Part shown: one piece after another, positions 1 to 64,000 of the stretch
Position numbering within the stretch: the first letter of the stretch is position 1
How the letters are laid out: the number at the start of each line of letters is the position of its first letter
Assembly: GCA_037893245.1 (NCBI GenBank)
Contig: JBAIAA010000524.1
Span: 124,001-188,000 of the forward strand
Direction of reading: 5' to 3'
Length of the DNA: 64,000 nt
Source: Crossaster papposus
Lineage: Eukaryota > Echinodermata > Asteroidea > Velatida > Solasteridae
The notes under the pieces: model-generated
What the model saw: only the letters and a program-made list of their open reading frames with translations
The model's database searches: none
What the model was told of the DNA's origin: nothing
Position numbers and translations under genes: made by a program

Positions 1-299
1 AGTATACACCGACAATGATTGAACGATCGTGTACAAAACCTATGGGAGGCCTCCCGAAAGTACAAACGAGTTAAAGACTCATCTTTTTAACTGTAATTGA
101 ACATAAGTCTGTATTTTATTCATGTTTTAGTTTTCATTTGAACCGTTACATGCATTTGTTTTTTGTCCATGCATTTATTAGGAATAATAGTGATTGGGGT
201 TTTTAATATACAATGTAGTTTTTACAGTATTTTATTTTAATGGTATTTTAACTATGTGCGGTACTGCGGTATTTAACAGTTTACAATATTTTATAATAT

Positions 300-378
300 T
301 TTTGTAAAGCGCTTTGAGGAATCTTTGATTTATATTGCGCTATATAAATGCTGTTTTATTATTATTATTATTATTATA
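300..378 (+). repeat. LINE/SINE 3' tail with TTA microsatellite
   Basis: AAAGCGCTTTGAGGAATC followed by TTGCGCTATATAAATGCTG and (TTA)n is the common 3' end of L2/CR1-related retroposons and the SINEs they mobilise in many animals. Only the tail is recognised. Confidence 0.6.
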
Positions 379-2178
379 CGATCCTTCTTCAAAATGTAAT
401 GAGACATAACTATCTAGAAAACAGATCGACGTTTCGGGAGAATTTTAGCCATCCATTTATTTTTAAGATTGTTATTCTGCTGTAACTTTGCGAGAACCGC
501 TCGTTCACTGCACAGACCAACGAGGCTGTCGTGTTTGCTTGTATCATTTTGATCATAAAGATATCGGACCCTGATAAAGACCTATTGTATTAAACATAAA
601 TTTCACTAAGAAAAGTGGATACTTAGTGGATTTAAATTAGGGACCATTCGATTTAGAGCTTAACCCACTGTTCACCAGACTACCGTGACAGGTCAATGAC
701 AGCCGTTCTTTATATGTTTGTGTATATTCGTTGACTAAAGTATAATAATGCTGTTACGTCACTGTTTTTCTATAGCTCATCGTAGTCTGCTTTCGAGGGT
801 GCATTAATTTTGCACTATTTCTAGGAGAAACCTTTCGCTGCGGTGTAAAAAGAAAACACGCATTCAGCTTCAATCCCTATTCTCCAAGAATCTTTCAGTA
901 CCTTACCTCCATCTCAATTTGTCTTTATAATCACAACGATCAATCCGACACGGTTGCCCATGGCAACATGCTTTTTTACCATCTTCCACACAACGAAGCC
1001 ATCTACAATGTTGTGTTGAATATCGGATCGTATTAGTGCTCTGCACTGGATGCATGATGCTGTATATTTGTGGTTTACTAAAAGGGCCGACAATCGGTTC
1101 CATAAAATACAACGTGGAAGACCAGACGGTTGTTTTGTGTCCCAAGAGGGATTGTTATTAAGATCTACGCCAAAATGTATTTTTTTTAACGGGGTACAGT
1201 AATATTGCACAGAAACACTATCACCAAAACCCAGAAACAACATCGAATCAATGCAAAACGCCGTGTCGATTTTGTCCACTGTCAATAAAGGTATAATACA
1301 CCATTTGCAAACATTAAAAAACAAAAATTAAACAAGGCAGGCATCTGTACTCGGCGTTCAAGGATCTCCAGCGCGACTTAGACGGTACTGTAGACTCATA
1401 AAACAGTTCATTATACACACGTGAAATAGACGGCATCGAACATCAATGATGCGATCACCAGGTTGTCATGGTGATAGACTCGACAGCACCACGCGGTTAG
1501 CGAAGAGCCGCGTGTGTATATACACGTGTATTATTAATACCCTCATGCCTTTCACTGCGATAAATTGTCGTTCATGTCTAGTGCTAATAAATGACCTCGT
1601 GGAGCAATTTGTCATCATTTCGATCGGGACTGACTTGGGCCATGCGGAAGATGATAAAAGAAGACAGCATGACACGCTGGCTGTTCGTTTGCATCAAAGC
1701 TAACGAGCTAGCGATTACCGGGAGGGCTCTTTGCACTGGCTGCAGGCTTCGAAGGATTTCCAAACCCCTTTCTATATGAATTACGTTTTCAAGGTGCGAC
1801 GGTGATGTGAAAAAAAAAACATGACAAATGTTCAGCTTTCAATTTCGTTTGCACAGACTGTATTTTCGCTTTTATATGAAACATTAAAGTTGTGGTAACC
1901 GCTTCTATTCAGATTCAAATTAGCCGGTCGACACCGGGTAGCTCGGTGGTCAAGTAGTATTGACGTCCGCACTACCCTTGTGCAAGACGTTCGTCGTTAT
2001 CCGTCCGATATCCGTCGTTATATGTGAAAGCTCATAACACGGCCATGCTCAAAATATCGGAGATTATCGGAAATTATCGGACTAGTAGTTGATTCGTATA
2101 GAGTTATTTTAATGAAGGCTTTTGAGGAATTGTACATTAAGTATAGGTTGAAACTGTCCCCGGACGCGATATTCTTTT
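379..2178. other. Gene-free stretch
   Basis: Apart from the weak cysteine-rich exon candidate at 911-1066 I see nothing supportable here: AT-rich single-copy-looking sequence with short random frames. Confidence 0.5.
911..1066 (-). other. Candidate cysteine-rich exon
   Basis: On the minus strand a frame with acceptor-like AATATACAG and donor GAG|GTAAGG at its lower end encodes CRWLRCVEDGKKACC followed by HGQPCRIDRC. The spacing is C-x4-C-x7-CC-x4-C-x4-C, typical of a small disulfide-rich extracellular module. No neighbouring exon was found, the alternative minus-strand frame is also open here, and I cannot name the family. Treat as a weak exon candidate. Confidence 0.3.
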
Positions 2179-2401
2179 CTGCAGGTAGGTTGATACATAG
2201 TGTACATTTATTAGCCAATCAGAACACAGATGGTGTTGACGTCATCGATGATGTTAGAGTTGTCTGGGATCTGACTAGGGTTAGGGGTTAGGGGTTAGGG
2301 GTTAGGGTTAGGGTTAGGGTTGCCCCAGACAACTCTAACATCATCGATGACGTCAACTGCCATCTGTGTTCTGATTGGCTAATGTACCAACCTACCTGCA
2401 G
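2179..2401. mobile_element. Foldback element with TTAGGG-type core, copy 1
   Basis: Inverted arms start CTGCAGGTAGGTTG and end CAACCTACCTGCAG. Each arm carries a CCAAT box (AGCCAATCAGAACACAG) and a perfect CRE palindrome TGACGTCA followed by ATCGATGA. The loop (about 2275-2322) is a degenerate array of TTAGGG and TTAGGGG. No coding capacity. Short frames crossing it are shadows. Confidence 0.8.
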
Positions 2402-3152
2402 AATTTTTTTTCGCTCCCCGGACTGTCTGGCTTGATCGGTGAGGGTCATATCAGTTAAGTTTTTGCTCGTTTTGCTGGGTATTTGCTTACCGTTGACAAT
2501 GTTTTGGTCAAAACTATACCTGTACATGTATGTATCTATGGGTTTATGTGCCTAGCCGCCTGTGTGGGTGCCAGCTAGCTTTCGAGCAGAATGAGGCCGG
2601 CTACCTGAACAATCATGGATTACCCACAACCTGTCGGCAAATCCACGATAAACATCGTGATCACGAAGAAATGATTCTAAAAAAATCTTCGAGGAATAAT
2701 ATATCTGCTGCAGAATTCAAACAATACGACAGAAATTAGGACGACAAACAATTAACGCTGAATCTCCGCCATTGTGTCGCGGTATGCATCCAACGTATAA
2801 TTTGACGACGTCGGGGTTAACCAAGTTGTGATTGGACACTCCATATCTATAATCGCATACGAGGTCGTGCGCTAGAAATCTAGCCCAAAATAAGAACATA
2901 ACATTTCATGGATGGTTAAAACAAGGCGTTTGGTTGTCTTCGGTTGATTTGCATAAATAGTGGCCGCGTGAGGTCGCTGTTCGCGCTGTATTTTTGCACT
3001 GCGAACCACAGTCCTGCGAACTCACTCTTCTTTATTTTTTCGGAAAATAATAAAAGTTTCCAGCATTATTTGGAGCTCGTATAAAAACGGGGTCTGTTTT
3101 CTTGGCGCGCCTGGATTTATAGACACAGCTTGCCGGCTGCGATAGTTTTTTT
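2402..3152. other. Stretch between the two foldback elements
   Basis: No gene recognised. A 69-codon plus frame at 2530-2739 has no family resemblance. Confidence 0.5.
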
Positions 3153-3406
3153 CTGCAGGTAGGTTGGTACATTAGCCAATCAGAACACAGATGGTGTTGA
3201 CGTCATCGATGTTAGAGTTGTCTGGGACAACCCTAACCCTAACCCCTAAACCTAACCCCTAAACCTAACCCTAACACTAACACTAACCCTAAACCCTAAC
3301 CCTAACCCTAGTCAGATCCCAGACAACTCTAACATCATCGATGACGTCAACACCAACTGTGTTCTGATTGGCTAATAAATGTACACTATGTACCAACCTA
3401 CCTGCA
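3153..3406. mobile_element. Foldback element with telomere-like core, copy 2
   Basis: Same arms as 2179-2401 (CTGCAGGTAGGTTGGTACAT at left, CCAACCTACCTGCA at right) with CCAAT and TGACGTCA motifs. The core (3228-3310) reads CCCTAA/CCCCTAAA variants, so the telomeric strand is inverted relative to copy 1. Confidence 0.8.
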
Positions 3407-4825
3407 TACAAAAATTATCGCTTCCCGGCTATGCTTGGGGGTGAGTGGACGCAGTTGCTTAGAAACCGCTGCATCTCGTATTATCACGGACCGCATCGGA
3501 CATCTTTATCATCTCAATTTATCAACCATCCTTTCTTGCGCGTGCCTCTCTCTGTTTGTTTTAAATGTCCATGCATATTCGCCCTGAACAAGGCTAAAAG
3601 CCACTCCATGCTATACAGGGATAAGAGAGAAATTAAAAGAAGACGTAGGCTATACGTAGGATCAGATTATAGATTGGACTGAAGAAACAAGCACGTATAA
3701 GAAAATACAAATAGATGCAGCGAGCGCGCGGGAACACACTTTTGGAATATTTATTTGTTATACATAATGCACTGCACCAGTATAGTACGGGTGGAAACAT
3801 ACATAACATACCCCTCTCCTTCCCCTCACCCCCACCTCCACCCTACCCCACCCCACCTCCTTACATTGCCTAACATTACCTAGCAGAAAATGCCAGGATG
3901 TTACGTCCATTCTCCATGGACGTCTTATTGAAATTGTCGATGCGGAGTCGTTTCACCTTACAATAGTTAACTTATTTTCTCTAGTGAAAGAATTTGTCGA
4001 TCAAGATCAAAAATTTGTCGATCAAGAAACCCCCGCAAAGTTCCACTTAATAAAATTAAAGTGGCAAAGTTCAAGCATACTGTCAGTTTTCTTGTCTTCG
4101 CTGTGCTTGGTATGGGTTATTGCACGGCTGTTCTGTGTGTTTATAAAAAGTAAATTCAATTTAGGCTTCGAGGACGAGCGCATGTATGAAAAGAACAAAA
4201 GCACGTCCTATTTTTAACGAAGTATCACCTTACTCTCTACGTATAATACAGAATTTTGAAGATTGTATGGTGGACCGTTATAGAGTGGGTGAATAAAAGA
4301 TGTTACCCACATGATACAGCGCCCATGGGCGTCACCGAGATTTGCTTTCTTGGGGGGGGGGGGGGGGGGGAGGGGACAAAGCACTCACCAAAAAAGAAGC
4401 AAAGGGAGAAATCACTAGCAGTGGACAAATCGAAAGGGAGTGATGCTGGACATCACTTGACTTCTAGTGTAATTATAACCGCATTTTAGGCGGGGTGTCC
4501 ATTTTTTTATAAGAAGCACTCAACCCCTGAAATGATAGCTAGACTCCTTGTCCTTACAAAATCCAACAGCATAGGCCTAATGTTAAAACTCTATACACCC
4601 AAACTGATTATGCTGGTATGCCTAACCCATGCAAGTCATATACTCATATAACCCACTCCAACAGATTTCAACTAAACGTGCAGATGGATTCTGATGGGTT
4701 GGGATGGTTAGGGTAAAACAAAAGGGATTTTCTTGAGATTTAAATTTAAATTTGGTGACTACTTTTGTATATGCTTTATGTATGCCCACCCACTATACAC
4801 ACAGGTGTAGTGACGTTTGCACACA
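3407..4825. other. Gene-free stretch with C-rich and poly-G tracts
   Basis: A C/A-rich pyrimidine tract lies at 3810-3860 and a poly-G run at about 4351-4370. Nothing coding is recognised. Confidence 0.5.
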
Positions 4826-5025
4826 CGTTTGTTTATGGTGTAAATCGAGGAGTTTCTTTTGTTCCTCTCGAAAATTTCCTTTGTTTGTACTCTAACTTTT
4901 TTCCGACGGCTCTCATTGGTTTTGTACACGAATCTCAATCGAGGTCGTCCTCGATTCTAACCCTAACCCCAATTCACCTTCGTGTCGCCAGGTCATGTGT
5001 CCTCCATTTACACCATAAACAAACG
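4826..5025. mobile_element. 200-bp inverted-repeat element
   Basis: CGTTTGTTTATGGTGTAAAT at 4826-4845 is exactly mirrored by ATTTACACCATAAACAAACG at 5006-5025. It is a MITE-like foldback of unknown superfamily. The frame across it is a shadow. Confidence 0.7.
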
Positions 5026-5561
5026 CTATAGATCATTGATACACATACACACATGTGCCTCAATTCAATTTGAAAATCATTTTTTGAGGGTGCCACACCC
5101 AGAAAGCACAGACACACCAACTTTAATATTAATCTGTTTCATAATTTGCGCATGAACACAAAAACAAACACCCGTGGCTGGAATATGTATATTTGTCTTA
5201 TTTAGCTGCCCGTTCGCATGTCTTGCTCCTAAAGCCCCATACATCTGTCCAAGTACTACTGTACGTTAGACACTCCGATATTTGTATTGGCCCAAGTAGG
5301 ACGATACAGGTGTTTCTTGCCGGGAGATCGATGACGATCAGCCCGCGAGCTGACAGTGGAATTACGCTTCTCCTTGTTTACCACACCGCGGACAATACGA
5401 TTCTATATCATAAAGATCAATTATTGACGGTGACTATCATGACAGGCCGAAAAAATGAATCACTAATAATATAAAACCCTCAATATATTAACACAAGAAT
5501 AAATAACATTAAAAGCATCATGGGATTTCAGATAAGTGTTCGTGTGATCGAGTTAGTATTT

Positions 5562-5834
5562 CATACGCACTGTGGACCTCCGAACAATTGACGTCCACAG
5601 GATGCGGGAAGAGGTTACGGTTTGTGGACTTGGAATGACCCACAGTCCGTTTTGCCCTCTCTGAAAAAAAGCTTTAGAGGAAAAACGGGTTAGGGTTATA
5701 TATAGAATAGGTAAGAGGAACAGCTGAGAGGCCCAGAATCAAAATTTGAGGTTAAATCTTTTTTGGGGAAGCGAGAAAAATTAGTATTTAGCCAATTTTT
5801 TTTAAACTACATGAAGACAAAAGAATGTTCACAG
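5562..5834 (+). repeat. Dispersed repeat, copy 1 (second at 50651)
   Basis: About 270 bp, similar along its length to 50651-50922, from CATACGCACTGTGGACCTCC to the AATGTTCACAG end. It contains GGGTTAGGGTTATATATAGA and a TGGGGAAGCGAGAAAAAT block. The copies run in the same direction. No inverted termini or coding potential were seen. A poly-G run follows directly. Confidence 0.8.
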
Positions 5835-5837
5835 CAG

Positions 5838-5861
5838 GGGGGGGGGGGGGGGGGGGGGGGG
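5838..5861 (+). repeat. Poly-G tract
   Basis: About 24 G in a row following the dispersed repeat, mirrored nearby by a CCCCCCC run at 5882. It could be replication-unstable or a sequencing-length uncertainty. Confidence 0.9.
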
Positions 5862-6729
5862 TGCGACGGGTTTCTTTTCAACCCCCCCCAAATTACCAAA
5901 AGGTCCACATTTTCCGGGGTAAATAAACTAATAAAGGTATTTTGATGTAGAAATAACGGTACTGGCACACGAACATTTTTGATTAAACTTTTGGTCCTAT
6001 CAGTACAAAAAAATAATATCCAGTGTTTGTACGTGGAAGTTTCTTTCAAAGCCGCCAAGGAATATTTCAGACTGATTTATATTGTTCATATTTTTGTTTT
6101 CAGTGTTTCACGAGGGAATTGTAATTCAAACGCTGATTTATTTGGTTTCATTTTATATGCAACTAATTCTCTTGAATTTACTTTGGATAAAAACGCTCAA
6201 GTGAAAAAATATATATATTTACATATTTTTTTTTACTTACTGCAAAACCATGTTCTGGCTTGAATACCAAACCATTCGAATGTAACCCTACATTCTTTTT
6301 GTCGGTTGGTCTCTGAGTAATTCGTTTACTCACTGACTTTTTTCTTTGCTTAATACAAATTTATGCGAAATTTATGGAAATTCAGTACACCTGCCGCAGT
6401 CAGAGTGCTAATGGCATAACGGTATTATACCGAGATTGACAACACGCAACTTTGCAAGGTTATATTTGATGTGATAACGGATCGTCCAATGCACGCACTT
6501 ATGAAGACATCGCTGTTACATGTGTATTATGTAATCCCATGGGGGACTTCGACTAATCCAACGCTAGTGTTTGGCATCGTTGTAGATCTGAACAGATTGG
6601 ATCTGTTTCAGACCGTCGCGCTTCTGCCCTGTCGAATGCAAATGCGATGTTAGCGCAGCAAAAGCACGGCACTGGTTTCAAACGTCGAACTTGATTGCAA
6701 CAGCCAACAACAGTCCAGTCAAACTTAAA
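5862..6729. other. Gene-free stretch
   Basis: AT-rich. No feature recognised. Confidence 0.5.
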
Positions 6730-6963
6730 CAGGGTTGTAGTCGAGTCCCTGCAAGTCCTTTCACAAGTCTTTTCGTGAAGCCAGTCACAAGTCCCTTCAT
6801 AAAGGCAGTCACAAGTAACTAGATGAACAATGACAAAGGAATGCCTTTGTCAAAGCTGATTTGAATAGCTTGTGATTTGAATTGGAACTGAAGGACTTGT
6901 GATGGACTTGCAGGGACTTACAGGGACTTGCAGGGACTTGTGATGGACCCGACTACATCCCTG
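6730..6963 (+). mobile_element. hAT-type MITE with 8-bp target duplication
   Basis: 234 bp. The ends are CAGGGTTGTAGTCGAGTCC and GGACCCGACTACATCCCTG, inverted. The flanks carry a perfect 8-bp duplication AACTTAAA (6722-6729 and 6964-6971). CAGGG termini and 8-bp duplications are the hallmark of hAT elements. The interior repeats GACTTGCAGGGACTT-like units. Non-coding. Confidence 0.88.
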
Positions 6964-6971
6964 AACTTAAA

Positions 6972-8619
6972 TGATAGTGACTCCTTGACCCTCGCTAGCC
7001 GCCTATGGCATGCCATCATCTAACTATTATTTGATGGCAATAGCATACAGTTAAAAAACGCCTCGCTTCCGTGCAATGTAATAGTGTACAAACCGTTCAC
7101 ATTGTTTCCGTCATATTGCCTCATTGCCTGATTTTAGGTGTAGCGATCGCAGACAGCAGTGACGTCGTACGTACGTATACACGGATGTCTTTAAGTATAG
7201 AGATTTTGAATAGCACGCTTCACGTTCAGCTGAACTTTGTAGACGCAGTGCAATGTAAAGAAATGCTATTACATGTATTCGGATTGGATTCTACTATTCT
7301 ATCTAGGGGCCTATTTCGGAAATTCGGATACGTTTCGGAAATTCGGAATCCAATATTGATGTAGCTTTGTTTTAACATTTAAAACACATTTAATATAATC
7401 ACTTTCTAATTTATTATAATGTAGTTATTATAATGTAACTTTGGGGAACCCCCCCCCCCCCGGTTTTTACGCCAAAACCTGGCACGATCGGGCTTCCGTA
7501 GGATGTCCTTCCACTATAGTGTGTTAGTTTGTTAGAAACACACGTTCATAGTCTAGTTCGGTATCCGGTCGCTTCGTCACCTCGTCAACTCGGCATCTTC
7601 CCAACAAAAGTCACGCTTACTCATTTTTAATTAACTGCTTTTTTAAACGAAATTGTTAACGATTTTTTATAAAAATGTGTAAAACATTTTATATAATTCA
7701 TTTTCTATACATCGGTTATTTTTATTTGCCATTTGTCGGAGAGAAAGAAGCGTTCATGATGTATCTCGAATGTCACTACCTGACTCAAAGTAATGAACAA
7801 TTTATGCTGCGCACTCTCACAACTTAGCAAGGGGCCTCTCAATGTTTTATATTTGCTCGTGTCCACCGCCCATAGTCTATGGAATATCCGCTCGTCGGAC
7901 CTGATATAGATTCGGTGATTAATTATGCAAACAAGACTGTAATTTGACCTCAAGGTTCTATCCAATCAGCAGTCGCTTTCTATTGCGATATTGCGTCTTC
8001 CGTTACTGTTGCTATGTTAATACAAAAACATGGCAGCCAAATTGGCCAATCACTCGCATTGTAACAAATGAAAAAGTCAGTCTTGGAGCAAGACTACTAC
8101 GTACACGGTCTCGACACGATGCCCCTTACACAGCGGCGTGTTAGGTTTCATTTCAGCCACACCTCCCGCAGATTAAAGCCGACAAAATGGAAATATAAAT
8201 TTTCGCGCCCAGGGGCTCTCTCTGATGCGCACACATACGGCGAATTGAGCCGTCGGCTACTTGGAATTAGACAGATGTTTGCCTTATAACTGCTTACATT
8301 CCGTTCTATGCCTTTTTAGGGGCACAAAAGCGAATTTGTTGGCTTAATTCTGGTATACCAGTTACGGTATTTACGTCTGGATACACTCTGAAAAATCCTG
8401 AAAAATAGCACCTTCTAGGGTAAAATAACATAGAAACAACTCAATGTGACCCGAAAAAGTGCCATTTCCGACACAAAAAGTGTCGTTTTCGACCCGGAAA
8501 AAGACTGTGCAAATTTGGATGCAGATTCCGCACATGAAGCAAGATATGGGACGGAGAGAACTATGGGTAGACCCGTGTGACAAATCTGTTTTGTGAGTTT
8601 GTGTAGTTAATATTAAAAA
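6972..8619. other. Gene-free stretch
   Basis: A short poly-C run is present at 7449-7460. No gene or repeat family recognised. Confidence 0.5.
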
Positions 8620-8772
8620 ACGGGGGAACTTAATAACGTTTCGGACAGTATTATCTGTCCGTCGTCAGGATACTGAGGGTTTCCAATAGTTTCCAACCTC
8701 TCCACCACTCAAATCCCTCAGTCTCCTGACGACGGACAGGGTATACTCTCCGAAACGTTGAGTTAGTTCCCC
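8620..8772. repeat. Palindromic repeat with CCGAAACGTT ends
   Basis: Inverted arms: CTGTCCGTCGTCAGGATACT (8655) against the mirror ending CTGACGACGGACAG (8739), with outer AACGTTTCGGA / TCCGAAACGTT. A partial related copy lies at 24984-25035 (CTTCAGTCTCCTGACAGAGC). Confidence 0.7.
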
Positions 8773-9081
8773 AGGTTCTCTTCAGAACCTCACAAATTCA
8801 CAAAACAAATATGTAACATGCATGCGATACCGTAAATATTAAAATTATGAACCGTCAAACCTACATAAAATTTACCTTTTTAAAATCAAGAACTATCGAG
8901 GCTTGACTCTGTGTCGATATTTCGCACATCAGTCATGCCCAAATTTATTGTCTGCGGGGCATGCGGTGAAAATGACTATTATTAGGTTAAGTTCGTTGCG
9001 CGCTGGTTAATTTACAGAACAGATGTGCGGTCGCGCACTCGCCCCACCCAGCAGTAATTGGTGCACACAGTGCAGTTCTGG

Positions 9082-9319
9082 GGCCAATTTCATAGAGCTG
9101 CTAAGCACACAAATTTGCTTAGCATGACAATTTGTCCTTGGCAAAAACAAGGTTACAGACCAAATTTTCACCTGATCTTTATTGTTCTGGATTGATAATC
9201 AGCTGTTTTTTGCTTAGCACGAAAAACACGTATAATTTTGGCTGGTAACCTGTTTTTAACGAGCAACACTTTTTTGTGCTAAGCACATTTTTTTGCTTAG
9301 CAGCTCTATGAAATTGGCC
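9082..9319. mobile_element. GGCCAATTTCATAGAGC MITE, copy 1
   Basis: 238 bp with termini GGCCAATTTCATAGAGCTGC and its inverse GCAGCTCTATGAAATTGGCC. Subterminal TGCTTAGCA motifs are repeated in both orientations. The same family occurs at 21643, 51789 and, decayed, at 25632 and 57981. Confidence 0.85.
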
Positions 9320-9479
9320 TGCAACAGCTACTGGTATGCGACTACGTACGGGTAATTTTCAGCAGAAATTAAAAGTTATATACCCAGCATGATATGAGAC
9401 CGAGGGGTTCTTCCCTTAGTCCACCATATATACACTCTCTAGACTATTGTTACCTAACGCACCTAAACAAAAATTCATC

Positions 9480-9531
9480 CATTTCTGATACTTCGAGCAA
9501 TTACCAATGGTGTATCCTATACCTTTAAGGC
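9480..9531 (-). repeat. Terminal fragment of the TTAA-flanked MITE family
   Basis: GCAATTACCAATGGTGTATC followed by CTATACCTTTAA matches the end of the element seen complete at 18630-19001. Confidence 0.65.
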
Positions 9532-9700
9532 CGGTTCATACTCAGCGCGAATTTGCGAGGGGACCTGCGAGGGGAACTCCGACGGGAACTCCGACGAATT
9601 TTCGCAGCGAATGCTCAAATTCGTATCGCATTCGCTTTCGCGTTAAGCATGAACTTGCCTTGTTGACAGAGTCTCAATTTCGCGCCAGTCTGAACATAAT
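9532..9700. repeat. GGCCGGTTCATACT-type repeat
   Basis: GGCCGGTTCATACTCAGCGC is followed by tandem GGGAACTCCGAC units and several GCGAAT/ATTCGC words in both orientations, the pattern of a MITE. The right end is not clear. Confidence 0.4.
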
Positions 9701-10330
9701 ACGTGTAAGCATAATGTAACATATCGATTTTTTGTCTTCGGCTTTCTTTGTCTTCGGCTTCGCCCACCAAATTTCGAATCACTGAGCAACAAATCGAAAT
9801 AGAAGCAAAATTGACTCTTGGGGACTTGTCAGCGAATTGAATGTTTCTGAAGCACAAACAGTCACCAGAATGCGGCTGGAGTTCCCGAAGTTGGAAGCTT
9901 AAAATCACCTTTTTAAGCCAGGGGTAAAAGGCCCTTAGTTTTAGTTTTGTCCATATACCTCAATGCCCCGTCACCCCCATGCGCACGTTTGGTGCGAAAT
10001 ACGGTACCCTCTGGAGACATGAACACAATGTGTACAATGGAGACAAAACGTCTCCGGAGGGTAAATTTCTATAGATGAATAGGTCTCCACTGGGAATTTC
10101 ACGAATTAGATTTTTGGATTTTACTTAAATTACTAGAAAAACTAGGGTTAGTGTTTGGGTTAGGGTATAATATAGGGTATATTGGGTCGAAATTTCAACC
10201 CCGGAAAAAAATTATGGTTAAAATGGGAGCATTTTGAAAAACGTGCTCGACTTTCTAACCATTTTGTACACGAGAACAAAGCCATGTCTCCACAGTGATA
10301 CAAAAATGCGAATACATGTTCATGTGCAAG

Positions 10331-11733
10331 TACACTCTAAAAACTGAAGTGTTAAAACCTAGCACTATCCAAGTGCTACATAAATTCAGCACTTTAAGTT
10401 TTAAGATAGTGCTATAATAACACTTGGAGGCGTTCATTTCCAACACCATAATTGGTGCTATTCTAGCACTTCAAAGTGCTTTAATACACAAACATCTAAA
10501 ACATCTAAAACATCTAAAACATAGGATATTTGTTTGGTTTTACCTCGATAAACGTATTGTTTTGTCTAAACTTTTGACATGGTTGTTGCTTCGAGGGATC
10601 AAGTAAAAAATAAAGGCTAATTTGAAGAGACATCCTTTTGAATTTGTCATTTCTCTGTTCAATAAAGTAAGTCTGCACAAGGACCTAACTATCTTAAATT
10701 TGTCCAAAAATTGGTCCTTGTGTCAACTAACTTCATGAAAAATCACTGCCCCCAACCACCCCGCCCTGCCCCCACTGCCCCGCCCATTTAAAAGTAACGC
10801 CTAGGAAGGACTTATATTAGCACTTCATTGGTGCTGTATCGATTAGGAAATTTACCTACAGCAACTGACCAATCAGAAGGGAGGAAATGTGTGTTCACAA
10901 TAGTCGATGTTAAATTGTGGTATTTAGTCCAACAATTCACTTTTTTGACCATGATATGTAATTATTCAAACGATTCCTCGATTGAATTTTGATTTTTGGG
11001 CAAATAGTGAGAAAAAAATCGCATTACATTTTATTCGTATTCAAATGTTGACATTATTCATACAAATTTGCTGTGACTTTTTCGTGGACAACAAAGCGAA
11101 CTATAAAACTAACAACGGCAATAGCTAAGTTTGTAGTAAGTGTTCAGTAGGTAATATCTAATAGGAATAGGTTATTATTGTATGTATGTGTAATTGCAAT
11201 GTGCAATAAGTTAATGTAGTATTACGTAATCTGTACACGCAGTGAATATGTACATGTACATAATTAGAGTGTTCAACAGTAGATTTTTGTATCTTGCCAA
11301 TGTGCATTGAATGTTGTACGAATGTTATTTCACAACGTTTCTTTGTAACGTTCAAAGGACGTCAAGAGAACTCCACACATTTACGTTCCCGCAACGTTTT
11401 TTTCCAAACGTTCCGGAAACATTACCGTAACGTTGTAAGAACGTTCATGGAACGTTTTTTGGTTAGCTGGGATGCTGACACTTCATCAAATGCTGTATGG
11501 ATTGCACCTTGGGGTGCTGGATGTACACCAAGATGGTGCTACAAAGGACTTAAATCAACACTATATTAGTGCTGTATTGGTAGCACTTTCACAGCACTTA
11601 GATAGTGCTGCAATGCTGACACTTCATCAAGTGCTGAAATGGCACTTGAGGTGCAGTCCCTCAGGAAGCACCTGGATAGTGCTAAATCTAACACTTAGGG
11701 ATTTATTTATAACACTTCAGTTTTTAGAGTGTA
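10331..11733. mobile_element. 1.4-kb terminal-inverted-repeat element flanked by TA
   Basis: TACACTCTAAAAACTGAAGT at 10331 is the exact inverse of ACTTCAGTTTTTAGAGTGTA ending at 11733, in a 24-bp perfect terminal repeat with TA outermost. Both subterminal zones are packed with AGTGCT/AGCACT words. A 10-bp unit ACATCTAAAA repeats at about 10493-10526. An ACGTT-rich palindromic stretch (11380-11462) ending TTTTTTGGTTAGCTGGGATG may be a nested insertion. No transposase frame is present. A TA flank is consistent with Tc1/mariner-like mobilisation, but the superfamily is not established. Confidence 0.75.
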
Positions 11734-12015
11734 GCGCGTGTTTACGAATAACTGGTCACGTTGTTGTTGCTATAAAAATGTTGTAGCCCAACACATCACT
11801 ATTTGCATACATGACGTTACACGATCAATCTCATGCAGGTGCGAAATTCGTACAGTATTAAACGTTCCAATGTCGGAATTGGACTATGCAATCGAAATGT
11901 TAAACATGGAGAAATTATTGATCAATAATTAATTGCCTTTACTATATGCCTACTGCCGTGGATGCAGAATTCAATTTTTTTAAAGAAACATGTAGGCCTA
12001 TTTACAGTTCCTTAA

Positions 12016-12392
12016 ATGTAGGTTACACCATTGGTCATTGCTTGAATTATCATGAATGAGTAGATTTGGGGGGTTGTATTTTATAGTAAATATCATTTAA
12101 CTGAGCTGTCCGAAGTTTTACAATCATGGATGCCGAGAAAAGAACGAAAAACAGCGGGTTTTTCCAACCAGCGTCGAACAGTTATTCTTACGTTATCTTT
12201 GTTTTTTCGCGATCGCCGTCCGGCGATCGCGAATTTTTCATTATAAAATTCTATTTTTCGGAGTAATTACAAGATATCTAGCGCAATCATTTTGCTGGAT
12301 GCCTAGAATCAACATTTACTTTCAGATGAGTAAAATATTTCTTAATAATTCGGTAGTAAATATTTTCGATATCTGCAAAATGTATCCTACCT
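12016..12392 (+). mobile_element. TTAA-flanked MITE, copy 1
   Basis: It begins after TTAA with ATGTAGGTTACACCATTGG and ends TGTATCCTACCT. It contains the family's central palindrome GCGATCGCCGTCCGGCGATC. Family copies: 16229, 18630, 45232, 63523. Confidence 0.8.
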
Positions 12393-14284
12393 GCAAATCA
12401 TACAAGTATTAACCCAAATGTCTGTACATTCTTTTATATTAGAACACTCAAAAGATGGCTTTGTACGACAGAGAAATACCTCCTTTGTGAAAAAAAAGTA
12501 AGCCGTGTAGGCCGTTGTAGAATGAAATTCAGAGTATAAAATCTGGTATCATTGGTAGTGTTGCGCAAACAGGAGTTATAGGACAATTAGGAGCCTGACC
12601 AGTCACGTTAAAGGGTTTAACCAATAGGAAAATGAGTCCTATGTTAACAGCAGTATTTTCATATGACACTAGCACTACCCTAAACAAGCATTTATTTGAA
12701 ATCTCTGGCGAAGTAATAAATCAGTTTAGAGAACAGCTATTGTGGTTTATTAACAAAAGTCTTGAATGGTTTTCCTGCATTATAAACAAGCTACATGGCC
12801 TTTCGATATTCACGTTCGTTTGCTGTCCTCTCGATATGAATATATTGTACTGTGTAAATAAAGGGATGTATGTTATTGGCGAGAGAATAGATTTCTGTAG
12901 ATTTTGTTTTCATGACAAACACACAAAAAGTGCTTCTTATACTTCGTTGCATTTTAAATGCATGCATGATTTCCCCACGGTAGAGGGAAATCATGCTCCA
13001 AGCTCAGGTGGTAAACAACACAGTTCATGTCAGAGGACAAAATAATACATGACAAATACATGTTCTCGTACCCTTGCAAATGTTCTGCTGCAAGAAAACA
13101 AATTGAGCTACAGCCAAAAGAAACCTCGGCCTCCGTATATTACACATTTGAGAATACAGTATCTTGACACACTAAAGGGTGGACTACCCTAATTGAAGGG
13201 AGAATTTCTCCGCCAGCTCATTAGCATGAAATGTGCCCCCATAATTTCTTTTGAAAAAAGGATGCCGTTTGGTGAAAGAAATGGTGCACGGATTGCATGT
13301 GTAAATATAGCATAGGATCAACTCCCTGGTTTTTGAGCTTCAATCTGAGGGCAGACTTGACAAAATTACGGTTGAAAAATGGTTCCCAATTGCCCTAGAA
13401 CGTGGAGGGATGCCATTTGTAAAATGGCTGCTTGCAGGCTCGGGAAGTATCACTTTTCGGGAGGTGAGTTTCTTTTGGTGTGAATATTAAAAAATATAAT
13501 TGGCTAACCCACTAAAAATGGAAAAGAAATGGATAGATAAAGACCAAGACAATAATCTGATTGTTGTTTGAGAAACCCCAGTGATGTCGGTGTGCATGAA
13601 ACTTGGTCCTGAACATTGTTGATTTTACACTGTTTTCAATGGGACTTGAGTTAGGCTAGTGCACCCTAATGGGTTCTATAGAGGTATTGTGTCGAAAGAT
13701 AACTATTCGTAAATTGATTAGCCATTGAATATTATTACATGAATACAAAAGTACAACTCTTGTTTAAAAAATTGGTAAATGCTAAAAAAACAATCCAACA
13801 TATCAGGTTCGGAAAAAAAACAAGAGGTTTGAGAATGATGTTAAAATAATAATCGAATATACGTACAGAACTTAAAGTTAGAGTACACCATTTTGTCATC
13901 GTTTGAAACAACAAGAATTTTCAAAATCTAAAGAATGGTGGAAATAGTATTGTAAGATTTCGATTTTGGAAATTAATTAATGGAAATTTCCAAAATTACA
14001 TCTCTGAGACGCATCTTTGGACGTTTTTTTAAATTTTCATTAAAACGACAGCATGTTAAAAAAAAAACAATTTCACAGGGAATTATTATAGACTCATTAA
14101 TATCCTTACATCAAGTAAGCTTTTGTTCAATAATTTGGTTGGTAACTTTTGGGGATGTTCTTAATTGAAACTTATTACTGTACTGTCATTTCATGGAACT
14201 AAGAAATGCCAAACAGACCTATAGTAGTAATAGTCTAAAAACACCGGCATATCCAATAGTTTATAACAAAAATTGTTTACTTAC
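12393..14284. other. Gene-free stretch upstream of the claudin-like exon donor
   Basis: The longest frame (12632-13045, plus) has no recognisable features. Further exons of the claudin-like gene should lie at lower coordinates on the minus strand but I could not identify them. Confidence 0.5.
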
Positions 14285-15011
14285 CACCTACAACGAAGCC
14301 GTTTTCTAAGTTAGCTTGGCATATATACCAAAGGCCACTAGTTGCTAATACTGTGTCCAATTCAAGTTCCGGATCCCCGGTGGTTTCATTTTCACCGGCG
14401 TCCGTCCGAGTCCTCCTGACCGTCGATTGCGTCGATGTGTCGGCCGTGGGTGGGTCCGTCGTCGCGGTCAGTTCTGTCACGGTCGTAACGACGGCGGTGG
14501 GTGTGGTGGTGATGGTGGTGGTTGCGTTGTCCGTACTGTTCGTGCCGACATCGGTTAGGTTTCCCGGAGTGGTGACGATCACCGCGTTGTCCGGGACCTG
14601 CACGGGATACACCTCCCCCTGGGAAAGCAGCCAGGAGCCGGTAGATATAGCCAGGGTGCCCAGGACGAAGGAGATAGCGCTGACCACCACCCCACTGATG
14701 CAGATGACACGGAAGCAGCGCAAGATGACCATTGTTAAAGCCGGGGGTTTCCAGCGCTTCCTCAGCGGCCGCTTCGGCTGCGGCTGCATCGGCGGCGGGG
14801 GAACGTGATTGGAGTTTGTCGACGCCACTTTCTTAAACCACGGCACCGCCGGCTGGGAACTCAACAACTTACACAACTTTGCCTTGCACAAAAACAAATG
14901 CGTCTCAACAGGACTGAAGCTATGTCTGGCCTGAGGTTGATTTCTGCCACCAGGTGGGCAATCGTACAAAATATAAAAGGCACGGGTCTGGTCTCCGAAT
15001 GCACGAAACAA
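14285..15011 (-). CDS. Claudin/PMP22-fold membrane protein, first coding exon with Thr-rich loop
   Basis: Four-transmembrane claudin-fold proteins (claudins, calcium-channel gamma/TARP, GSG1L, TMEM114 types) have TM1 followed by a first loop with W...GLW..C. Here TM1 is VICISGVVVSAISFVLGTL, followed by STGSW, then SGLWYIC about 100 residues later. The second loop cysteine and TM2-4 would be in later exons at lower coordinates, which I did not find. Between W and GLW is a Thr-rich stretch with four N-glycosylation sequons (NLT, NST, NAT, NET), longer and more mucin-like than a claudin loop. The donor GGTG|GTAAGT ends the exon in phase 1. The frame opens at 15011, but the likely start is the Met at 14789 (MQPQPKRPLRKRW, basic before TM1) or 14732. 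The GC content and CpG density are higher than the surroundings. The exact subfamily is not resolved. Confidence 0.65.
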
Positions 15012-16228
15012 ATTCGAAATGTCTACGTTTCATGTTACATCGGAACGATCAAATGAAGCGACTCGCTGTAAACAAGTTTTTAGGCACTGGCCGCGGAGTA
15101 AACACCTTCCTGGATTTGATAGGGTAAGCTCAACCCGTCTATTCATGATCCATCCATTAGCCAGCCAAACATGAAAACTCATCTTCTACTTTAAAACGGA
15201 TCACCGAGTAACAGTGTCAAGCTAAGATTACGGGAATTGGACTGAGACAGGCCGTCCAACTGACGATCAGGGAAATCATTTAAGCATCACACACCGGGAA
15301 AATGACGGCTGGTGACCTGCCTTGCACCATGTCGCAGTTATAGCGTCAGTCGATGCGGTGGCTCCTCTCTCCTTGTACCGTCAGGCACGGTCGGTCACGC
15401 ACGCTACACTGACAACACATGTGCAGTGTTGCAAAACCGCCCCACCTATAGCGCTCAACCATAATCCCTGACCTGCCCCGCGGTTTAGTCGATTCCCGTC
15501 TCCATAACGCCACGATCTCCCTACGCAGCACGTGCACAGTATATCAGCACTACCTGGCTTGGAACGTACATCCTTTGAACATTGTGCCTCAAAGCGACTA
15601 CACTTTGTTTCCCCTCATCCACTAAATGCCTTAGAGATCAATTATGAAAATGCCAGGTATGACCAAACCACTACACACAACGCGCTCTACTACTACTCTA
15701 CTACTACAATACAAGCCTCATGTTGGGGAAACCAATGTACTTCGGCATCACCTGCACGTACACTCGACTTTACGATATTGTTTTACCGCCGTATACCGAC
15801 GACCATTCGATGACTACGAAAATTCATGTTTTGGTTGCCATGCACAAATACCTGGTTGAGTTATGTGCACACACAGATAAACCGCCACACACATACATGT
15901 AGCAAGATGCCTATGATAATTTATAATGTAAGTAGAAAGGAAAACAAAACACTCTGAACATTTTTTTTTTTTTTTTACAATTTAGGCTTTTATTTCTGAG
16001 ATTAACCCCATCGAGCCAAACAAGACGTCGAACTCATTGTGCTTGATCGAAAATTCCACATAGCGCCAGCTGGTGATATATTCAAACCTCTTTGTTGATT
16101 TTTAATACGTTGAAGAGGCGATGTACGATCCACTTATAATGATTTCAATTATTAACGATGCATTTACAATTTCTATTTTAACACCTCTCACGAAGCTCAT
16201 AATTGGTAAGAATGTATAATGTGTTGCA
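15012..16228. other. Gene-free stretch upstream of the claudin-like exon
   Basis: It may contain the 5' UTR and promoter of the claudin-like gene. It is CpG-richer to about 15550 than beyond. A T-run lies at 15961-15976. No core promoter element could be assigned. Confidence 0.4.
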
Positions 16229-16568
16229 GTAGGATACACCATTGAATCGGGGGGCGGGGGGGGGGGGGGGGGGGGGGCTTACTACCGAATTATTACCAAA
16301 TATCTTACTTATTTGAAAGTAAATAATGATTGTAGGCATCCAGCAATTGCGCTAAATATCCTATAATTTAGGACGGCAATTGCGACAACATAAGAACCAC
16401 TGCCGAACGCCGGTTGAAAACAAACGCCGTTTTTTGTTGCTTTCCTCGGCATCGGCCATGATTGTAAATCTTCGAACAGGTCAGATAAACGATATTTACA
16501 ATAAAATACAACTCCCAAATGCACCCATTCATGATAATTCAAGCAATTACCAATGATGTATCCTACCT
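16229..16568 (-). mobile_element. TTAA-family MITE, copy 2, with poly-G insertion
   Basis: Minus-oriented copy ending ATGATGTATCCTACCT. Its distal end is interrupted by a poly-G run at about 16249-16277. Confidence 0.75.
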
Positions 16569-18629
16569 TCAAAGACATAAACATTCATTTATATACCGCG
16601 TGACCTGGGTGTAATATTTTGTTTCAAGCCAGGGCTCACCATTAACGCCGCCAGATCAACGTGGTGTACGTGTAAACGACCCAGCCATTAATGAGGTTTG
16701 CGCTGGGTCTGTGATAAAGATGCAACGCGCTACCGTTTGTTCAATCAATCCACACTAATTAGACGCCATGTTGGCGCTAATATTGATCCGTATTGAGTAC
16801 CCGCCGCAGTTAGAACAACATATTGTACCTCGGCGATAACGCGCGTGCTGGCAGCGAGCAACGCTCGATACCAACGCTGTGTATCTAGCACTTCAGAATT
16901 GAATGTTCTGAGGAAGACTATCAATATTTCCCCAAGCCTTACATATTATGGCGGTGCTTTAGGCTATTGAGTATACTGTCATCTAGTGGTTTTTGGCTTT
17001 CGTTTTTGTTGCCCTTTTCCCAGCGGGAAAACAAATTCTTCATCTGTATTTGTATAGCTCTTGAGCAAATACTTTGTTTTTAAAAAGACAATCTTCAGTC
17101 CCTGCCTCAGACCTACTGTAGTAGGCTAGTCTGAGACTTTAGAGTTTTACATCGTCATATCTCATCCACTAACGGGATTGAATATATTTATATTAAAACT
17201 GCGGAGTTTTGTGGCGTGGAGAGGTCACGCGCATCCACAATACCGGGTATCGTTTTATGTTACAACATGTTTCGTCAGTATAGGGCCGAATGTTTTAATT
17301 TGTTTAATTGTTGTTTACTGTCTAAAATGAGCATCTGTTTATTTGTGTTGATTTTTTGTGTTTGTGTAATTTGTATGTGTATAGGAACTGTTTTTTATTT
17401 ATTTATTTTCTATTTTATGCAAATAAAGAATCTGAACTGACAGTCTTCGATGACAGTTTCGTGTTTGCAACTAGTCCTGTTTTTAAACACATTCAAATTG
17501 CAGATATATTCAATAATATAACCCCTTCGAATGAAGTCATACGAATCCGAATAATGTTGTATTACACATTGAGGCGCAACGCGCAGCGGATAGCAAATTG
17601 CGTTAAAGTTATTTGTCAGACAGTTAATTGTGCATTTTTATCGTTTGAAAGAGTAAAAGTTCTCAAAAAATAATTGGTGCTTGACAAGTAACCTGACAAA
17701 GTTTTAGCTCTGTGAATGCTTATCAAATATTTAGATTTTTGGTCGACTCGAGACAAAACAATACATTATTGTGCGGCTAGCTGCCCACCAAAATGACGAT
17801 GCTGCGCGAAAACAAACCACGTCAATTTGTCCGAATCCGGCGATTTTTAATCAATTCTGCATTAAGAAAAAAGGGGGGAAAGACACAGGCGAAGGAAACG
17901 AGCTTGGCTTCCCGAGGAAATTGTTCCGTCCGTGCAGTTCCCGTGTGTGTCTCGTGCCGTTATACGTTGATATTGCGACCTTTCGCTGTAAATGGGATAC
18001 CTGTTAAGTTCAAACGCTGATGCAGATGCAGATGGTCGCTAAAGTGCTGATAAAACTGATGTACACTTGTAAACTAATGGCATTTGTTCTGTCGAACCTA
18101 ATCTGCAACACGCACTGTTGTTGACGATAAAAGGTGCAACTGGAGTGAACAACGCTGTTGTGTTTTATTCCTCTGGTTGGCACTTTGTTTCCATAGAAAC
18201 GCCTTCTGCAAAAACGCAGAATTTCGTCACATTTAATTAATGTAACATTAAACCCAAGGTCTTGCTCGTAGGTTTTCTTTCCATGTGAGTCGGTTGATTT
18301 CATGTCCTAGTGAATTCACCTGGGACTGTGGATCAAAAGAGTTTCATTTTTGTCGACATTTTGATGGTTAAAAGTGAATAACTAATTGCGGCACGAGAAA
18401 CGGAAATTACCAAATTGTGTGGTTGTTTTATCATGACACACATGATATAAAAATACAATTTTCGTGAAGATTACAGTACCCAAGTCAAGTGCCATAATTT
18501 TAAAGGGTGATTTCGACTGTAATTCACTAACCGTCTAGTAAGGTATTTCATAATAATTTGGTAGTTCATAATAATTTGGTAGTTTTCGTTGTTTTCGCAA
18601 ATGTGTTTGCAAATGTATATTCCCTTTAA
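16569..18629. other. Gene-free stretch
   Basis: A T-rich stretch ending ATGCAAATAAAGAATCTGAA (about 17416-17435) looks like a LINE or SINE 3' end, and the frames around 17216-17440 are therefore discounted. The 75-78 codon frames at 17771-18020 are unassigned. Confidence 0.4.
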
Positions 18630-19001
18630 AGGTAGTATTCACCATTTGCAGATATCGAAACAATTTACTACCGAATTATTAGGAAATATCCTACTCATCT
18701 GAAAGTAAATAATGATTCTAGGCATCCAGCAAAATGATTGCGCTAGATATCCTGTAATTATTCTGAAAAATTGAATTTTATGAAGAAAAATTCGCGATAG
18801 CCGGACGACGATCGCGAAAAAAACACAAATAATAACTGCTAGACGCCGGTTGAAAACAAACGCTGTTTTTCGTGCTTTTCTCGGCATCCATGGTTGTAAA
18901 ACTTCTGATAGGTCAGTTAAACGGTATTTACTATACAATACAACCCCTCAAATCCACCCATTCATGATAATTCAAGCAATTACCAATGGTGTATCCTACC
19001 T
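18630..19001 (-). mobile_element. TTAA-flanked MITE, copy 3, complete
   Basis: 372 bp between TTAA at 18626-18629 and TTAA at 19002-19005. Inverted ends AGGTAG(TATT)CACCAT and ATGGTGTATCCTACCT. A TTAA target is characteristic of piggyBac-type insertion, but the termini do not match the usual CCC start, so the superfamily is inference. Confidence 0.8.
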
Positions 19002-19005
19002 TTAA

Positions 19006-19874
19006 GTGGCAAATCTGTTGGTTCCATCGCAACCCTTCAGTTCTCATATGACATGGCTTGTTGGCCGCGCCGCCGTGTAATGAGGTGGCAAAAGTTGAGG
19101 GCTTTCTGGAGCATGGGTTTGTTTTCTTAATACCAGAAGTTAATGTCATCAAGACGAATAGAAAATGTCCGCCATTGGTTCGGGCGCGCTGCCCCTGCTA
19201 ACGTCTGTGATTCGCTTGAGAAACGGGTTGCAACCAATGAGCTTACCATAGGTAACTTAATCGCCATAAAATACACATTTTCTTGTTCAGGGTGTGAATA
19301 AATCTAATAATGGGTTAGTATGAACTTGAACGATGTAAGTTTCGTTGCATCATTACGCTATTAGAATGATCATCTTTAAAGGTAAACAAATCCATCGATT
19401 TTCATTTTTTTTTTCAATGCAAAAAAGCTATCAAAATGGGTGTTTTCCCCAACATGAAATTTCGGAAACATGTAAATTTATATAAAATAATGCCTATAAT
19501 CGGTGCAGCGAGGAATTAATACCAGCGTCAAGGGGATAAAAGTCAGCGCTGTGCTTGATTTGCATGAAACCTTCGTAAAACCCTCAATAACATTGACGTA
19601 ATGGTGACTGAAGCCTCCCTCTGTCACCTATTCCCCTTCTCACCTTCGTTTAATACGTTCTAGATAGGCGTGTTGCATTATGATCTTTCCTTATTTTTTC
19701 TCTTTTCTATACCGTGTCTGGCTAATAGGTTCCCTTGCTCAGGTGTTCCGAGGAGACTCGACCTCGTGCAAAACTAGGAGCTATAATGAAATAGGCTAGC
19801 TTTTCTCTCCTGTGGTTTAATTAAAAAAACAAACCTTTGTTCTTTGATAGCCTTGTTCCAAAATGGCTTTTAGG
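19006..19874. other. Gene-free stretch
   Basis: No gene or repeat family recognised. Confidence 0.5.
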
Positions 19875-20336
19875 CAGAGATGTAGTCGAGTCCATCAAAA
19901 GTCCCTGCGAATCCCTGTAAGTCCCTGCAAGTCCATCACAAGTCCTTCAGTTCCAATTCAAATCATAAGCTATTCAAATCAGCTTTGAGAAAGGCATTCC
20001 TTTGTCATTGTTCATCCAGTTATACTTGTGACTGCCTTTATGAAGGGACTTGTGACTGGCTCCACGAAAGGACTTGTGAAAGGACTCGCAGGGACTCGAC
20101 TACAACCCTGATCAAAAGTCCCTGCAAGTCCCTGTAAGTCCCTGCAAGTCCATTACAAGTCCATCACAAGTCCTTCAGTTCCAATTCAAATCACAAGCTA
20201 TTCAAATCAGCTTTGACAAAAGCATTCCTTTGTCATTGTTCATCCAGTTACTTGTGACTACTTTTATGAAGGGACTTGTGACTGGCTTCACGAAAGGACT
20301 TGTGAACGGACTTGCAGGGACTCGACTACAACCCTG
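19875..20336. mobile_element. hAT-type MITE with internal tandem duplication
   Basis: The outer ends are CAGAGATGTAGTCGAGTCC and GGACTCGACTACAACCCTG, flanked by one 8-bp duplication CTTTTAGG (19867-19874 and 20337-20344). Inside, the unit from ATCAAAAGTCCCTG to CGACTACAACCCTG occurs twice, and the second unit has lost the left terminus. This indicates duplication after a single insertion rather than two insertions. Confidence 0.85.
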
Positions 20337-20344
20337 CTTTTAGG

Positions 20345-21642
20345 GCCGAATTTCATTTTCACAAACAAAGTTCAAGCCCTGATGCTTTTCAAAAAAAGAC
20401 ACCAGTGTTCTGTCGTCTTGGTTATGCAATAATTCATATACTGACCACCAACCACATGCGGCCACAGTAATGAACGCCATAAATACATAATGAAAGAAGC
20501 GTGCATTACTTTTTTTTAATTGCAAAGATCTCAGATGTACAGAATTACACTGCGTGCGCAGTCGTCTATTTTACATGAACACATAAAGTGTCGCAACGCC
20601 TACTGCGCACGCGTCCACTGGACCGACAGTGTGAAGACCAATCGGTGCGGCAAATTTGTTTGGGGTGGGAGGGCGGTATTTGTGACACCTTTCCAAGATG
20701 GGCTGTTTAATTATTCAAAGTTTTAATGGGTGGCATCAACCGTTGCATAAGTTCACAGGTTCCGCAGCATGGGGATAATATACTGAATCTTAAATCTTAA
20801 AGGAAACTGTCCTTTGGGTATGTTTTAACGAAACTAGAAGTATTGCACCGACACTTGGGAAATGACGTTGGCTTACAAGATTCGTCTATGGCGAGCATAT
20901 TTACGCGAAGAAAATTCTACAGTTATTTGGAGATATTTCTAAATAATTAATTAGCGATATCTTCAATTATTAAGAGAAATCTCTAACTATTTAGTGATAT
21001 ATCTTTAATGCTAATGAGCTAACGTAGAAATTCTCACTTCAATTAGTGTAGTGCACTTATGAATACGAAGTCTGCGTTTTTCTGTAGTCTGGTTCCCTGA
21101 CCTGACAATGCCCAGAATAGTCAGAATCATTAATTGGTCTAAACCAGACTACATTGTCTGCGCACAAATAATGTGAAGGAAATTAGTCGTCACCTGCGCC
21201 ACCGTCAAACGAGTCGGTGAAGGTTGTGCAGCTCTCGCAGTCAAGGATGGACAAATACTTACCAAAGGAACCGACACTGCAGCTCGGTCAATGCCAATTA
21301 TAGTCTTGAGATGCCGATAAAGGAGTTAAAAGGCGGAACGGTGACATTATTTCGCCCGCGGGAATTGCGACAGACACACGAGGTGCCTATTACTATTAGC
21401 CTAAAGCAAGTTAGGGTTAATGGTTAAATGTGATAGCTTATTAATAGTAGACGACGTACAAAAGTCAAGTATACAATTCCTGTTCATGACTTTTAGTTTT
21501 ACAATGCACACAAAATAATAGCCTGACCAAATATAGACCCGTTATTAATTATGTTACAAGTTTGTTCAGCTAGGCTCTTAGATTCTAGGCTCTAACATTG
21601 AGTCTTCTCCCCTATTTCTATTAGTCCCTTGATCCCCAAATG
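20345..21642. other. Gene-free stretch
   Basis: No gene recognised. A run of ATTTAG/ATATCT-like words (20925-21010) is locally repetitive. Confidence 0.5.
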
Positions 21643-21881
21643 GGCCAATTTCATAGAGCTACTTAAGCAGAAAAATTGCTTAAGCACAAAACATTCTTGC
21701 TTAGTAAAACCAGCTTACCAGTCACAACTCCATGTGATGTATATTGTTTGTGATTGGTACTTAGCTGTTGCTAGCTTAGCATAACAATCGCATAAAATGT
21801 TGGCTCCTTACCTGATTTATTAAGCAAGAGTTTTTGTGCTTAAGCAACATTTTGTGCTTAAGCAGCTCTATGAAATTGGCC
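21643..21881. mobile_element. GGCCAATTTCATAGAGC MITE, copy 2
   Basis: 239 bp, with ends GGCCAATTTCATAGAGCTAC and GCAGCTCTATGAAATTGGCC. The subterminal motif here is TGCTTAAGCA rather than TGCTTAGCA. Confidence 0.85.
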
Positions 21882-22107
21882 CTAGCAGTCAGTCGGTTTG
21901 TCGATCCATACGCGCACCCAGGTGGCCTTTACTTACAAGACCGAAATACAGTAACACAAAAAATATGATAAAAGAGATTGAAGAAACCCCTCTCCCTTCA
22001 AGTTAATACTATCCATCTTCAAAATCCATATTTTAGACCTCATTACTTTGTTTCTACGCTATTTTTGGCATCCAGGGCCGATATTTATCAAAATCCTACA
22101 TATGCCA

Positions 22108-22222
22108 GCAACTAGCCCAACAAATAGGGCTGTAATTATCTCTCTTTTGTCTATTGTTGCGACAAGATAAGACAACAAACAAAAGATAGCTAATTACAGC
22201 CCTAATTTGTAGGGCTAGCCTG
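22108..22222. repeat. Small palindrome beside the LTR element
   Basis: AGCCCAACAAATAGGGCTGT with TAATTATCT is mirrored by AGCTAATTACAGCCCTA and TTTGTAGGGCTAGCC. Confidence 0.65.
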
Positions 22223-22237
22223 CAACGAGTACAATAG

Positions 22238-22501
22238 TGTAACGCCCGTGCCGGTTGGGCGGTAGAGGGCGCTGGAGCGATTCCACGGTGGTGGGATCGC
22301 CCCGGAAACCCGCCTTGGATTGCGCAAGCGCCGAACTGGTTCTGACGAGTTCTGGGGGCCGCGTGATTGTGTGAGCCTGAAGTCCATGTTTGGTAGGCGA
22401 GAGTCCACAATAAACGGCAGAGAACCACAGGAAATAGAGGAACACTTGTGTCAGGAGTCCTTCTTGTGTGTGTAGTCGACCCCGGAGAAATCTTCGTTAC
22501 A
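22238..22501 (+). repeat. 5' LTR
   Basis: 264 bp, TG...CA ends, with an AATAAA at about 22409. It inserted next to a small palindromic repeat (22108-22222). Confidence 0.88.
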
Positions 22502-23123
22502 TTGGTGGCAGCGGTGGGATACAGAAGGACGGGAAAAGACCAGGTGAAGTGTTCAGGTTTTCAGGAAACCACGATAACACGGCAGCCAACTCGCCCCACG
22601 GCGAGAGGGCAGGCCGGGGCGTGGGCCCGGGGAGCGGGGACCAGTCCGGGAGGCTTTCAGGCACTCCGTGCATGACGCCAGGGGAACTCTAGGGAGGTTA
22701 TGGGGACTTGGGAGTCTGGGGTTTCCTGGGGGAGGAGTTGGAGAAGGATAGCGGGGAATTTCGGGACATGCGCCAATGGCTGGGGGCTTCAGTGCGTCCA
22801 CTCCGATTTGGAGAGAGGGCGCCCTTCTCCATATTTGTCCGGGTCCGCTACCAGGTCTGTCGGGGGGCCGCCCCATGCTGTAGACGGCGGCGCAGCAGAC
22901 GGATGGTTCCTCGCGGAACAATCCAAAGCTGTGCCCGTGGATGCAGTGGGGGGCGGGGCCTCGTCGAGACATTCTCTGGATCTTCTGCAGGAATGAAACC
23001 GAGTCGGGGGGGCCCGGCCCATGCTGTAGACGGCGGCGCGGCAGACGGCTCGCAACACTCGGAGCGAGCCCGAGCCGTGCCCGTCGGCGCAGCGGGGGCG
23101 GGGCCTCGCCGGGACGCCCACGC

Positions 23124-23739
23124 TCTCTAAGCCAGTCGCAAGAATCAGTCGCAGTCGCAAGAGGCAGTCACAGTCGCGGCCACAGGAGCCAGTCGCAGTC
23201 GGAGGAGCCAGTCGCAGTTGCAGGAGCCAAGCGCAGTCGCAGTCGCAGTCGCAAGAGCCAGTCGCAGTCGCAGGCACCAGATACAGGAGCCAGTCGCAGT
23301 CGCAGGAGCCAGTCGCTGTCGCGGGAGCCAGCCGCAGATGCAGTCGCAGGAACCACAGTCGCAGTCGCAAGAGCCAGCCGCAGTCGAAGGCACCAGTCGC
23401 AGTCAGAGGAGCCAGTCGCAAGAATCAGTCGCAGTCGCAAGAATCAGTCGCAGTCGCAAGAGGCAGTCACAGTCGCGGCCACAGGAGCCAGTCGCAGTCG
23501 GAGGAGCCAGTCGCAGTCGCAGGAGCCAGGCGCAGTCGCAGTCGCAGTCGCAAGAGCCAGTCGCAGTCGCAGGCACCAGATACAGGAGCCAGTCGCAGTC
23601 GCAGGAGCCAGTCGCTGTCGCGGGAGCCAGCCGCAGATGCAGTCGCAGGAACCACAGTCGCAGTCGCAAGAGCCAGCCGCAGTCGAAGGCACCAGTCGCA
23701 GTCAGAGCAGCCAGTCGCAGTCACAGTCGCAGTCAAGTT
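23124..23739 (+). repeat. GTCGCA-based minisatellite inside the LTR element
   Basis: Short units such as CAGTCGCAGGAGC repeat throughout, and a higher-order unit of about 299 bp occurs twice in tandem (about 23125-23423 and 23424-23722). Frames across it translate to Ser/Gln/Arg-rich or Cys/Asp/Leu-rich simple peptide. I do not regard these as genes, although an RS-like peptide of about 300 residues is formally open (22941-23849). Confidence 0.85.
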
Positions 23740-23972
23740 TAACATTTAGAGGGGTGTGCCGGGGCCAGGGGTGTGCCGGGGCCAGGGGTGTGTCCTGGGG
23801 CCAGGGGCTTACCCTGAAAATTGTTGTAATGAAAATTGTTGTAGTGTAAATTGTTGGAATGTAAATTGTTGTGTAATGTTGGCGTTATGCGTTTTCCAGG
23901 GCGGTTGGCCGGGGTGCGGCAGCAGCGCCCATGGTCTTGTTTGGGGGCAAACAAGGTCTTCGTGGGGGGCTG

Positions 23973-24236
23973 TGTAACGCCCGTGCCGGTTGGGCGGTAG
24001 AGGGCGCTGGAGCGATTCCACGGTGGTGGGATCGCCCCGGAAACCCGCCTTGGATTGCGCAAGCGCCGAACTGGTTCTGACGAGTTCTGGGGGCCGCGTG
24101 ATTGTGTGAGCCTGAAGTCCATGTTTGGTAGGCGAGAGTCCACAATAAACGGCAGAGAACCACAGGAAATAGAGGAACACTTGTGTCAGGAGTCCTTCTT
24201 GTGTGTGTAGTCGACCCCGGAGAAATCTTCGTTACA
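23973..24236 (+). repeat. 3' LTR
   Basis: Same length and apparently the same sequence as 22238-22501. It is followed by the target duplication ATAG. Confidence 0.88.
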
Positions 24237-24240
24237 ATAG

Positions 24241-25631
24241 TTTCTATATCAACTTTGAAGAACACAATAAAATATTCCTGCATGTACCTAGAATTTCGCG
24301 TGGGGCGCACAAGCAAGAAGAAGATGAGCTGATTTCGAAAACACGCCGTGCTGCTGTCTTTCAATTTAAACGGATCACTTCGCAACCTTGGCCACAAATT
24401 GAATCTCTATAGTAAACAAGAAACTTAGAATCGTCAAGTTCGAGGAGAAAATAAAACAGTCTGTATTTGCGAAGCCATTCCGCGGGCTGTTTACCATCGG
24501 GAAAAAAGGATAGGCCCTATATCCCTCGAGGCTTCGTGCCTAGATCTATACTTCGGCTGCTGTGTGTTTGGTTGGTTGTTAGGGTGAAGGCACGCACGAG
24601 ATTGAGGGATGACCTGTTTTTAGTAGTTAAGAAATGCAAAGCGACGCCAAGGCGAAATAAAAAATGAGCAACGGCGAAGACGAAAACTTCAACGCAGACC
24701 AAAAATCACGAGAAAAAAAATATAGAATCCATCTTCACGGGGACATGTCTATGCGTGCCGACAAATAATTATTGGAACCTATACTACCGGTACATTAATG
24801 TATAAAAGAGTGAACAAAACCACTCTAAAAGAGGTCAGTCGTGTATGCCTATAGGTATGAAAGATTAGACGTTTCGCTAGTTTTTCCACTATGGCAAGGT
24901 TGGTGGTAACTTTAGATTTGTCCGATTAAATTGTTACATAATAACAGACACATTGAAAACGAAATCGAAATATGTTACACAAACCTTCAGTCTCCTGACA
25001 GAGCATACTGTCCGAAACGCTGATTTCCTCCGTTTTCTTTCAGAACCACAAAAACTCACCAAAACAATTTACCACAATGTGCTACCGCAATATCTTATTA
25101 ACCTTTTTTACCATGAAACAAAATTGTAATCTATTTTTTTGTTTCAATTTGTTTAGGCCGCGCTTTCGCCCGGCCAGGAAAAAAATGTTTGAGACTCATA
25201 AAATTGCCCATCTGCACGGAAATCTTTAGTAAAAGGCGAAAGATTTATACGAGATGCAGATAAGCCAGAGTTATTTCTGTAGCGATTGATCGGATTACAT
25301 ACTTTAGGAGATGCAACGTAACAGTCACAGTATGTTACAGTCGACGTCAAACTCCGATTTGTACAGGCATTTGCGCATGAGCAAAAAAGAAGCCACGCCC
25401 CGCTGATTTTAGGAGCTTAATGGGGTGTGGCCTGACGGGGCGTGACGTGACCCGGGATTGGAGATGATGAAGCTAAAAATTATCCCCGTATTTTGCCCCG
25501 TATTTCTGAGACATCCTTTTACATATATCCTTTGTGTTCCTTGTAACGATTACGCTTTTCAAGAAGTCGAAAACATCATCATCGTTAACAAAACTCGCAC
25601 ATACAAACCTGATCGTTTGGCTCATTAATTT
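24241..25631. other. Gene-free stretch
   Basis: It contains only a partial copy (24984-25035) of the 8620-8772 repeat. Otherwise nothing supportable. Confidence 0.5.
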
Positions 25632-25803
25632 GCACCAATTTCACACAGTTGCCAAGAAAAGACATTTGCTAAGTAGGAAAAATATGTGCTGAGCAACAAG
25701 AGGTTACCAGTCAAAATATCATCTCATGTGTGCTTACGACTGGTGCCCACCTAAAAACTGCTAAGCAAAAATATCATCTGAGCAGCAAGTCATGCAATTG
25801 GCC
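25632..25803. repeat. Decayed GGCCAATTTCATAGAGC MITE
   Basis: CACCAATTTCACACAGTTGC at left and CATGCAATTGGCC at right, with TGCTAAG/CTGAGCA words inside. A diverged and shortened copy. Confidence 0.6.
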
Positions 25804-26195
25804 CCAGCTGGTACGAATACGGCAAGGCTACCTTATATATACATGCAACAACTGTTGGTTGTTAAAAACAAATCAATTCCAACCTCTGCTCAGTCTAAAA
25901 CTGAACTGAAATGTCACAATTCCACACTACGCTTGCGTTACCTTGCTGATACGACGGTGCAATTATGCGACAATTTCCTACCACACGAGCGAATAAATGG
26001 AATTGATCGTGATGTAACCACGTCAGCTCGGAAGATGGACAGTGGAGATAAGCCAAGGCTATCAAGCTGGTTCCCCGAACGATCGAGCGAGCGAGCGGCC
26101 GTAGTCCAGTACTGCCCGATCCGTCTTTGTACGGCATACCGGCACAAAGCGCAGCGCACGCTAGCTAAATTTCACGCACGTACATGTACATTACA

Positions 26196-26425
26196 CACTG
26201 AACAAAATTATAAACGCCCACAAAAAAAATAAACGCCCCCAAAATGGTTATTTGTCTTGATTTGTAAACATTTGTGTCCATCTCTGCCAGTGAGGAATTG
26301 CTCAATGATGCAGTGATTCCACCCACATCTGTGTTGTTTACAAATCAAGACAAATAACCATTTTTGTGGGCGTTTATGTTTCTGTGGGCGTTTATTTTTG
26401 TGGGCGTTTATATTTTTGTTCAGTG
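26196..26425. mobile_element. Inverted-repeat element CACTGAACAAAA
   Basis: Ends CACTGAACAAAATTATAAAC and TTTATATTTTTGTTCAGTG. Inner arms carry repeated ATAAACGCCC(A/C)CA on the left and TGGGCGTTTAT on the right, plus a long mirrored ATGGTTATTTGTCTTGATTT. Spacer about 70 bp. Confidence 0.8.
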
Positions 26426-28006
26426 TATTACATGTGTACATGTACAACATACGGCATACTTGAGACAAATAATAGCCTTGAGCATGCTGTTTATTTCCGG
26501 GTTTTGTGCGTTATGTTAATTAGAATGCGCCGTTTTCAATCCACGAGATCTGATTGGTCATGAATTGAATGGTCACGTTGAATAACATTTACAAGTAGCT
26601 GATTGGACATTCTGAAATGAAGCATGACGCAAACCAACAGTCTGTGATCTGTGATTGGTTGTTGAGAATCACACCTAAATTCATATTAATGATTTGCATA
26701 CTCACGCCCCCCCCAAAAAAAAAAAAATTTGCTTCGGATTTGCAAAGTAAAGTAAAACATAAACATAAACCCGGAACTATATAGAATAATCAAGGCTATC
26801 TTTCGTCTCGAGTACATAGTGTACGCACACACGTGCGTGAATTGTAGCTAGCGTGCGCGGCGCCGTGTACGAGCCGGTATCGACGGTACAGCAATCTAGA
26901 GACGGACCGGACGGGACAACTCTCTTAGCGTTCAGGCACAAGTGTAGAAAGCTTGATAGCCGTGGTCAAGGCTATAATAGTTATGCATGCAGCAAGGCAC
27001 CCACTTGTATTATTATCTCGGCATTCAAATAATATTTTGTTGTAGTGCATAAACTTCAGTTATTCAATAAACACACCGACGTCAAACTTAATGTAATCAG
27101 CAGCAATCGCATGTTTTGTCCGAAAAGCGAATCTAATAATAACACACACACACTATGACCGTTGTATTTATAGTTCATTATATGCAGAATTTTGCTTTAA
27201 TTATTATAGAGCATATCTACCATTATGTACATTATTTTTTTAGTCATAATTATTATTATTTTGTACACAACAAATTTGACATATACAAAATCAGTTTCCG
27301 TATCCGTGTATAGAAAAACTGAATGGGTCAATTATACTTACATAATTATACGGAAAATAACCATGAAAATCAAGATTTTAAACAATAAAAAATAAGGAAA
27401 TTAGCAAAAATGTATTACTTTTGAAGGAAAAGTTATAATTTCCTTCTTATATTTTTGTACTTTAAGCTTCAGCCTTTCCGGATTTTTGACACATATGGGG
27501 AGAAAAATATATTGTTTTGTCTAGAACAGGATTCAAACCAGCCACTTCTTAAAATACCAACAGTCATTTAGCAATTTCATATGTTGGCAATCCATCGACA
27601 TTATCAATATGTGTTTGGATAAATAACTCAGTTTAAGAAACGGCCATTCCTCTTTCTCTGAAATCAATCAAAAGTTAACCTAAGTACATTGTAGGATTTG
27701 TACACAAACAATTAAAAGAATGCATGTTGGTTTAAGAATGGGTTTGAAATAGTAAATGTCCCAAAAACACCCACAGGTATTTCAGAAAAGGAAAATAGCA
27801 AATCATCCTTAAATTTGTTTGCGGTAACCTTTTCTTCATGTGAAGTTAAAAATGCACGTGAAGTAAACAAGAAAATAATAGTTATTATGAAATAAGTATG
27901 ATGACATATTGCCAAAATCGAGGTGTTGCAATTTCTTATGCAGCAAATACAAAAACATAAAAGACAACATATATAAAAGCAGTATATTATGCAAGCTTAT
28001 TAATCA
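26426..28006. other. Gene-free stretch
   Basis: AT-rich. No gene or repeat family recognised. Confidence 0.5.
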
Positions 28007-28086
28007 CATCCGACCTCACGTCCGACCTCACGTCCGACCTCACGTCCGACCTCACGTCCGACCTCACATCCGACCTCACATCCGAC
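28007..28086 (+). repeat. 12-bp minisatellite CGACCTCACGTC
   Basis: Between six and seven near-perfect 12-bp units. The last two carry CACATC instead of CACGTC. Confidence 0.92.
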
Positions 28087-30044
28087 AAGTCTCTGTTCCA
28101 CTGTGAAACACGTGTCAGTTTGTACCCTCATGCATAGGCCTCAGATCTAACGACATCACGCTTTGTTTAAATGTGCGCTTTCTTATGAGCGAGTCTGTCC
28201 CTACGTCGTCTGGCGTCCCGACTTCACTCCCACAAAAAAGCACATATGTAAACAAAACCATGACGTCATTAGGTCTCGGGTCTATTGTCGGTGTATTTGA
28301 ACAACAAAAGCTTCCCTCTGTGAGGGCGCCATGTGCAAGGGGTCTGTCAAGCTTCAATGTGTTTGATACACTTTTTGCTCAATCGTGACGAACGATACAC
28401 ATTCCCTGACCCGGAATAACTGGCGCATGAAGTTGCATCGGCCTAAAATGTCACTAAAAAGCTGGAATTTCAGACATTGGAGAATATTCATCACGTGACT
28501 CAGCCAGTCAGACACTGTCACTATCTGCCAGGTGTTTTGTACATATGTCTTGCTCGATATGTGCCAAGCCATTACAAAAAAAAATGCTTTAAGAAACGAA
28601 ATGTGGTTTAGCCAACCGTAGGAAATCCTTGAAAATACTAGTTAAACCGTAACTCATGAGCTCATCAAAGCTTACATTCCTGGCCCCATAATCTAGAAAC
28701 TATACTGTGCACATCATTGCCTAAAACAAAACTAAATCAACTTTCCGTGACACCATTACGTAAAAAAGATTAGTATTTAATTTGGTTACTTTTTGGATAG
28801 CAGCAAAAGGTATATTACCCCTTTAACATCTTCTTGTGCATTTGTGTTGTGCATATGACACAATGGACTACAAGATAAAGTTTTATCTCCAAATACAAAA
28901 CATGATATGTGACACGATCAAGCGGAATGAGTCGGATGTCGGCCCCAGTCAAAAAAATGAGTTTTCATGTAGTTTTAAAGAGGGCATCTGTACGTTTTAA
29001 AAACTGAAAACCCCATGTTGATACGATGTTTTGTTGTCGAGTTATCTAAAAAAAAAAAAATACCAACGAAGAGCACAGTTCTGATTAAAACATTTTTGGG
29101 ATTCCCCGACATCGTTTCACATATGCAGACAAATTTTTACAGTTAAATGAATGAGTTCAATCAAATAATGTTGTTTCATTCTGTTTCATAAATCATACGG
29201 TGACCATTGATGACCATTTGGATGTCTGTAAAATTTTGATGGGACAAAAAATGCGTATAACTGCATAAAATGTTGTTAACAAAGCTAAAAGCAAAATTAT
29301 TATCGTTCTTTTGCATAAAAAGGCATATTTCGGATAAAGAAGCCTAACAAGAATTAATGCCAATACACTGAGAAATTAAAGGGTTTTTTTAAGAAAAAAA
29401 TATGGACAACCATTCACAAAATCAAACACAATTGCCATTAGGCATAAAAAAAATAAATGTTATGTTGGCGTAACCCGACCGACCCTAAAAATACGGCCGA
29501 CCCTGGATATTTTTTTTTTCAAGGGACGAAATTTAATGATTAAAATCTATATAAATCTAGTTATAAATGGTTTGAAACCATTTCTGACCGTTTCTCATTG
29601 TTGTGTGTGTGGATTGTGTAACCTGGACACGCTATCGTGTATCACTACCGGCTTAAACAATTAGAAAACATATCATTTTCATTGCTGGGAAAAAAATTAA
29701 AAAATAAAATAAAATAAAAATCCCTACCTACCTACCCTATTTTTTTGGGCCCGTTATCTAACATAACATTTTTTTTAATGCCTTATTAGTCTCAAGAAAA
29801 TGACAAAATGTTCTGCTTGACCTTTAACAAGGAAAATAAGAAAATCATCTATTAAAGTTTGGTTTTTCAAAAATATCACAATGAGCTGAAATTTTTCAAA
29901 CATTTATAAAATGTCCATTGAAAATGATGGGAGTGAAGGCTTTCAGGGGCAATTCCATTATCGACGCTAATCACGCCAAGAATATGCTTAGCACACTGTT
30001 GATTTCATTCTCACCTTTAAAAATGATTAGACTTCCTAATTCTC
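28087..30044. other. Downstream flank and presumed 3' UTR of WASHC2
   Basis: No gene recognised. The part nearest 30045 is expected to be WASHC2 3' UTR. A block at about 29458-29768 with CCGACCGACCC near one end and TACCTACCTACCC near the other is a possible element. I could not pick a polyadenylation site. Confidence 0.4.
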
Positions 30045-30199
30045 TTACTTCCCCATGGCATTTAGGGGGTCGTCAAATATGCTGGGAGCCGACTCGTCGA
30101 AAATGGAGTCTCCCGTCACGGGTTTCTTCTTCGTTGTCGTCTTCTTATTTGCCTTTGCCTTCTTGGGCTTGGAGCTTGTTGGAGAAGCGAAGATATCAT
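30045..30199 (-). CDS. WASHC2: WASHC2 terminal exon with stop codon
   Basis: It encodes DDIFASPTSSKPKKAKANKK, then TTTKKKPVTGDSIFDES and APSIFDDPLNAMGK, followed by TAA. The extreme C-terminus is nearly the same as vertebrate NIFDDPLNAFGGQ, so it is not truncated. The acceptor is CCTGTGCCAG. 155 nt including stop, phase 1 in. The 3' UTR runs to lower coordinates. I could not decide on a polyadenylation site. Confidence 0.96.
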
Positions 30200-33100
30200 C
30201 TGGCACAGGGAAGAGAAAAAAAACCATAAAGGTGGTCATAGCCATGATAGAAATAGTCACCCTGTACGTAGTCATGCCGTGGCCATCCTATGGTAGTTGA
30301 GAGTCAACGAGCAAGTCATCTGATTTAAAGTATCCAGGCCAGGGTGACGTTTACGAAGTCTACGTCATACACGAGTCTTTTGCTAGTCCTAACCGTCTTT
30401 CTGCCTGTCTCAACCATCTTTCTGCCGGTCCCTATCGGCTTTTTGCCAATCCCAACCGGCTTTTATACTGGTGCCAACTGGCATTTTACAGTCCCAACCA
30501 GCTTTCTGGCGGTTTCCCAACAGGCTTTCTATTGTTGCCAATCGGCATTTTCCAGTCCCAACCGGCTTTCTGCCGGTCGCAAGAGGCTTGGGACCAGCAA
30601 AAACTGGCATCTCGGCGCTGCATTCTACTTGCATCTGTGTGTCAACAATCTCGGCTGCGCTGGATCTTAGTTTACCTTCTGCTGCATCAGTAAAGAGTTC
30701 CGATTCCTTTTTTTTCTTCTTCTCCTTGGTCTTGGAGCTGGGAATGTCCTCAAAAATGTTGGTGCTGTCGCTGAACAGGTCTGAATCAGGCTTCTTGGAT
30801 TTGGTCTTTTTGGAGGCTGGCTTTTTGGTTGCAAAAAGGTCACCTTCATCTTTGTCGGGCTGAGCAAAATAAAAATTTCATTTCATTGCGAGTATCGAAT
30901 TCCAGTTCCAGCGCGTCGGCTCGGTGATGTTAAAATAATCCTGTCGCGAACTGGTTAAAAAGCTTTATTATCAACAGTTTATCAAGGTTACTAAAAAATA
31001 AAAATTCAGATTACAAACCTCCACTTTCTTGGTATCTTTCTTCTTTTTCGTCTTTACTGGGGAGGCCGTCGCAAACAGGTCATCGTCTTCGAGGACTGGG
31101 GCAGATGACGTTTTGGTTTCTGAAAGAAAAATGCGTTTGTGTTATAGCAGAACAACAAATTCAATTGTTGCAATTATCTGGTGATGATAGGCTGGGGTTA
31201 AATGTCACAGAGCTGCTCAGTGCAGAATTGTACACAGCAAAAAAGGTAATCACCACTACAAATCAATTAAAGAGTTACAAGTCAGGTTAAAGTAAAAGAA
31301 GATGAACATGAAGAAAGGAATGCCTTGGTCACTTTTCTTTGATTCGCCTGCCACTGTGACTGACTTAGACCCGACTACACCTCTGACTCTAACCATATCT
31401 CTTGTCTAAAGTCTCTCACACCTTTCTTTTTGGTTGTATCTGTTCCAAACAATTCGTCATCGGCCAGAGATGTCACTTTTGTCTTCCCCGACTTCTTCCC
31501 TTGTTTCTTGCTTTCGGGGGCTCCTCCGAAGAGATCCTCTCCAAAAGGATCCGACGGAGCCTTCTTCTCAGTCGCCTGGGGCTTGGAAACCAACAAATCC
31601 TTGTCAACGTCCAGCGGAGATGCGGTCTTTTCACTTATCTTGGGTGATGAGGCAAACAGATCCTTGTCATCATTCTCGAACATATCTGAGGTCTTGGCCT
31701 TTGGCTTTTCGTCATTCGACGGCGTTATCCCACTTGGCGTAAAATCCTTGGGACTACTAAAGTCAGTTACATCTGACGGTGGAATTTCTTTCTCTGTGAA
31801 AACAAGATGTTTTTATGATTATTAGAAAAAATTATATAAAGTCGGGTATGCTAAAACATGTGGAATAAGACTTCATACAACATCAAAGTAATGGGACTTC
31901 ATGCTTCGTAAAACATGCAAAGAAACATGACTTTACGTATGGCATTTTGCCTCGGTTACATATCTGACCTACATCATGCATTCCAAGCTTTGGTAACTAG
32001 GTTAATTGATCTGAGGCATGAGCAAAATAAACCCCACTGCTGCCAAGCTTTGTTAGATGACTGAAAAGAGCGCATTCAATTCTGAGTTATGGCAGGAAGT
32101 TGAAAGAGCAACTTGCAACTCACTCTTTCATACACAGTTGGGTAAAATATTGGACTGAAGGATTTCGTCAAATGTTAACTCTTTCTTTGCCCCTGGCCAG
32201 GAAAAAGATGCTTGCTCGTTTATTGCCGGGAATGGAAAGGATGTAGTATCCTGACGCCACTTCAGCGGTTGTGTTCAACAAAACTGATACCTTACCTTTG
32301 AGTTTACTGGACAAGACCGGAGGGAACGAGAGGTCGCTTGTCTCACGGAGGTCAGACAGTGGTGACTGCCTCCCAAGCAGTGGCTCGGGAGAGGCAAAAC
32401 TGCCACCGCGGGCTCCAGAGATGGCCGTGGTCGCCCCTTCTGTGCGCAGACGGCGTGAGGGGGCACGACGCTTGGTGGAGATCTTGGCACGTCCCTGTTC
32501 GTAATCGTTTTAGAAGGGTGATAGTTAAGAACAGCAATGTAAGTAAAGCGAGTCTACACAAATCCTCACCAGACTGTCGCAGTGTATTTTGAACGGTTTT
32601 TGGTGTTTGTTGTTGTTGTTGTTGTTGTTGTTGTTGATAAAGGCCTCACCTTGTTGAGGCTGCTGAGGGTCTGAAGTTTTGGCGGCTCATCGAACGACAC
32701 ACCCTCTGGTTCAACTTCCCTGGAGGGCGGGGTGGCCCCCGGCCTCAACGCTGTGGGGTCTATCACTATATTTGACTGCAATTAGAGAAGACATTGTAAA
32801 TCGGTGGTTACAATGCATATTCGAAATGTGCAAGCAATTGACTGAGGGATAAACAATATTTTGATTGAAGAGGGATGTTACAGTGGGAAAAATGCCGATG
32901 AGGAAGCATGCATGAGACGGGAATCTTGTGGTAAGTGAAAAATAAGCAGGCACCAAGTCCAGGATATCCAAGAACATGCAATAATGCAAGCAAGCATGTA
33001 ATAACAAGGATGCCATTAATAACTATTAAAGAGGCATGTATTAATACACGTTATAAAATATACATTTATTAACATTATATAAAGTCGACTCTCTTTAATA

Positions 33101-36100
33101 CAAACTCAGCCGGACCTAGAAAAAAAGTGTTTCTTATATCAGAATTTTGTATTAAGAAGAGTGCCAGTCCCATTCAATGTGCACATAAATAGTTGGGACC
33201 AAGGCTTTGCTATAACTATATATTTTGTATTAACAGTGTTAGTATTAACAAGGATCGACTAAATATACAGGAGATTTTTTTTTTTTTGGGGGGGGGGGGG
33301 GACAAAACAGCACTTATAAACTCAATAAAGCATTTGTTGTTGATCTATAATTGTTTTAATTAGAAGAAAGATGTAGTTTGACATCCTTTAAGTTTTTCTT
33401 GTTAGCCATTATACAATTCCTACAAGACAGTGTAAAAACTGACACATTGTTCCTATGAAAACTTAACATAGAAACAGTTGGTCCAAGCACCCCTACTTAC
33501 ACCACATTTAATACTTGTTGACTGCTGTGATAGGAAATATGTTTTTAACACTTGTGGGGTTAAAAGCATCATATATCCCACATCACAGCAGTCAACATTT
33601 GTTTTGATACATCGTGCCAATAAAATAAAACGATCGTAACAATAACTGAGTGCGAGGTAACCCTTGATAACTGCAGGCTTTCCTGCCGAACATGAGACCG
33701 AGCGCTGTATACATTGCCTGATCATTCCGGTTGTAGGCTCTACAAGTGCGCGGACATGTGGCCGCACTCGACCAATGAAAACACAGCATCCAAGCACACG
33801 ATATAACAAACATATTTATGATCTAGGGATGAAGTCGTTCACTTGCTAGTTTCTTTAGCAGCCTGCACAGTTTGTATCACCCACTGCATTGTGAAACAGC
33901 AGCAAAAAACAACAACTTTGGTCATGTGTAACGCATGACATATTCTAACACAAGACATCTAAACAATTCCCTCATACACCTTAACATGTTGCTATACTGA
34001 GACTGCAAACTTGTCAAAGCCTACAACCTGCCCAATCACTGTATCTGGTGTAGTATCCTATTTTCTGTTTTTACTCTCCTGAATAGAAATCTAAATACTT
34101 GATTTGATGCCATTTGGAAAGTGGAAACAGATCAAATTGTTTTTTGAAGCCTGGTCAATTATATTTTTTTCTACAGGCACAAAACAAAAACAGACGTGCT
34201 TGCATAAAGTAGAATGTACTCTTGTACTGTCCTTAACCCTCTAAAATCATAGCTCATGCAAGATCAAGGCTCAATGCATACATGTACATGCACAGAACAT
34301 TCTTCAAAAACTTGGGTAGTCAAACATCTAACCCTATTTTGAGACACAGCTTGTCAATAAAACAAAGTTAAAAAACACTCAAGTCCCACCCGAGTCATTT
34401 TTCTCTCATAATCTCTTGAAAGCACACTGAGTATATGTACTTTGTTTGTAAAATACATCAGCGGAAGGCGAAACTAAATATTGAGCTCGTCCACAACTTT
34501 TGAGTGAAGTTTATCCAGGGATTCAAGGGCAGCATTCACCGTTCCCATGCCAACTTTTTGCTAAACGTGCATCAACCACACCTGAAGTTTGCGGCCAGCA
34601 CTTTCATTTGAATTTTTGGACACTCTTGGCGATGAGGAAGCAGTGTTGTCTGCACCGCTTACAGCCGAGCCCAGCAACCGAGCTTCCTGGATTCTCTTGG
34701 CACTGCTCGGTTTGGGAAGTGTCTTTGGTGCAGAGGGGGCCATGGAGTGGCTGTCCTGGGGCAGAGAGGGTGACAGGATTTTGGAATTCCGGTTGACTTT
34801 AAGAGAGACCCTCTTTGAGGTCAACTTTTTCACCGAGGGTCTCTTACTAAGGTGGACGCCAGGGGACTTCTCTTGCTTCTCGCTTGGTTTCCGCCTCACC
34901 TTCGACCACGGGACTGCAGGAACGGGCTTACCGTGGTCTGCCTTGTTGACTATTTTGTAGCTAGTGAGAGTCTTGGGACTTGCCACTTTGGAGGCCGGAG
35001 TAGAGTGGGAGGCTATGAGTTTCTGGAAATCGGAAGATCCCCTGGAGGGTACCTTACGCAAGGTCCTTGTTTTCCTTGATACCTTGGAGAAATTGTTCTC
35101 AGTGCTTTCACCAGAATCCTGTGATCGATTCATCAGCTTGCTGTGTCTCAGGGTTCCGGGATTAACAATTTTGGATCCTGGCACTGAAGGGGCGTGCTTG
35201 TGTTTCTGAAAATCCTGAGCTACCTTGGATGGCACTTTTTTGAATTTCTTTGGCACTTTGGGGGCTTCATTTTCTGTATTGCCACAGTGAGAGTTGTCAT
35301 CAGTGTCCATTTTATATGAAGGCTCACTCGCCAGCTTGCTGCTGGTTTGTATTCCGGAGGAACAGCGTTTTAGTTTCTGGAATTCCCGGGATCCCCTCGA
35401 CATCTCTTTGCGTACAGTTTTAGGTCTCAGCGGCACTTTGGGAATTTCCCTCTCTTTACTTCCACTGCCCGAGTCTCTTTTTCCTCGTTTCTCAATGGAG
35501 TTTTGTGGAGAGAAGTTCACACGCTGAACTTTCTTGGAGGGCCTCCATGGAAGGGTAGACAATGTCGTCATTTCCGGGAAGGGTATACTTGAATGTTTTC
35601 GAATTGGTTTGTTCTGTTGGAAGTTCTGGTCAATATGCTCCAGCTTGGAAGTGTCATCGATTCCTGATACTGTATCCGTAAGACCACCTTTGGTGGGATG
35701 TCTTGGTCCATTAAGGGAATCATTTTGAACATTGTTTTTCATTGAAGCAGCAGCCCCGTCACTTTGGAAAATATCTGAGGGCATCTCTGTGGGAGAAAGA
35801 CAAAGGGGGTGCACCTTTCTATTCCTTGGACTCTTAGGAGGTACAAGTGGCGGTAGCTTTGTTGCTGGATGGCTGCGAGGATCTTGTCCTAATGACACAA
35901 TCCCAGTGTCTGCCTCTACACGTATCTTTTCCAGTTTCTTCATCAATTCAGACTGATTGTTGGGTTTTTCCTGAGTGTAGTTTGTATTTCCCATTCGCTC
36001 AGAACTTTTGATTGGTGGAAAGGGCTCGCTCTTTTTCTGGTGATCCTGCAAAGTCTCACTTCCATTTCTGTTAGATCTTGATGGTGAGGGAAGTGATTCT

Positions 36101-39100
36101 GCTTGCGCTCTTTTCCGTTCCAGCTTTGCCATGAGTTCAGATTGCTGAGTGGAGGGTTGATGAGGACCGCTTGGGTTCCTCCTATGCACAGGATTGTTCA
36201 CTGAAGGCAAACAGTCCTTCCTCGGCCTTTCAGTTGCAGATCCACTCGATTCAGCTTCTATCTTTTTCCTGGCCAGCTTTTGCATCAACTCAGATTGTTC
36301 ACTGGAAGGCTCCTGCGAATAGCTAGGGTTCCTATACCTTTCTTTTTGAATGCACCTCCCCTGTGACACGCATTGAGAGTCAGCAATCAGTACAGGTTTT
36401 GATTCAGCTTGTGACCTTTTGTTCTCTAGCTTTCTCATCAACTCCGTTTCTTCTCTACAAGCCGCCTGCCCATGACTCGGGTCTCTCCTTGGCTCAGAGG
36501 TTTGATTCTCTTGAGCTAAGGAAGAGACATGCTCACAGGAAGGTGCTCTCTCGATAGCTTCTCTTTTCCTAGCTAGCTTGGCCATAAGCTCCGACTCACC
36601 TGCAGATGCTGACTGGTTACCAAACTTGTAACTGTTCGGGGATTTGACTGGCGGGGAAAATCTTGATCTGCTGCTGTTGGAGTGAATCGAGGAGATGGAG
36701 GAGTGTCGGGAACTATCTGATTCAATCTCTGCTCTTTTTCTTTCCAACTTTGCCATCAGTTCTGATTGACCCGATGAAGGCTCCACTCGGGAAGGACTTT
36801 TACATGGACTTGAGTCAGCAGAGCCGTATTTTTGGAAGGGAATGCCAGAGAAGCCATTTCTGAGCAATGGTGATGTGATCTTCTGCTCACTTCTCTTTCT
36901 CTGGGAACTGGTGTACGCATCAGGTCTTGGTAGGGGTGATGGGGGGGTCTTTGTCCAAATCCTGGTACCGCTTATAGTGCAACTGGCTTGAAAAGAAACT
37001 GTGTCCGTACTTTGAATTCTGTTTTCGGTAAAAACTTCGGGAGATTTCCTAGAAGGGAGTTTCGGGCGTTGGTTGGTCAGTAAGAAAGGTTGAGTTTCCC
37101 TGGGTGGAAGAGGTGGAGGCTGAGATGGAGGGGAAGGGGGTGGAGCTTGAGGGATTGAAGAGTCCAAACACAAGGGGGTATCTGGTTCTGAATCTGTATC
37201 CCTCATGGCGTCGAAATCAGGAGAATACTGTAGAGGCAAGAAATGATCGTTTTCATGAACCACTGGTTTGAAAAGCTTCTGCGAGTTGCAGCTTGTGTCT
37301 GGGTACTGAAAATATGCAGTGTTTTGAATGTGTCGTTTTGGAGGAAGTTCAGGATCATCTTTCTGCCTGTGTTTCCTGCTTAGGTCAACTTTCCTTTCTG
37401 TATGAGAACAAGTCTGACTGTTTTCACTGAGTGCTTTCAATTTTAGGCGATTCTTTTTCTCCATGGACGCCTTTGACATAGACAATTCGATAGCTGCTTT
37501 CCGTTTCTCCATCTTCCGCAAAAGTTCTGAGTCCCCAGAGGGTGGTCGGACAGATCTGGAGCTGTTTCTGGAATGCTTTCTAAGCCTGGGACCTTCTCGT
37601 TGGGGGTCATGATTATCCAGGGTGTATTTGGATTCAACAGGACAGCTTTCCAATTCATCCAACGGATGTCGGATGTTGTCTTTTCTGTGCAATCCACATG
37701 TCATATTTTGTGACTTTGATTCAAACAACTGGGTTTTGGGGGATGGTCTATGTACAGATGCCACAGAGTGCACATCAGAGTCTTTGTTTAAGTTCGTTGG
37801 TCTGAGTGACGCACAGTGGGGTATGTCAGGTAATGGTTTGCGCTGCTGTCGTGAAGTTTCCTGAGACTTCCGTGAGAGACAGTTTGAGGCACCCTTGGTT
37901 TCTGATGATGATAGTGCCTTGACAATGCTCAAGTCACTCTGTGGGATGGCAGGTAATGGTTTAACCTTGAGGTGAGGTGTTGAGGATGTTGTGTCTCGAA
38001 AGGGAAGCTCAGTGTTGTGACTTGGAGTGGAAGAAGGAATAGGTGGAAGAGGTTTGGTAGAATGGTGGGTATCTATAGGTCGATTTGATGGGTGGGAATC
38101 ATCAGAGGGTGGAATTGGTGGCAGGGGCTTATTTGTAGCCAAAATTGGCAAGGAAGATTTATGAAAAGAAACAAAACTGGTTTGGGGAGAGGGTCTCAAC
38201 AGACAGTCAGCTTGATTCCTGTTTTCTTGACCAGGTGGGAACCTGACATGTCTTGGTTTGTTTCTGAATGCCGAATCAATATGTGGCTTTGGTGACTGGT
38301 TCCTAACACCATTTACACTTGACAAAAGGTTTTGATCGGTTCTTTGCTCATATGAGGAAAAGGCAAAGTCCTCTGCTGTTTCTCTACAGTGGTATGGGTC
38401 ACCAGATGGTATTGGTGGCAGCATCCTTCTACACAGTGGTAATGATGGCATTTGGAGTCCATTTGTTCCATTGGCCAGCTCTAAAATGGGCGAGTTTGGG
38501 TGAACTGGTCTCTCCTGGAAGTAGTCATCGTAAGAGGGAGGATCGCGTAAAGGGTGATGATTATGTCGTCTTGGCAACTCCGGAGGAGATTTTTCAGGAG
38601 GAGGATGGATATGTCTTCGACCTGGAAGTCTTGGAGAGGCATTATAGGGGAACCAAACAGGAGACCGAGGTGGCGAGGGGGTGGAACATGGAATGATCCT
38701 TGACTTGTTGATAGACTGCCTTGCAGACAATACTAGAAGGGGGCTCAAAGGAGGCTTATCAGGCTTGTGTGGGGGATGAAAGCAGTGGCCATTGATAGCT
38801 TCAATCCTCTGAGGTGGGTTAGGAGGGACATTTCTGGCTGACCTGGTGTGAACTGGTAGATCAGGTAGTACTGAGGTGCGCAAGTCATGTACCGATGCAG
38901 AGTCAGATGCTGAATCACAAGAAACAGGAACAAGGGGAGGTGGGGGAGCCCTTGGTGGGGGTGCTGAGGGTCGCTGAGGTGGAATTTGTGTTTGCATGGC
39001 ATCAGAATGACCTGCTTTGTTTGGGGTCATGGGAAGGCATTTAGGTTTGTCCATTTCTCTGTGAAACAGTCTTGGAGTCATTGACAGTGCCTTTGAGCCG

Positions 39101-42100
39101 ACAGTGAATAGGGCGTCACTGGGACTGAACTTCAAACGTGAGTGCTGCTTCTTCTTAATGCTGGTAGGATCAGATGGATGCCGGCTACGCATCTTGTCTG
39201 GGCTTGTTGGGCTGTTGTTGTTCTGATTGATTCTGTGCTGTTTGAGTACTTGTTCACAGTAATCACTGGGTGCTTTGGAGGCATTTTCTGCATTACCGCT
39301 CTGGTCGGGGACTCCTTTGTGTTTTCCCTTGGCGCGTTTTGCTTTCTTTCCAGCTCTGTGGTCAATTACTTTGAGACACTTTTTCACCGCCTTGGGCAGG
39401 ATTATTTCCAACTTACCATGGCCGGTGTGAGGAGGAGGTGGGGATATTGGTCGTAGTGTTGACCCAGGCTGATGGGGTGGAAATACATGGTGGAGAGGTG
39501 ACCGGGATCTTAAAGGAGGAGATGGGGGTATGTCTACTGGAATTAAGAGCCTAGAAGGGGGTGGCGACAGAGGCCTAGGAGGGTGTGGTGACAGAGGCCT
39601 AGGAGGGGGTGGAGCCAGATGCCGTGGAGGGAGCGGCGCCAGAGGCCGTGGAGGGGGTGGCAAAGGATAAGTGGGTGGCGAGAGAGGTCTACCAGGGGGA
39701 GAAAGAGGCCCGCTAGCAGGTGACAGGGGTCTAGTTGATGGGGACAATGGCCTGGTTGGAGGCGACAATGGTCTGGTGGGAGGTGACAAAGGTCTGATGG
39801 GAGGTGATAAAGATCGAGTAGCAGGTGATAATGGTCTTCCTGGGGGGGAATAGGGTCTATAAGTAGCTTTGGGCAAAAAATGCTTAAGTGGCGGTAAAAG
39901 GGGAGATCTAAGGTGTCTTGGCGGGGGTGTCTGAGTAACCGTGGCGAAAAATTCGGCTTTAGGGCGAGGGTGTGAGGAAGGGACTCTTCCCTTCGGCATC
40001 AGGTCTTGCACTTGAATGGTGGACGGCAGTAACTGGGTGTAGACAAAACAAAATGTGCACAACAAGAAAAAACCTAAACGTACAGGAATCCAACAAAGTG
40101 ATGACTTTGGGTTAAGCACACTCAAATTTATGGCACACTATAGGCATCTACAGAATCTTTTAAACGCATGCATGATGATCATTGTCACAGTATCAACAAG
40201 AAAACGGTGAAACAAATTCTATCGAAAGGTTTACTAAGAAATTAGGCATGCACTACAGAAACTACGATGAAAAAAGAAGAGTAGTTTGATAATTTGTTGA
40301 GCACTTGTGAGTGAGAAGAGTTACCTTTTCTGTCAAAAGTACAAGAAAGTGACAGATAATCCCATGAACCAAACTTTTAGTTTTTTTGTTGTAAGTTGAC
40401 AGGTTAGCTGTGGCAAGAAAGTTTGACATGAATGTACAAATAACGACGCTTTACTACTACATATGTACCACATGCAATAATAAATTGCTTAGAGTCATCA
40501 ACATACATGAATATAGATATGCATAAACATTTGTATTCAAGTCTGCTAAAGGATTTGTTTTGGACTTGGATGATTTTCTGCAACATTAGTAGGGCCAATT
40601 TCGTTTTTTTGGCATAATGTCAGAGACAATCTTTTTGTTGTCCTAAACACATTCATTAGCAAATTACAAGCATAATTCTTAAAACAGATTTAGGAAAAAT
40701 TTGAACCTATTACATTAAATTAATAGTTAATAAGGAAATAACTTGGCTTAAATGCCTGCAAAAAAAAAGCAAGAGTCAAACGTTTTGGTGATGAATAGTT
40801 ATTCGGCAAGGAAGAAATGTGCAGTGTGAAACCAGAAGGTTTAAGAATGATCAGAACAGAGACAACCTAAAATACACCCAACCAAAAAAAAAAAGTTCCT
40901 TTGATACATTTTGGCATAATTAATACACTACTGAGCACTTTTTGGTCAAATCTGAATGGCAATCCCAATTCTAGGGCTCCCAGGAAGAACAGTTCTTCGA
41001 TTACAAATTGGGCAACCCTGGTTATAAACAGAAAATAAAGAAATAAAGAAATAAGACTTTCTTTATAACTATCGATCCTAGAAATACAGCAAGAATCAAC
41101 AATTTTTCTTCTAACTGGAATGGTCCTTTACGAAACACACGACACCATTCATAATACCTGCTTCAAAACAGATGACCAAAAAAAAAATACCCAAAACAAC
41201 CATCTACTAATTGTGACCGTCCACAACGAAAGGGCTGTAAAGTAGGCATCTTGACGTTTTGAGATATTTAGAGAAATGAAATCTACAAGAAATAAGCTTT
41301 AAAATGATGTATTACAAAAAGAAAAATGTGGGAATTTATGGTCAGCTACAACAAGTAACACTGAATATGAAAATTCTTATTTTTTTATAGTTTTTTACAT
41401 ATTTTAACGGTCTTTTTCTCAAAATAAGATCTGGCGACTTTACAGCCCTTTTGTCGTGGATGGTCAAAATTGTGCACAGTGACACTGTACATTAATTAAT
41501 GAGCATTGTAAAAACGAGGGAAGAAAAACTACAAAAGTAATGCATAGTGTAATAAGAAATGTAAAAGCATGAGATTAACTAACAGTGATTGTTAACTATG
41601 GGTAAGTTAGAACAAAGGTCAACTATGTACATGTAGCATGAGTTAAAATGGCTGAGGATCAAATTTCGCAAACGCGACAGTCCATGTTCAACTTCTGCAC
41701 CCATTAGTGAACCAGGATCCCACAAAACCAAAACATGGCAACACGGCGCGGAAAACAAAGTTTGACCTAAATTTTGTGACTCATCTAGAAAGCAAGGAAA
41801 CTTTAATTTTATGACTCAACAAATAATTAAGGAAGCTTGCAGGGTGAGCAATACCAAAACAGTACGTCAATAAAATGAGCAATGAATTCAGGGATGTTAC
41901 ACCGAGAAGGGTCAAATCAAAGACGAGTTGTAATTAATCCTAACCCTCCTCAATCCTTCTCAATCCTCCAAACAGTTTACGAGGACTTTGGATTACCGAT
42001 AAAGGATGAATGGCCTTTCACTTTTTTGCGTGTACTGTACACGTGGGAAAAGTTGTCTCATAAATCTGAGACAACTCTTGTATCTGGTCAGAGTAATGAT

Positions 42101-45100
42101 TCAATTCACCATAATACGCTGCTGCACGTTTCGCGCATCACATCCATATGTTTCACGTGTGTAAAGTTGTCTAAGGGGCGTGGCTAACTCACAAACGACA
42201 ATAGGTAAATTGTGCCCTACGTTATATGCTTGATATCCTCCGCACTGCATGCTACTGAATGCCATCAGCACTGCCTCACCCAACCCATCACAGTGACTGT
42301 TAAATCAGAGGATTTTGAAGGAATTGAGGCAACAACCTCTCCACTGAACAAATTCAAGAAATAACACTTGATTTTGGAAGATTGAGGCTGAATCAAAATT
42401 TAAAAGCTGGCAATTATAAGTGGAGGATTTTGCAGGATTGAGGATGGTTCCTAGCCAAAAGAGTCTCAGGGTGTTAGGGTTCTAAGAAGGAGGAATCAAC
42501 GTAAATAAGATTAGGAAATGTTGCTAGCTGTGAAAAAAAATTACATCAGGACAAGGAAATATAGTTTCAAAAAAAAAGAAAAAAAAAGAGTCCAACCTGC
42601 AACATGCTAATTCTCTTTCCCCCGGCCTTAGCCAAGCCAGGGGGTTTGACTGAGCGGATGACTGAAGCTGGCTTATCAGAAGAAACTGCCGAGAACGGCT
42701 TGGGGCTGATATTCTCCGAAATGGAACTCGCACTTGGCGTACGGTTGCGCTGTTCGTGTAGAGAATTTGGAGGCAATCATACACACATGTATTTATGTTA
42801 TCACATGGACGAACACGTAAAAAAAGTAATCATCTGGAAAATATTGGCTTTTGAGGAAAATGCATCTTTTAACACCAAAAACCACAGGATATCTGGAAAA
42901 AAGTGGAATGTTAACAATTTCAGATATTGTTTTATGGAAACTTGATTTGACTGGCACTGATTAGAATTTGGACTTTAAACGTTTATACACTTGGCCTGAA
43001 TACAAAAATTAAAAAAATTCTGATTCTGAAATTTAATTTATCCTAACATTTCCACAAATAGCGAATTTCCTTATTCACAATTCGACTTAAATTAGGTACT
43101 GCCTTTAACACACATTGCGCGCCAAGTTGTAATCTTAGTACATGCACTGGTTCTGGTTGGTAAAATGTAACGTTAAAATTGTAAAAATAACCAAAACTAC
43201 TTTTGAACTCTTATTACTACCCATTGCTACAGTCATGCATTACCACACATACAGTTTCGCTACTTTCTCAATTTCCTATTTTAAGATTCTTTCCAGGAAC
43301 AACCATGAATGTACTTGTGTGTAACTTTCACATTAACCAGTTCGCGCCGGGATTATTTTAACAACGCCGAGCCGACGGGCGGGATTATTTTTAACGAAAC
43401 TCGATCCGAAGCGTGTTCAGGCTGATAGTCCCGGAAAGCACACCCACGCATTTTCGGCCTTGCGCGCTGCTGACATACATTTCCGAACTTGAACTTGGCG
43501 TGTTTATGCGTCATCCGTTTTGAATTTTGGGAAATTTTTGCGTTTATATACGTCATCCGGCGCGAACTGGTTAAAGAGTGCATCGCCTACCATAATAAGA
43601 ACAAAGGATGGCAGGGTTTTCAACGAAACAATTTTTTTTCTCCAAATACTAACAAACAAAAAATGTACAATTTTTTTTCAATAAAATTTCAATAAACAAA
43701 TCCTGAATTGACACCGTCATTCCGCATACAGAAATTGTTATTACATGTACATGTAAATACAGATTGTTCCATGAAACTTCAATTGTCAAGAACCAGGCAC
43801 TTTGACATCTATTTCCAAAGGGATGTATAAATTACAGCTGGGTCAGTCCGTAAATTAGCGGTCCAATTTTTGGTAGCCCTGTTACATCCGACATAAGATT
43901 TTGTTTTTTATTCAGCACATATTCTTTGATGCCTTCTATCCTACAGAGTGACTCAATAAAGCTGACTATATAAGTCAATTTCAGTAACTAGGTCAATTAC
44001 TAGGAAATTACTAGATCAGGTGTAACACTAGGAAAGGACATGATGTGATTTTGCATTCAAAGCTGACACGGCCAGTTGCAGTATGTGATTTCAACAAAAG
44101 ATTTCCAAAATCGCAAAAAATGTCCGCACTTTTGGAACCCATAATTAGGACTAACCCAGGTGTGAATTACCTAACAATGATACCTAAAATCAAACTGATC
44201 ATAACTAAACAAAAAAAGTGCAATTTGAATTCGGAAAAAGTCGATGAAAAAAATCAAATTTCAGGTCAGATTCAGGGGTCACAAAACACAATGTCTACAA
44301 CCAGATACTTGTTTCCTCCGAGCCTTGATCTTCCGGTTCTTCCAGGCCTACCTTATCCTGAGTCTTGGCTGGCTCTTCTTTCTCCTCCTCCTTCTTCTTG
44401 TCCTCCTTGGTGGACCCAGAGGAGATTTGTCTGGTGATTGCCGAGGGGTCAGCGCCGCTGAACATAGAGACGGCACCGGCCGGCATCTTGGGTTTGGTGG
44501 CGGCAGGGGGAGGCGACTGAAACAGAACAAGGGGGCATGATAGTTACAACTGATGACGATAAGGAAGGGAGCAAACCAACAATTAGAATATTCAATTGTT
44601 TACACAGAATTACTACGTTAAAAGAAATACTAAAATTTTGTCAGGCTGTCGTAGTGGTTCTTTCCTCGCCTTCCACCACTATGACCGGAGTTCGAATCTT
44701 GCCCGGGCCAATATGTGGATTGAGTTTTCAGTCCTCGTCTGTTTCCATGGGTTTCCCTTTGATATTCTTCTGGGGTTTTCCTTCCACCTTTAAAACTGTT
44801 ATTTCTTCTCATTGTCTTCTCTCTACAGGTTTCTTCAGGCATGCGAGCTACAGTGCCTAGAGCGCTTTTGAGAAATCATGATTTTATTATCACAAAGAAT
44901 TAGCTAGTTCCTTCCCGGGATTATTTTGACATTGATCTGGCCCAGGCGCAGGATTGCTTTTTATGAACCTTGGTCCGAGACGGTTTTAGGTCAACATCAT
45001 GGGTAGAACACCCCAATATTTCCGGCCACGCTTGCTCCGAGCCGGTCGCTGAGAGATATTTCTGGCCTTTGTCGAGTGACATGCGTATCCGTCATCCGTT

Positions 45101-48100
45101 TTGGAAAATGCCAAAATAAAGATAGCTCAGTTGGTAAGGCATTGGAGGGACAATCTGGAGGTTACAGGCTCCACCCACACCAGTTAACTTCTTTGTTTCT
45201 TTGTACTATAAATTATTAGAATGCGCCTTAAAGGTAGGATACACCATTGGTAATTGCTTGAATTATCATTAATGGGTAGATTTGGGGGGTTGTATTTCAT
45301 AGTAAATATCATTTAACTGACCTGTCCAAAGTTTTACAATCATGGATGCCGAGAAAAGCACGAAAAGCAGCATTTGTTTTCAACCGAAATTGGGCAGTTA
45401 TTCTTATGTTATCTTTGTTTTTTCACAATCGCCGTTCGGCGATCGTCAATTTTTTTTTATAAAATTATATTTTTCGGAATAATTACAGAATATCTAGCGC
45501 AATCATTTTGCTGGATGCCCAGAATCATTATTTACTTTCAAATGAGTAAAATATTTCTTAATAATAATCGGTAGTAAATATTTTCGAAATCTAAATGGTG
45601 TATACTACCTTTAAAAAGAATTATTTCTTTCCCTAAAGAAAATGGCTACCTTCATCACATCAAAGTTGATGACCTATGACCTTTAAAATGGATTGGCTAC
45701 CACTGACACATAAACAAAAACAAACACATTAACTTCAAAATGTTGTTTTCCACTTAGAAAGGGTCGCGTTTGGTCGTATTATCTTACCTTTTGTTCAAAG
45801 ACAGCTAGTTTATTTAGAAAACAATTAAAAACAAACAAATGGACAGAGCTACAGGCCATGTCCGAATTACTTGGCTAAGGCTTAAAATTACATATTGTAA
45901 GTCTACGGTAGCAGTTGCAGCCACTTCTCATAGACTTATAAAATCAAGCCACATCCACAAGTAAATCAGACAAAGCCACAGAATGATAGGATAAACAAGA
46001 GATACATGAACAAAACTTATAAGATATACCCCAATAACCTCAAGCAATGCATCTAGGACAACAAATTCTTACTGCGGAAAGTAAGCACAAAAATGTCTGC
46101 AGAAAGTAAGTGACTCACGTGATCCCCAAACAAGGGGTCGGTGTGGGCGGAGCCTTCAGTAGTATCGACACCCTCCTTGTTTTTGCCCGGTTTTTCTTCG
46201 ACCTCGGGCGTGGCCGGTTTCGCTTTGAACTCGGGCGCGGCCGATTTGGCTTTGACCTCAGGCGTGGCCGGTTTCGCTTTGACCTCGGGCGTGGCCGGTT
46301 TCGCCTTGACCTCGGGCGTGGCAGGCTTCTCCTCGACCTCAAGGGGCGGGGGTTTGGTCCTGCCGCCCCCTCCCCCAAACAGATCATCGTCCACATCGTC
46401 GTCAAACAGGTCCACCTTGGAGCTGGCCTTGGGCTTGGTCACCGACTCCGCCTTCTTAGCGGGCAGGGCCGCGGGCGTGGCCGGTTTGGATGTGGCCTTG
46501 CCAAAGAGATCGTCCTCGTCCTCGTCGCTGAAGAGGCTCTTGGAGGCACCAGAGGCCGAGCGCGGCTTATCGAGGTTTGAATCGGGCTGATGTTTTTAGT
46601 GGGCACAAGAGAAGTTTAATATCCCTATTCAAAAGGCTATGGTGAACCACAGACAGCTCGTTTGACAGCAACAACTGAAAAACAACTTCTCTCAACTCTA
46701 AGGCCGCATCCGAATCTCTTGTCTATGGCTATTGTCTAGGTGTTCGCCCATTACAAATACACGTGAGCAGGCTGACAATAGACGTAGCCGTAGCTCTAGA
46801 AGCCCGTTTCGGACACGGCCTACGATGCATGTCATGTTAAGTGAGCTTTTCATAAACTAGCTCCAAGTCCGGTTATACTGTTCAAAAAGTGAAAACTATC
46901 TTTCACAGAGATATCCTTTTTTTAATGACTTTGATTATCGAAATGGTTTCCGATTTTTGTCTAAGGAAAAGATAAATCTTTTTGATAACATGTACACAAA
47001 TATCCACCGCTACCAAAGTTCAATTAGATTTTTGATTATTCTTCATTAAAAAATTTTAAAGACAAGAGTTAGTTTATGACAAGCCCCTTAATTAATACAC
47101 TTTTCTACATTAAAAAGGGATTGCACCAGACTATTTGACATACCGGTATAATATTACTGTCTACTTAACTATCAACAAATTTACTCTTTACCTAAAAAAA
47201 ATTCCAGTTCATGGGAATTATCAACCATTCTCTCTTTCTGAATCCTGAAAACTTTATACCTTTCAGAAATCAGCTTTTTCAAAATGTTCAACGTTCGCAT
47301 CAAAAACTGGGTTTGTGCTCACAATATTTGAATGATATTGGACAATAATCGTGTCAAAATGGATCAAGAAAGAAAGACAGATAGTGAGAAAGTTTGTTTA
47401 GTTTGTTTCTGAGAAAAAAGAAGAAGAAGAATTTGTATATTCTTTCTTACCTTGGTTGCTGAGACTGGGCTGGTTGACCCAAACAAGTCAACAGGGGGCG
47501 CTTCCTCCTTGATGTTGAAGAGAACGTCTTCATCATCGAAGACACTCTTGCTTTTAGTTCGGTGCCTCGTCATCTGATCAAAACAAAACCAACAATGTCA
47601 GAAATGTGTTTTTAATCATTTCAATTCTTTAGGCTTGTAAACTCTGAACAAACTGTGGTTGGCATACTGAAGTTTGTTTAACACTAGCTCATGGGCCTGG
47701 TTGCATTTATGCCTGAGTCATAAGCCTAGGCCCATGATCAGCCGGTTTTAACACCAGCCAACCACATATGTAACCTAACAGCAAAATAAAATGAGCGTAT
47801 AAAAGTCAAAACAAACATTTTAACAGAAAAGTCATTTTTGAAATTTTAACAACTTCTTTTTTGAAAAAACGTAATCTATCATATCTCAAAGTTGTTTAAC
47901 TGAATCTTTTCGCGAAATATTTTTTCAACTCCGTTTAAAGTGTGCACAGATTAAAATTTTACTTCATTTTCTAAAACAAGAGGTCAAAACTCTGATAACT
48001 GTAAAAGGCTGTTTCGGGGGCTAGGAATAATATACTGTACCACAACACACACAACGTATCTAATTAAAGTTGACAACCTGTACTTTCAGGAAATACCATC

Positions 48101-51100
48101 ATCTTGATTTTTACATTTTTTCTACTTTACGCCCATTTCGTGGTAACAGGTCACATTTTTATTCTCAAATTTTGTACTTCTCCTTACCGGCAGGGATGTA
48201 GTCGAGTCCATCACAAGTCCCTGCAAGTCCCTGTAAGTCCCTGCAAATCCATCACAAGTCCTCCAGTTCCAATTCAAATCACAAGCTATTCAAATGCGCT
48301 TAGACAAAAGCATTCCTTTGTCATTGTTCATCTAGTTACTTGTGACTGCCTTTATGAAGGGACTTGTGACTGGCTTCACGAAAGGACTTGTGAACGGACT
48401 TGCAGGGGCTCGACTACAACTCTGCTTACCGGCTCATCTATCTTGACTTGTTCTGCACCACCAAAGAGATGATCCTCCTCCTCATCATTGTCAAACAGAC
48501 TCAGTGTGGTTCTGGATTTGGGAGTCTTGTTTCGCCTCTGGAGAAACACATACATGAAAAAAACACCAGGATATTACATGTTTGTGATCATTATGCAATA
48601 TTCAAATGAAAATACTACCGGTTAGATATTAAACAAAATCACAACAGTTTCAATTCCAATTTTCACACACCCTCGGGGGTTAGGGTTAAGAGTTTTAACT
48701 CAGCTAGACTAGTCTGGTTTCCAAGTGGGGAATAGTTTAGTTGTGAGGATTCTGACCTTGACAGGGGCTGGTTCTGGCTCTTCTGCCTTGGGTGAGGTGC
48801 TGAACATGTCTGCATCTCCAAACAGCGCCACACCACCAGCTGGCTTCTTCTTAGTCCTAGCAGCAAAAAAAAACATTTACAAATGGCTCATTCTAGATTT
48901 TATAGGATCCAAAATGCAGACTTGTATTCGAGTCACCAAACTTCAAGTCCGAGTCCAAATCTGAGGCACCAAAGATAAAGTCCGGGTGTGCTTCCCGATA
49001 CTATCGGCCTGAACTCGCCTTGGATCGAGTTTAGTTAAAAATAATCCCGAACCTCGGCTCGGTGATGTTAAAATAATCCCGAGCCTCGGCTCGGTGATGT
49101 TAAAATAATCCAGGCGCGAACTGGTTAAACAAAACAATTAGCTTACGTTTCTTTTGGCTTGGAGGTCGCTCCAAACAGATCCTCATCCCCGTCACCCTCG
49201 ATGTCATCAAACAGACCCCCAGAAGCCTTCTTCTTCATATCAGACTGAGATTGGTTGAACAGTATAAGAATTGGATTGGGTTAGTGTAATAGGTAAACAT
49301 TCAAACAAATTCAAAAGGACTACCACATAAACAAGGAAAGAACTGAAATACATTTTATTTGAACTGGATTTGAAAATTAGTTTTGTTTTTTGATGTTTGC
49401 AAATGTTGAATATTACCTTGAAACAATTCGCCGTTCGCGCCACGAACTGACGAATCACGGATAGTTACCGCATCACAAAGTGAAGTGACGCATCGTATGC
49501 ACAAAACCAATAGAAGATCCGTCACTTCGTGGTGTGGGAAAACAAACTCCGTGGTGCACCCGACAAATTGTTCAAAGCTGTTTTATAATTTTTATTTTTT
49601 TTCAATCACCTTGCTTGCGGGGGCAGTCTTGGTAGCTGGAGGAACCTTGATGTTCTCCTTGTCAGCAAAGAGCGAGTCCTCCTCACCCTCCAAATCACCA
49701 AATAGGGGAGTTTTAGACTTGCTGGGAACGGTTTGACTGCAGAAATGGAAACCAAAATGGAGAGCAGGAAGTAAAAAGTTATGTATATTTTACCAGAGGC
49801 ATACAGTCGATTTGTTTTATCTACTTAACTTAACCTCATTTTTTTCAGAACGCCTTAAAATTAAAATAAAAAAAGAAACACAACCAAGTTGCCTCTTGAC
49901 CATACCTATTGGCATTAGCAGCAAACAAGTCTCCTTCCTCCTCATCAAACATCCCTCCCGTCTTCTGCGGTGTAGTCTTGGGTTCCTTCTTGGCCACTGT
50001 TGGAGGGGTGGGCTTTTCATCTTCTTCTGCCTCCTCCTCCTCCTTCTCCTCCTCATGGTGCCCGGATGCTCGCTTGGCTGCTAGGGGATCCAGGGTACCA
50101 AACATGGACACAGCACCAGGTGGAAGCTGTGCCGTGAAACAATGCAGAGATTGATTCCCCACTGTGTGAATATACCGGCAGACTCGGTATTCAAGGGATT
50201 CAGGTTGGAGTAGAGGTTACTTTGAGAGAAATTAACCAGAATTTATGTGCTCGTGTATATTTTTAATGGACCAAATTTCGCTTCTTACCGCAAGGCCATT
50301 TTATGCGCACGGGCGCATACAAAACAAATTAGTAGTAAAAAGGTTCATTGCTCATGTGTGCAGTAGGGGTTAGGGGGGGGGGGGGGGTAATAATGAATCA
50401 GGCTATTAGAGACTACCGAATGCCATATTTATGGCAGAAATGGGTTAAACCAATCAGCCTTTAGGGTTTCTGGATTGCAACAGACCTTCTTCTTGGAGTC
50501 AGCTCTCTTTCTAGGAGCCTCAGTAGTTGCAGGTTTCTCAGCCGAGCCGCCTCCAAATAGATCACCATCTTGCTCCCCGTCAAATAGGTCCACCGTCTTC
50601 TTGGCTACTTCTATGAAATTAAGAAAACAGGGATGGGTGAGTTAGTCTTGCATACGCACTGTGGACCTCCGAACAATATAGGTCCACACGATGCGGGAAG
50701 AGGTTACGGTTTGTGGACTTGCCCAGGTCCACAATCAGTTTTTCAGTTTCCGAAAAAGAGCGCTAGAGGAAAAACGGGTTAGGGTTATATATAGAAAAGA
50801 TAGAAGGGACAGCTGAGAGGCCCATAATCCAAATTTGAGGGTAAATTTGTTTTGGGGAAGCGAGAAAAATGAGTATTTAGTCAAAGTTTTTTAACTACAC
50901 GAAGACAAAGGAATGTCCACAGTACGTATGTAAGGTAAAGCTGGGTGTTTGTGTGTGTGTGAATCGTACACAAACTAAGGACTTGATCAGCATTGACAAA
51001 GGAATGTCTATTTCTTGCAGTCTAAGAAACAGAGTATTCTGCTGATTTGTGTAAATATAAATAATAATTGGGGCTACTCATCTTTACTCGCAACTGGTTA

Positions 51101-54100
51101 AAAAGAAAAATTAAAAAATGTGTTTCGCTTCAAGTCATCCATGTACCGTACCTTTCTTGGCAGGTTTACTTGCAGGTTGGGCAAACAGACCACCATCCTC
51201 CTCCTCATTATCATCAAACAACCCCCCACCGCCTGCGGCTTTCTCCGGCATCCTGGATGCCTTCTTCACAGCTCCTAGTTTCTTCTTTCGGGATGATTCC
51301 TTTGTAAACGAAAAAAAAATAAAAAAATGAAATGTTATTCACTTACGTAATTTTCGTTTCTGATATGAACGACGCACGTTGATGGTTCGAAGACACAAAC
51401 TATGACCAACATTACGTGTCTTAGTATGTACATGTACATGCAAAAAACAACACATTCGATATGGCTATATGCTCTGTGGCCAGTCATATAGTAACATGCT
51501 AACAAACAGAAAGTAAGCGGATACCATGTGACGATTTCCAAGCATCATTTACACTAGGATTCTTAAGTTCCTGTGTAGTCGAGATCAACTGTTGAACACG
51601 TTCTATGATTTTACTTAAAAAGCAAAAGGCAATGGAAGCCCTTCCGTTCATTAATTAGGGATGGACTAAAAAAAACAAATGATGGGATTGACTTATTAGG
51701 TGACTCACGTTAGGCGGCAAGATTGTTCAGTCCGTGTCACAAATGTCAAGGTTACAATTGCAATCGTACGAAGCAATCAACTACCTTTGGCCAATTTCAT
51801 AGAGCTGCTAAGCACACAAATTTGCTTAGCACCAAAAAGTCTTGCTCATTAAAAACAAGTTATCAGCCAAAATTCTACGTGTTTTTCATGCTAAGCAAAA
51901 AACCAGCTGATTATCAATCGAAAACAATAAAGATCACGTGAAAATTTGGTCTGTAACCTTGTTTTTACCAAGGACAAATTTTCATGCTAAGCAAATTTTT
52001 GTGCTTAGCAGCTCCGTGAAATTGGCCCCAGGTACCAAACGAGATTGGGATGCAGTAGGTTAAACATGTCAAATTAATTAAGTAGATTAAATTTTATCAC
52101 GGAATTAGACAATCTTTTGTCTAATCTTGAGTGAAAAATTCATCACTTCCTTCCTGTAGAATTAAGTCTAATATCAAAAATCATGCTGATATAATAAGCC
52201 AGGTCTGTATTTCAAGATCACGTCTTACACAACGTTATAAGTCCACTTTTTATGTCCGTCAAATTAAAGAATCACTTTTCACGTTTTTATTACGTGAAAA
52301 AGAGGCCTAGCTAGTATTTACTTTTTACGTTTTTTTATCAAGTGAAAGGTTTTCACAACTTCGGGGCTCACAGTGTAACCCCATGTAGAGACTATTATCA
52401 GTTTAAAAGTGCAGTACCAAATCAAACAGATTCCAACATAACATGCAGTTGGATTTTGAAGGATTTTGAAGGTTGCAGCAGGTCACCAAATGTAGGCAGG
52501 TTCGTGTAGTTCATCAGCATGCCTCAAACCGTGCCAGATTTCTGCATGCGTGATAGTCCTTTGCCAAAGACGAATGCGTTTGATCGATCGTGTACGTGGC
52601 GTATTCTGTTCACGCATTGCGCCCGCTAATGACACGATTATAGACCAGCTCCCTCGCTCACATATACGTCTTTGCAAATTGCTTGTAGCGGTTTAACTTT
52701 TTCCTTATTTCTCCGCAGGCTTTCCTAGGGAGCCAATCAGCAATCGTAAAACTGCAAGTATCAACACGTACTACGCGCACGCACAAAAGTCCTTTGTGAA
52801 GCAGCGCTAATTAGATATGCAACGCAGGCCAGCGCGACCGTTGAATGGTAGTTGACTGCGTGAAGATGCTATGCCTATATTCAAATGGTAAAATTTGCAT
52901 GAAAAGGTCACGTCCTATTAAGCAATCGCGAAGACCACTGCGTGATCGAGGGAGCTGATCGTGTCGTAGTTAGGGTCGAATGCAGGGGTCTTTAGGCAAA
53001 GACTTCATGCGTGATTTCGAGGGGACTCACCGTACTGCCTCGTCTCTCCTTGGCAGCAGAGGTTGCCCTCATGAAAAGGGCTTTCTAGAAGGAGGTACGT
53101 TCATAATAAAGGCAACAGGTCTATGAATGAGTTTGCGTATGATATATAATAAAGAGGGTTTTCTAAGCGAAGTAAAAACATGACCAGGGATGAATTTCAT
53201 GCATACCGGTATGAAGGTTTTCTAGAATTCGATAAATCATGCCAATCTACCACCAAGTTGTCACAGGGGTCCGATTCAGAATGGACTGAAGGGATCTTCA
53301 GAAACCATGTTACATGTAATCAACAACAAAATGAAAGCCAGCTCTAAAAAAATTATGGAAATGGCTACAATTGTCCTCTGCACTTACCCCTGCCTCATTG
53401 GATTTTGGCGAGCTGCCAAATAAGTTGTCCTCCACTGACGGCTCGGGAAAAAGCGGCACGGCACCGGCTGGGATTTTCTTACCACTCTTCGTTGTAGGTT
53501 TCTCCATCTCTTCGGCTAGTACAACAAAACAGGCACACAAGATAAATGTATAAGCCAGACTTGAAGTAGAGTCCATCATCACAAGTCATTTCGCAGTCGA
53601 CATCGTAATCTCACATGATATAGTACATGGACAAACCAAACGATATGAGCATTGTAGAATTTACTGGAGTGACTTACTATTAATATCTTCATATATGTGA
53701 TCATCTCTGGATCTATGACTGCTCGGCCGTGGTTTGGGGGCTTCATCAAATAATCCCCCCTGAAACAAACAAACAACAGATTCGTACACCAATTAAATTA
53801 AATTCATAAATAACTTAGACTTTTAACCCATTCCTATTGGTCGAGATCCCGACACGTGGCTGATTGTAAACGACCGATAAAAACACCACCCGGTTTCAAT
53901 TCTGTTTCCGATTGTTGGTTTTGATCGATATATCTACACTTTTCTCCTGATCATAATTGTTCTTTTTTTACAGTCTTTAACACAGCATTGTATGCAGGCA
54001 TGGAAGTCTGAATATTAAATGATGCGATCCTATATAAGTCTGCGATAAAGTCTATACAAATACTTCAAGCCGAATAAAATAACAAAAGTGCTCACATATT

Positions 54101-57100
54101 CCTTTTATTTCAAAGAAAATTGCAAGAGAAACTAATTAATTGTTTGCCTAACACACGAGTAGCAACTTGGAATTAACACAAAAAACAATGAAAATTCAAT
54201 CAATACACGATTTTATACAGTGTTTTTCAATTTTCAATGGCGTAAGTGTGTAGTAAAAAATTAGAAAATCAGCTGATCTGAGAAAAATGTGCATGCCTGA
54301 ACACACCTCTTCTGTTTTATCCTCGTCATCTCCAAACAACCCTCCTCCTGAGCTGAATAAGCCTCCCTTCTTGCTAAACGGCGAGTCCTCATCCTCCTCT
54401 GCCACACCGGTCGATTCGGCAAACATATTCTCCTCCGAGGCACCTAAGGAAATCAAATGATGTGTATTCATGAATATATACTTGGGAGAATTTAACCCAG
54501 TCTCATATTTTTAGGGGCTCCGTACGCCGTGTGGGCTAATAACTTGTTCATATATAGGCTAATAACTTATTCAATATTTTCACGTGCAGTATCCGCTTGC
54601 CTTTTACAAGCTGCGTTACATCACAACTATTGTCCAACTGCTCCGTTCCAGTTGGGACCAGTTCTAACTGCTCTGTTCCAATTAGGACAAGTTACAAAAC
54701 AAAACAACAAAAGCGGGATCTATTTTAAAAATAGGAATGTGCCCGAGGGTTGGACTCACCGCTGATCTTGGATGCTGACCTCCGTTTTCCAGCCTTGTCT
54801 TTGGGCGTTCCTTTCTTCCTCTTCTTGCCCTTGCTGGAGGTCGACGTCCCACTGACCTCCGAGATCGTCCGGTCCCGCTTGGTCTCTGCGTCGATGAGGG
54901 TAAAAAAATGAGCGGTTAGACTCCCCGTGTTGAACTCCAGCTGTTGGTGGATGCTGCGCAAGGCGACACCGTTCCTTGCGGCACGGCAGGAGGCTCCCTT
55001 GCACAGCCGGCAGGATTTACGGTCGCAGCGGACCCCGCACGGCGCCTTCGGCATTCTCTCGTCGTCGGTCTCCGATATGGTTAAGTAGAAACGGTCGTCG
55101 CGTGCAGAAATCGTGAAGGCACGATTGCCGACGGGGATTTCTTCCATGCAAATTTGGTCGCGGAACTCTTGCCGAATCCGAGAGCCAAAGCACTGTCTCT
55201 GCCAGTGAGTGCTCCTTTAAGGGAACCCATCAAACTTTCCAAAGTGAAACCGTCGAAACCCTCGGACACCCTCGGACAAGATTACCAATGGCAGGTTGAT
55301 TTCAAATGCCAAGGGTGAGACTTGAAGCAATATGACCCCTTGGTTTCCTTCTTGCCAATCTCACAAGTTGCGCAGAAGATAACTGTTCCTGACTTGCACT
55401 GATCACTGGTATCTTCTGTGCGCAGCAATTCCTATAAATAGCAATACTCCAGCTAAACAAATAATAGCACCCAGGGAAATACTCGAACATCAACAAGTCG
55501 TTATCGGCTTATTTTAAAGACAACAAGGATGCCTTCCTTTCCTTCCTTTCCTTTCCTCCCTTTCAACCACTCATCAGGGCAGCTCTTCTAAAGTCTACAT
55601 GTACATTACACCGACTGATAACAATCCACGGCGGATCTCCTAAAGCTGATCCAGCCACAACAAAAAGTACTTTCAGAAAGTAACATCAATCAACTGCACT
55701 ACTCTATATCTCCAAGTTTATTCCGGCTTCTTCTTCCGTCAATGGTATCTCCAAAACAGCGGGATAAAGCCACAGGAATTTGTGTTCCCCGTTTAACATT
55801 TATAATCTCTCAGAAACAAGCGACAAACTGCGCAAATCCCGAAACCGTAAATTTCCGTTTTCCTTAAAACAAGAAAGCACTAGTACTCCTAGTACAAATT
55901 TCAATGGCTGCAATCTTTTCGCGCAGACCTGATACTTTAACTTGAGGAAGTTGGCGCAAAAAGCTATTCTTGGAGTAAGGTCTTGAAGATTTTTGAAATA
56001 GGGTGAACGAATTCTTCAAACAACCTAATACTTTGCTTATTCTTGATCGATTTCCACTATTTTTGTAATGAACTCATTTAAAATGCAGGAAGCAAATGTT
56101 CACCTTTAACTCTTTATCAATTTAAGTATCAAACCTCCGCCATCTTTACTTTAACACCTCACAAAATCCAGCTTCCTGTCATTTGGCAAACTGTGTCGCA
56201 CCTGGGGACGCAATGGAACAGTCCACCTTCAACTTTCTCTGAAAGGAAGTGTGCTAATATCGCTGTCTGAAGTCATTTCCACACATTTCGGGAGGAGATA
56301 AAGTCGGGTTTGTATTAAGTGTGGTCAACACTGCCCTTTCCATGAAGGATCTTTCTTCGTGACTTGAAGTACATTGGCCCCTTGATGATTCTGTAAATAC
56401 TATTCCTTTGAGTGGCCTTCTTGGCAAGGGTGAAGTATACACGGGTATATATTTTATACACATGCCTTGATGGGATAGATATATTAATTATGTAGGTAGA
56501 CAACTTTAAGCAGGTAAATCTACATGTCTTAAGTCAAGATTCTGTAGGATGGACAAAGATTAAGGAAGAGGGGATTGCTAATTTCCTCAAAGACTTACAA
56601 AACAAGTAGTGTTCCCAAATGTGTAAACTTCAGTGTTAGGTTTTTTAGCCCGATCAGCATCTTTATAAACACATTGCTTCAAATGTCATTAGAATCAAAA
56701 CAACACAAATTACATACAATTACATAACATTTTGTCATTCAAGATAGTGTGGAGAATTTTTTTTCAAGGATTACCCCCAACTCTTTGGCTAGCAAATTCT
56801 ACAAAGCCATCCCAGCAGTCAAAATCAGTTAAAATGTGTCAAGTACCCTGTCTACATATACAGCAGGGTTGATTGGCTGTGACTGCTTTAAACTCGGGAC
56901 TTATGTTGACTTTGGACTTGACTTAAAAAAAGAAAATTGACTTGGTTAATTCTTAAATTCCCTATAGTTTGCCATATGGTGTTGTAATTTGCAAGGAGGT
57001 GTATAGTTCCTCATAAATTACACTCGCAAAAAATAGGAGAGTTAAGTGTACAAATCAGTTGAATATATTAATGAACATTTTAAAGTTTTCTCTGCAAGCA

Positions 57101-60100
57101 GGGCCTAAGTATCTACACATGCATGGTTCTGATTGGGTATAGCACAACATCAGTCTAAGATAGACTTAGAATTTCCGCAGAAACTAGCTTGGCATACACA
57201 AACTCCACACCGCCAACCCCTTCCAAAATTGTTCGGTTACTGTATCCTAGATTCCAATCATACCCAGGTGGCCCGGAAATTTGAAAAAAACGGGATGTTT
57301 TGAGGCAAAATACAAACGAAGGCAATGTGTTTCCCCAAGGCCACTGAAATGTGGAAGCTGAGGAAGCTCTTTCGATACCCGTTCTATAAACTTTAAAGGA
57401 TCCGAGGTGTGACTGTTTCTCATGTCCCTGTTACCTCGGAACTTAGTAATTTACCATTCAAGTATCGTTGAGAATGACTTGAGGCTATTCTTTTAGTGGC
57501 TACATTAGTGGCTACATGTAAGTAGTTGGCCAGTCATACAATAAAAATGCTTTGGCTACGGCTAGAAAGTACACACAAGTCTATGGTAACGGCTGTAGCC
57601 ACTTCTTATACTCGTGTGTAATATCAAGCGACAGCCAAGTAATTCAGACAGGGATTCTAGTTTATGTACCTTCATCGTTAGCCTTTGACGACGCTGTGCC
57701 AATCCGTGCTGTCAGCTCATCCGCAAATGCGTCACCCTGAAAAACACAGGAGGTTAAAGGTCAAAAACACAGGAGGATGAAGGTCGAAAACACAGGAGGT
57801 TAAAGGTCGAAAACACAGGAGGTTAAAGGTCGAAAACACAGGAGGTTAAAGGTCGAAAACACAGGAGGTTAAAGGTCGAAAACACAGGAGGTTAAAGGTC
57901 GAAAACACAGGAGGTTAAAGGTCGAAAACACAAGAGGTTAAAGGTGGAAAACAGAGGAGGTTAAAAGTCAAATACAAACTGGGAGCCAATTTCACAAAAA
58001 TTTACTTTGCTACTTTGCATGAACATTCTTCCCTTGCAAAAACAGGGTTACAAACCAAGTTACGGCAATGAAACTTGGAATGTTAATAAAACATTACATA
58101 CAGAAAAACACTCCACCAAATACAGACATTTCTGGATAATTTTGGGCGATGATTGAACTCAGGGTTAAAAATTCACTTTTTTGACCTGTTCCTCTTTGTG
58201 TAAAAGATGAATAGTTTTCTGTTACTTTTCTCAACAAAAAAATAACTATTGAAAATTCCACATCCAGCACATATTCTGACCCATGTCTAAAAATCTAAAT
58301 TGCCAACTTACGACTCATTTTGGTTGATCGCTTGATTGCATCACAGTTTTTTTTCCAGATTATCTACTGTTTTTTTTGTTTTTTTGACCCGTTTACTTTT
58401 GTGCCAATATTAGCTTCCTAAGAATCAACATTGCTGAGATTCATACAGGCACCACAGTGTCTAGACCGGTGACCCGATATCATCACAGGAGGGCAGGCAA
58501 CGCCCTTCCAGCTTCTAAAATGTCACTTCTTGCTCTTCCGTAAGACTTCTTATCCTCCCCCAACTTGACCAAGCAAGCAAAATACATGCAGAGATAGAGC
58601 AGATCCCAAACATGTGTGTACAAGTGTAAACTACTGGAAATTGAGTTGACCCCACATAAAAAGGTCATTAGAACGGTTGTATGCTGGGCGTTCTCTGACT
58701 CTATTTCTGAGGGACAGTGAAAGTGTTCAGACAACGCTTGGCTTCAATAGGTGTTCCTAAAGGTTACGACCTTTGTTTATCTGTTTGTGACTATGACTCC
58801 AGTGTGGCAGCACCGATTTCCTGAGCGAATGACTTGGCTAGGGCTGGATATTACACACAGGTCTATGAGAGGTAGCTGCAGCCGCTAACCTAGACGCGTC
58901 GATAATCTCTACCAGTTTCCAAGTAATTCGTACGCGACCCAAGTTTCAATTACCTTTTGTTTTTCCTCCTCTTCTTCGTCTGAGGACTTCTCCCCTTCGA
59001 AGAGATCGTTTTCTGACTCGGAATGGCTCTACAAATGAAATGATAATAATAATTATACAGAATTCTTATATATGCCACGTATCTACCAGGACTGGTACTT
59101 AAGGCACTGTGTTATTATTCCTGTTCATTAGGCCCACAAAACATTCTGAATACCATCTCCGCTCCCTGGGAAGTATACACCTCAATGCTGTCATTTCGGC
59201 GCAAAGCAGCTAATAACAACCATCTCTGCCCTCACAGGTACACATTTACTCCTGGATGCAGAGGAGCAATGAGTGACAAAGTGTCTTGCCCAAGGGCACA
59301 CGCCCTTAGTCCCAGGCTGGAATCGAACCCACAACCTGCAGCTTTACCTACAGAATTCAATGATCCAGACCACGAGGCCACTGCACTCCACATTTCCTCC
59401 AAGTCTCTATATGTGACCCGCTCCATCGTAATCAGGAATAAGTCGCTGGGGTCGTTTTACGCAATCGGCCGTTAAAGTGAGCGCATGGGTGAAAATCGTG
59501 ACCAAGTCGTTTTTCTGAACATTGTATTTTTAGGAAGTGTAGTTATCACAGATTATTGTCATTAATGTCTTGTATGTAAAAACGATAAATAAAGGTGAAA
59601 ATGAAGAGGATTTGTGTGCGCTGTCCATATGATTTTGGTCAATTTTGTTTATTTCAAAGCTGTTTTTCTCGGAATGTGGATTCGGCAAATAAATATACAC
59701 CGGTCATCTTCATCAGACCATAACTCGTTAAGCTAAGAAGATACACACTTGTGATGGGTATCATTAGAAAGTTTATGAAATTCCCTTTCTCAACATGTGC
59801 ATATCTCAAAAGGTCATTTCGAGACTTATTCCTGATTTCGATGGAGCGGGTCACATATAGCCAGCTCACATAACTATATACACTTAATCCTGTGTAAGAG
59901 TTCATTATCAGTGCAAAGAACAATTCTGATTTCATTACCAAATCTCTGACTCCCATATCGAGGATATTCAGATTGAATCTACATCTTTGACTTGTAAGCG
60001 ACGTTTGATCATGACACACCTACCGTTGCTACTTGTGATGGTTTATTCTTTGTCGCAATATCCAACTCACTTTCAGATTCCGTCTCGTCGGTATACTAGA

Positions 60101-63075
60101 AATCCAAAACGACAATTCCCGGTTACAAAAATTGATTTATACAAAACTTTTTTTAAGAATCGTTATTTTCTTGTCCCATCGGACACAAAGTTCTTTGGCA
60201 ACAACCAAGAATTTTCAATTTTGGGTATTCAAATTCAAAAGTTGACTGGAGTGGATTTGCACCTCCGACCTTCAGAATTCTTCATTTTTTTGGTTTTACA
60301 TTGACATGTACAGTGTGCAGGAAATTTTTTACGCAAATGTGAATGCGAATTTGACGTCACAAAGAATTTGCTGCAAAATTTGGCGGATTTGAACTTGCCC
60401 TGATACCACAAAAATTTTGAGTTCTGTACATGTGATATGGAAAAATAGTTTTTCCTTTAAAACACTATTATTTCACTACTTCTATACTATTTCTTCACAA
60501 AATGTACATGTAGTTAATAAGAAGGCATACTAAAGATAACAAATATGAATGAATCTGAAGAAAAATCTCATTATTCATTATTTTGCAGTTTACTCCACTA
60601 TGCCCTGTGGCCAGTTTTGTGTCATCTTTGCCAGAACCGCCATATAGTCGTAGCGAATAGCACATAGTGCATGTATAGGTGTTTACAAGTTTATAGGACC
60701 ATGTCTATACAGGAAGTTACAGTGTCTGTTCTTGCAGACGGTCTTATGTACATGTTACTTGGTGATGATGGAGTTTATGTACAGACTAGGGAAAGGGAAG
60801 GGGGAAAGTGGGAAGGGAAGGGGGGAGGGTCAGTTGACCCAGTGACATCCACACCTTGTTTTTTTAACAGTGTTTGTGCCTCACAGTGTACAGACGAGAC
60901 GCGATCAAGCAGAATCAGTCGGAAATGTACGAAGAAGGCAGTTTAGTTCTTTTCTTCCGTTAAAATCTTCTTGATATTTAACCCTCCTATGGTTTCACCT
61001 TTCAAAACCTTTCAAAATCTGCTTACTGGGCAAAATGGATATAAAAAAGTATGAACCTTTCAAAACGCTCCAGAATTTGTTGCTACTGCGCTACTACACC
61101 TTTCAATACCTTTTGAAAGGAATTGAAAGGTAGAAAAACTGGGCTATGGTATACCCCTATGATACAGGTATGGGAAGTGTATCAGAAAACGGCCAGACCT
61201 TCCAAAACCTTGCGAAAGAAAATGAAAGGTGGAGCTATTGCTCAACCAAATATCAGTACAGTTGCTATGCATACATGGTTTGACCTTTCAAAACCTTTTG
61301 AAATGTTTTGAAAGGTAGAATTACTCCCCAGCACATTATATAGAATATCTCTCACAGAAAACAGCTAAACATTTCAAAACATTTCAACTTTTATTTGGTA
61401 TGGTATGCACAAAAGGTTTAGTTTCAGCAGATCGCAGCGAAGCGGCTGCTCTACTGGGCACGACACCCCGATCCATACCCAGGTCGTCTGCAAGTGATCT
61501 GGTGTCCCTCTCGAAACGGCGGACGGGATTCCGCTCCAAATCGCTAACGCCGGCCGCCGGCTTGGGCGGCCGGCCGCGGAGTGGGAAAGTTGGTTTTCCC
61601 CTTTCCCAGTAATCACAGTCCATGATTACTGCAGTAGGGTTTCCCCTTGACATATGATACCTCACACCAGTTTGTTCAGAGAGTTGTTTTACCTTTTAAA
61701 ATCTTCCATAGGTTTCTTTTGTCAGACAGCTTTCCCACCTTTCAAAACCTTTCAGTCCAGAAACTTGAAAGGTATTGTTTTTCTCACACCAGTTTGTTCA
61801 GAGAGTTGTTTTACCTTTCAAAATCTTTCATAGGTTTCTTTTGTCAGACAGCTTTTTCACCTTTCAAAACCCTTTAGTCCAGGAAACTTGAAAGGTTTTG
61901 AAAGGTCTGACAGCTCTATGGTAACTGCACGGTATATAAGAGGGTTAATCAAACCCTCGCTTACCTCCGATTCAGACTCTGACGTTGTCTTCTCTGAGCC
62001 GCTCATGGACCCTTCCTCGCTCATTTCTGCATCGAAAAAACAATTGACACATCATCAAATCTAAATAGACGACAAAACTCCTCAGGTTTGTGCACATAGA
62101 ACACATTAGCCATCCTCTTTAAACCGAGCTACATATTTGTGTGGCTTGAATTTTTCTTTTTCTTTCTTTTCAGTCAGTTAAATGAAAGCTAATCATAGGT
62201 TTTGATGAGGGACATGCTAACATCATTTTTCTGTTGAAAAATCGAAAAGTGCATAATGACCCGCTCCTACGAAACCCGACAGAAGTCGCACAGGCTATTT
62301 TGAGATACAGCTCGTCAAAGTTGAAATGGGGTGAAAAATCAGAATTGTTTTTCCGTTACTTTTTTATTCTTTAATTTGTACCCTCAGTTAAACAAAATCA
62401 ACTTTATTGATGTGAAAGTACAAAAATAAAGTTAACTTTTAAACGCATTTAACTTATTATTTGATTCCCATAGAAATTGCAGTCCTACAATCCTCATAAA
62501 ATTGGAAGTATGTATGGTATTAAGGTGGTTTTGGTACCAAATGAAAGCTAAAGATGTGACTCATGATCAGAGAGTCATGATCAGTTTGAATCCAGCTGCT
62601 GGTTATCTCCTTGAGCTTTGTCCTTGAGCAAGCCACTTCACACTCACTTACCCCTCTCCACCCAGAGGAGTATAAATAGGTAATGGCATTAGCTGGGAAG
62701 TCACATGTGATGGACTGGCATCCCATCCAGCATGTTCAGGGGGACTAGAAATATTCTCAGTTGTTTTTATGCTACTGAAACCGGAGTTAAACACCGGTAT
62801 CTGATGAGTCCAGTTAAGCTTAGGGCAGACTTTGCTTCCTAGACACCATGATCTTGAAAACTCAGAGTACCAATCCAAGCCGGCATCCAGAAATCGCTAT
62901 GACAAATCACTGTTATCTGAAATTCATGCACAAATATCGCCTTCTTTCAAACGAAAACAAAAAACAACAACGTCAAATTACCTTCCTCCGCGATATCTGC
63001 CACTCCAACGTTGTCATCTTGCATGAAGGCCGGACTGCCAATGAGGTACGGCAAGGCACGATGAGCGTACAAGTC
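30045..63075 (-). CDS. WASHC2: WASH complex subunit 2 (FAM21), 28 exons, 5' end outside window
   Basis: WASHC2 is the long unstructured-tail subunit of the WASH complex, which activates Arp2/3 on endosomes. In known homologues its LFa motifs bind retromer VPS35 and its CPI motif binds capping protein. Exons in transcript order: 62982-63075, 61965-62026, 60024-60095, 58954-59028, 57670-57736, 54760-54885, 54307-54443, 53678-53759, 53388-53515, 53031-53084, 51152-51299, 50486-50610, 49906-50126, 49610-49736, 49147-49244, 48757-48856, 48430-48537, 47451-47573, 46119-46586, 44352-44516, 42597-42749, (34582-40032), 32650-32775, 32296-32494, 31422-31793, 31019-31119, 30676-30859, 30045-30199. All have AG acceptors and GT donors, and every phase joins. 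The total is 1289 codons plus stop without the giant exon, or 3106 with it. Diagnostic matches to the family are DLYxHRxLPYLIGS at the start, FADELTARI, GKKIPAGAV, LNKGRAKISTKRRAPSRR (CPI) and the C-terminal SIFDDPLNAMGK. The head domain and promoter are not in the window. Confidence 0.95.
30385..30600. repeat. Degenerate 20-24-bp minisatellite in WASHC2 last intron
   Basis: Around nine diverged units of the type CCCAACCGGCTTTCTGCCGG alternate through the intron between exons 27 and 28. The unit has an internal CCGG...CCGG symmetry. Open frames across it on both strands are repeat artefacts. Confidence 0.8.
30676..30859 (-). CDS. WASHC2: WASHC2 exon 27: SDLFSDSTNIFEDIP
   Basis: It encodes PDKDEGDLFATKKPASKKTK, then SDLFSDSTNIFEDIPSSKTK and KESELFTDAAE. 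It matches the SNLFDDNIDIFADL region of vertebrates. The acceptor is TTGCTCAG and the donor is GTAAAC. 184 nt, phase 0 to 1. A degenerate minisatellite occupies the intron beyond its donor. Confidence 0.92.
30910..30958 (-). repeat. TTAACCAG-family fragment
   Basis: GTCGGCTCGGTGATGTTAAA followed by ATAATCCTGTCGCGAACTGGTTAA, the end shared with 43333-43574 and 49032-49128. Confidence 0.65.
31019..31119 (-). CDS. WASHC2: WASHC2 exon 26: VLEDDDLFATASP
   Basis: It encodes ETKTSSAPVLEDDDLFATAS, then PVKTKKKKDTKKVE. This corresponds to vertebrate LLEDEDDLFTDQKVKK. The acceptor is CTTTCAG and the donor is GTTTGT. 101 nt, phase 1 to 0. Confidence 0.92.
31282..31385. repeat. Decayed hAT MITE fragment
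   Basis: It retains AAGGAATGCCTT and the terminus GACCCGACTACACCTCTG of the 234-bp family, truncated at the other side. Confidence 0.55.
31422..31793 (-). CDS. WASHC2: WASHC2 exon 25: several LF motifs
   Basis: It contains SDMFENDDKDLFASSP, DPFGEDLFGGAPE and LADDELFGTDTTKKK, three LFa-type motifs separated by Lys/Ser/Pro linkers, as in the distal tail of vertebrate FAM21. The acceptor is TTTTCACAG and the donor is GTGTGA. 372 nt, phase 1 to 1. A decayed hAT MITE end lies just beyond the donor (about 31282-31385). Confidence 0.92.
32296..32494 (-). CDS. WASHC2: WASHC2 exon 24: capping protein interaction (CPI) motif
   Basis: It opens with GRAKISTKRRAPSRRLR. Together with LSSLNK this follows the CPI pattern of FAM21 (L-x-x-x-N-K-x-R-x-K-x-x-x-K-R-R-x-P-x-R), which in vertebrates uncaps actin filaments by binding CapZ. 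A Gly/Ser linker follows. The acceptor is GAACAG and the donor is GTAAGG. 199 nt, phase 0 to 1. Confidence 0.93.
32604..32636 (+). repeat. (GTT)n microsatellite
   Basis: About ten GTT units immediately downstream (in transcript sense) of the donor of the exon at 32650-32775. Confidence 0.95.
32650..32775 (-). CDS. WASHC2: WASHC2 exon 23: SNIVIDPTALRPG and start of CPI
   Basis: It encodes SNIVIDPTALRPGATPPSRE, then VEPEGVSFDEPPKLQTLSS and LNK. This matches vertebrate NLAINPAALLP and GVSFDLP. The final LSSLNK begins the capping-protein-interaction motif completed in the next exon. The acceptor is AATTGCAG and the donor is GTGAGG. 126 nt, phase 0 to 0. A (GTT)n microsatellite (about 32604-32636) lies directly beyond the donor. 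Confidence 0.93.
32776..34581. other. WASHC2 intron between giant exon and exon 23
   Basis: It holds a poly-T/poly-G run (33282-33301) and a hairpin GTTGACTGCTGTGAT / ATCACAGCAGTCAAC (33518-33600). Nothing coding was recognised. Confidence 0.6.
34582..40032 (-). CDS. Giant 5451-nt in-frame cassette exon within WASHC2
   Basis: An open frame of 1817 codons is bounded by acceptor TTTTGTCTACACCCAG at 40033 and donor CTTCAG|GTGTGG at 34581. It is phase 0 on both sides and so is compatible with the phase-0 junction of exons 21 and 23. Residue order within the exon: about 60-170, proline-rich heptads (RPLSPPT and variants); then a low-complexity Pro/Ser region; about 660-790, four KPLPxIP motifs; about 850-1400, seven SELMxKLxRKR motifs; about 1500-1690, three copies of a block with DFQK or EFQK; the end reads SAGRKLQ. 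It is basic and predicted disordered, with no enzymatic domain. The motifs suggest SH3/profilin binding and short amphipathic helices, which is inference. I recognise no homologue. An alternative is a separate nested gene, since the frame continues upstream to an ATG at 40125 and downstream to TAG at 34561-34563, but the splice sites and phases favour a WASHC2 cassette. Confidence 0.65.
40033..42596. other. WASHC2 intron upstream of the giant exon
   Basis: It holds an inverted-repeat element (41210-41472) and a short hairpin AGTTGTCTCATAAATCTGAG (42052). No exon recognised. Confidence 0.6.
41210..41472. mobile_element. 260-bp inverted-repeat element in WASHC2 intron
   Basis: ATTGTGACCGTCCACAACGA with AAGGGCTGTAAAGT at the left is mirrored by ACTTTACAGCCCTTTTGTCG and TGGATGGTCAAAATTGTG at the right. 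The superfamily is unknown. Confidence 0.75.
42597..42749 (-). CDS. WASHC2: WASHC2 exon 21: ends GGKRISMLQ, upstream partner of giant exon
   Basis: It encodes RNRTPSASSISENISPKPFS, a Ser/Pro linker, and ends LAKAGGKRISMLQ. Joined to exon 23 it gives GKRISMLQ-SNIVIDPTALRP, matching vertebrate IGKIQANLAINPAALLP, so the canonical message skips the giant exon. The acceptor is CGAACAG and the donor is GTTGGA. 153 nt, phase 0 to 0. Confidence 0.88.
43333..43574. mobile_element. TTAACCAG MITE
   Basis: 242 bp with ends TTAACCAGTTCGCGCC and GGCGCGAACTGGTTAA. It is CpG-rich relative to the intron. Fragments of the same family occur at 30910, 44909-45110 and 49032. Confidence 0.78.
44352..44516 (-). 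CDS. WASHC2: WASHC2 exon 20: KMPAGAVSMF module
   Basis: It encodes SPPPAATKPKMPAGAVSMFS, then GADPSAITRQISSG and a Lys/Glu-rich run. KMPAGAVSMFSGADP is PAGAV-type module 4. The acceptor is GTTTCAG and the donor is GTAGGC. 165 nt, phase 0 to 0. Confidence 0.92.
44640..44885 (+). mobile_element. tRNA-derived SINE
   Basis: The head CTGTCGTAGTGGTT resembles an A box, and GGAGTTCGAATCTTGCCC contains a B box (GTTCGAATC) about 40 bp later. A non-tRNA body follows and the tail includes AGAGCGCTTTTGAGAAATCA, related to the L2-like tail at 300-378. It is inserted in a WASHC2 intron, opposite in orientation to the gene. Confidence 0.75.
44909..45110. repeat. Diverged TTAACCAG-family copy
   Basis: CCCGGGATTATTTTGACATTG and TTTCCGGCCACGC resemble internal parts of 43333-43574. 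The termini are lost. Confidence 0.5.
45121..45182 (+). repeat. tRNA-like sequence (SINE head or tRNA remnant)
   Basis: GATAGCTCAGTTGGTAAGGC is a good A-box/D-arm sequence. The expected GGTTCGAATCC is degraded to GGTTACAGGCTCC. No intact tRNA fold or CCA context, so it is a remnant. Confidence 0.5.
45232..45610 (+). mobile_element. TTAA-flanked MITE, copy 4, complete
   Basis: 379 bp between TTAA at 45228-45231 and TTAA at 45611-45614. The ends are AGGTAGGATACACCATTGG and ATGGTGTATACTACCT. Confidence 0.82.
46119..46586 (-). CDS. WASHC2: WASHC2 exon 19: two LFa motifs and KPATPEV repeats
   Basis: This is the largest canonical tail exon seen (468 nt, 156 codons, phase 0 to 0). It contains SLFSDEDEDDLFGKA and DLFDDDVDDDLFGGGGG, then a tandem array of six 9-residue units of the type KPATPEVKA, the last reading KPATPEVEE. 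It ends TDPLFGDH. The acceptor is AACATCAG and the donor is GTGAGT. The high GC content and unit similarity of the array suggest recent 27-bp tandem expansion, so its length may vary between individuals. Confidence 0.92.
47451..47573 (-). CDS. WASHC2: WASHC2 exon 18: VFDDEDVLF motif
   Basis: It encodes MTRHRTKSKSVFDDEDVLFN, then IKEEAPPVDLFGSTSPVSA. VFDDEDVLF is an LFa variant, and DLFGSTSP follows. The acceptor is TTTGATCAG and the donor is GTAAGA. 123 nt, phase 0 to 0. The Met is internal. Confidence 0.9.
48191..48424 (+). mobile_element. hAT-type MITE inserted at a WASHC2 splice donor
   Basis: 234 bp, ends CAGGGATGTAGTCGAGTCC and GGGCTCGACTACAACTCTG. The 8-bp duplication CTTACCGG flanks it at 48183-48190 and 48425-48432. 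On the minus (gene) strand that octamer is CCGGTAAG, that is the last bases of exon 17 plus its donor. Same family and length as 6730-6963. Confidence 0.9.
48430..48537 (-). CDS. WASHC2: WASHC2 exon 17: LFDNDEEEDHLF motif; donor duplicated by a MITE
   Basis: It encodes RRNKTPKSRTTLSLFDNDEE, then EDHLFGGAEQVKIDEP. One LFa motif is present. The acceptor is TTCTCCAG and the donor is GTAAGC, 108 nt, phase 0 to 0. The last three exon bases and the GTAAG donor are part of the 8-bp target duplication of a hAT-type MITE (48191-48424), so an identical CCG|GTAAG occurs again at 48183-48190. Use of that distal copy would read into the element and meet TGA within about 50 nt. Confidence 0.9.
48757..48856 (-). 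CDS. WASHC2: WASHC2 exon 16: KKPAGGVALFGDADMF module
   Basis: It encodes TTKKKPAGGVALFGDADMFS, then TSPKAEEPEPAPVK. KPAGGVALFGDADMF is PAGAV-type module 3. The acceptor is TGCTAG and the donor is GTCAGA. 100 nt, phase 2 to 0. Confidence 0.9.
49032..49128 (-). repeat. TTAACCAG-family end, duplicated subunit
   Basis: GCCTCGGCTCGGTGATGTTA with AAATAATCC occurs twice in tandem (about 40-bp unit) before the terminus GGCGCGAACTGGTTAA. Confidence 0.65.
49147..49244 (-). CDS. WASHC2: WASHC2 exon 15: LFDDIEGDGDEDLF motif
   Basis: It encodes SDMKKKASGGLFDDIEGDGD, then EDLFGATSKPKE. One LFa motif is present. The acceptor is CAATCTCAG and the donor is GTAAGC. 98 nt, phase 0 to 2. The donor-side intron carries two decayed TTAACCAG-family repeat fragments (about 49032-49128). 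Confidence 0.9.
49610..49736 (-). CDS. WASHC2: WASHC2 exon 14: LFGDLEGEEDSLF motif
   Basis: It encodes SQTVPSKSKTPLFGDLEGEE, then DSLFADKENIKVPPATK. PLFGDLEGEEDSLFADKE is an LFa motif. The acceptor is TTCTGCAG and the donor is GTGATT. 127 nt, phase 2 to 0. Confidence 0.9.
49906..50126 (-). CDS. WASHC2: WASHC2 exon 13: LPPGAVSMFG module and MFDEEEGDLF
   Basis: It opens with LPPGAVSMFGTLDPLAAKR (PAGAV-type module 2). A Glu-rich run and a Pro/Lys linker follow, and then GGMFDEEEGDLFAANAN, an LFa motif with Met in the first position. The acceptor is GGCACAG and the donor is GTATGG. 221 nt, phase 0 to 2. Confidence 0.92.
50486..50610 (-). CDS. WASHC2: WASHC2 exon 12: DLFDGEQDGDLFGG motif
   Basis: It encodes EVAKKTVDLFDGEQDGDLFG, followed by a Lys/Ala-rich linker ending DSKKK. 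One LFa motif (LFDGEQDGDLF) is present. The acceptor is TTTCATAG and the donor is GTCTGT. 125 nt, phase 1 to 0. A dispersed repeat (50651-50922) lies in the intron just upstream in the transcript. Confidence 0.9.
50651..50922 (+). repeat. Dispersed repeat, copy 2
   Basis: Counterpart of 5562-5834, from CATACGCACTGTGGACCTCC to GGAATGTCCACAG, in a WASHC2 intron. It shares GGGTTAGGGTTATATATAGA. Confidence 0.8.
51152..51299 (-). CDS. WASHC2: WASHC2 exon 11: LFDDNEEEDGGLF motif
   Basis: It encodes ESSRKKKLGAVKKASRMPEK, then AAGGGGLFDDNEEEDGGLF. The LF-acidic-LF pattern is a classical LFa retromer-binding motif. The acceptor is TTACAAAG and the donor is GTACGG. 148 nt, phase 0 to 1. Confidence 0.9.
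51300..53030. other. WASHC2 intron between exons 10 and 11
   Basis: Besides the MITE at 51789-52027 I recognise nothing. A 64-codon minus frame at 52483-52677 has no family match. Confidence 0.55.
51789..52027. mobile_element. GGCCAATTTCATAGAGC MITE, copy 3
   Basis: 239 bp with ends GGCCAATTTCATAGAGCTGC and CAGCTCCGTGAAATTGGCC. Internally close to copy 1 (9082-9319) but inverted in its centre. Confidence 0.85.
53031..53084 (-). CDS. WASHC2: WASHC2 exon 10: 54-nt candidate microexon
   Basis: It encodes KALFMRATSAAKERRGST between acceptor TTTCTAG and donor GTGAGT, phase 0 to 0. It lies between two phase-0 boundaries, so it can be in or out without a frame change. The basic Ala/Arg composition suits the linker, but there is no family-specific motif. 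It may be alternatively spliced or a false exon. Confidence 0.5.
53388..53515 (-). CDS. WASHC2: WASHC2 exon 9: GKKIPAGAV module 1
   Basis: It encodes TEEMEKPTTKSGKKIPAGAV, then PLFPEPSVEDNLFGSSPK. GKKIPAGAV is identical to the vertebrate WASHC2 segment and is followed by an NLFGSSP motif. The acceptor is GTACTAG, the donor is GTAAGT, 128 nt ending in phase 0. It is the first of four related PAG(A/G)V modules in this gene. Confidence 0.93.
53678..53759 (-). CDS. WASHC2: WASHC2 exon 8: GGLFDEAPKPRPS
   Basis: Eighty-two nt encode GGLFDEAPKPRPSSHRSRDD and then HIYEDIN. One GLFDE half-motif is present. The acceptor is TGTTTCAG and the donor is GTAAGT. Phase 0 in and phase 1 out, with the split codon (a|cc, Thr) completed in the next exon. 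Confidence 0.85.
54307..54443 (-). CDS. WASHC2: WASHC2 exon 7: SPFSKKGGLFSSGGGLFGDD
   Basis: It encodes ENMFAESTGVAEEDEDSPF, then SKKGGLFSSGGGLFGDDEDK. This matches vertebrate [24 protein letters not shown], a recognised WASHC2 segment with LFa-type motifs. The acceptor is TCCTTAG and the donor is GTGTGT. 137 nt, phase 1 to 0. Confidence 0.93.
54760..54885 (-). CDS. WASHC2: WASHC2 exon 6: basic Lys-rich linker
   Basis: It encodes ETKRDRTISEVSGTSTSSKG and then a KKRKKGTPKDKAGKRRS basic run, like the KEKKERRTPS stretch after FADEL in vertebrates. The acceptor is a clear CATTTTTTTACCCTCATCGACGCAG-type tract and the donor is GTGAGT. 126 nt, phase 1 in and phase 1 out. The open frame continues upstream through the acceptor as a Cys-rich ORF, listed separately. 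Confidence 0.85.
54886..55220 (-). other. Unassigned Cys-rich open frame continuous with WASHC2 exon 6
   Basis: Upstream of the exon 6 acceptor the same frame stays open to an in-frame stop near 55220. It reads STHWQRQCFGSRIRQEFRDQ, a Met at 55147 (MEEIPVGNRAFTISARDD), then PCGVRCDRKSCRLCKGASC with six cysteines. It is GC-rich and coding-like compared with the introns around it. It could be an alternative 5' extension of exon 6, an exon of a nested gene or a decayed insertion. I recognise no family. The acceptor at 54886 has a better pyrimidine tract and fits exon 5, so the WASHC2 model does not need this segment. Confidence 0.35.
54886..57669. other. WASHC2 intron between exons 5 and 6
   Basis: The lower part is the unassigned Cys-rich frame (54886-55220). 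A CCTTCCTTTCC pyrimidine run lies at 55533-55563. The segment 57540-57650 shares words (CTACGG, GTAGCC, GACAGCCAAGTAATTC) with 45850-45960 and 58830-58930, probably one decayed repeat family. Confidence 0.5.
57670..57736 (-). CDS. WASHC2: WASHC2 exon 5: FADELTARI block
   Basis: It encodes GDAFADELTARIGTASSKAN and DE. FADELxARI is a short, strongly conserved WASHC2 signature. Sixty-seven nt, phase 0 in and phase 1 out, donor GTACAT. The acceptor TTTTTCAG is embedded in the end of a 23-bp minisatellite (57739-57970), which supplies its pyrimidine tract. Confidence 0.93.
57739..57970 (+). repeat. 23-bp minisatellite overlapping a splice acceptor tract
   Basis: About ten units built on ACACAGGAGGTTAAAGGTC. 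The first unit abuts the acceptor of exon 5, so on the gene strand the repeated GACCTTTAACCTCCTGTGTT forms the branch-point/polypyrimidine region. Confidence 0.93.
57981..58065. repeat. Decayed GGCCAATTTCATAGAGC MITE end
   Basis: GGAGCCAATTTCACAAAAATT and TGCAAAAACAGGGTTACAAA match the left half of that family. The right half is absent. Confidence 0.45.
58954..59028 (-). CDS. WASHC2: WASHC2 exon 4: first LF acidic motif
   Basis: It encodes SHSESENDLFEGEKSSDEEE and EEKQK. NDLFEGEKSSDEEE corresponds to the first DLF/acidic block of the tail (CDLFADSEKEEE in vertebrates). The acceptor is TTTGTAG, the donor is GTAATT, 75 nt, phase 0 to 0. Confidence 0.88.
59216..59392 (-). mobile_element. tRNA-derived SINE, minus orientation
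   Basis: Reading the minus strand, GTGGCCTCGTGGTCTGG (A-box-like) is followed by GGGTTCGATTCCAGCC (B box) and then GGGCGTGTGCCCTTGGGCAA, typical of a SINE body with an L2-like segment. Confidence 0.7.
59407..59860. mobile_element. 454-bp inverted-repeat element
   Basis: TATATGTGACCCGCTCCATC with GTAATCAGGAATAAGTC at the left is mirrored by GACTTATTCCTGATTTCGAT and GGAGCGGGTCACATATA at the right. Non-autonomous, superfamily unknown. It sits next to the SINE in the intron between exons 3 and 4. Confidence 0.8.
60024..60095 (-). CDS. WASHC2: WASHC2 exon 3: acidic linker
   Basis: Seventy-two nt, phase 0 to 0, encode YTDETESESELDIATKN and KPSQVAT. The acceptor is TTTCTAG and the donor is GTAGGT. 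The Ser/Glu-rich composition continues the preceding exon. The phase fit on both sides supports it, although the sequence alone is not family-diagnostic. Confidence 0.75.
60980..61915. repeat. CTTTCAAAACCTTTTGAAAG palindrome cluster
   Basis: At least a dozen ACCTTTCAAAACCTTT words and their inverses stud this intron segment. A unit of about 121 bp beginning CTCACACCAGTTTGTTCAGA is duplicated in tandem (about 61663 and 61784). The decayed transposase HTH fragment lies inside the cluster. Confidence 0.75.
61384..61620 (-). pseudogene. Decayed mariner/Tc1-type transposase helix-turn-helix fragment
   Basis: The minus frame contains GRPPKPAAGVSDLERNPVRR, then FERDTRSLADDLGMDRGVV and SAETKPF. This resembles the N-terminal HTH region of Tc1/mariner-type transposases (GRPxK, ERNPxRSxRxLAxxLGxS, LKPF). 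Only the DNA-binding part is present, with no DDE catalytic domain in the following sequence, so it is a remnant in a WASHC2 intron between exons 2 and 3. The family call is by pattern only. Confidence 0.45.
61965..62026 (-). CDS. WASHC2: WASHC2 exon 2: acidic Ser/Glu linker
   Basis: It encodes EMSEEGSMSGSEKTTSESE, the equivalent of the SSEEGS acidic/serine stretch that follows the head in vertebrate FAM21. The acceptor is GATGCAG and the donor is GTAAGC. Sixty-two nt complete the split Glu codon from exon 1 and end in phase 0. The methionine is internal, because exon 1 joins in frame. Confidence 0.88.
62560..62840. repeat. L2/SINE-like retroposon fragment
   Basis: CCTTGAGCAAGCCACTTCAC, CCACCCAGAGGAGTATAAAT and TGTGATGGACTGGCATCCCA are phrases typical of L2-related elements. 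Boundaries are unclear. Confidence 0.5.
62982..63075 (-). CDS. WASHC2: WASHC2 exon 1 of those visible: end of head domain
   Basis: It reads DLYAHRALPYLIGSPAFMQ and then DDNVGVADIAEE, which matches the conserved block that closes the globular head of FAM21. The acceptor is a pyrimidine-rich tract ending TCGGCAG and the donor is GTAATT. It enters in phase 0 and leaves in phase 1. The preceding exon is not found in 63076-64000, so it lies beyond the window edge. A plus-strand open frame over this exon (62848-63192) is a shadow. Confidence 0.93.
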
Positions 63076-63522
63076 CTGCCGACAAACGAGAGGAGAAAAT
63101 TAGAAGAACTTATGCGTGCCGTAACAGGTGGTATTAACTTGGCCGAGCTTCCTAGTGGTTTACAGAAGATGGAAATCAAGTTGGGCAACTAGGTGCTGAC
63201 GGATGACACAAGACGCACTTCCTGGTTACGCATTAAGAAACTACCCTGCATTGTAGACAATCTCAGGCCTTTGTTTTTTAAGCCCTATAAATAAACCGCG
63301 TTATATTTAAACTCTCTTAGCGACAGGGGAAGGCATTGGATAAGAGGGGCGGGAATGCGGGATCATCTTATATCTATAGACAAAACAATTTGAGAAAACT
63401 TGTTTAGGACGTTTTTACAGTCTGAGTGTGTTCTACTGTGCATTTGTTCGTCATAAAGTGTTCATTGCAGCCTAAGGACAGTCAGAACAATAGATACCAT
63501 TTTTCAGTTTTTATCAATTTCA
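63076..63522. other. WASHC2 intron upstream of the first visible exon
   Basis: No further exon found. The plus-strand frame ending at 63192 looks protein-like but overlaps the verified minus-strand exon. Confidence 0.55.
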
Positions 63523-63896
63523 AGGTAGGATACCCTATTGGTATAATTGCTTGAATTATCAAGAATGAGTGGATTTGGAGGGTTGTATTGTATAGAAAAT
63601 ATCGTTTGACTGATCTGTCCGAAGTTTTACAACCGTGGATTCCAGAGAGAAAAAAAATTAAAATGGCGTTTGTTTTTAACAAGCGCCTGGCAGTTGTTCT
63701 TGTTGTTCTTCTTTTTTTTCGCGATCGCCATCTACAATCAGGATTTTTTATATAAAATTCAGTTTTTCGGAACAATTACAAGATATCTAGCGCAATAATT
63801 TTGCTTGTTGCCTAGAATCATTTTTTACTTTCGAATAAGTAAGGTATTTCTTAATAATTTGTTAGTAAACAATTTTGATATCGGCAAATGGTGTAT
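63523..63896 (+). mobile_element. TTAA-family MITE, copy 5
   Basis: It starts AAGGTAGGATACCCTATTGG and ends near AAATGGTGTATCAAAAGG. Diverged and without clear TTAA flanks. Confidence 0.72.
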
Positions 63897-64000
63897 CAAA
63901 AGGAATTATACAATGTTACAACATTTGCTTATGCTGTAATTTGGCTGAAAGATGCTATCTTTGTGTACAAATAGTGTCTCTCTCCGAGACTCAAAAAGCC

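Follow-up and report, generated by a model that had tools for sequence, protein, structure and literature searches.

A block of 5,451 nt on the minus strand of the 64-kb window from Crossaster papposus (the whole stretch of DNA analysed) is genuine, constrained coding sequence. Its membership in WASHC2 is likely, and the block most likely constitutes a giant protein-coding cassette exon of this gene, a reading to which we give somewhat better than even credence.

To identify the host gene, four exons were joined with the giant exon left out and compared with Pfam. This query matched the WASH-complex-subunit family CAP-ZIP_m (PF15255) at 6.6e-12 (46.4 bits, cut-off 28.2), and the host is therefore WASHC2/FAM21, as the sequence-only reading had proposed. 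The exons concerned are arranged as follows:

42597..42749, minus strand: WASHC2 exon preceding the giant exon; phase 0/0, terminal residues ISMLQ, donor weak at 4.8 bits
34582..40032, minus strand: giant coding exon candidate; 5,451 nt, 1,817 codons, phase 0/0, found once in its own genome
32650..32775, minus strand: WASHC2 exon following the giant exon; phase 0/0, first residues SNIVIDP
32296..32494, minus strand: next WASHC2 exon downstream; with the end of 32775-32650 it forms the CPI-like region LSSLNK/GRAKISTKRRA

The CPI-like region spans the 32650/32494 junction and resembles, by eye, a diverged form of the CPI motif, given as LxHxTxxRPK(6X)P in the excerpt of PMC4598739. Inspection by eye also shows many acidic LF motifs in the translated exons of the WASHC2 tail. 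It should be noted that the WASHC2 exons were chosen for residues resembling those of human FAM21, rather than by database comparison, from the list of a simple gene-chain script whose codon model was derived from WASHC2. Script exons 68996, 68871, 56238, 55214, 53084 and 48220 looked spurious and were discarded by eye, exon 63075-62982 (1/26, frame not found) was omitted from the GC3 comparison with WASHC2, and the list lacks at least three exons that probably belong to WASHC2 (near 65860, 65040 and 60095). With a codon model of this origin the script fragmented the giant exon, and its runs with free choice and with the giant exon disallowed were identical, so that it is uninformative on inclusion.

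The length of the block, its divisibility by 3 and the absence of any in-frame stop were all confirmed. The frame stays open between 40137 and the TAG codon (34563-34561), and the remaining two same-strand frames of the giant exon hold 54 and 114 stops. The second-longest open frame within the window has 321 codons; order-3 Markov sequences reached at most 334 codons when trained on the giant exon (40 runs of 64 kb) and 223 when trained on the whole window (20 runs). Among seven copies of a SELMxKLxxKR motif (21 pairs), silent sites are saturated (pS 0.84) whereas residues are kept (pN 0.28). Frame length, against the 334-codon control maximum, and codon-level constraint on the motif copies thus refute the reading as a random open frame or decayed sequence that makes no protein, which we consider next to impossible and in favour of which nothing was found. 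Rfam and tRNA searches gave nothing in the giant exon. The exon was found once in its own 1.02-Gb genome, where a secondary match covered residues 62-126 in the proline repeats (E 8.5e-4), the motif region gave a chance match (E 3.4) and 1,801 nt of its DNA matched only itself. A giant-exon pattern was fitted by 6 stretches in virus contigs and by 30 in bacterial and archaeal contigs, none of them confirmed.

The ends of the giant exon and the sites within it are:

40033..40080, minus strand: acceptor region, ...TTTTGTCTACACCCAG/TTACTG, 5.5 bits
39997..39999, minus strand: first in-frame ATG, 33 nt into the giant exon, poor context GACCTGATGC, possible start of a nested gene
35787..36599, minus strand: 813-nt exitron-like stretch, bounded by donor 36600 at 12.9 bits and acceptor 35786 at 12.7 bits, each in phase 1
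34756..34899, minus strand: second exitron-like stretch, in-frame, 144 nt; donor 34900 (11.5 bits) and acceptor 34755 (12.1 bits)
34574..34584, minus strand: donor, CAG/GTGTGGTT, 9.3 bits, phase 0, six codons 5' of the TAG
34561..34563, minus strand: in-frame TAG, the stop if the donor of the giant exon is unused

Both splice sites had been called good, a description that fits the donor (rank 28 of 3,750 same-strand GTs, its strength reached by 6 of 22 WASHC2 donors) and not the acceptor, which is middling (rank 218 of 3,626 AGs) and is matched or bettered by 15 of 21 WASHC2 acceptors, or 15 of 22 when acceptor 32494 (0.8 bits) is counted; the scoring matrices used also guided the choice of most WASHC2 exon ends. 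Donors at least this strong occur 1.32 times per 5,451 nt over all phases in codon-order shuffles and at 0.00031 per nt outside the listed exons, and the chance of such a phase-0 donor within the last 20 codons is about 0.5-0.6%. Phase 0 at both ends, and placement at the phase-0 junction between SMLQ and SNIV, were borne out on exons 42749-42597 and 32775-32650; this junction had been said to reproduce conserved vertebrate sequence. The source is an echinoderm and not a vertebrate, with a mitochondrion that points to a sea star or brittle star. The suggestion that the terminal GRKLQ imitates the SMLQ end of the preceding exon holds for the shared LQ only, the Q being dictated by the phase-0 CAG/GT donor. 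Of the start and stop suggested for an independent transcript, the TAG is in place, but there is no ATG at 40125. The internal sites outscore the giant exon's own and include a stronger phase-0 donor (34900); donor 36600 is the best and acceptor 35786 the second-best on the strand.

Regarding the flanking introns, no further plausible coding exon was found in either of them, and exon 32775 of WASHC2 is therefore the only apparent downstream partner. Both flanks carry the TGCATG hexamer (UGCAUG, RBFOX):

40033..40532, minus strand: upstream intron flank; three TGCATG, at 40476, 40252 and 40172
34082..34581, minus strand: downstream intron flank; two TGCATG, at 34292 and 34260

The two 500-nt flanks thus hold 5 copies vs 0.4 expected, which places TGCATG first of 4,096 hexamers, although the motif was first spotted by eye and the post hoc test gives about 0.26 after correction for 4,096 hexamers. 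Any contiguous 1,000 nt of an 84-kb stretch holds at most 3, and pairs of TGCATG also occur in neighbouring WASHC2 introns. RBFOX-like RRM exons were found in the same genome; a search with the RBFOX family model PF12414 came back empty but is uninformative, all its controls being equally silent. A 28-codon open tail past the TAG (QKVGMGTVNAALESLDKLHSKVVDELNI, same frame) was considered as a C-terminus of the block's own and rejected: it is protein-like by eye, but two coding scores do not support this (values as high are reached by 25% and 5.6% of open intron windows), and the acceptor needed to splice an internal donor to it is, at 0.3 bits, very weak.

The encoded segment has a net charge of +129, is apparently disordered and is rich in SH3-ligand patterns (class I, 15 vs 6.6 expected; class II, 16 vs 6.5; block shuffles). 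Its recurrent elements are:

39549..39837, minus strand: RPLSPP-type proline-rich tandem repeats (sequence repeats)
37819..38130, minus strand: four KPLPxIP motifs of SH3-ligand type, codons 635, 660, 691 and 732
35905..37530, minus strand: seven SELMxKLxxKR motifs, codons 835, 1090, 1147, 1196, 1247, 1298 and 1361

A single-sequence model predicted helices at all six of the SELMxKLxxKR motifs modelled. Compared with known family profiles as possible WH2/GAB-type actin-binding helices, the copies gave no reported WH2 match; three of the seven each had one sub-cut-off family match (CAMSAP_CC1 0.0056, CCD48 0.037, RBM39linker 0.089), and a PDB profile search reached a best E of 0.26. Searches of the giant exon against Pfam and against PDB sequences returned nothing up to E 1. 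PxxxPR motifs of the CIN85/CD2AP type are not enriched in the segment (5 vs 4.5, P 0.49), the CPI motif was looked for in the exon and not found, and LF(a)-type motifs of WASHC2 number zero there, with one match to [DE][LI]F. At the nucleotide level, GC3 is 0.44 vs 0.60 in WASHC2 exons (Fisher 3e-18), and adenosine makes up 30.2% overall and 32.3% of the 3' 3,019 nt. Purine-rich enhancer hexamers occur at 6.42 per kb vs 29.7 per kb in WASHC2 exons, and are not enriched over codon shuffles (mean 6.06 per kb, P 0.39).

The main rival, to which we attach appreciable though clearly lower probability, is a separate same-strand gene nested in the WASHC2 intron, with a non-coding 5' exon, acceptor 40032, the ATG at 39999, a single giant coding exon and the stop at 34561. 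This possibility is favoured by the GC3 gap, the absent LF(a)-type motifs and the ATG, which lies 33 nt past the acceptor; moreover, composition differs from WASHC2, no additional coding exon is needed, an AATAAA lies at 33070, and same-strand nesting is known (excerpt of PMC10901741). Yet the start context is poor, the next in-frame ATG is at 39192, and coincidence (about 0.5%) would have to account for the strong phase-0 donor that lies only six codons ahead of the stop. In addition, CpG o/e is low (0.30-0.50 in 500-nt windows starting 40000-40750), with no sign of an unmethylated promoter, a weak argument since the WASHC2 start-codon region is low as well (0.48-0.65).

The donor evidence would serve equally an alternative first coding exon of WASHC2, in which a promoter upstream of the ATG at 39999 would yield a short isoform that keeps the giant segment, the CPI-like region and the C-terminal LF motifs but lacks the N-terminal head for WASH assembly. 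We regard this as distinctly improbable: the start context is poor, no evidence of a promoter was seen, and the 40032 acceptor, in frame with that ATG, goes unexplained unless there is a 5' non-coding exon. Less probable still is an alternative last exon, spliced 42597/40032 and ending at the TAG with intronic polyadenylation, which would give WASHC2 without the CPI-like region and C-terminal tail. Besides the AATAAA, ATTAAA at 33512, 33360 and 33099 would suit it, but the strong donor adjoining the TAG would be fortuitous, and the open tail beyond is not clearly coding.

Taken together, the coding sequence, the matching phases, the in-phase donor near the stop, flanks without another coding exon, the TGCATG and SH3-ligand excesses and the helices argue for a cassette exon of WASHC2, and GC3, charge and composition, LF(a) absence, the ATG, the middling acceptor and the stronger internal sites argue against it. 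That the giant exon is spliced to WASHC2, that this is regulated, and that the segment binds SH3 domains or has a link to actin is what we infer. When the cassette exon is skipped, 42749-42597 would join 32775-32650 and give ordinary WASHC2; when included, it would add 1,817 residues to the flexible tail and more than double the protein. The long, apparently disordered segment would, as had been proposed, precede the CPI-like, capping-protein-binding region, by about 36 residues, and the frame fits inclusion and skipping alike. The insert might serve as a spacer and, being multivalent, as a docking strand, in which SH3-ligand motifs that recruit SH3 adaptors would be combined with seven short basic helices in an array. 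The UGCAUG copies on both sides suggest RBFOX control of inclusion, and splicing out the 813-nt stretch would remove SELMxKLxxKR motifs 3-7. As a speculation of low probability, RBFOX-controlled splicing might re-equip the WASH complex with a basic strand of 1,817 residues that bears SH3-ligand motifs and seven helices of actin type before the capping-protein site, the in-frame 813-nt exitron setting the helices to seven or two, as a two-level switch of endosomal actin in neurons or muscle. If the extension of WASHC2 is switchable, two isoforms one exon apart beside that site would provide a test of tail length and valency in endosomal actin control.

PALI1, from the LCOR locus, owes its difference to a giant alternative exon. 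The likeness is that different transcripts of a single locus encode distinct proteins (excerpt of PMC8319299); the difference is that LCOR is a vertebrate chromatin gene. Giant cassette exons that code for protein form a recognised class, mostly in cytoskeletal genes (ANK3, 7.8 kb, ANK2, MAP2, MAP4, MAPT, NIN, MPRIP, NASP, CLIP1; excerpt of PMC10901741), so the kind is not new; they share with the present exon a kilobase-long in-frame coding exon within a multi-exon scaffold gene, and WASHC2 is not among the hosts named in that excerpt. SAFB-class giant exons there exceed 33% adenosine, MAPT being the exception, a level above the 30.2% found here, where purine-rich enhancers are not enriched either. 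Tissue-specific inclusion is a further mark of that class, and for it the flanking TGCATG copies are no more than suggestive here. Ultra-long exons whose cryptic internal splice sites are repressed by RBMX (excerpt of PMC11446547) resemble it as long coding exons with strong internal splice sites, and exitrons (excerpt of PMC4484396) resemble its two internal donor/acceptor pairs, with lengths divisible by 3 in coding sequence, which here are predicted. WASHC2/FAM21 of other animals shares the CAP-ZIP_m region and acidic LF motifs with the host gene; a giant exon in it is not described among the literature matches listed, among which a giant cassette exon in WASHC2 would be new. If this extension is switchable, inclusion of a giant exon would rebuild the WASH endosomal machine as it does the scaffolds ankyrin, MAP2 and tau.

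A stretch of 1,817 codons on the minus strand (window 34582-40032) is open throughout, within a whole frame running from 40137 to 34561. This length is far beyond chance, and the giant stop-free coding exon candidate of the sequence-only reading is real. The composition of the encoded protein (P 14.7%, S 13.9%, K 8.0%, R 7.9%, net charge +129) suggests a basic and probably disordered chain; in the available text of PMC9825244, disorder is generally commoner in the products of longer internal exons. The motifs along the exon are as follows.

Window 34582-40032, minus strand, giant exon: RPLSPP repeats, four KPLPxIP motifs and seven SELMxKLxxKR motifs

Compared with block shuffles, putative SH3-ligand patterns were in excess (class I, 15 versus 6.6; class II, 16 versus 6.5) and the PxxxPR pattern was not enriched. 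The exon held no LF(a)-like motif and a single match to [DE][LI]F.

Between the seven SELMxKLxxKR copies (21 pairs), pS was 0.84 and pN 0.28, the residues being alike and the codons not; selection of the copies by protein similarity biases pN towards low values. The saturated pS shows that the motifs did not arise by recent duplication of the DNA. For 323 residues, a single-sequence AlphaFold2 model (mean pLDDT 64, pTM 0.25) predicted helices at all six motifs that it contained, as well as one further short helix and a strand pair; elsewhere confidence was mostly low. Pfam searches with the seven copies returned no known family (three copies each gave one match short of the cut-off, to three different families, the best being CAMSAP_CC1 at 0.0056), and an actin role of the array would therefore be guesswork prompted by its setting in WASHC2.

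The minus-strand exon chain from ~72621 (8.6 kb outside the window) to 30045 is one that we take to be WASHC2/FAM21 by its likeness to human FAM21. Its translations contain WEKPLS..., LQEF...ANTQFIEN, PLPYLIG, FADEL and many DDLF-type motifs, and end SIFDDPLNAMGK. When the giant exon was omitted from the join, the four exons around it matched Pfam CAP-ZIP_m (6.6e-12); the N-terminal piece gave no significant Pfam match, and a PDB search with two WASHC2 pieces gave none. In the available text of PMC8047104, FAM21 is described as using its CPI motif to recruit capping protein, with retromer bound along its tail. A 27-bp minisatellite (5.7 copies, window 46187-46340) lies in a WASHC2 exon and encodes KPATPEVKA-type repeats, and a 21/64-bp minisatellite (30377-30589) overlaps the open frame holding the second-last listed exon. 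A U5 spliceosomal RNA gene (RF00020, 87.8 bits; 25155-25273, minus strand) was detected ~5 kb past the end of WASHC2.

The best argument for the giant exon belonging to WASHC2 is its donor at 34582, which scores 9.3 bits, is in phase 0 and lies six codons ahead of the stop. Donors of at least 9.3 bits make up 6 of the 22 in WASHC2, and the chance of a phase-0 donor of that strength in the last 20 codons is ~0.5-0.6%, as calculated from donor rates in codon-order shuffles and outside the listed exons. Both splice sites had been called good; this holds for the donor, whereas the acceptor (40032) is unremarkable: among 21 WASHC2 acceptors, 15 score equally high. No second coding exon was found by script in either flanking intron, and 32775, where the following WASHC2 exon starts, is therefore the natural downstream partner.

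Three features count against membership: GC3 (0.44 over the 1,817 codons versus 0.60 over 1,243 WASHC2 codons from 25 of 26 listed exons), the lack of LF(a)-like motifs, and an in-frame ATG 11 codons into the exon. Silent-site GC in the last 150 codons is 0.59, which is WASHC2-like. All three would be explained by a gene nested on the same strand and having a single coding exon, but its donor at 34582 would have to be accidental and its start an ATG in poor context, and we consider such a gene rather unlikely. That the giant exon serves as an alternative first exon of WASHC2 appears improbable, and as an alternative last exon very improbable. On balance, we lean slightly towards a cassette (or constitutive) exon of WASHC2. 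Of the switchable WASH extension proposed earlier, the giant coding exon candidate is indeed striking, and the mechanism is a plausible proposal. The strand's best acceptor in the window (40755, minus strand, 13.9 bits) lies 723 nt ahead of the giant exon, and the open frame across it (40723-40866) ends 11 codons past it. Directly after the TAG, a 28-codon tail (34474-34560, minus strand) is open in the same frame; it is protein-like by eye and not clearly coding.

The two 500-nt flanks of the giant exon contain five copies of TGCATG, an RBFOX-type site, versus 0.4 expected, which places it top of 4,096 hexamers (Poisson 6e-5, ~0.26 when corrected for all hexamers). This enrichment is only suggestive of WASHC2 membership, because the motif was noticed by eye before counting and the WASHC2 introns on either side also hold pairs (32912, 32980, 31919, 31980, 43146 and 43239). 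RBFOX-like RRM exons are present on the same contig. Across an 84-kb stretch, 11 of 36 TGCATG copies fall within the 11.3 kb around the giant exon (31919-43239, minus strand).

On this strand no donor scores higher than the one at 36600, and only one acceptor scores higher than that at 35786; both sites lie within the giant exon, mutually in frame. Internal donor/acceptor pairs, all with very strong sites, bound two exitron-like stretches:

Window 35787-36599, minus strand: exitron-like stretch 1, with the pair 36600/35786, bracketing SELMxKLxxKR motifs 3-7
Window 34756-34899, minus strand: exitron-like stretch 2, with the in-frame pair 34900/34755, removal of which would cost 48 codons

An in-frame pair as strong as 36600/35786 arose in 0 of 300 codon-order shuffles, with thresholds chosen post hoc once the sites had been seen. 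Such shuffles led us to expect 1.32 donors of at least 9.3 bits and 2.96 acceptors of at least 10 bits inside the exon, which has four and five, respectively. These internal sites may mark exitrons, or else be cryptic and need silencing.

The assembly comprises 1.02 Gb in 1,841 contigs, the window being C524:124001-188000. On the mitochondrial contig (C1841), cox1 opens ATG CAA CTA AGA CGA TGA CTA TTT TCA ACT AAA CAC AAG GAT; set by eye against the consensus MQLSRWLFSTNHKD, AAA reads as Asn, AAG as Lys and AGA as Ser. An apparent nad4L and then cox2 follow cox1, with opposite-strand genes ahead of it. Set beside the gene orders of echinoderm groups, this suggests a sea star or a brittle star. 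Contig C8 carries cyoA-, cyoB- and cyoC-like open frames in a row (bacterial oxidase genes, labelled by eye), so that the animal assembly seems to include a bacterial genome, from a symbiont or contaminant, one contig of which reaches at least 5.2 Mb. The window further contains a CAGTCG-rich satellite (23133-23734; two near-identical copies of a 299-bp unit), with a 270-bp stretch repeated on either side of it (22237 and 23972; 99% identity), and interstitial telomere-like TTAGGG arrays (2278-2319 and 3229-3310).

No giant exon in WASHC2 was reported among the papers listed by our literature searches. A 2024 study defined giant protein-coding cassette exons as a class; in the available text of PMC10901741 the named hosts are mostly cytoskeletal and WASHC2 is not among them. 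If spliced as proposed, the giant exon would work like the members of this class, although it is without two of the compositional traits given for them there. In ultra-long human exons, cryptic internal sites are reported to be held silent (PMC11446547, available text), and the giant exon likewise contains strong internal sites.
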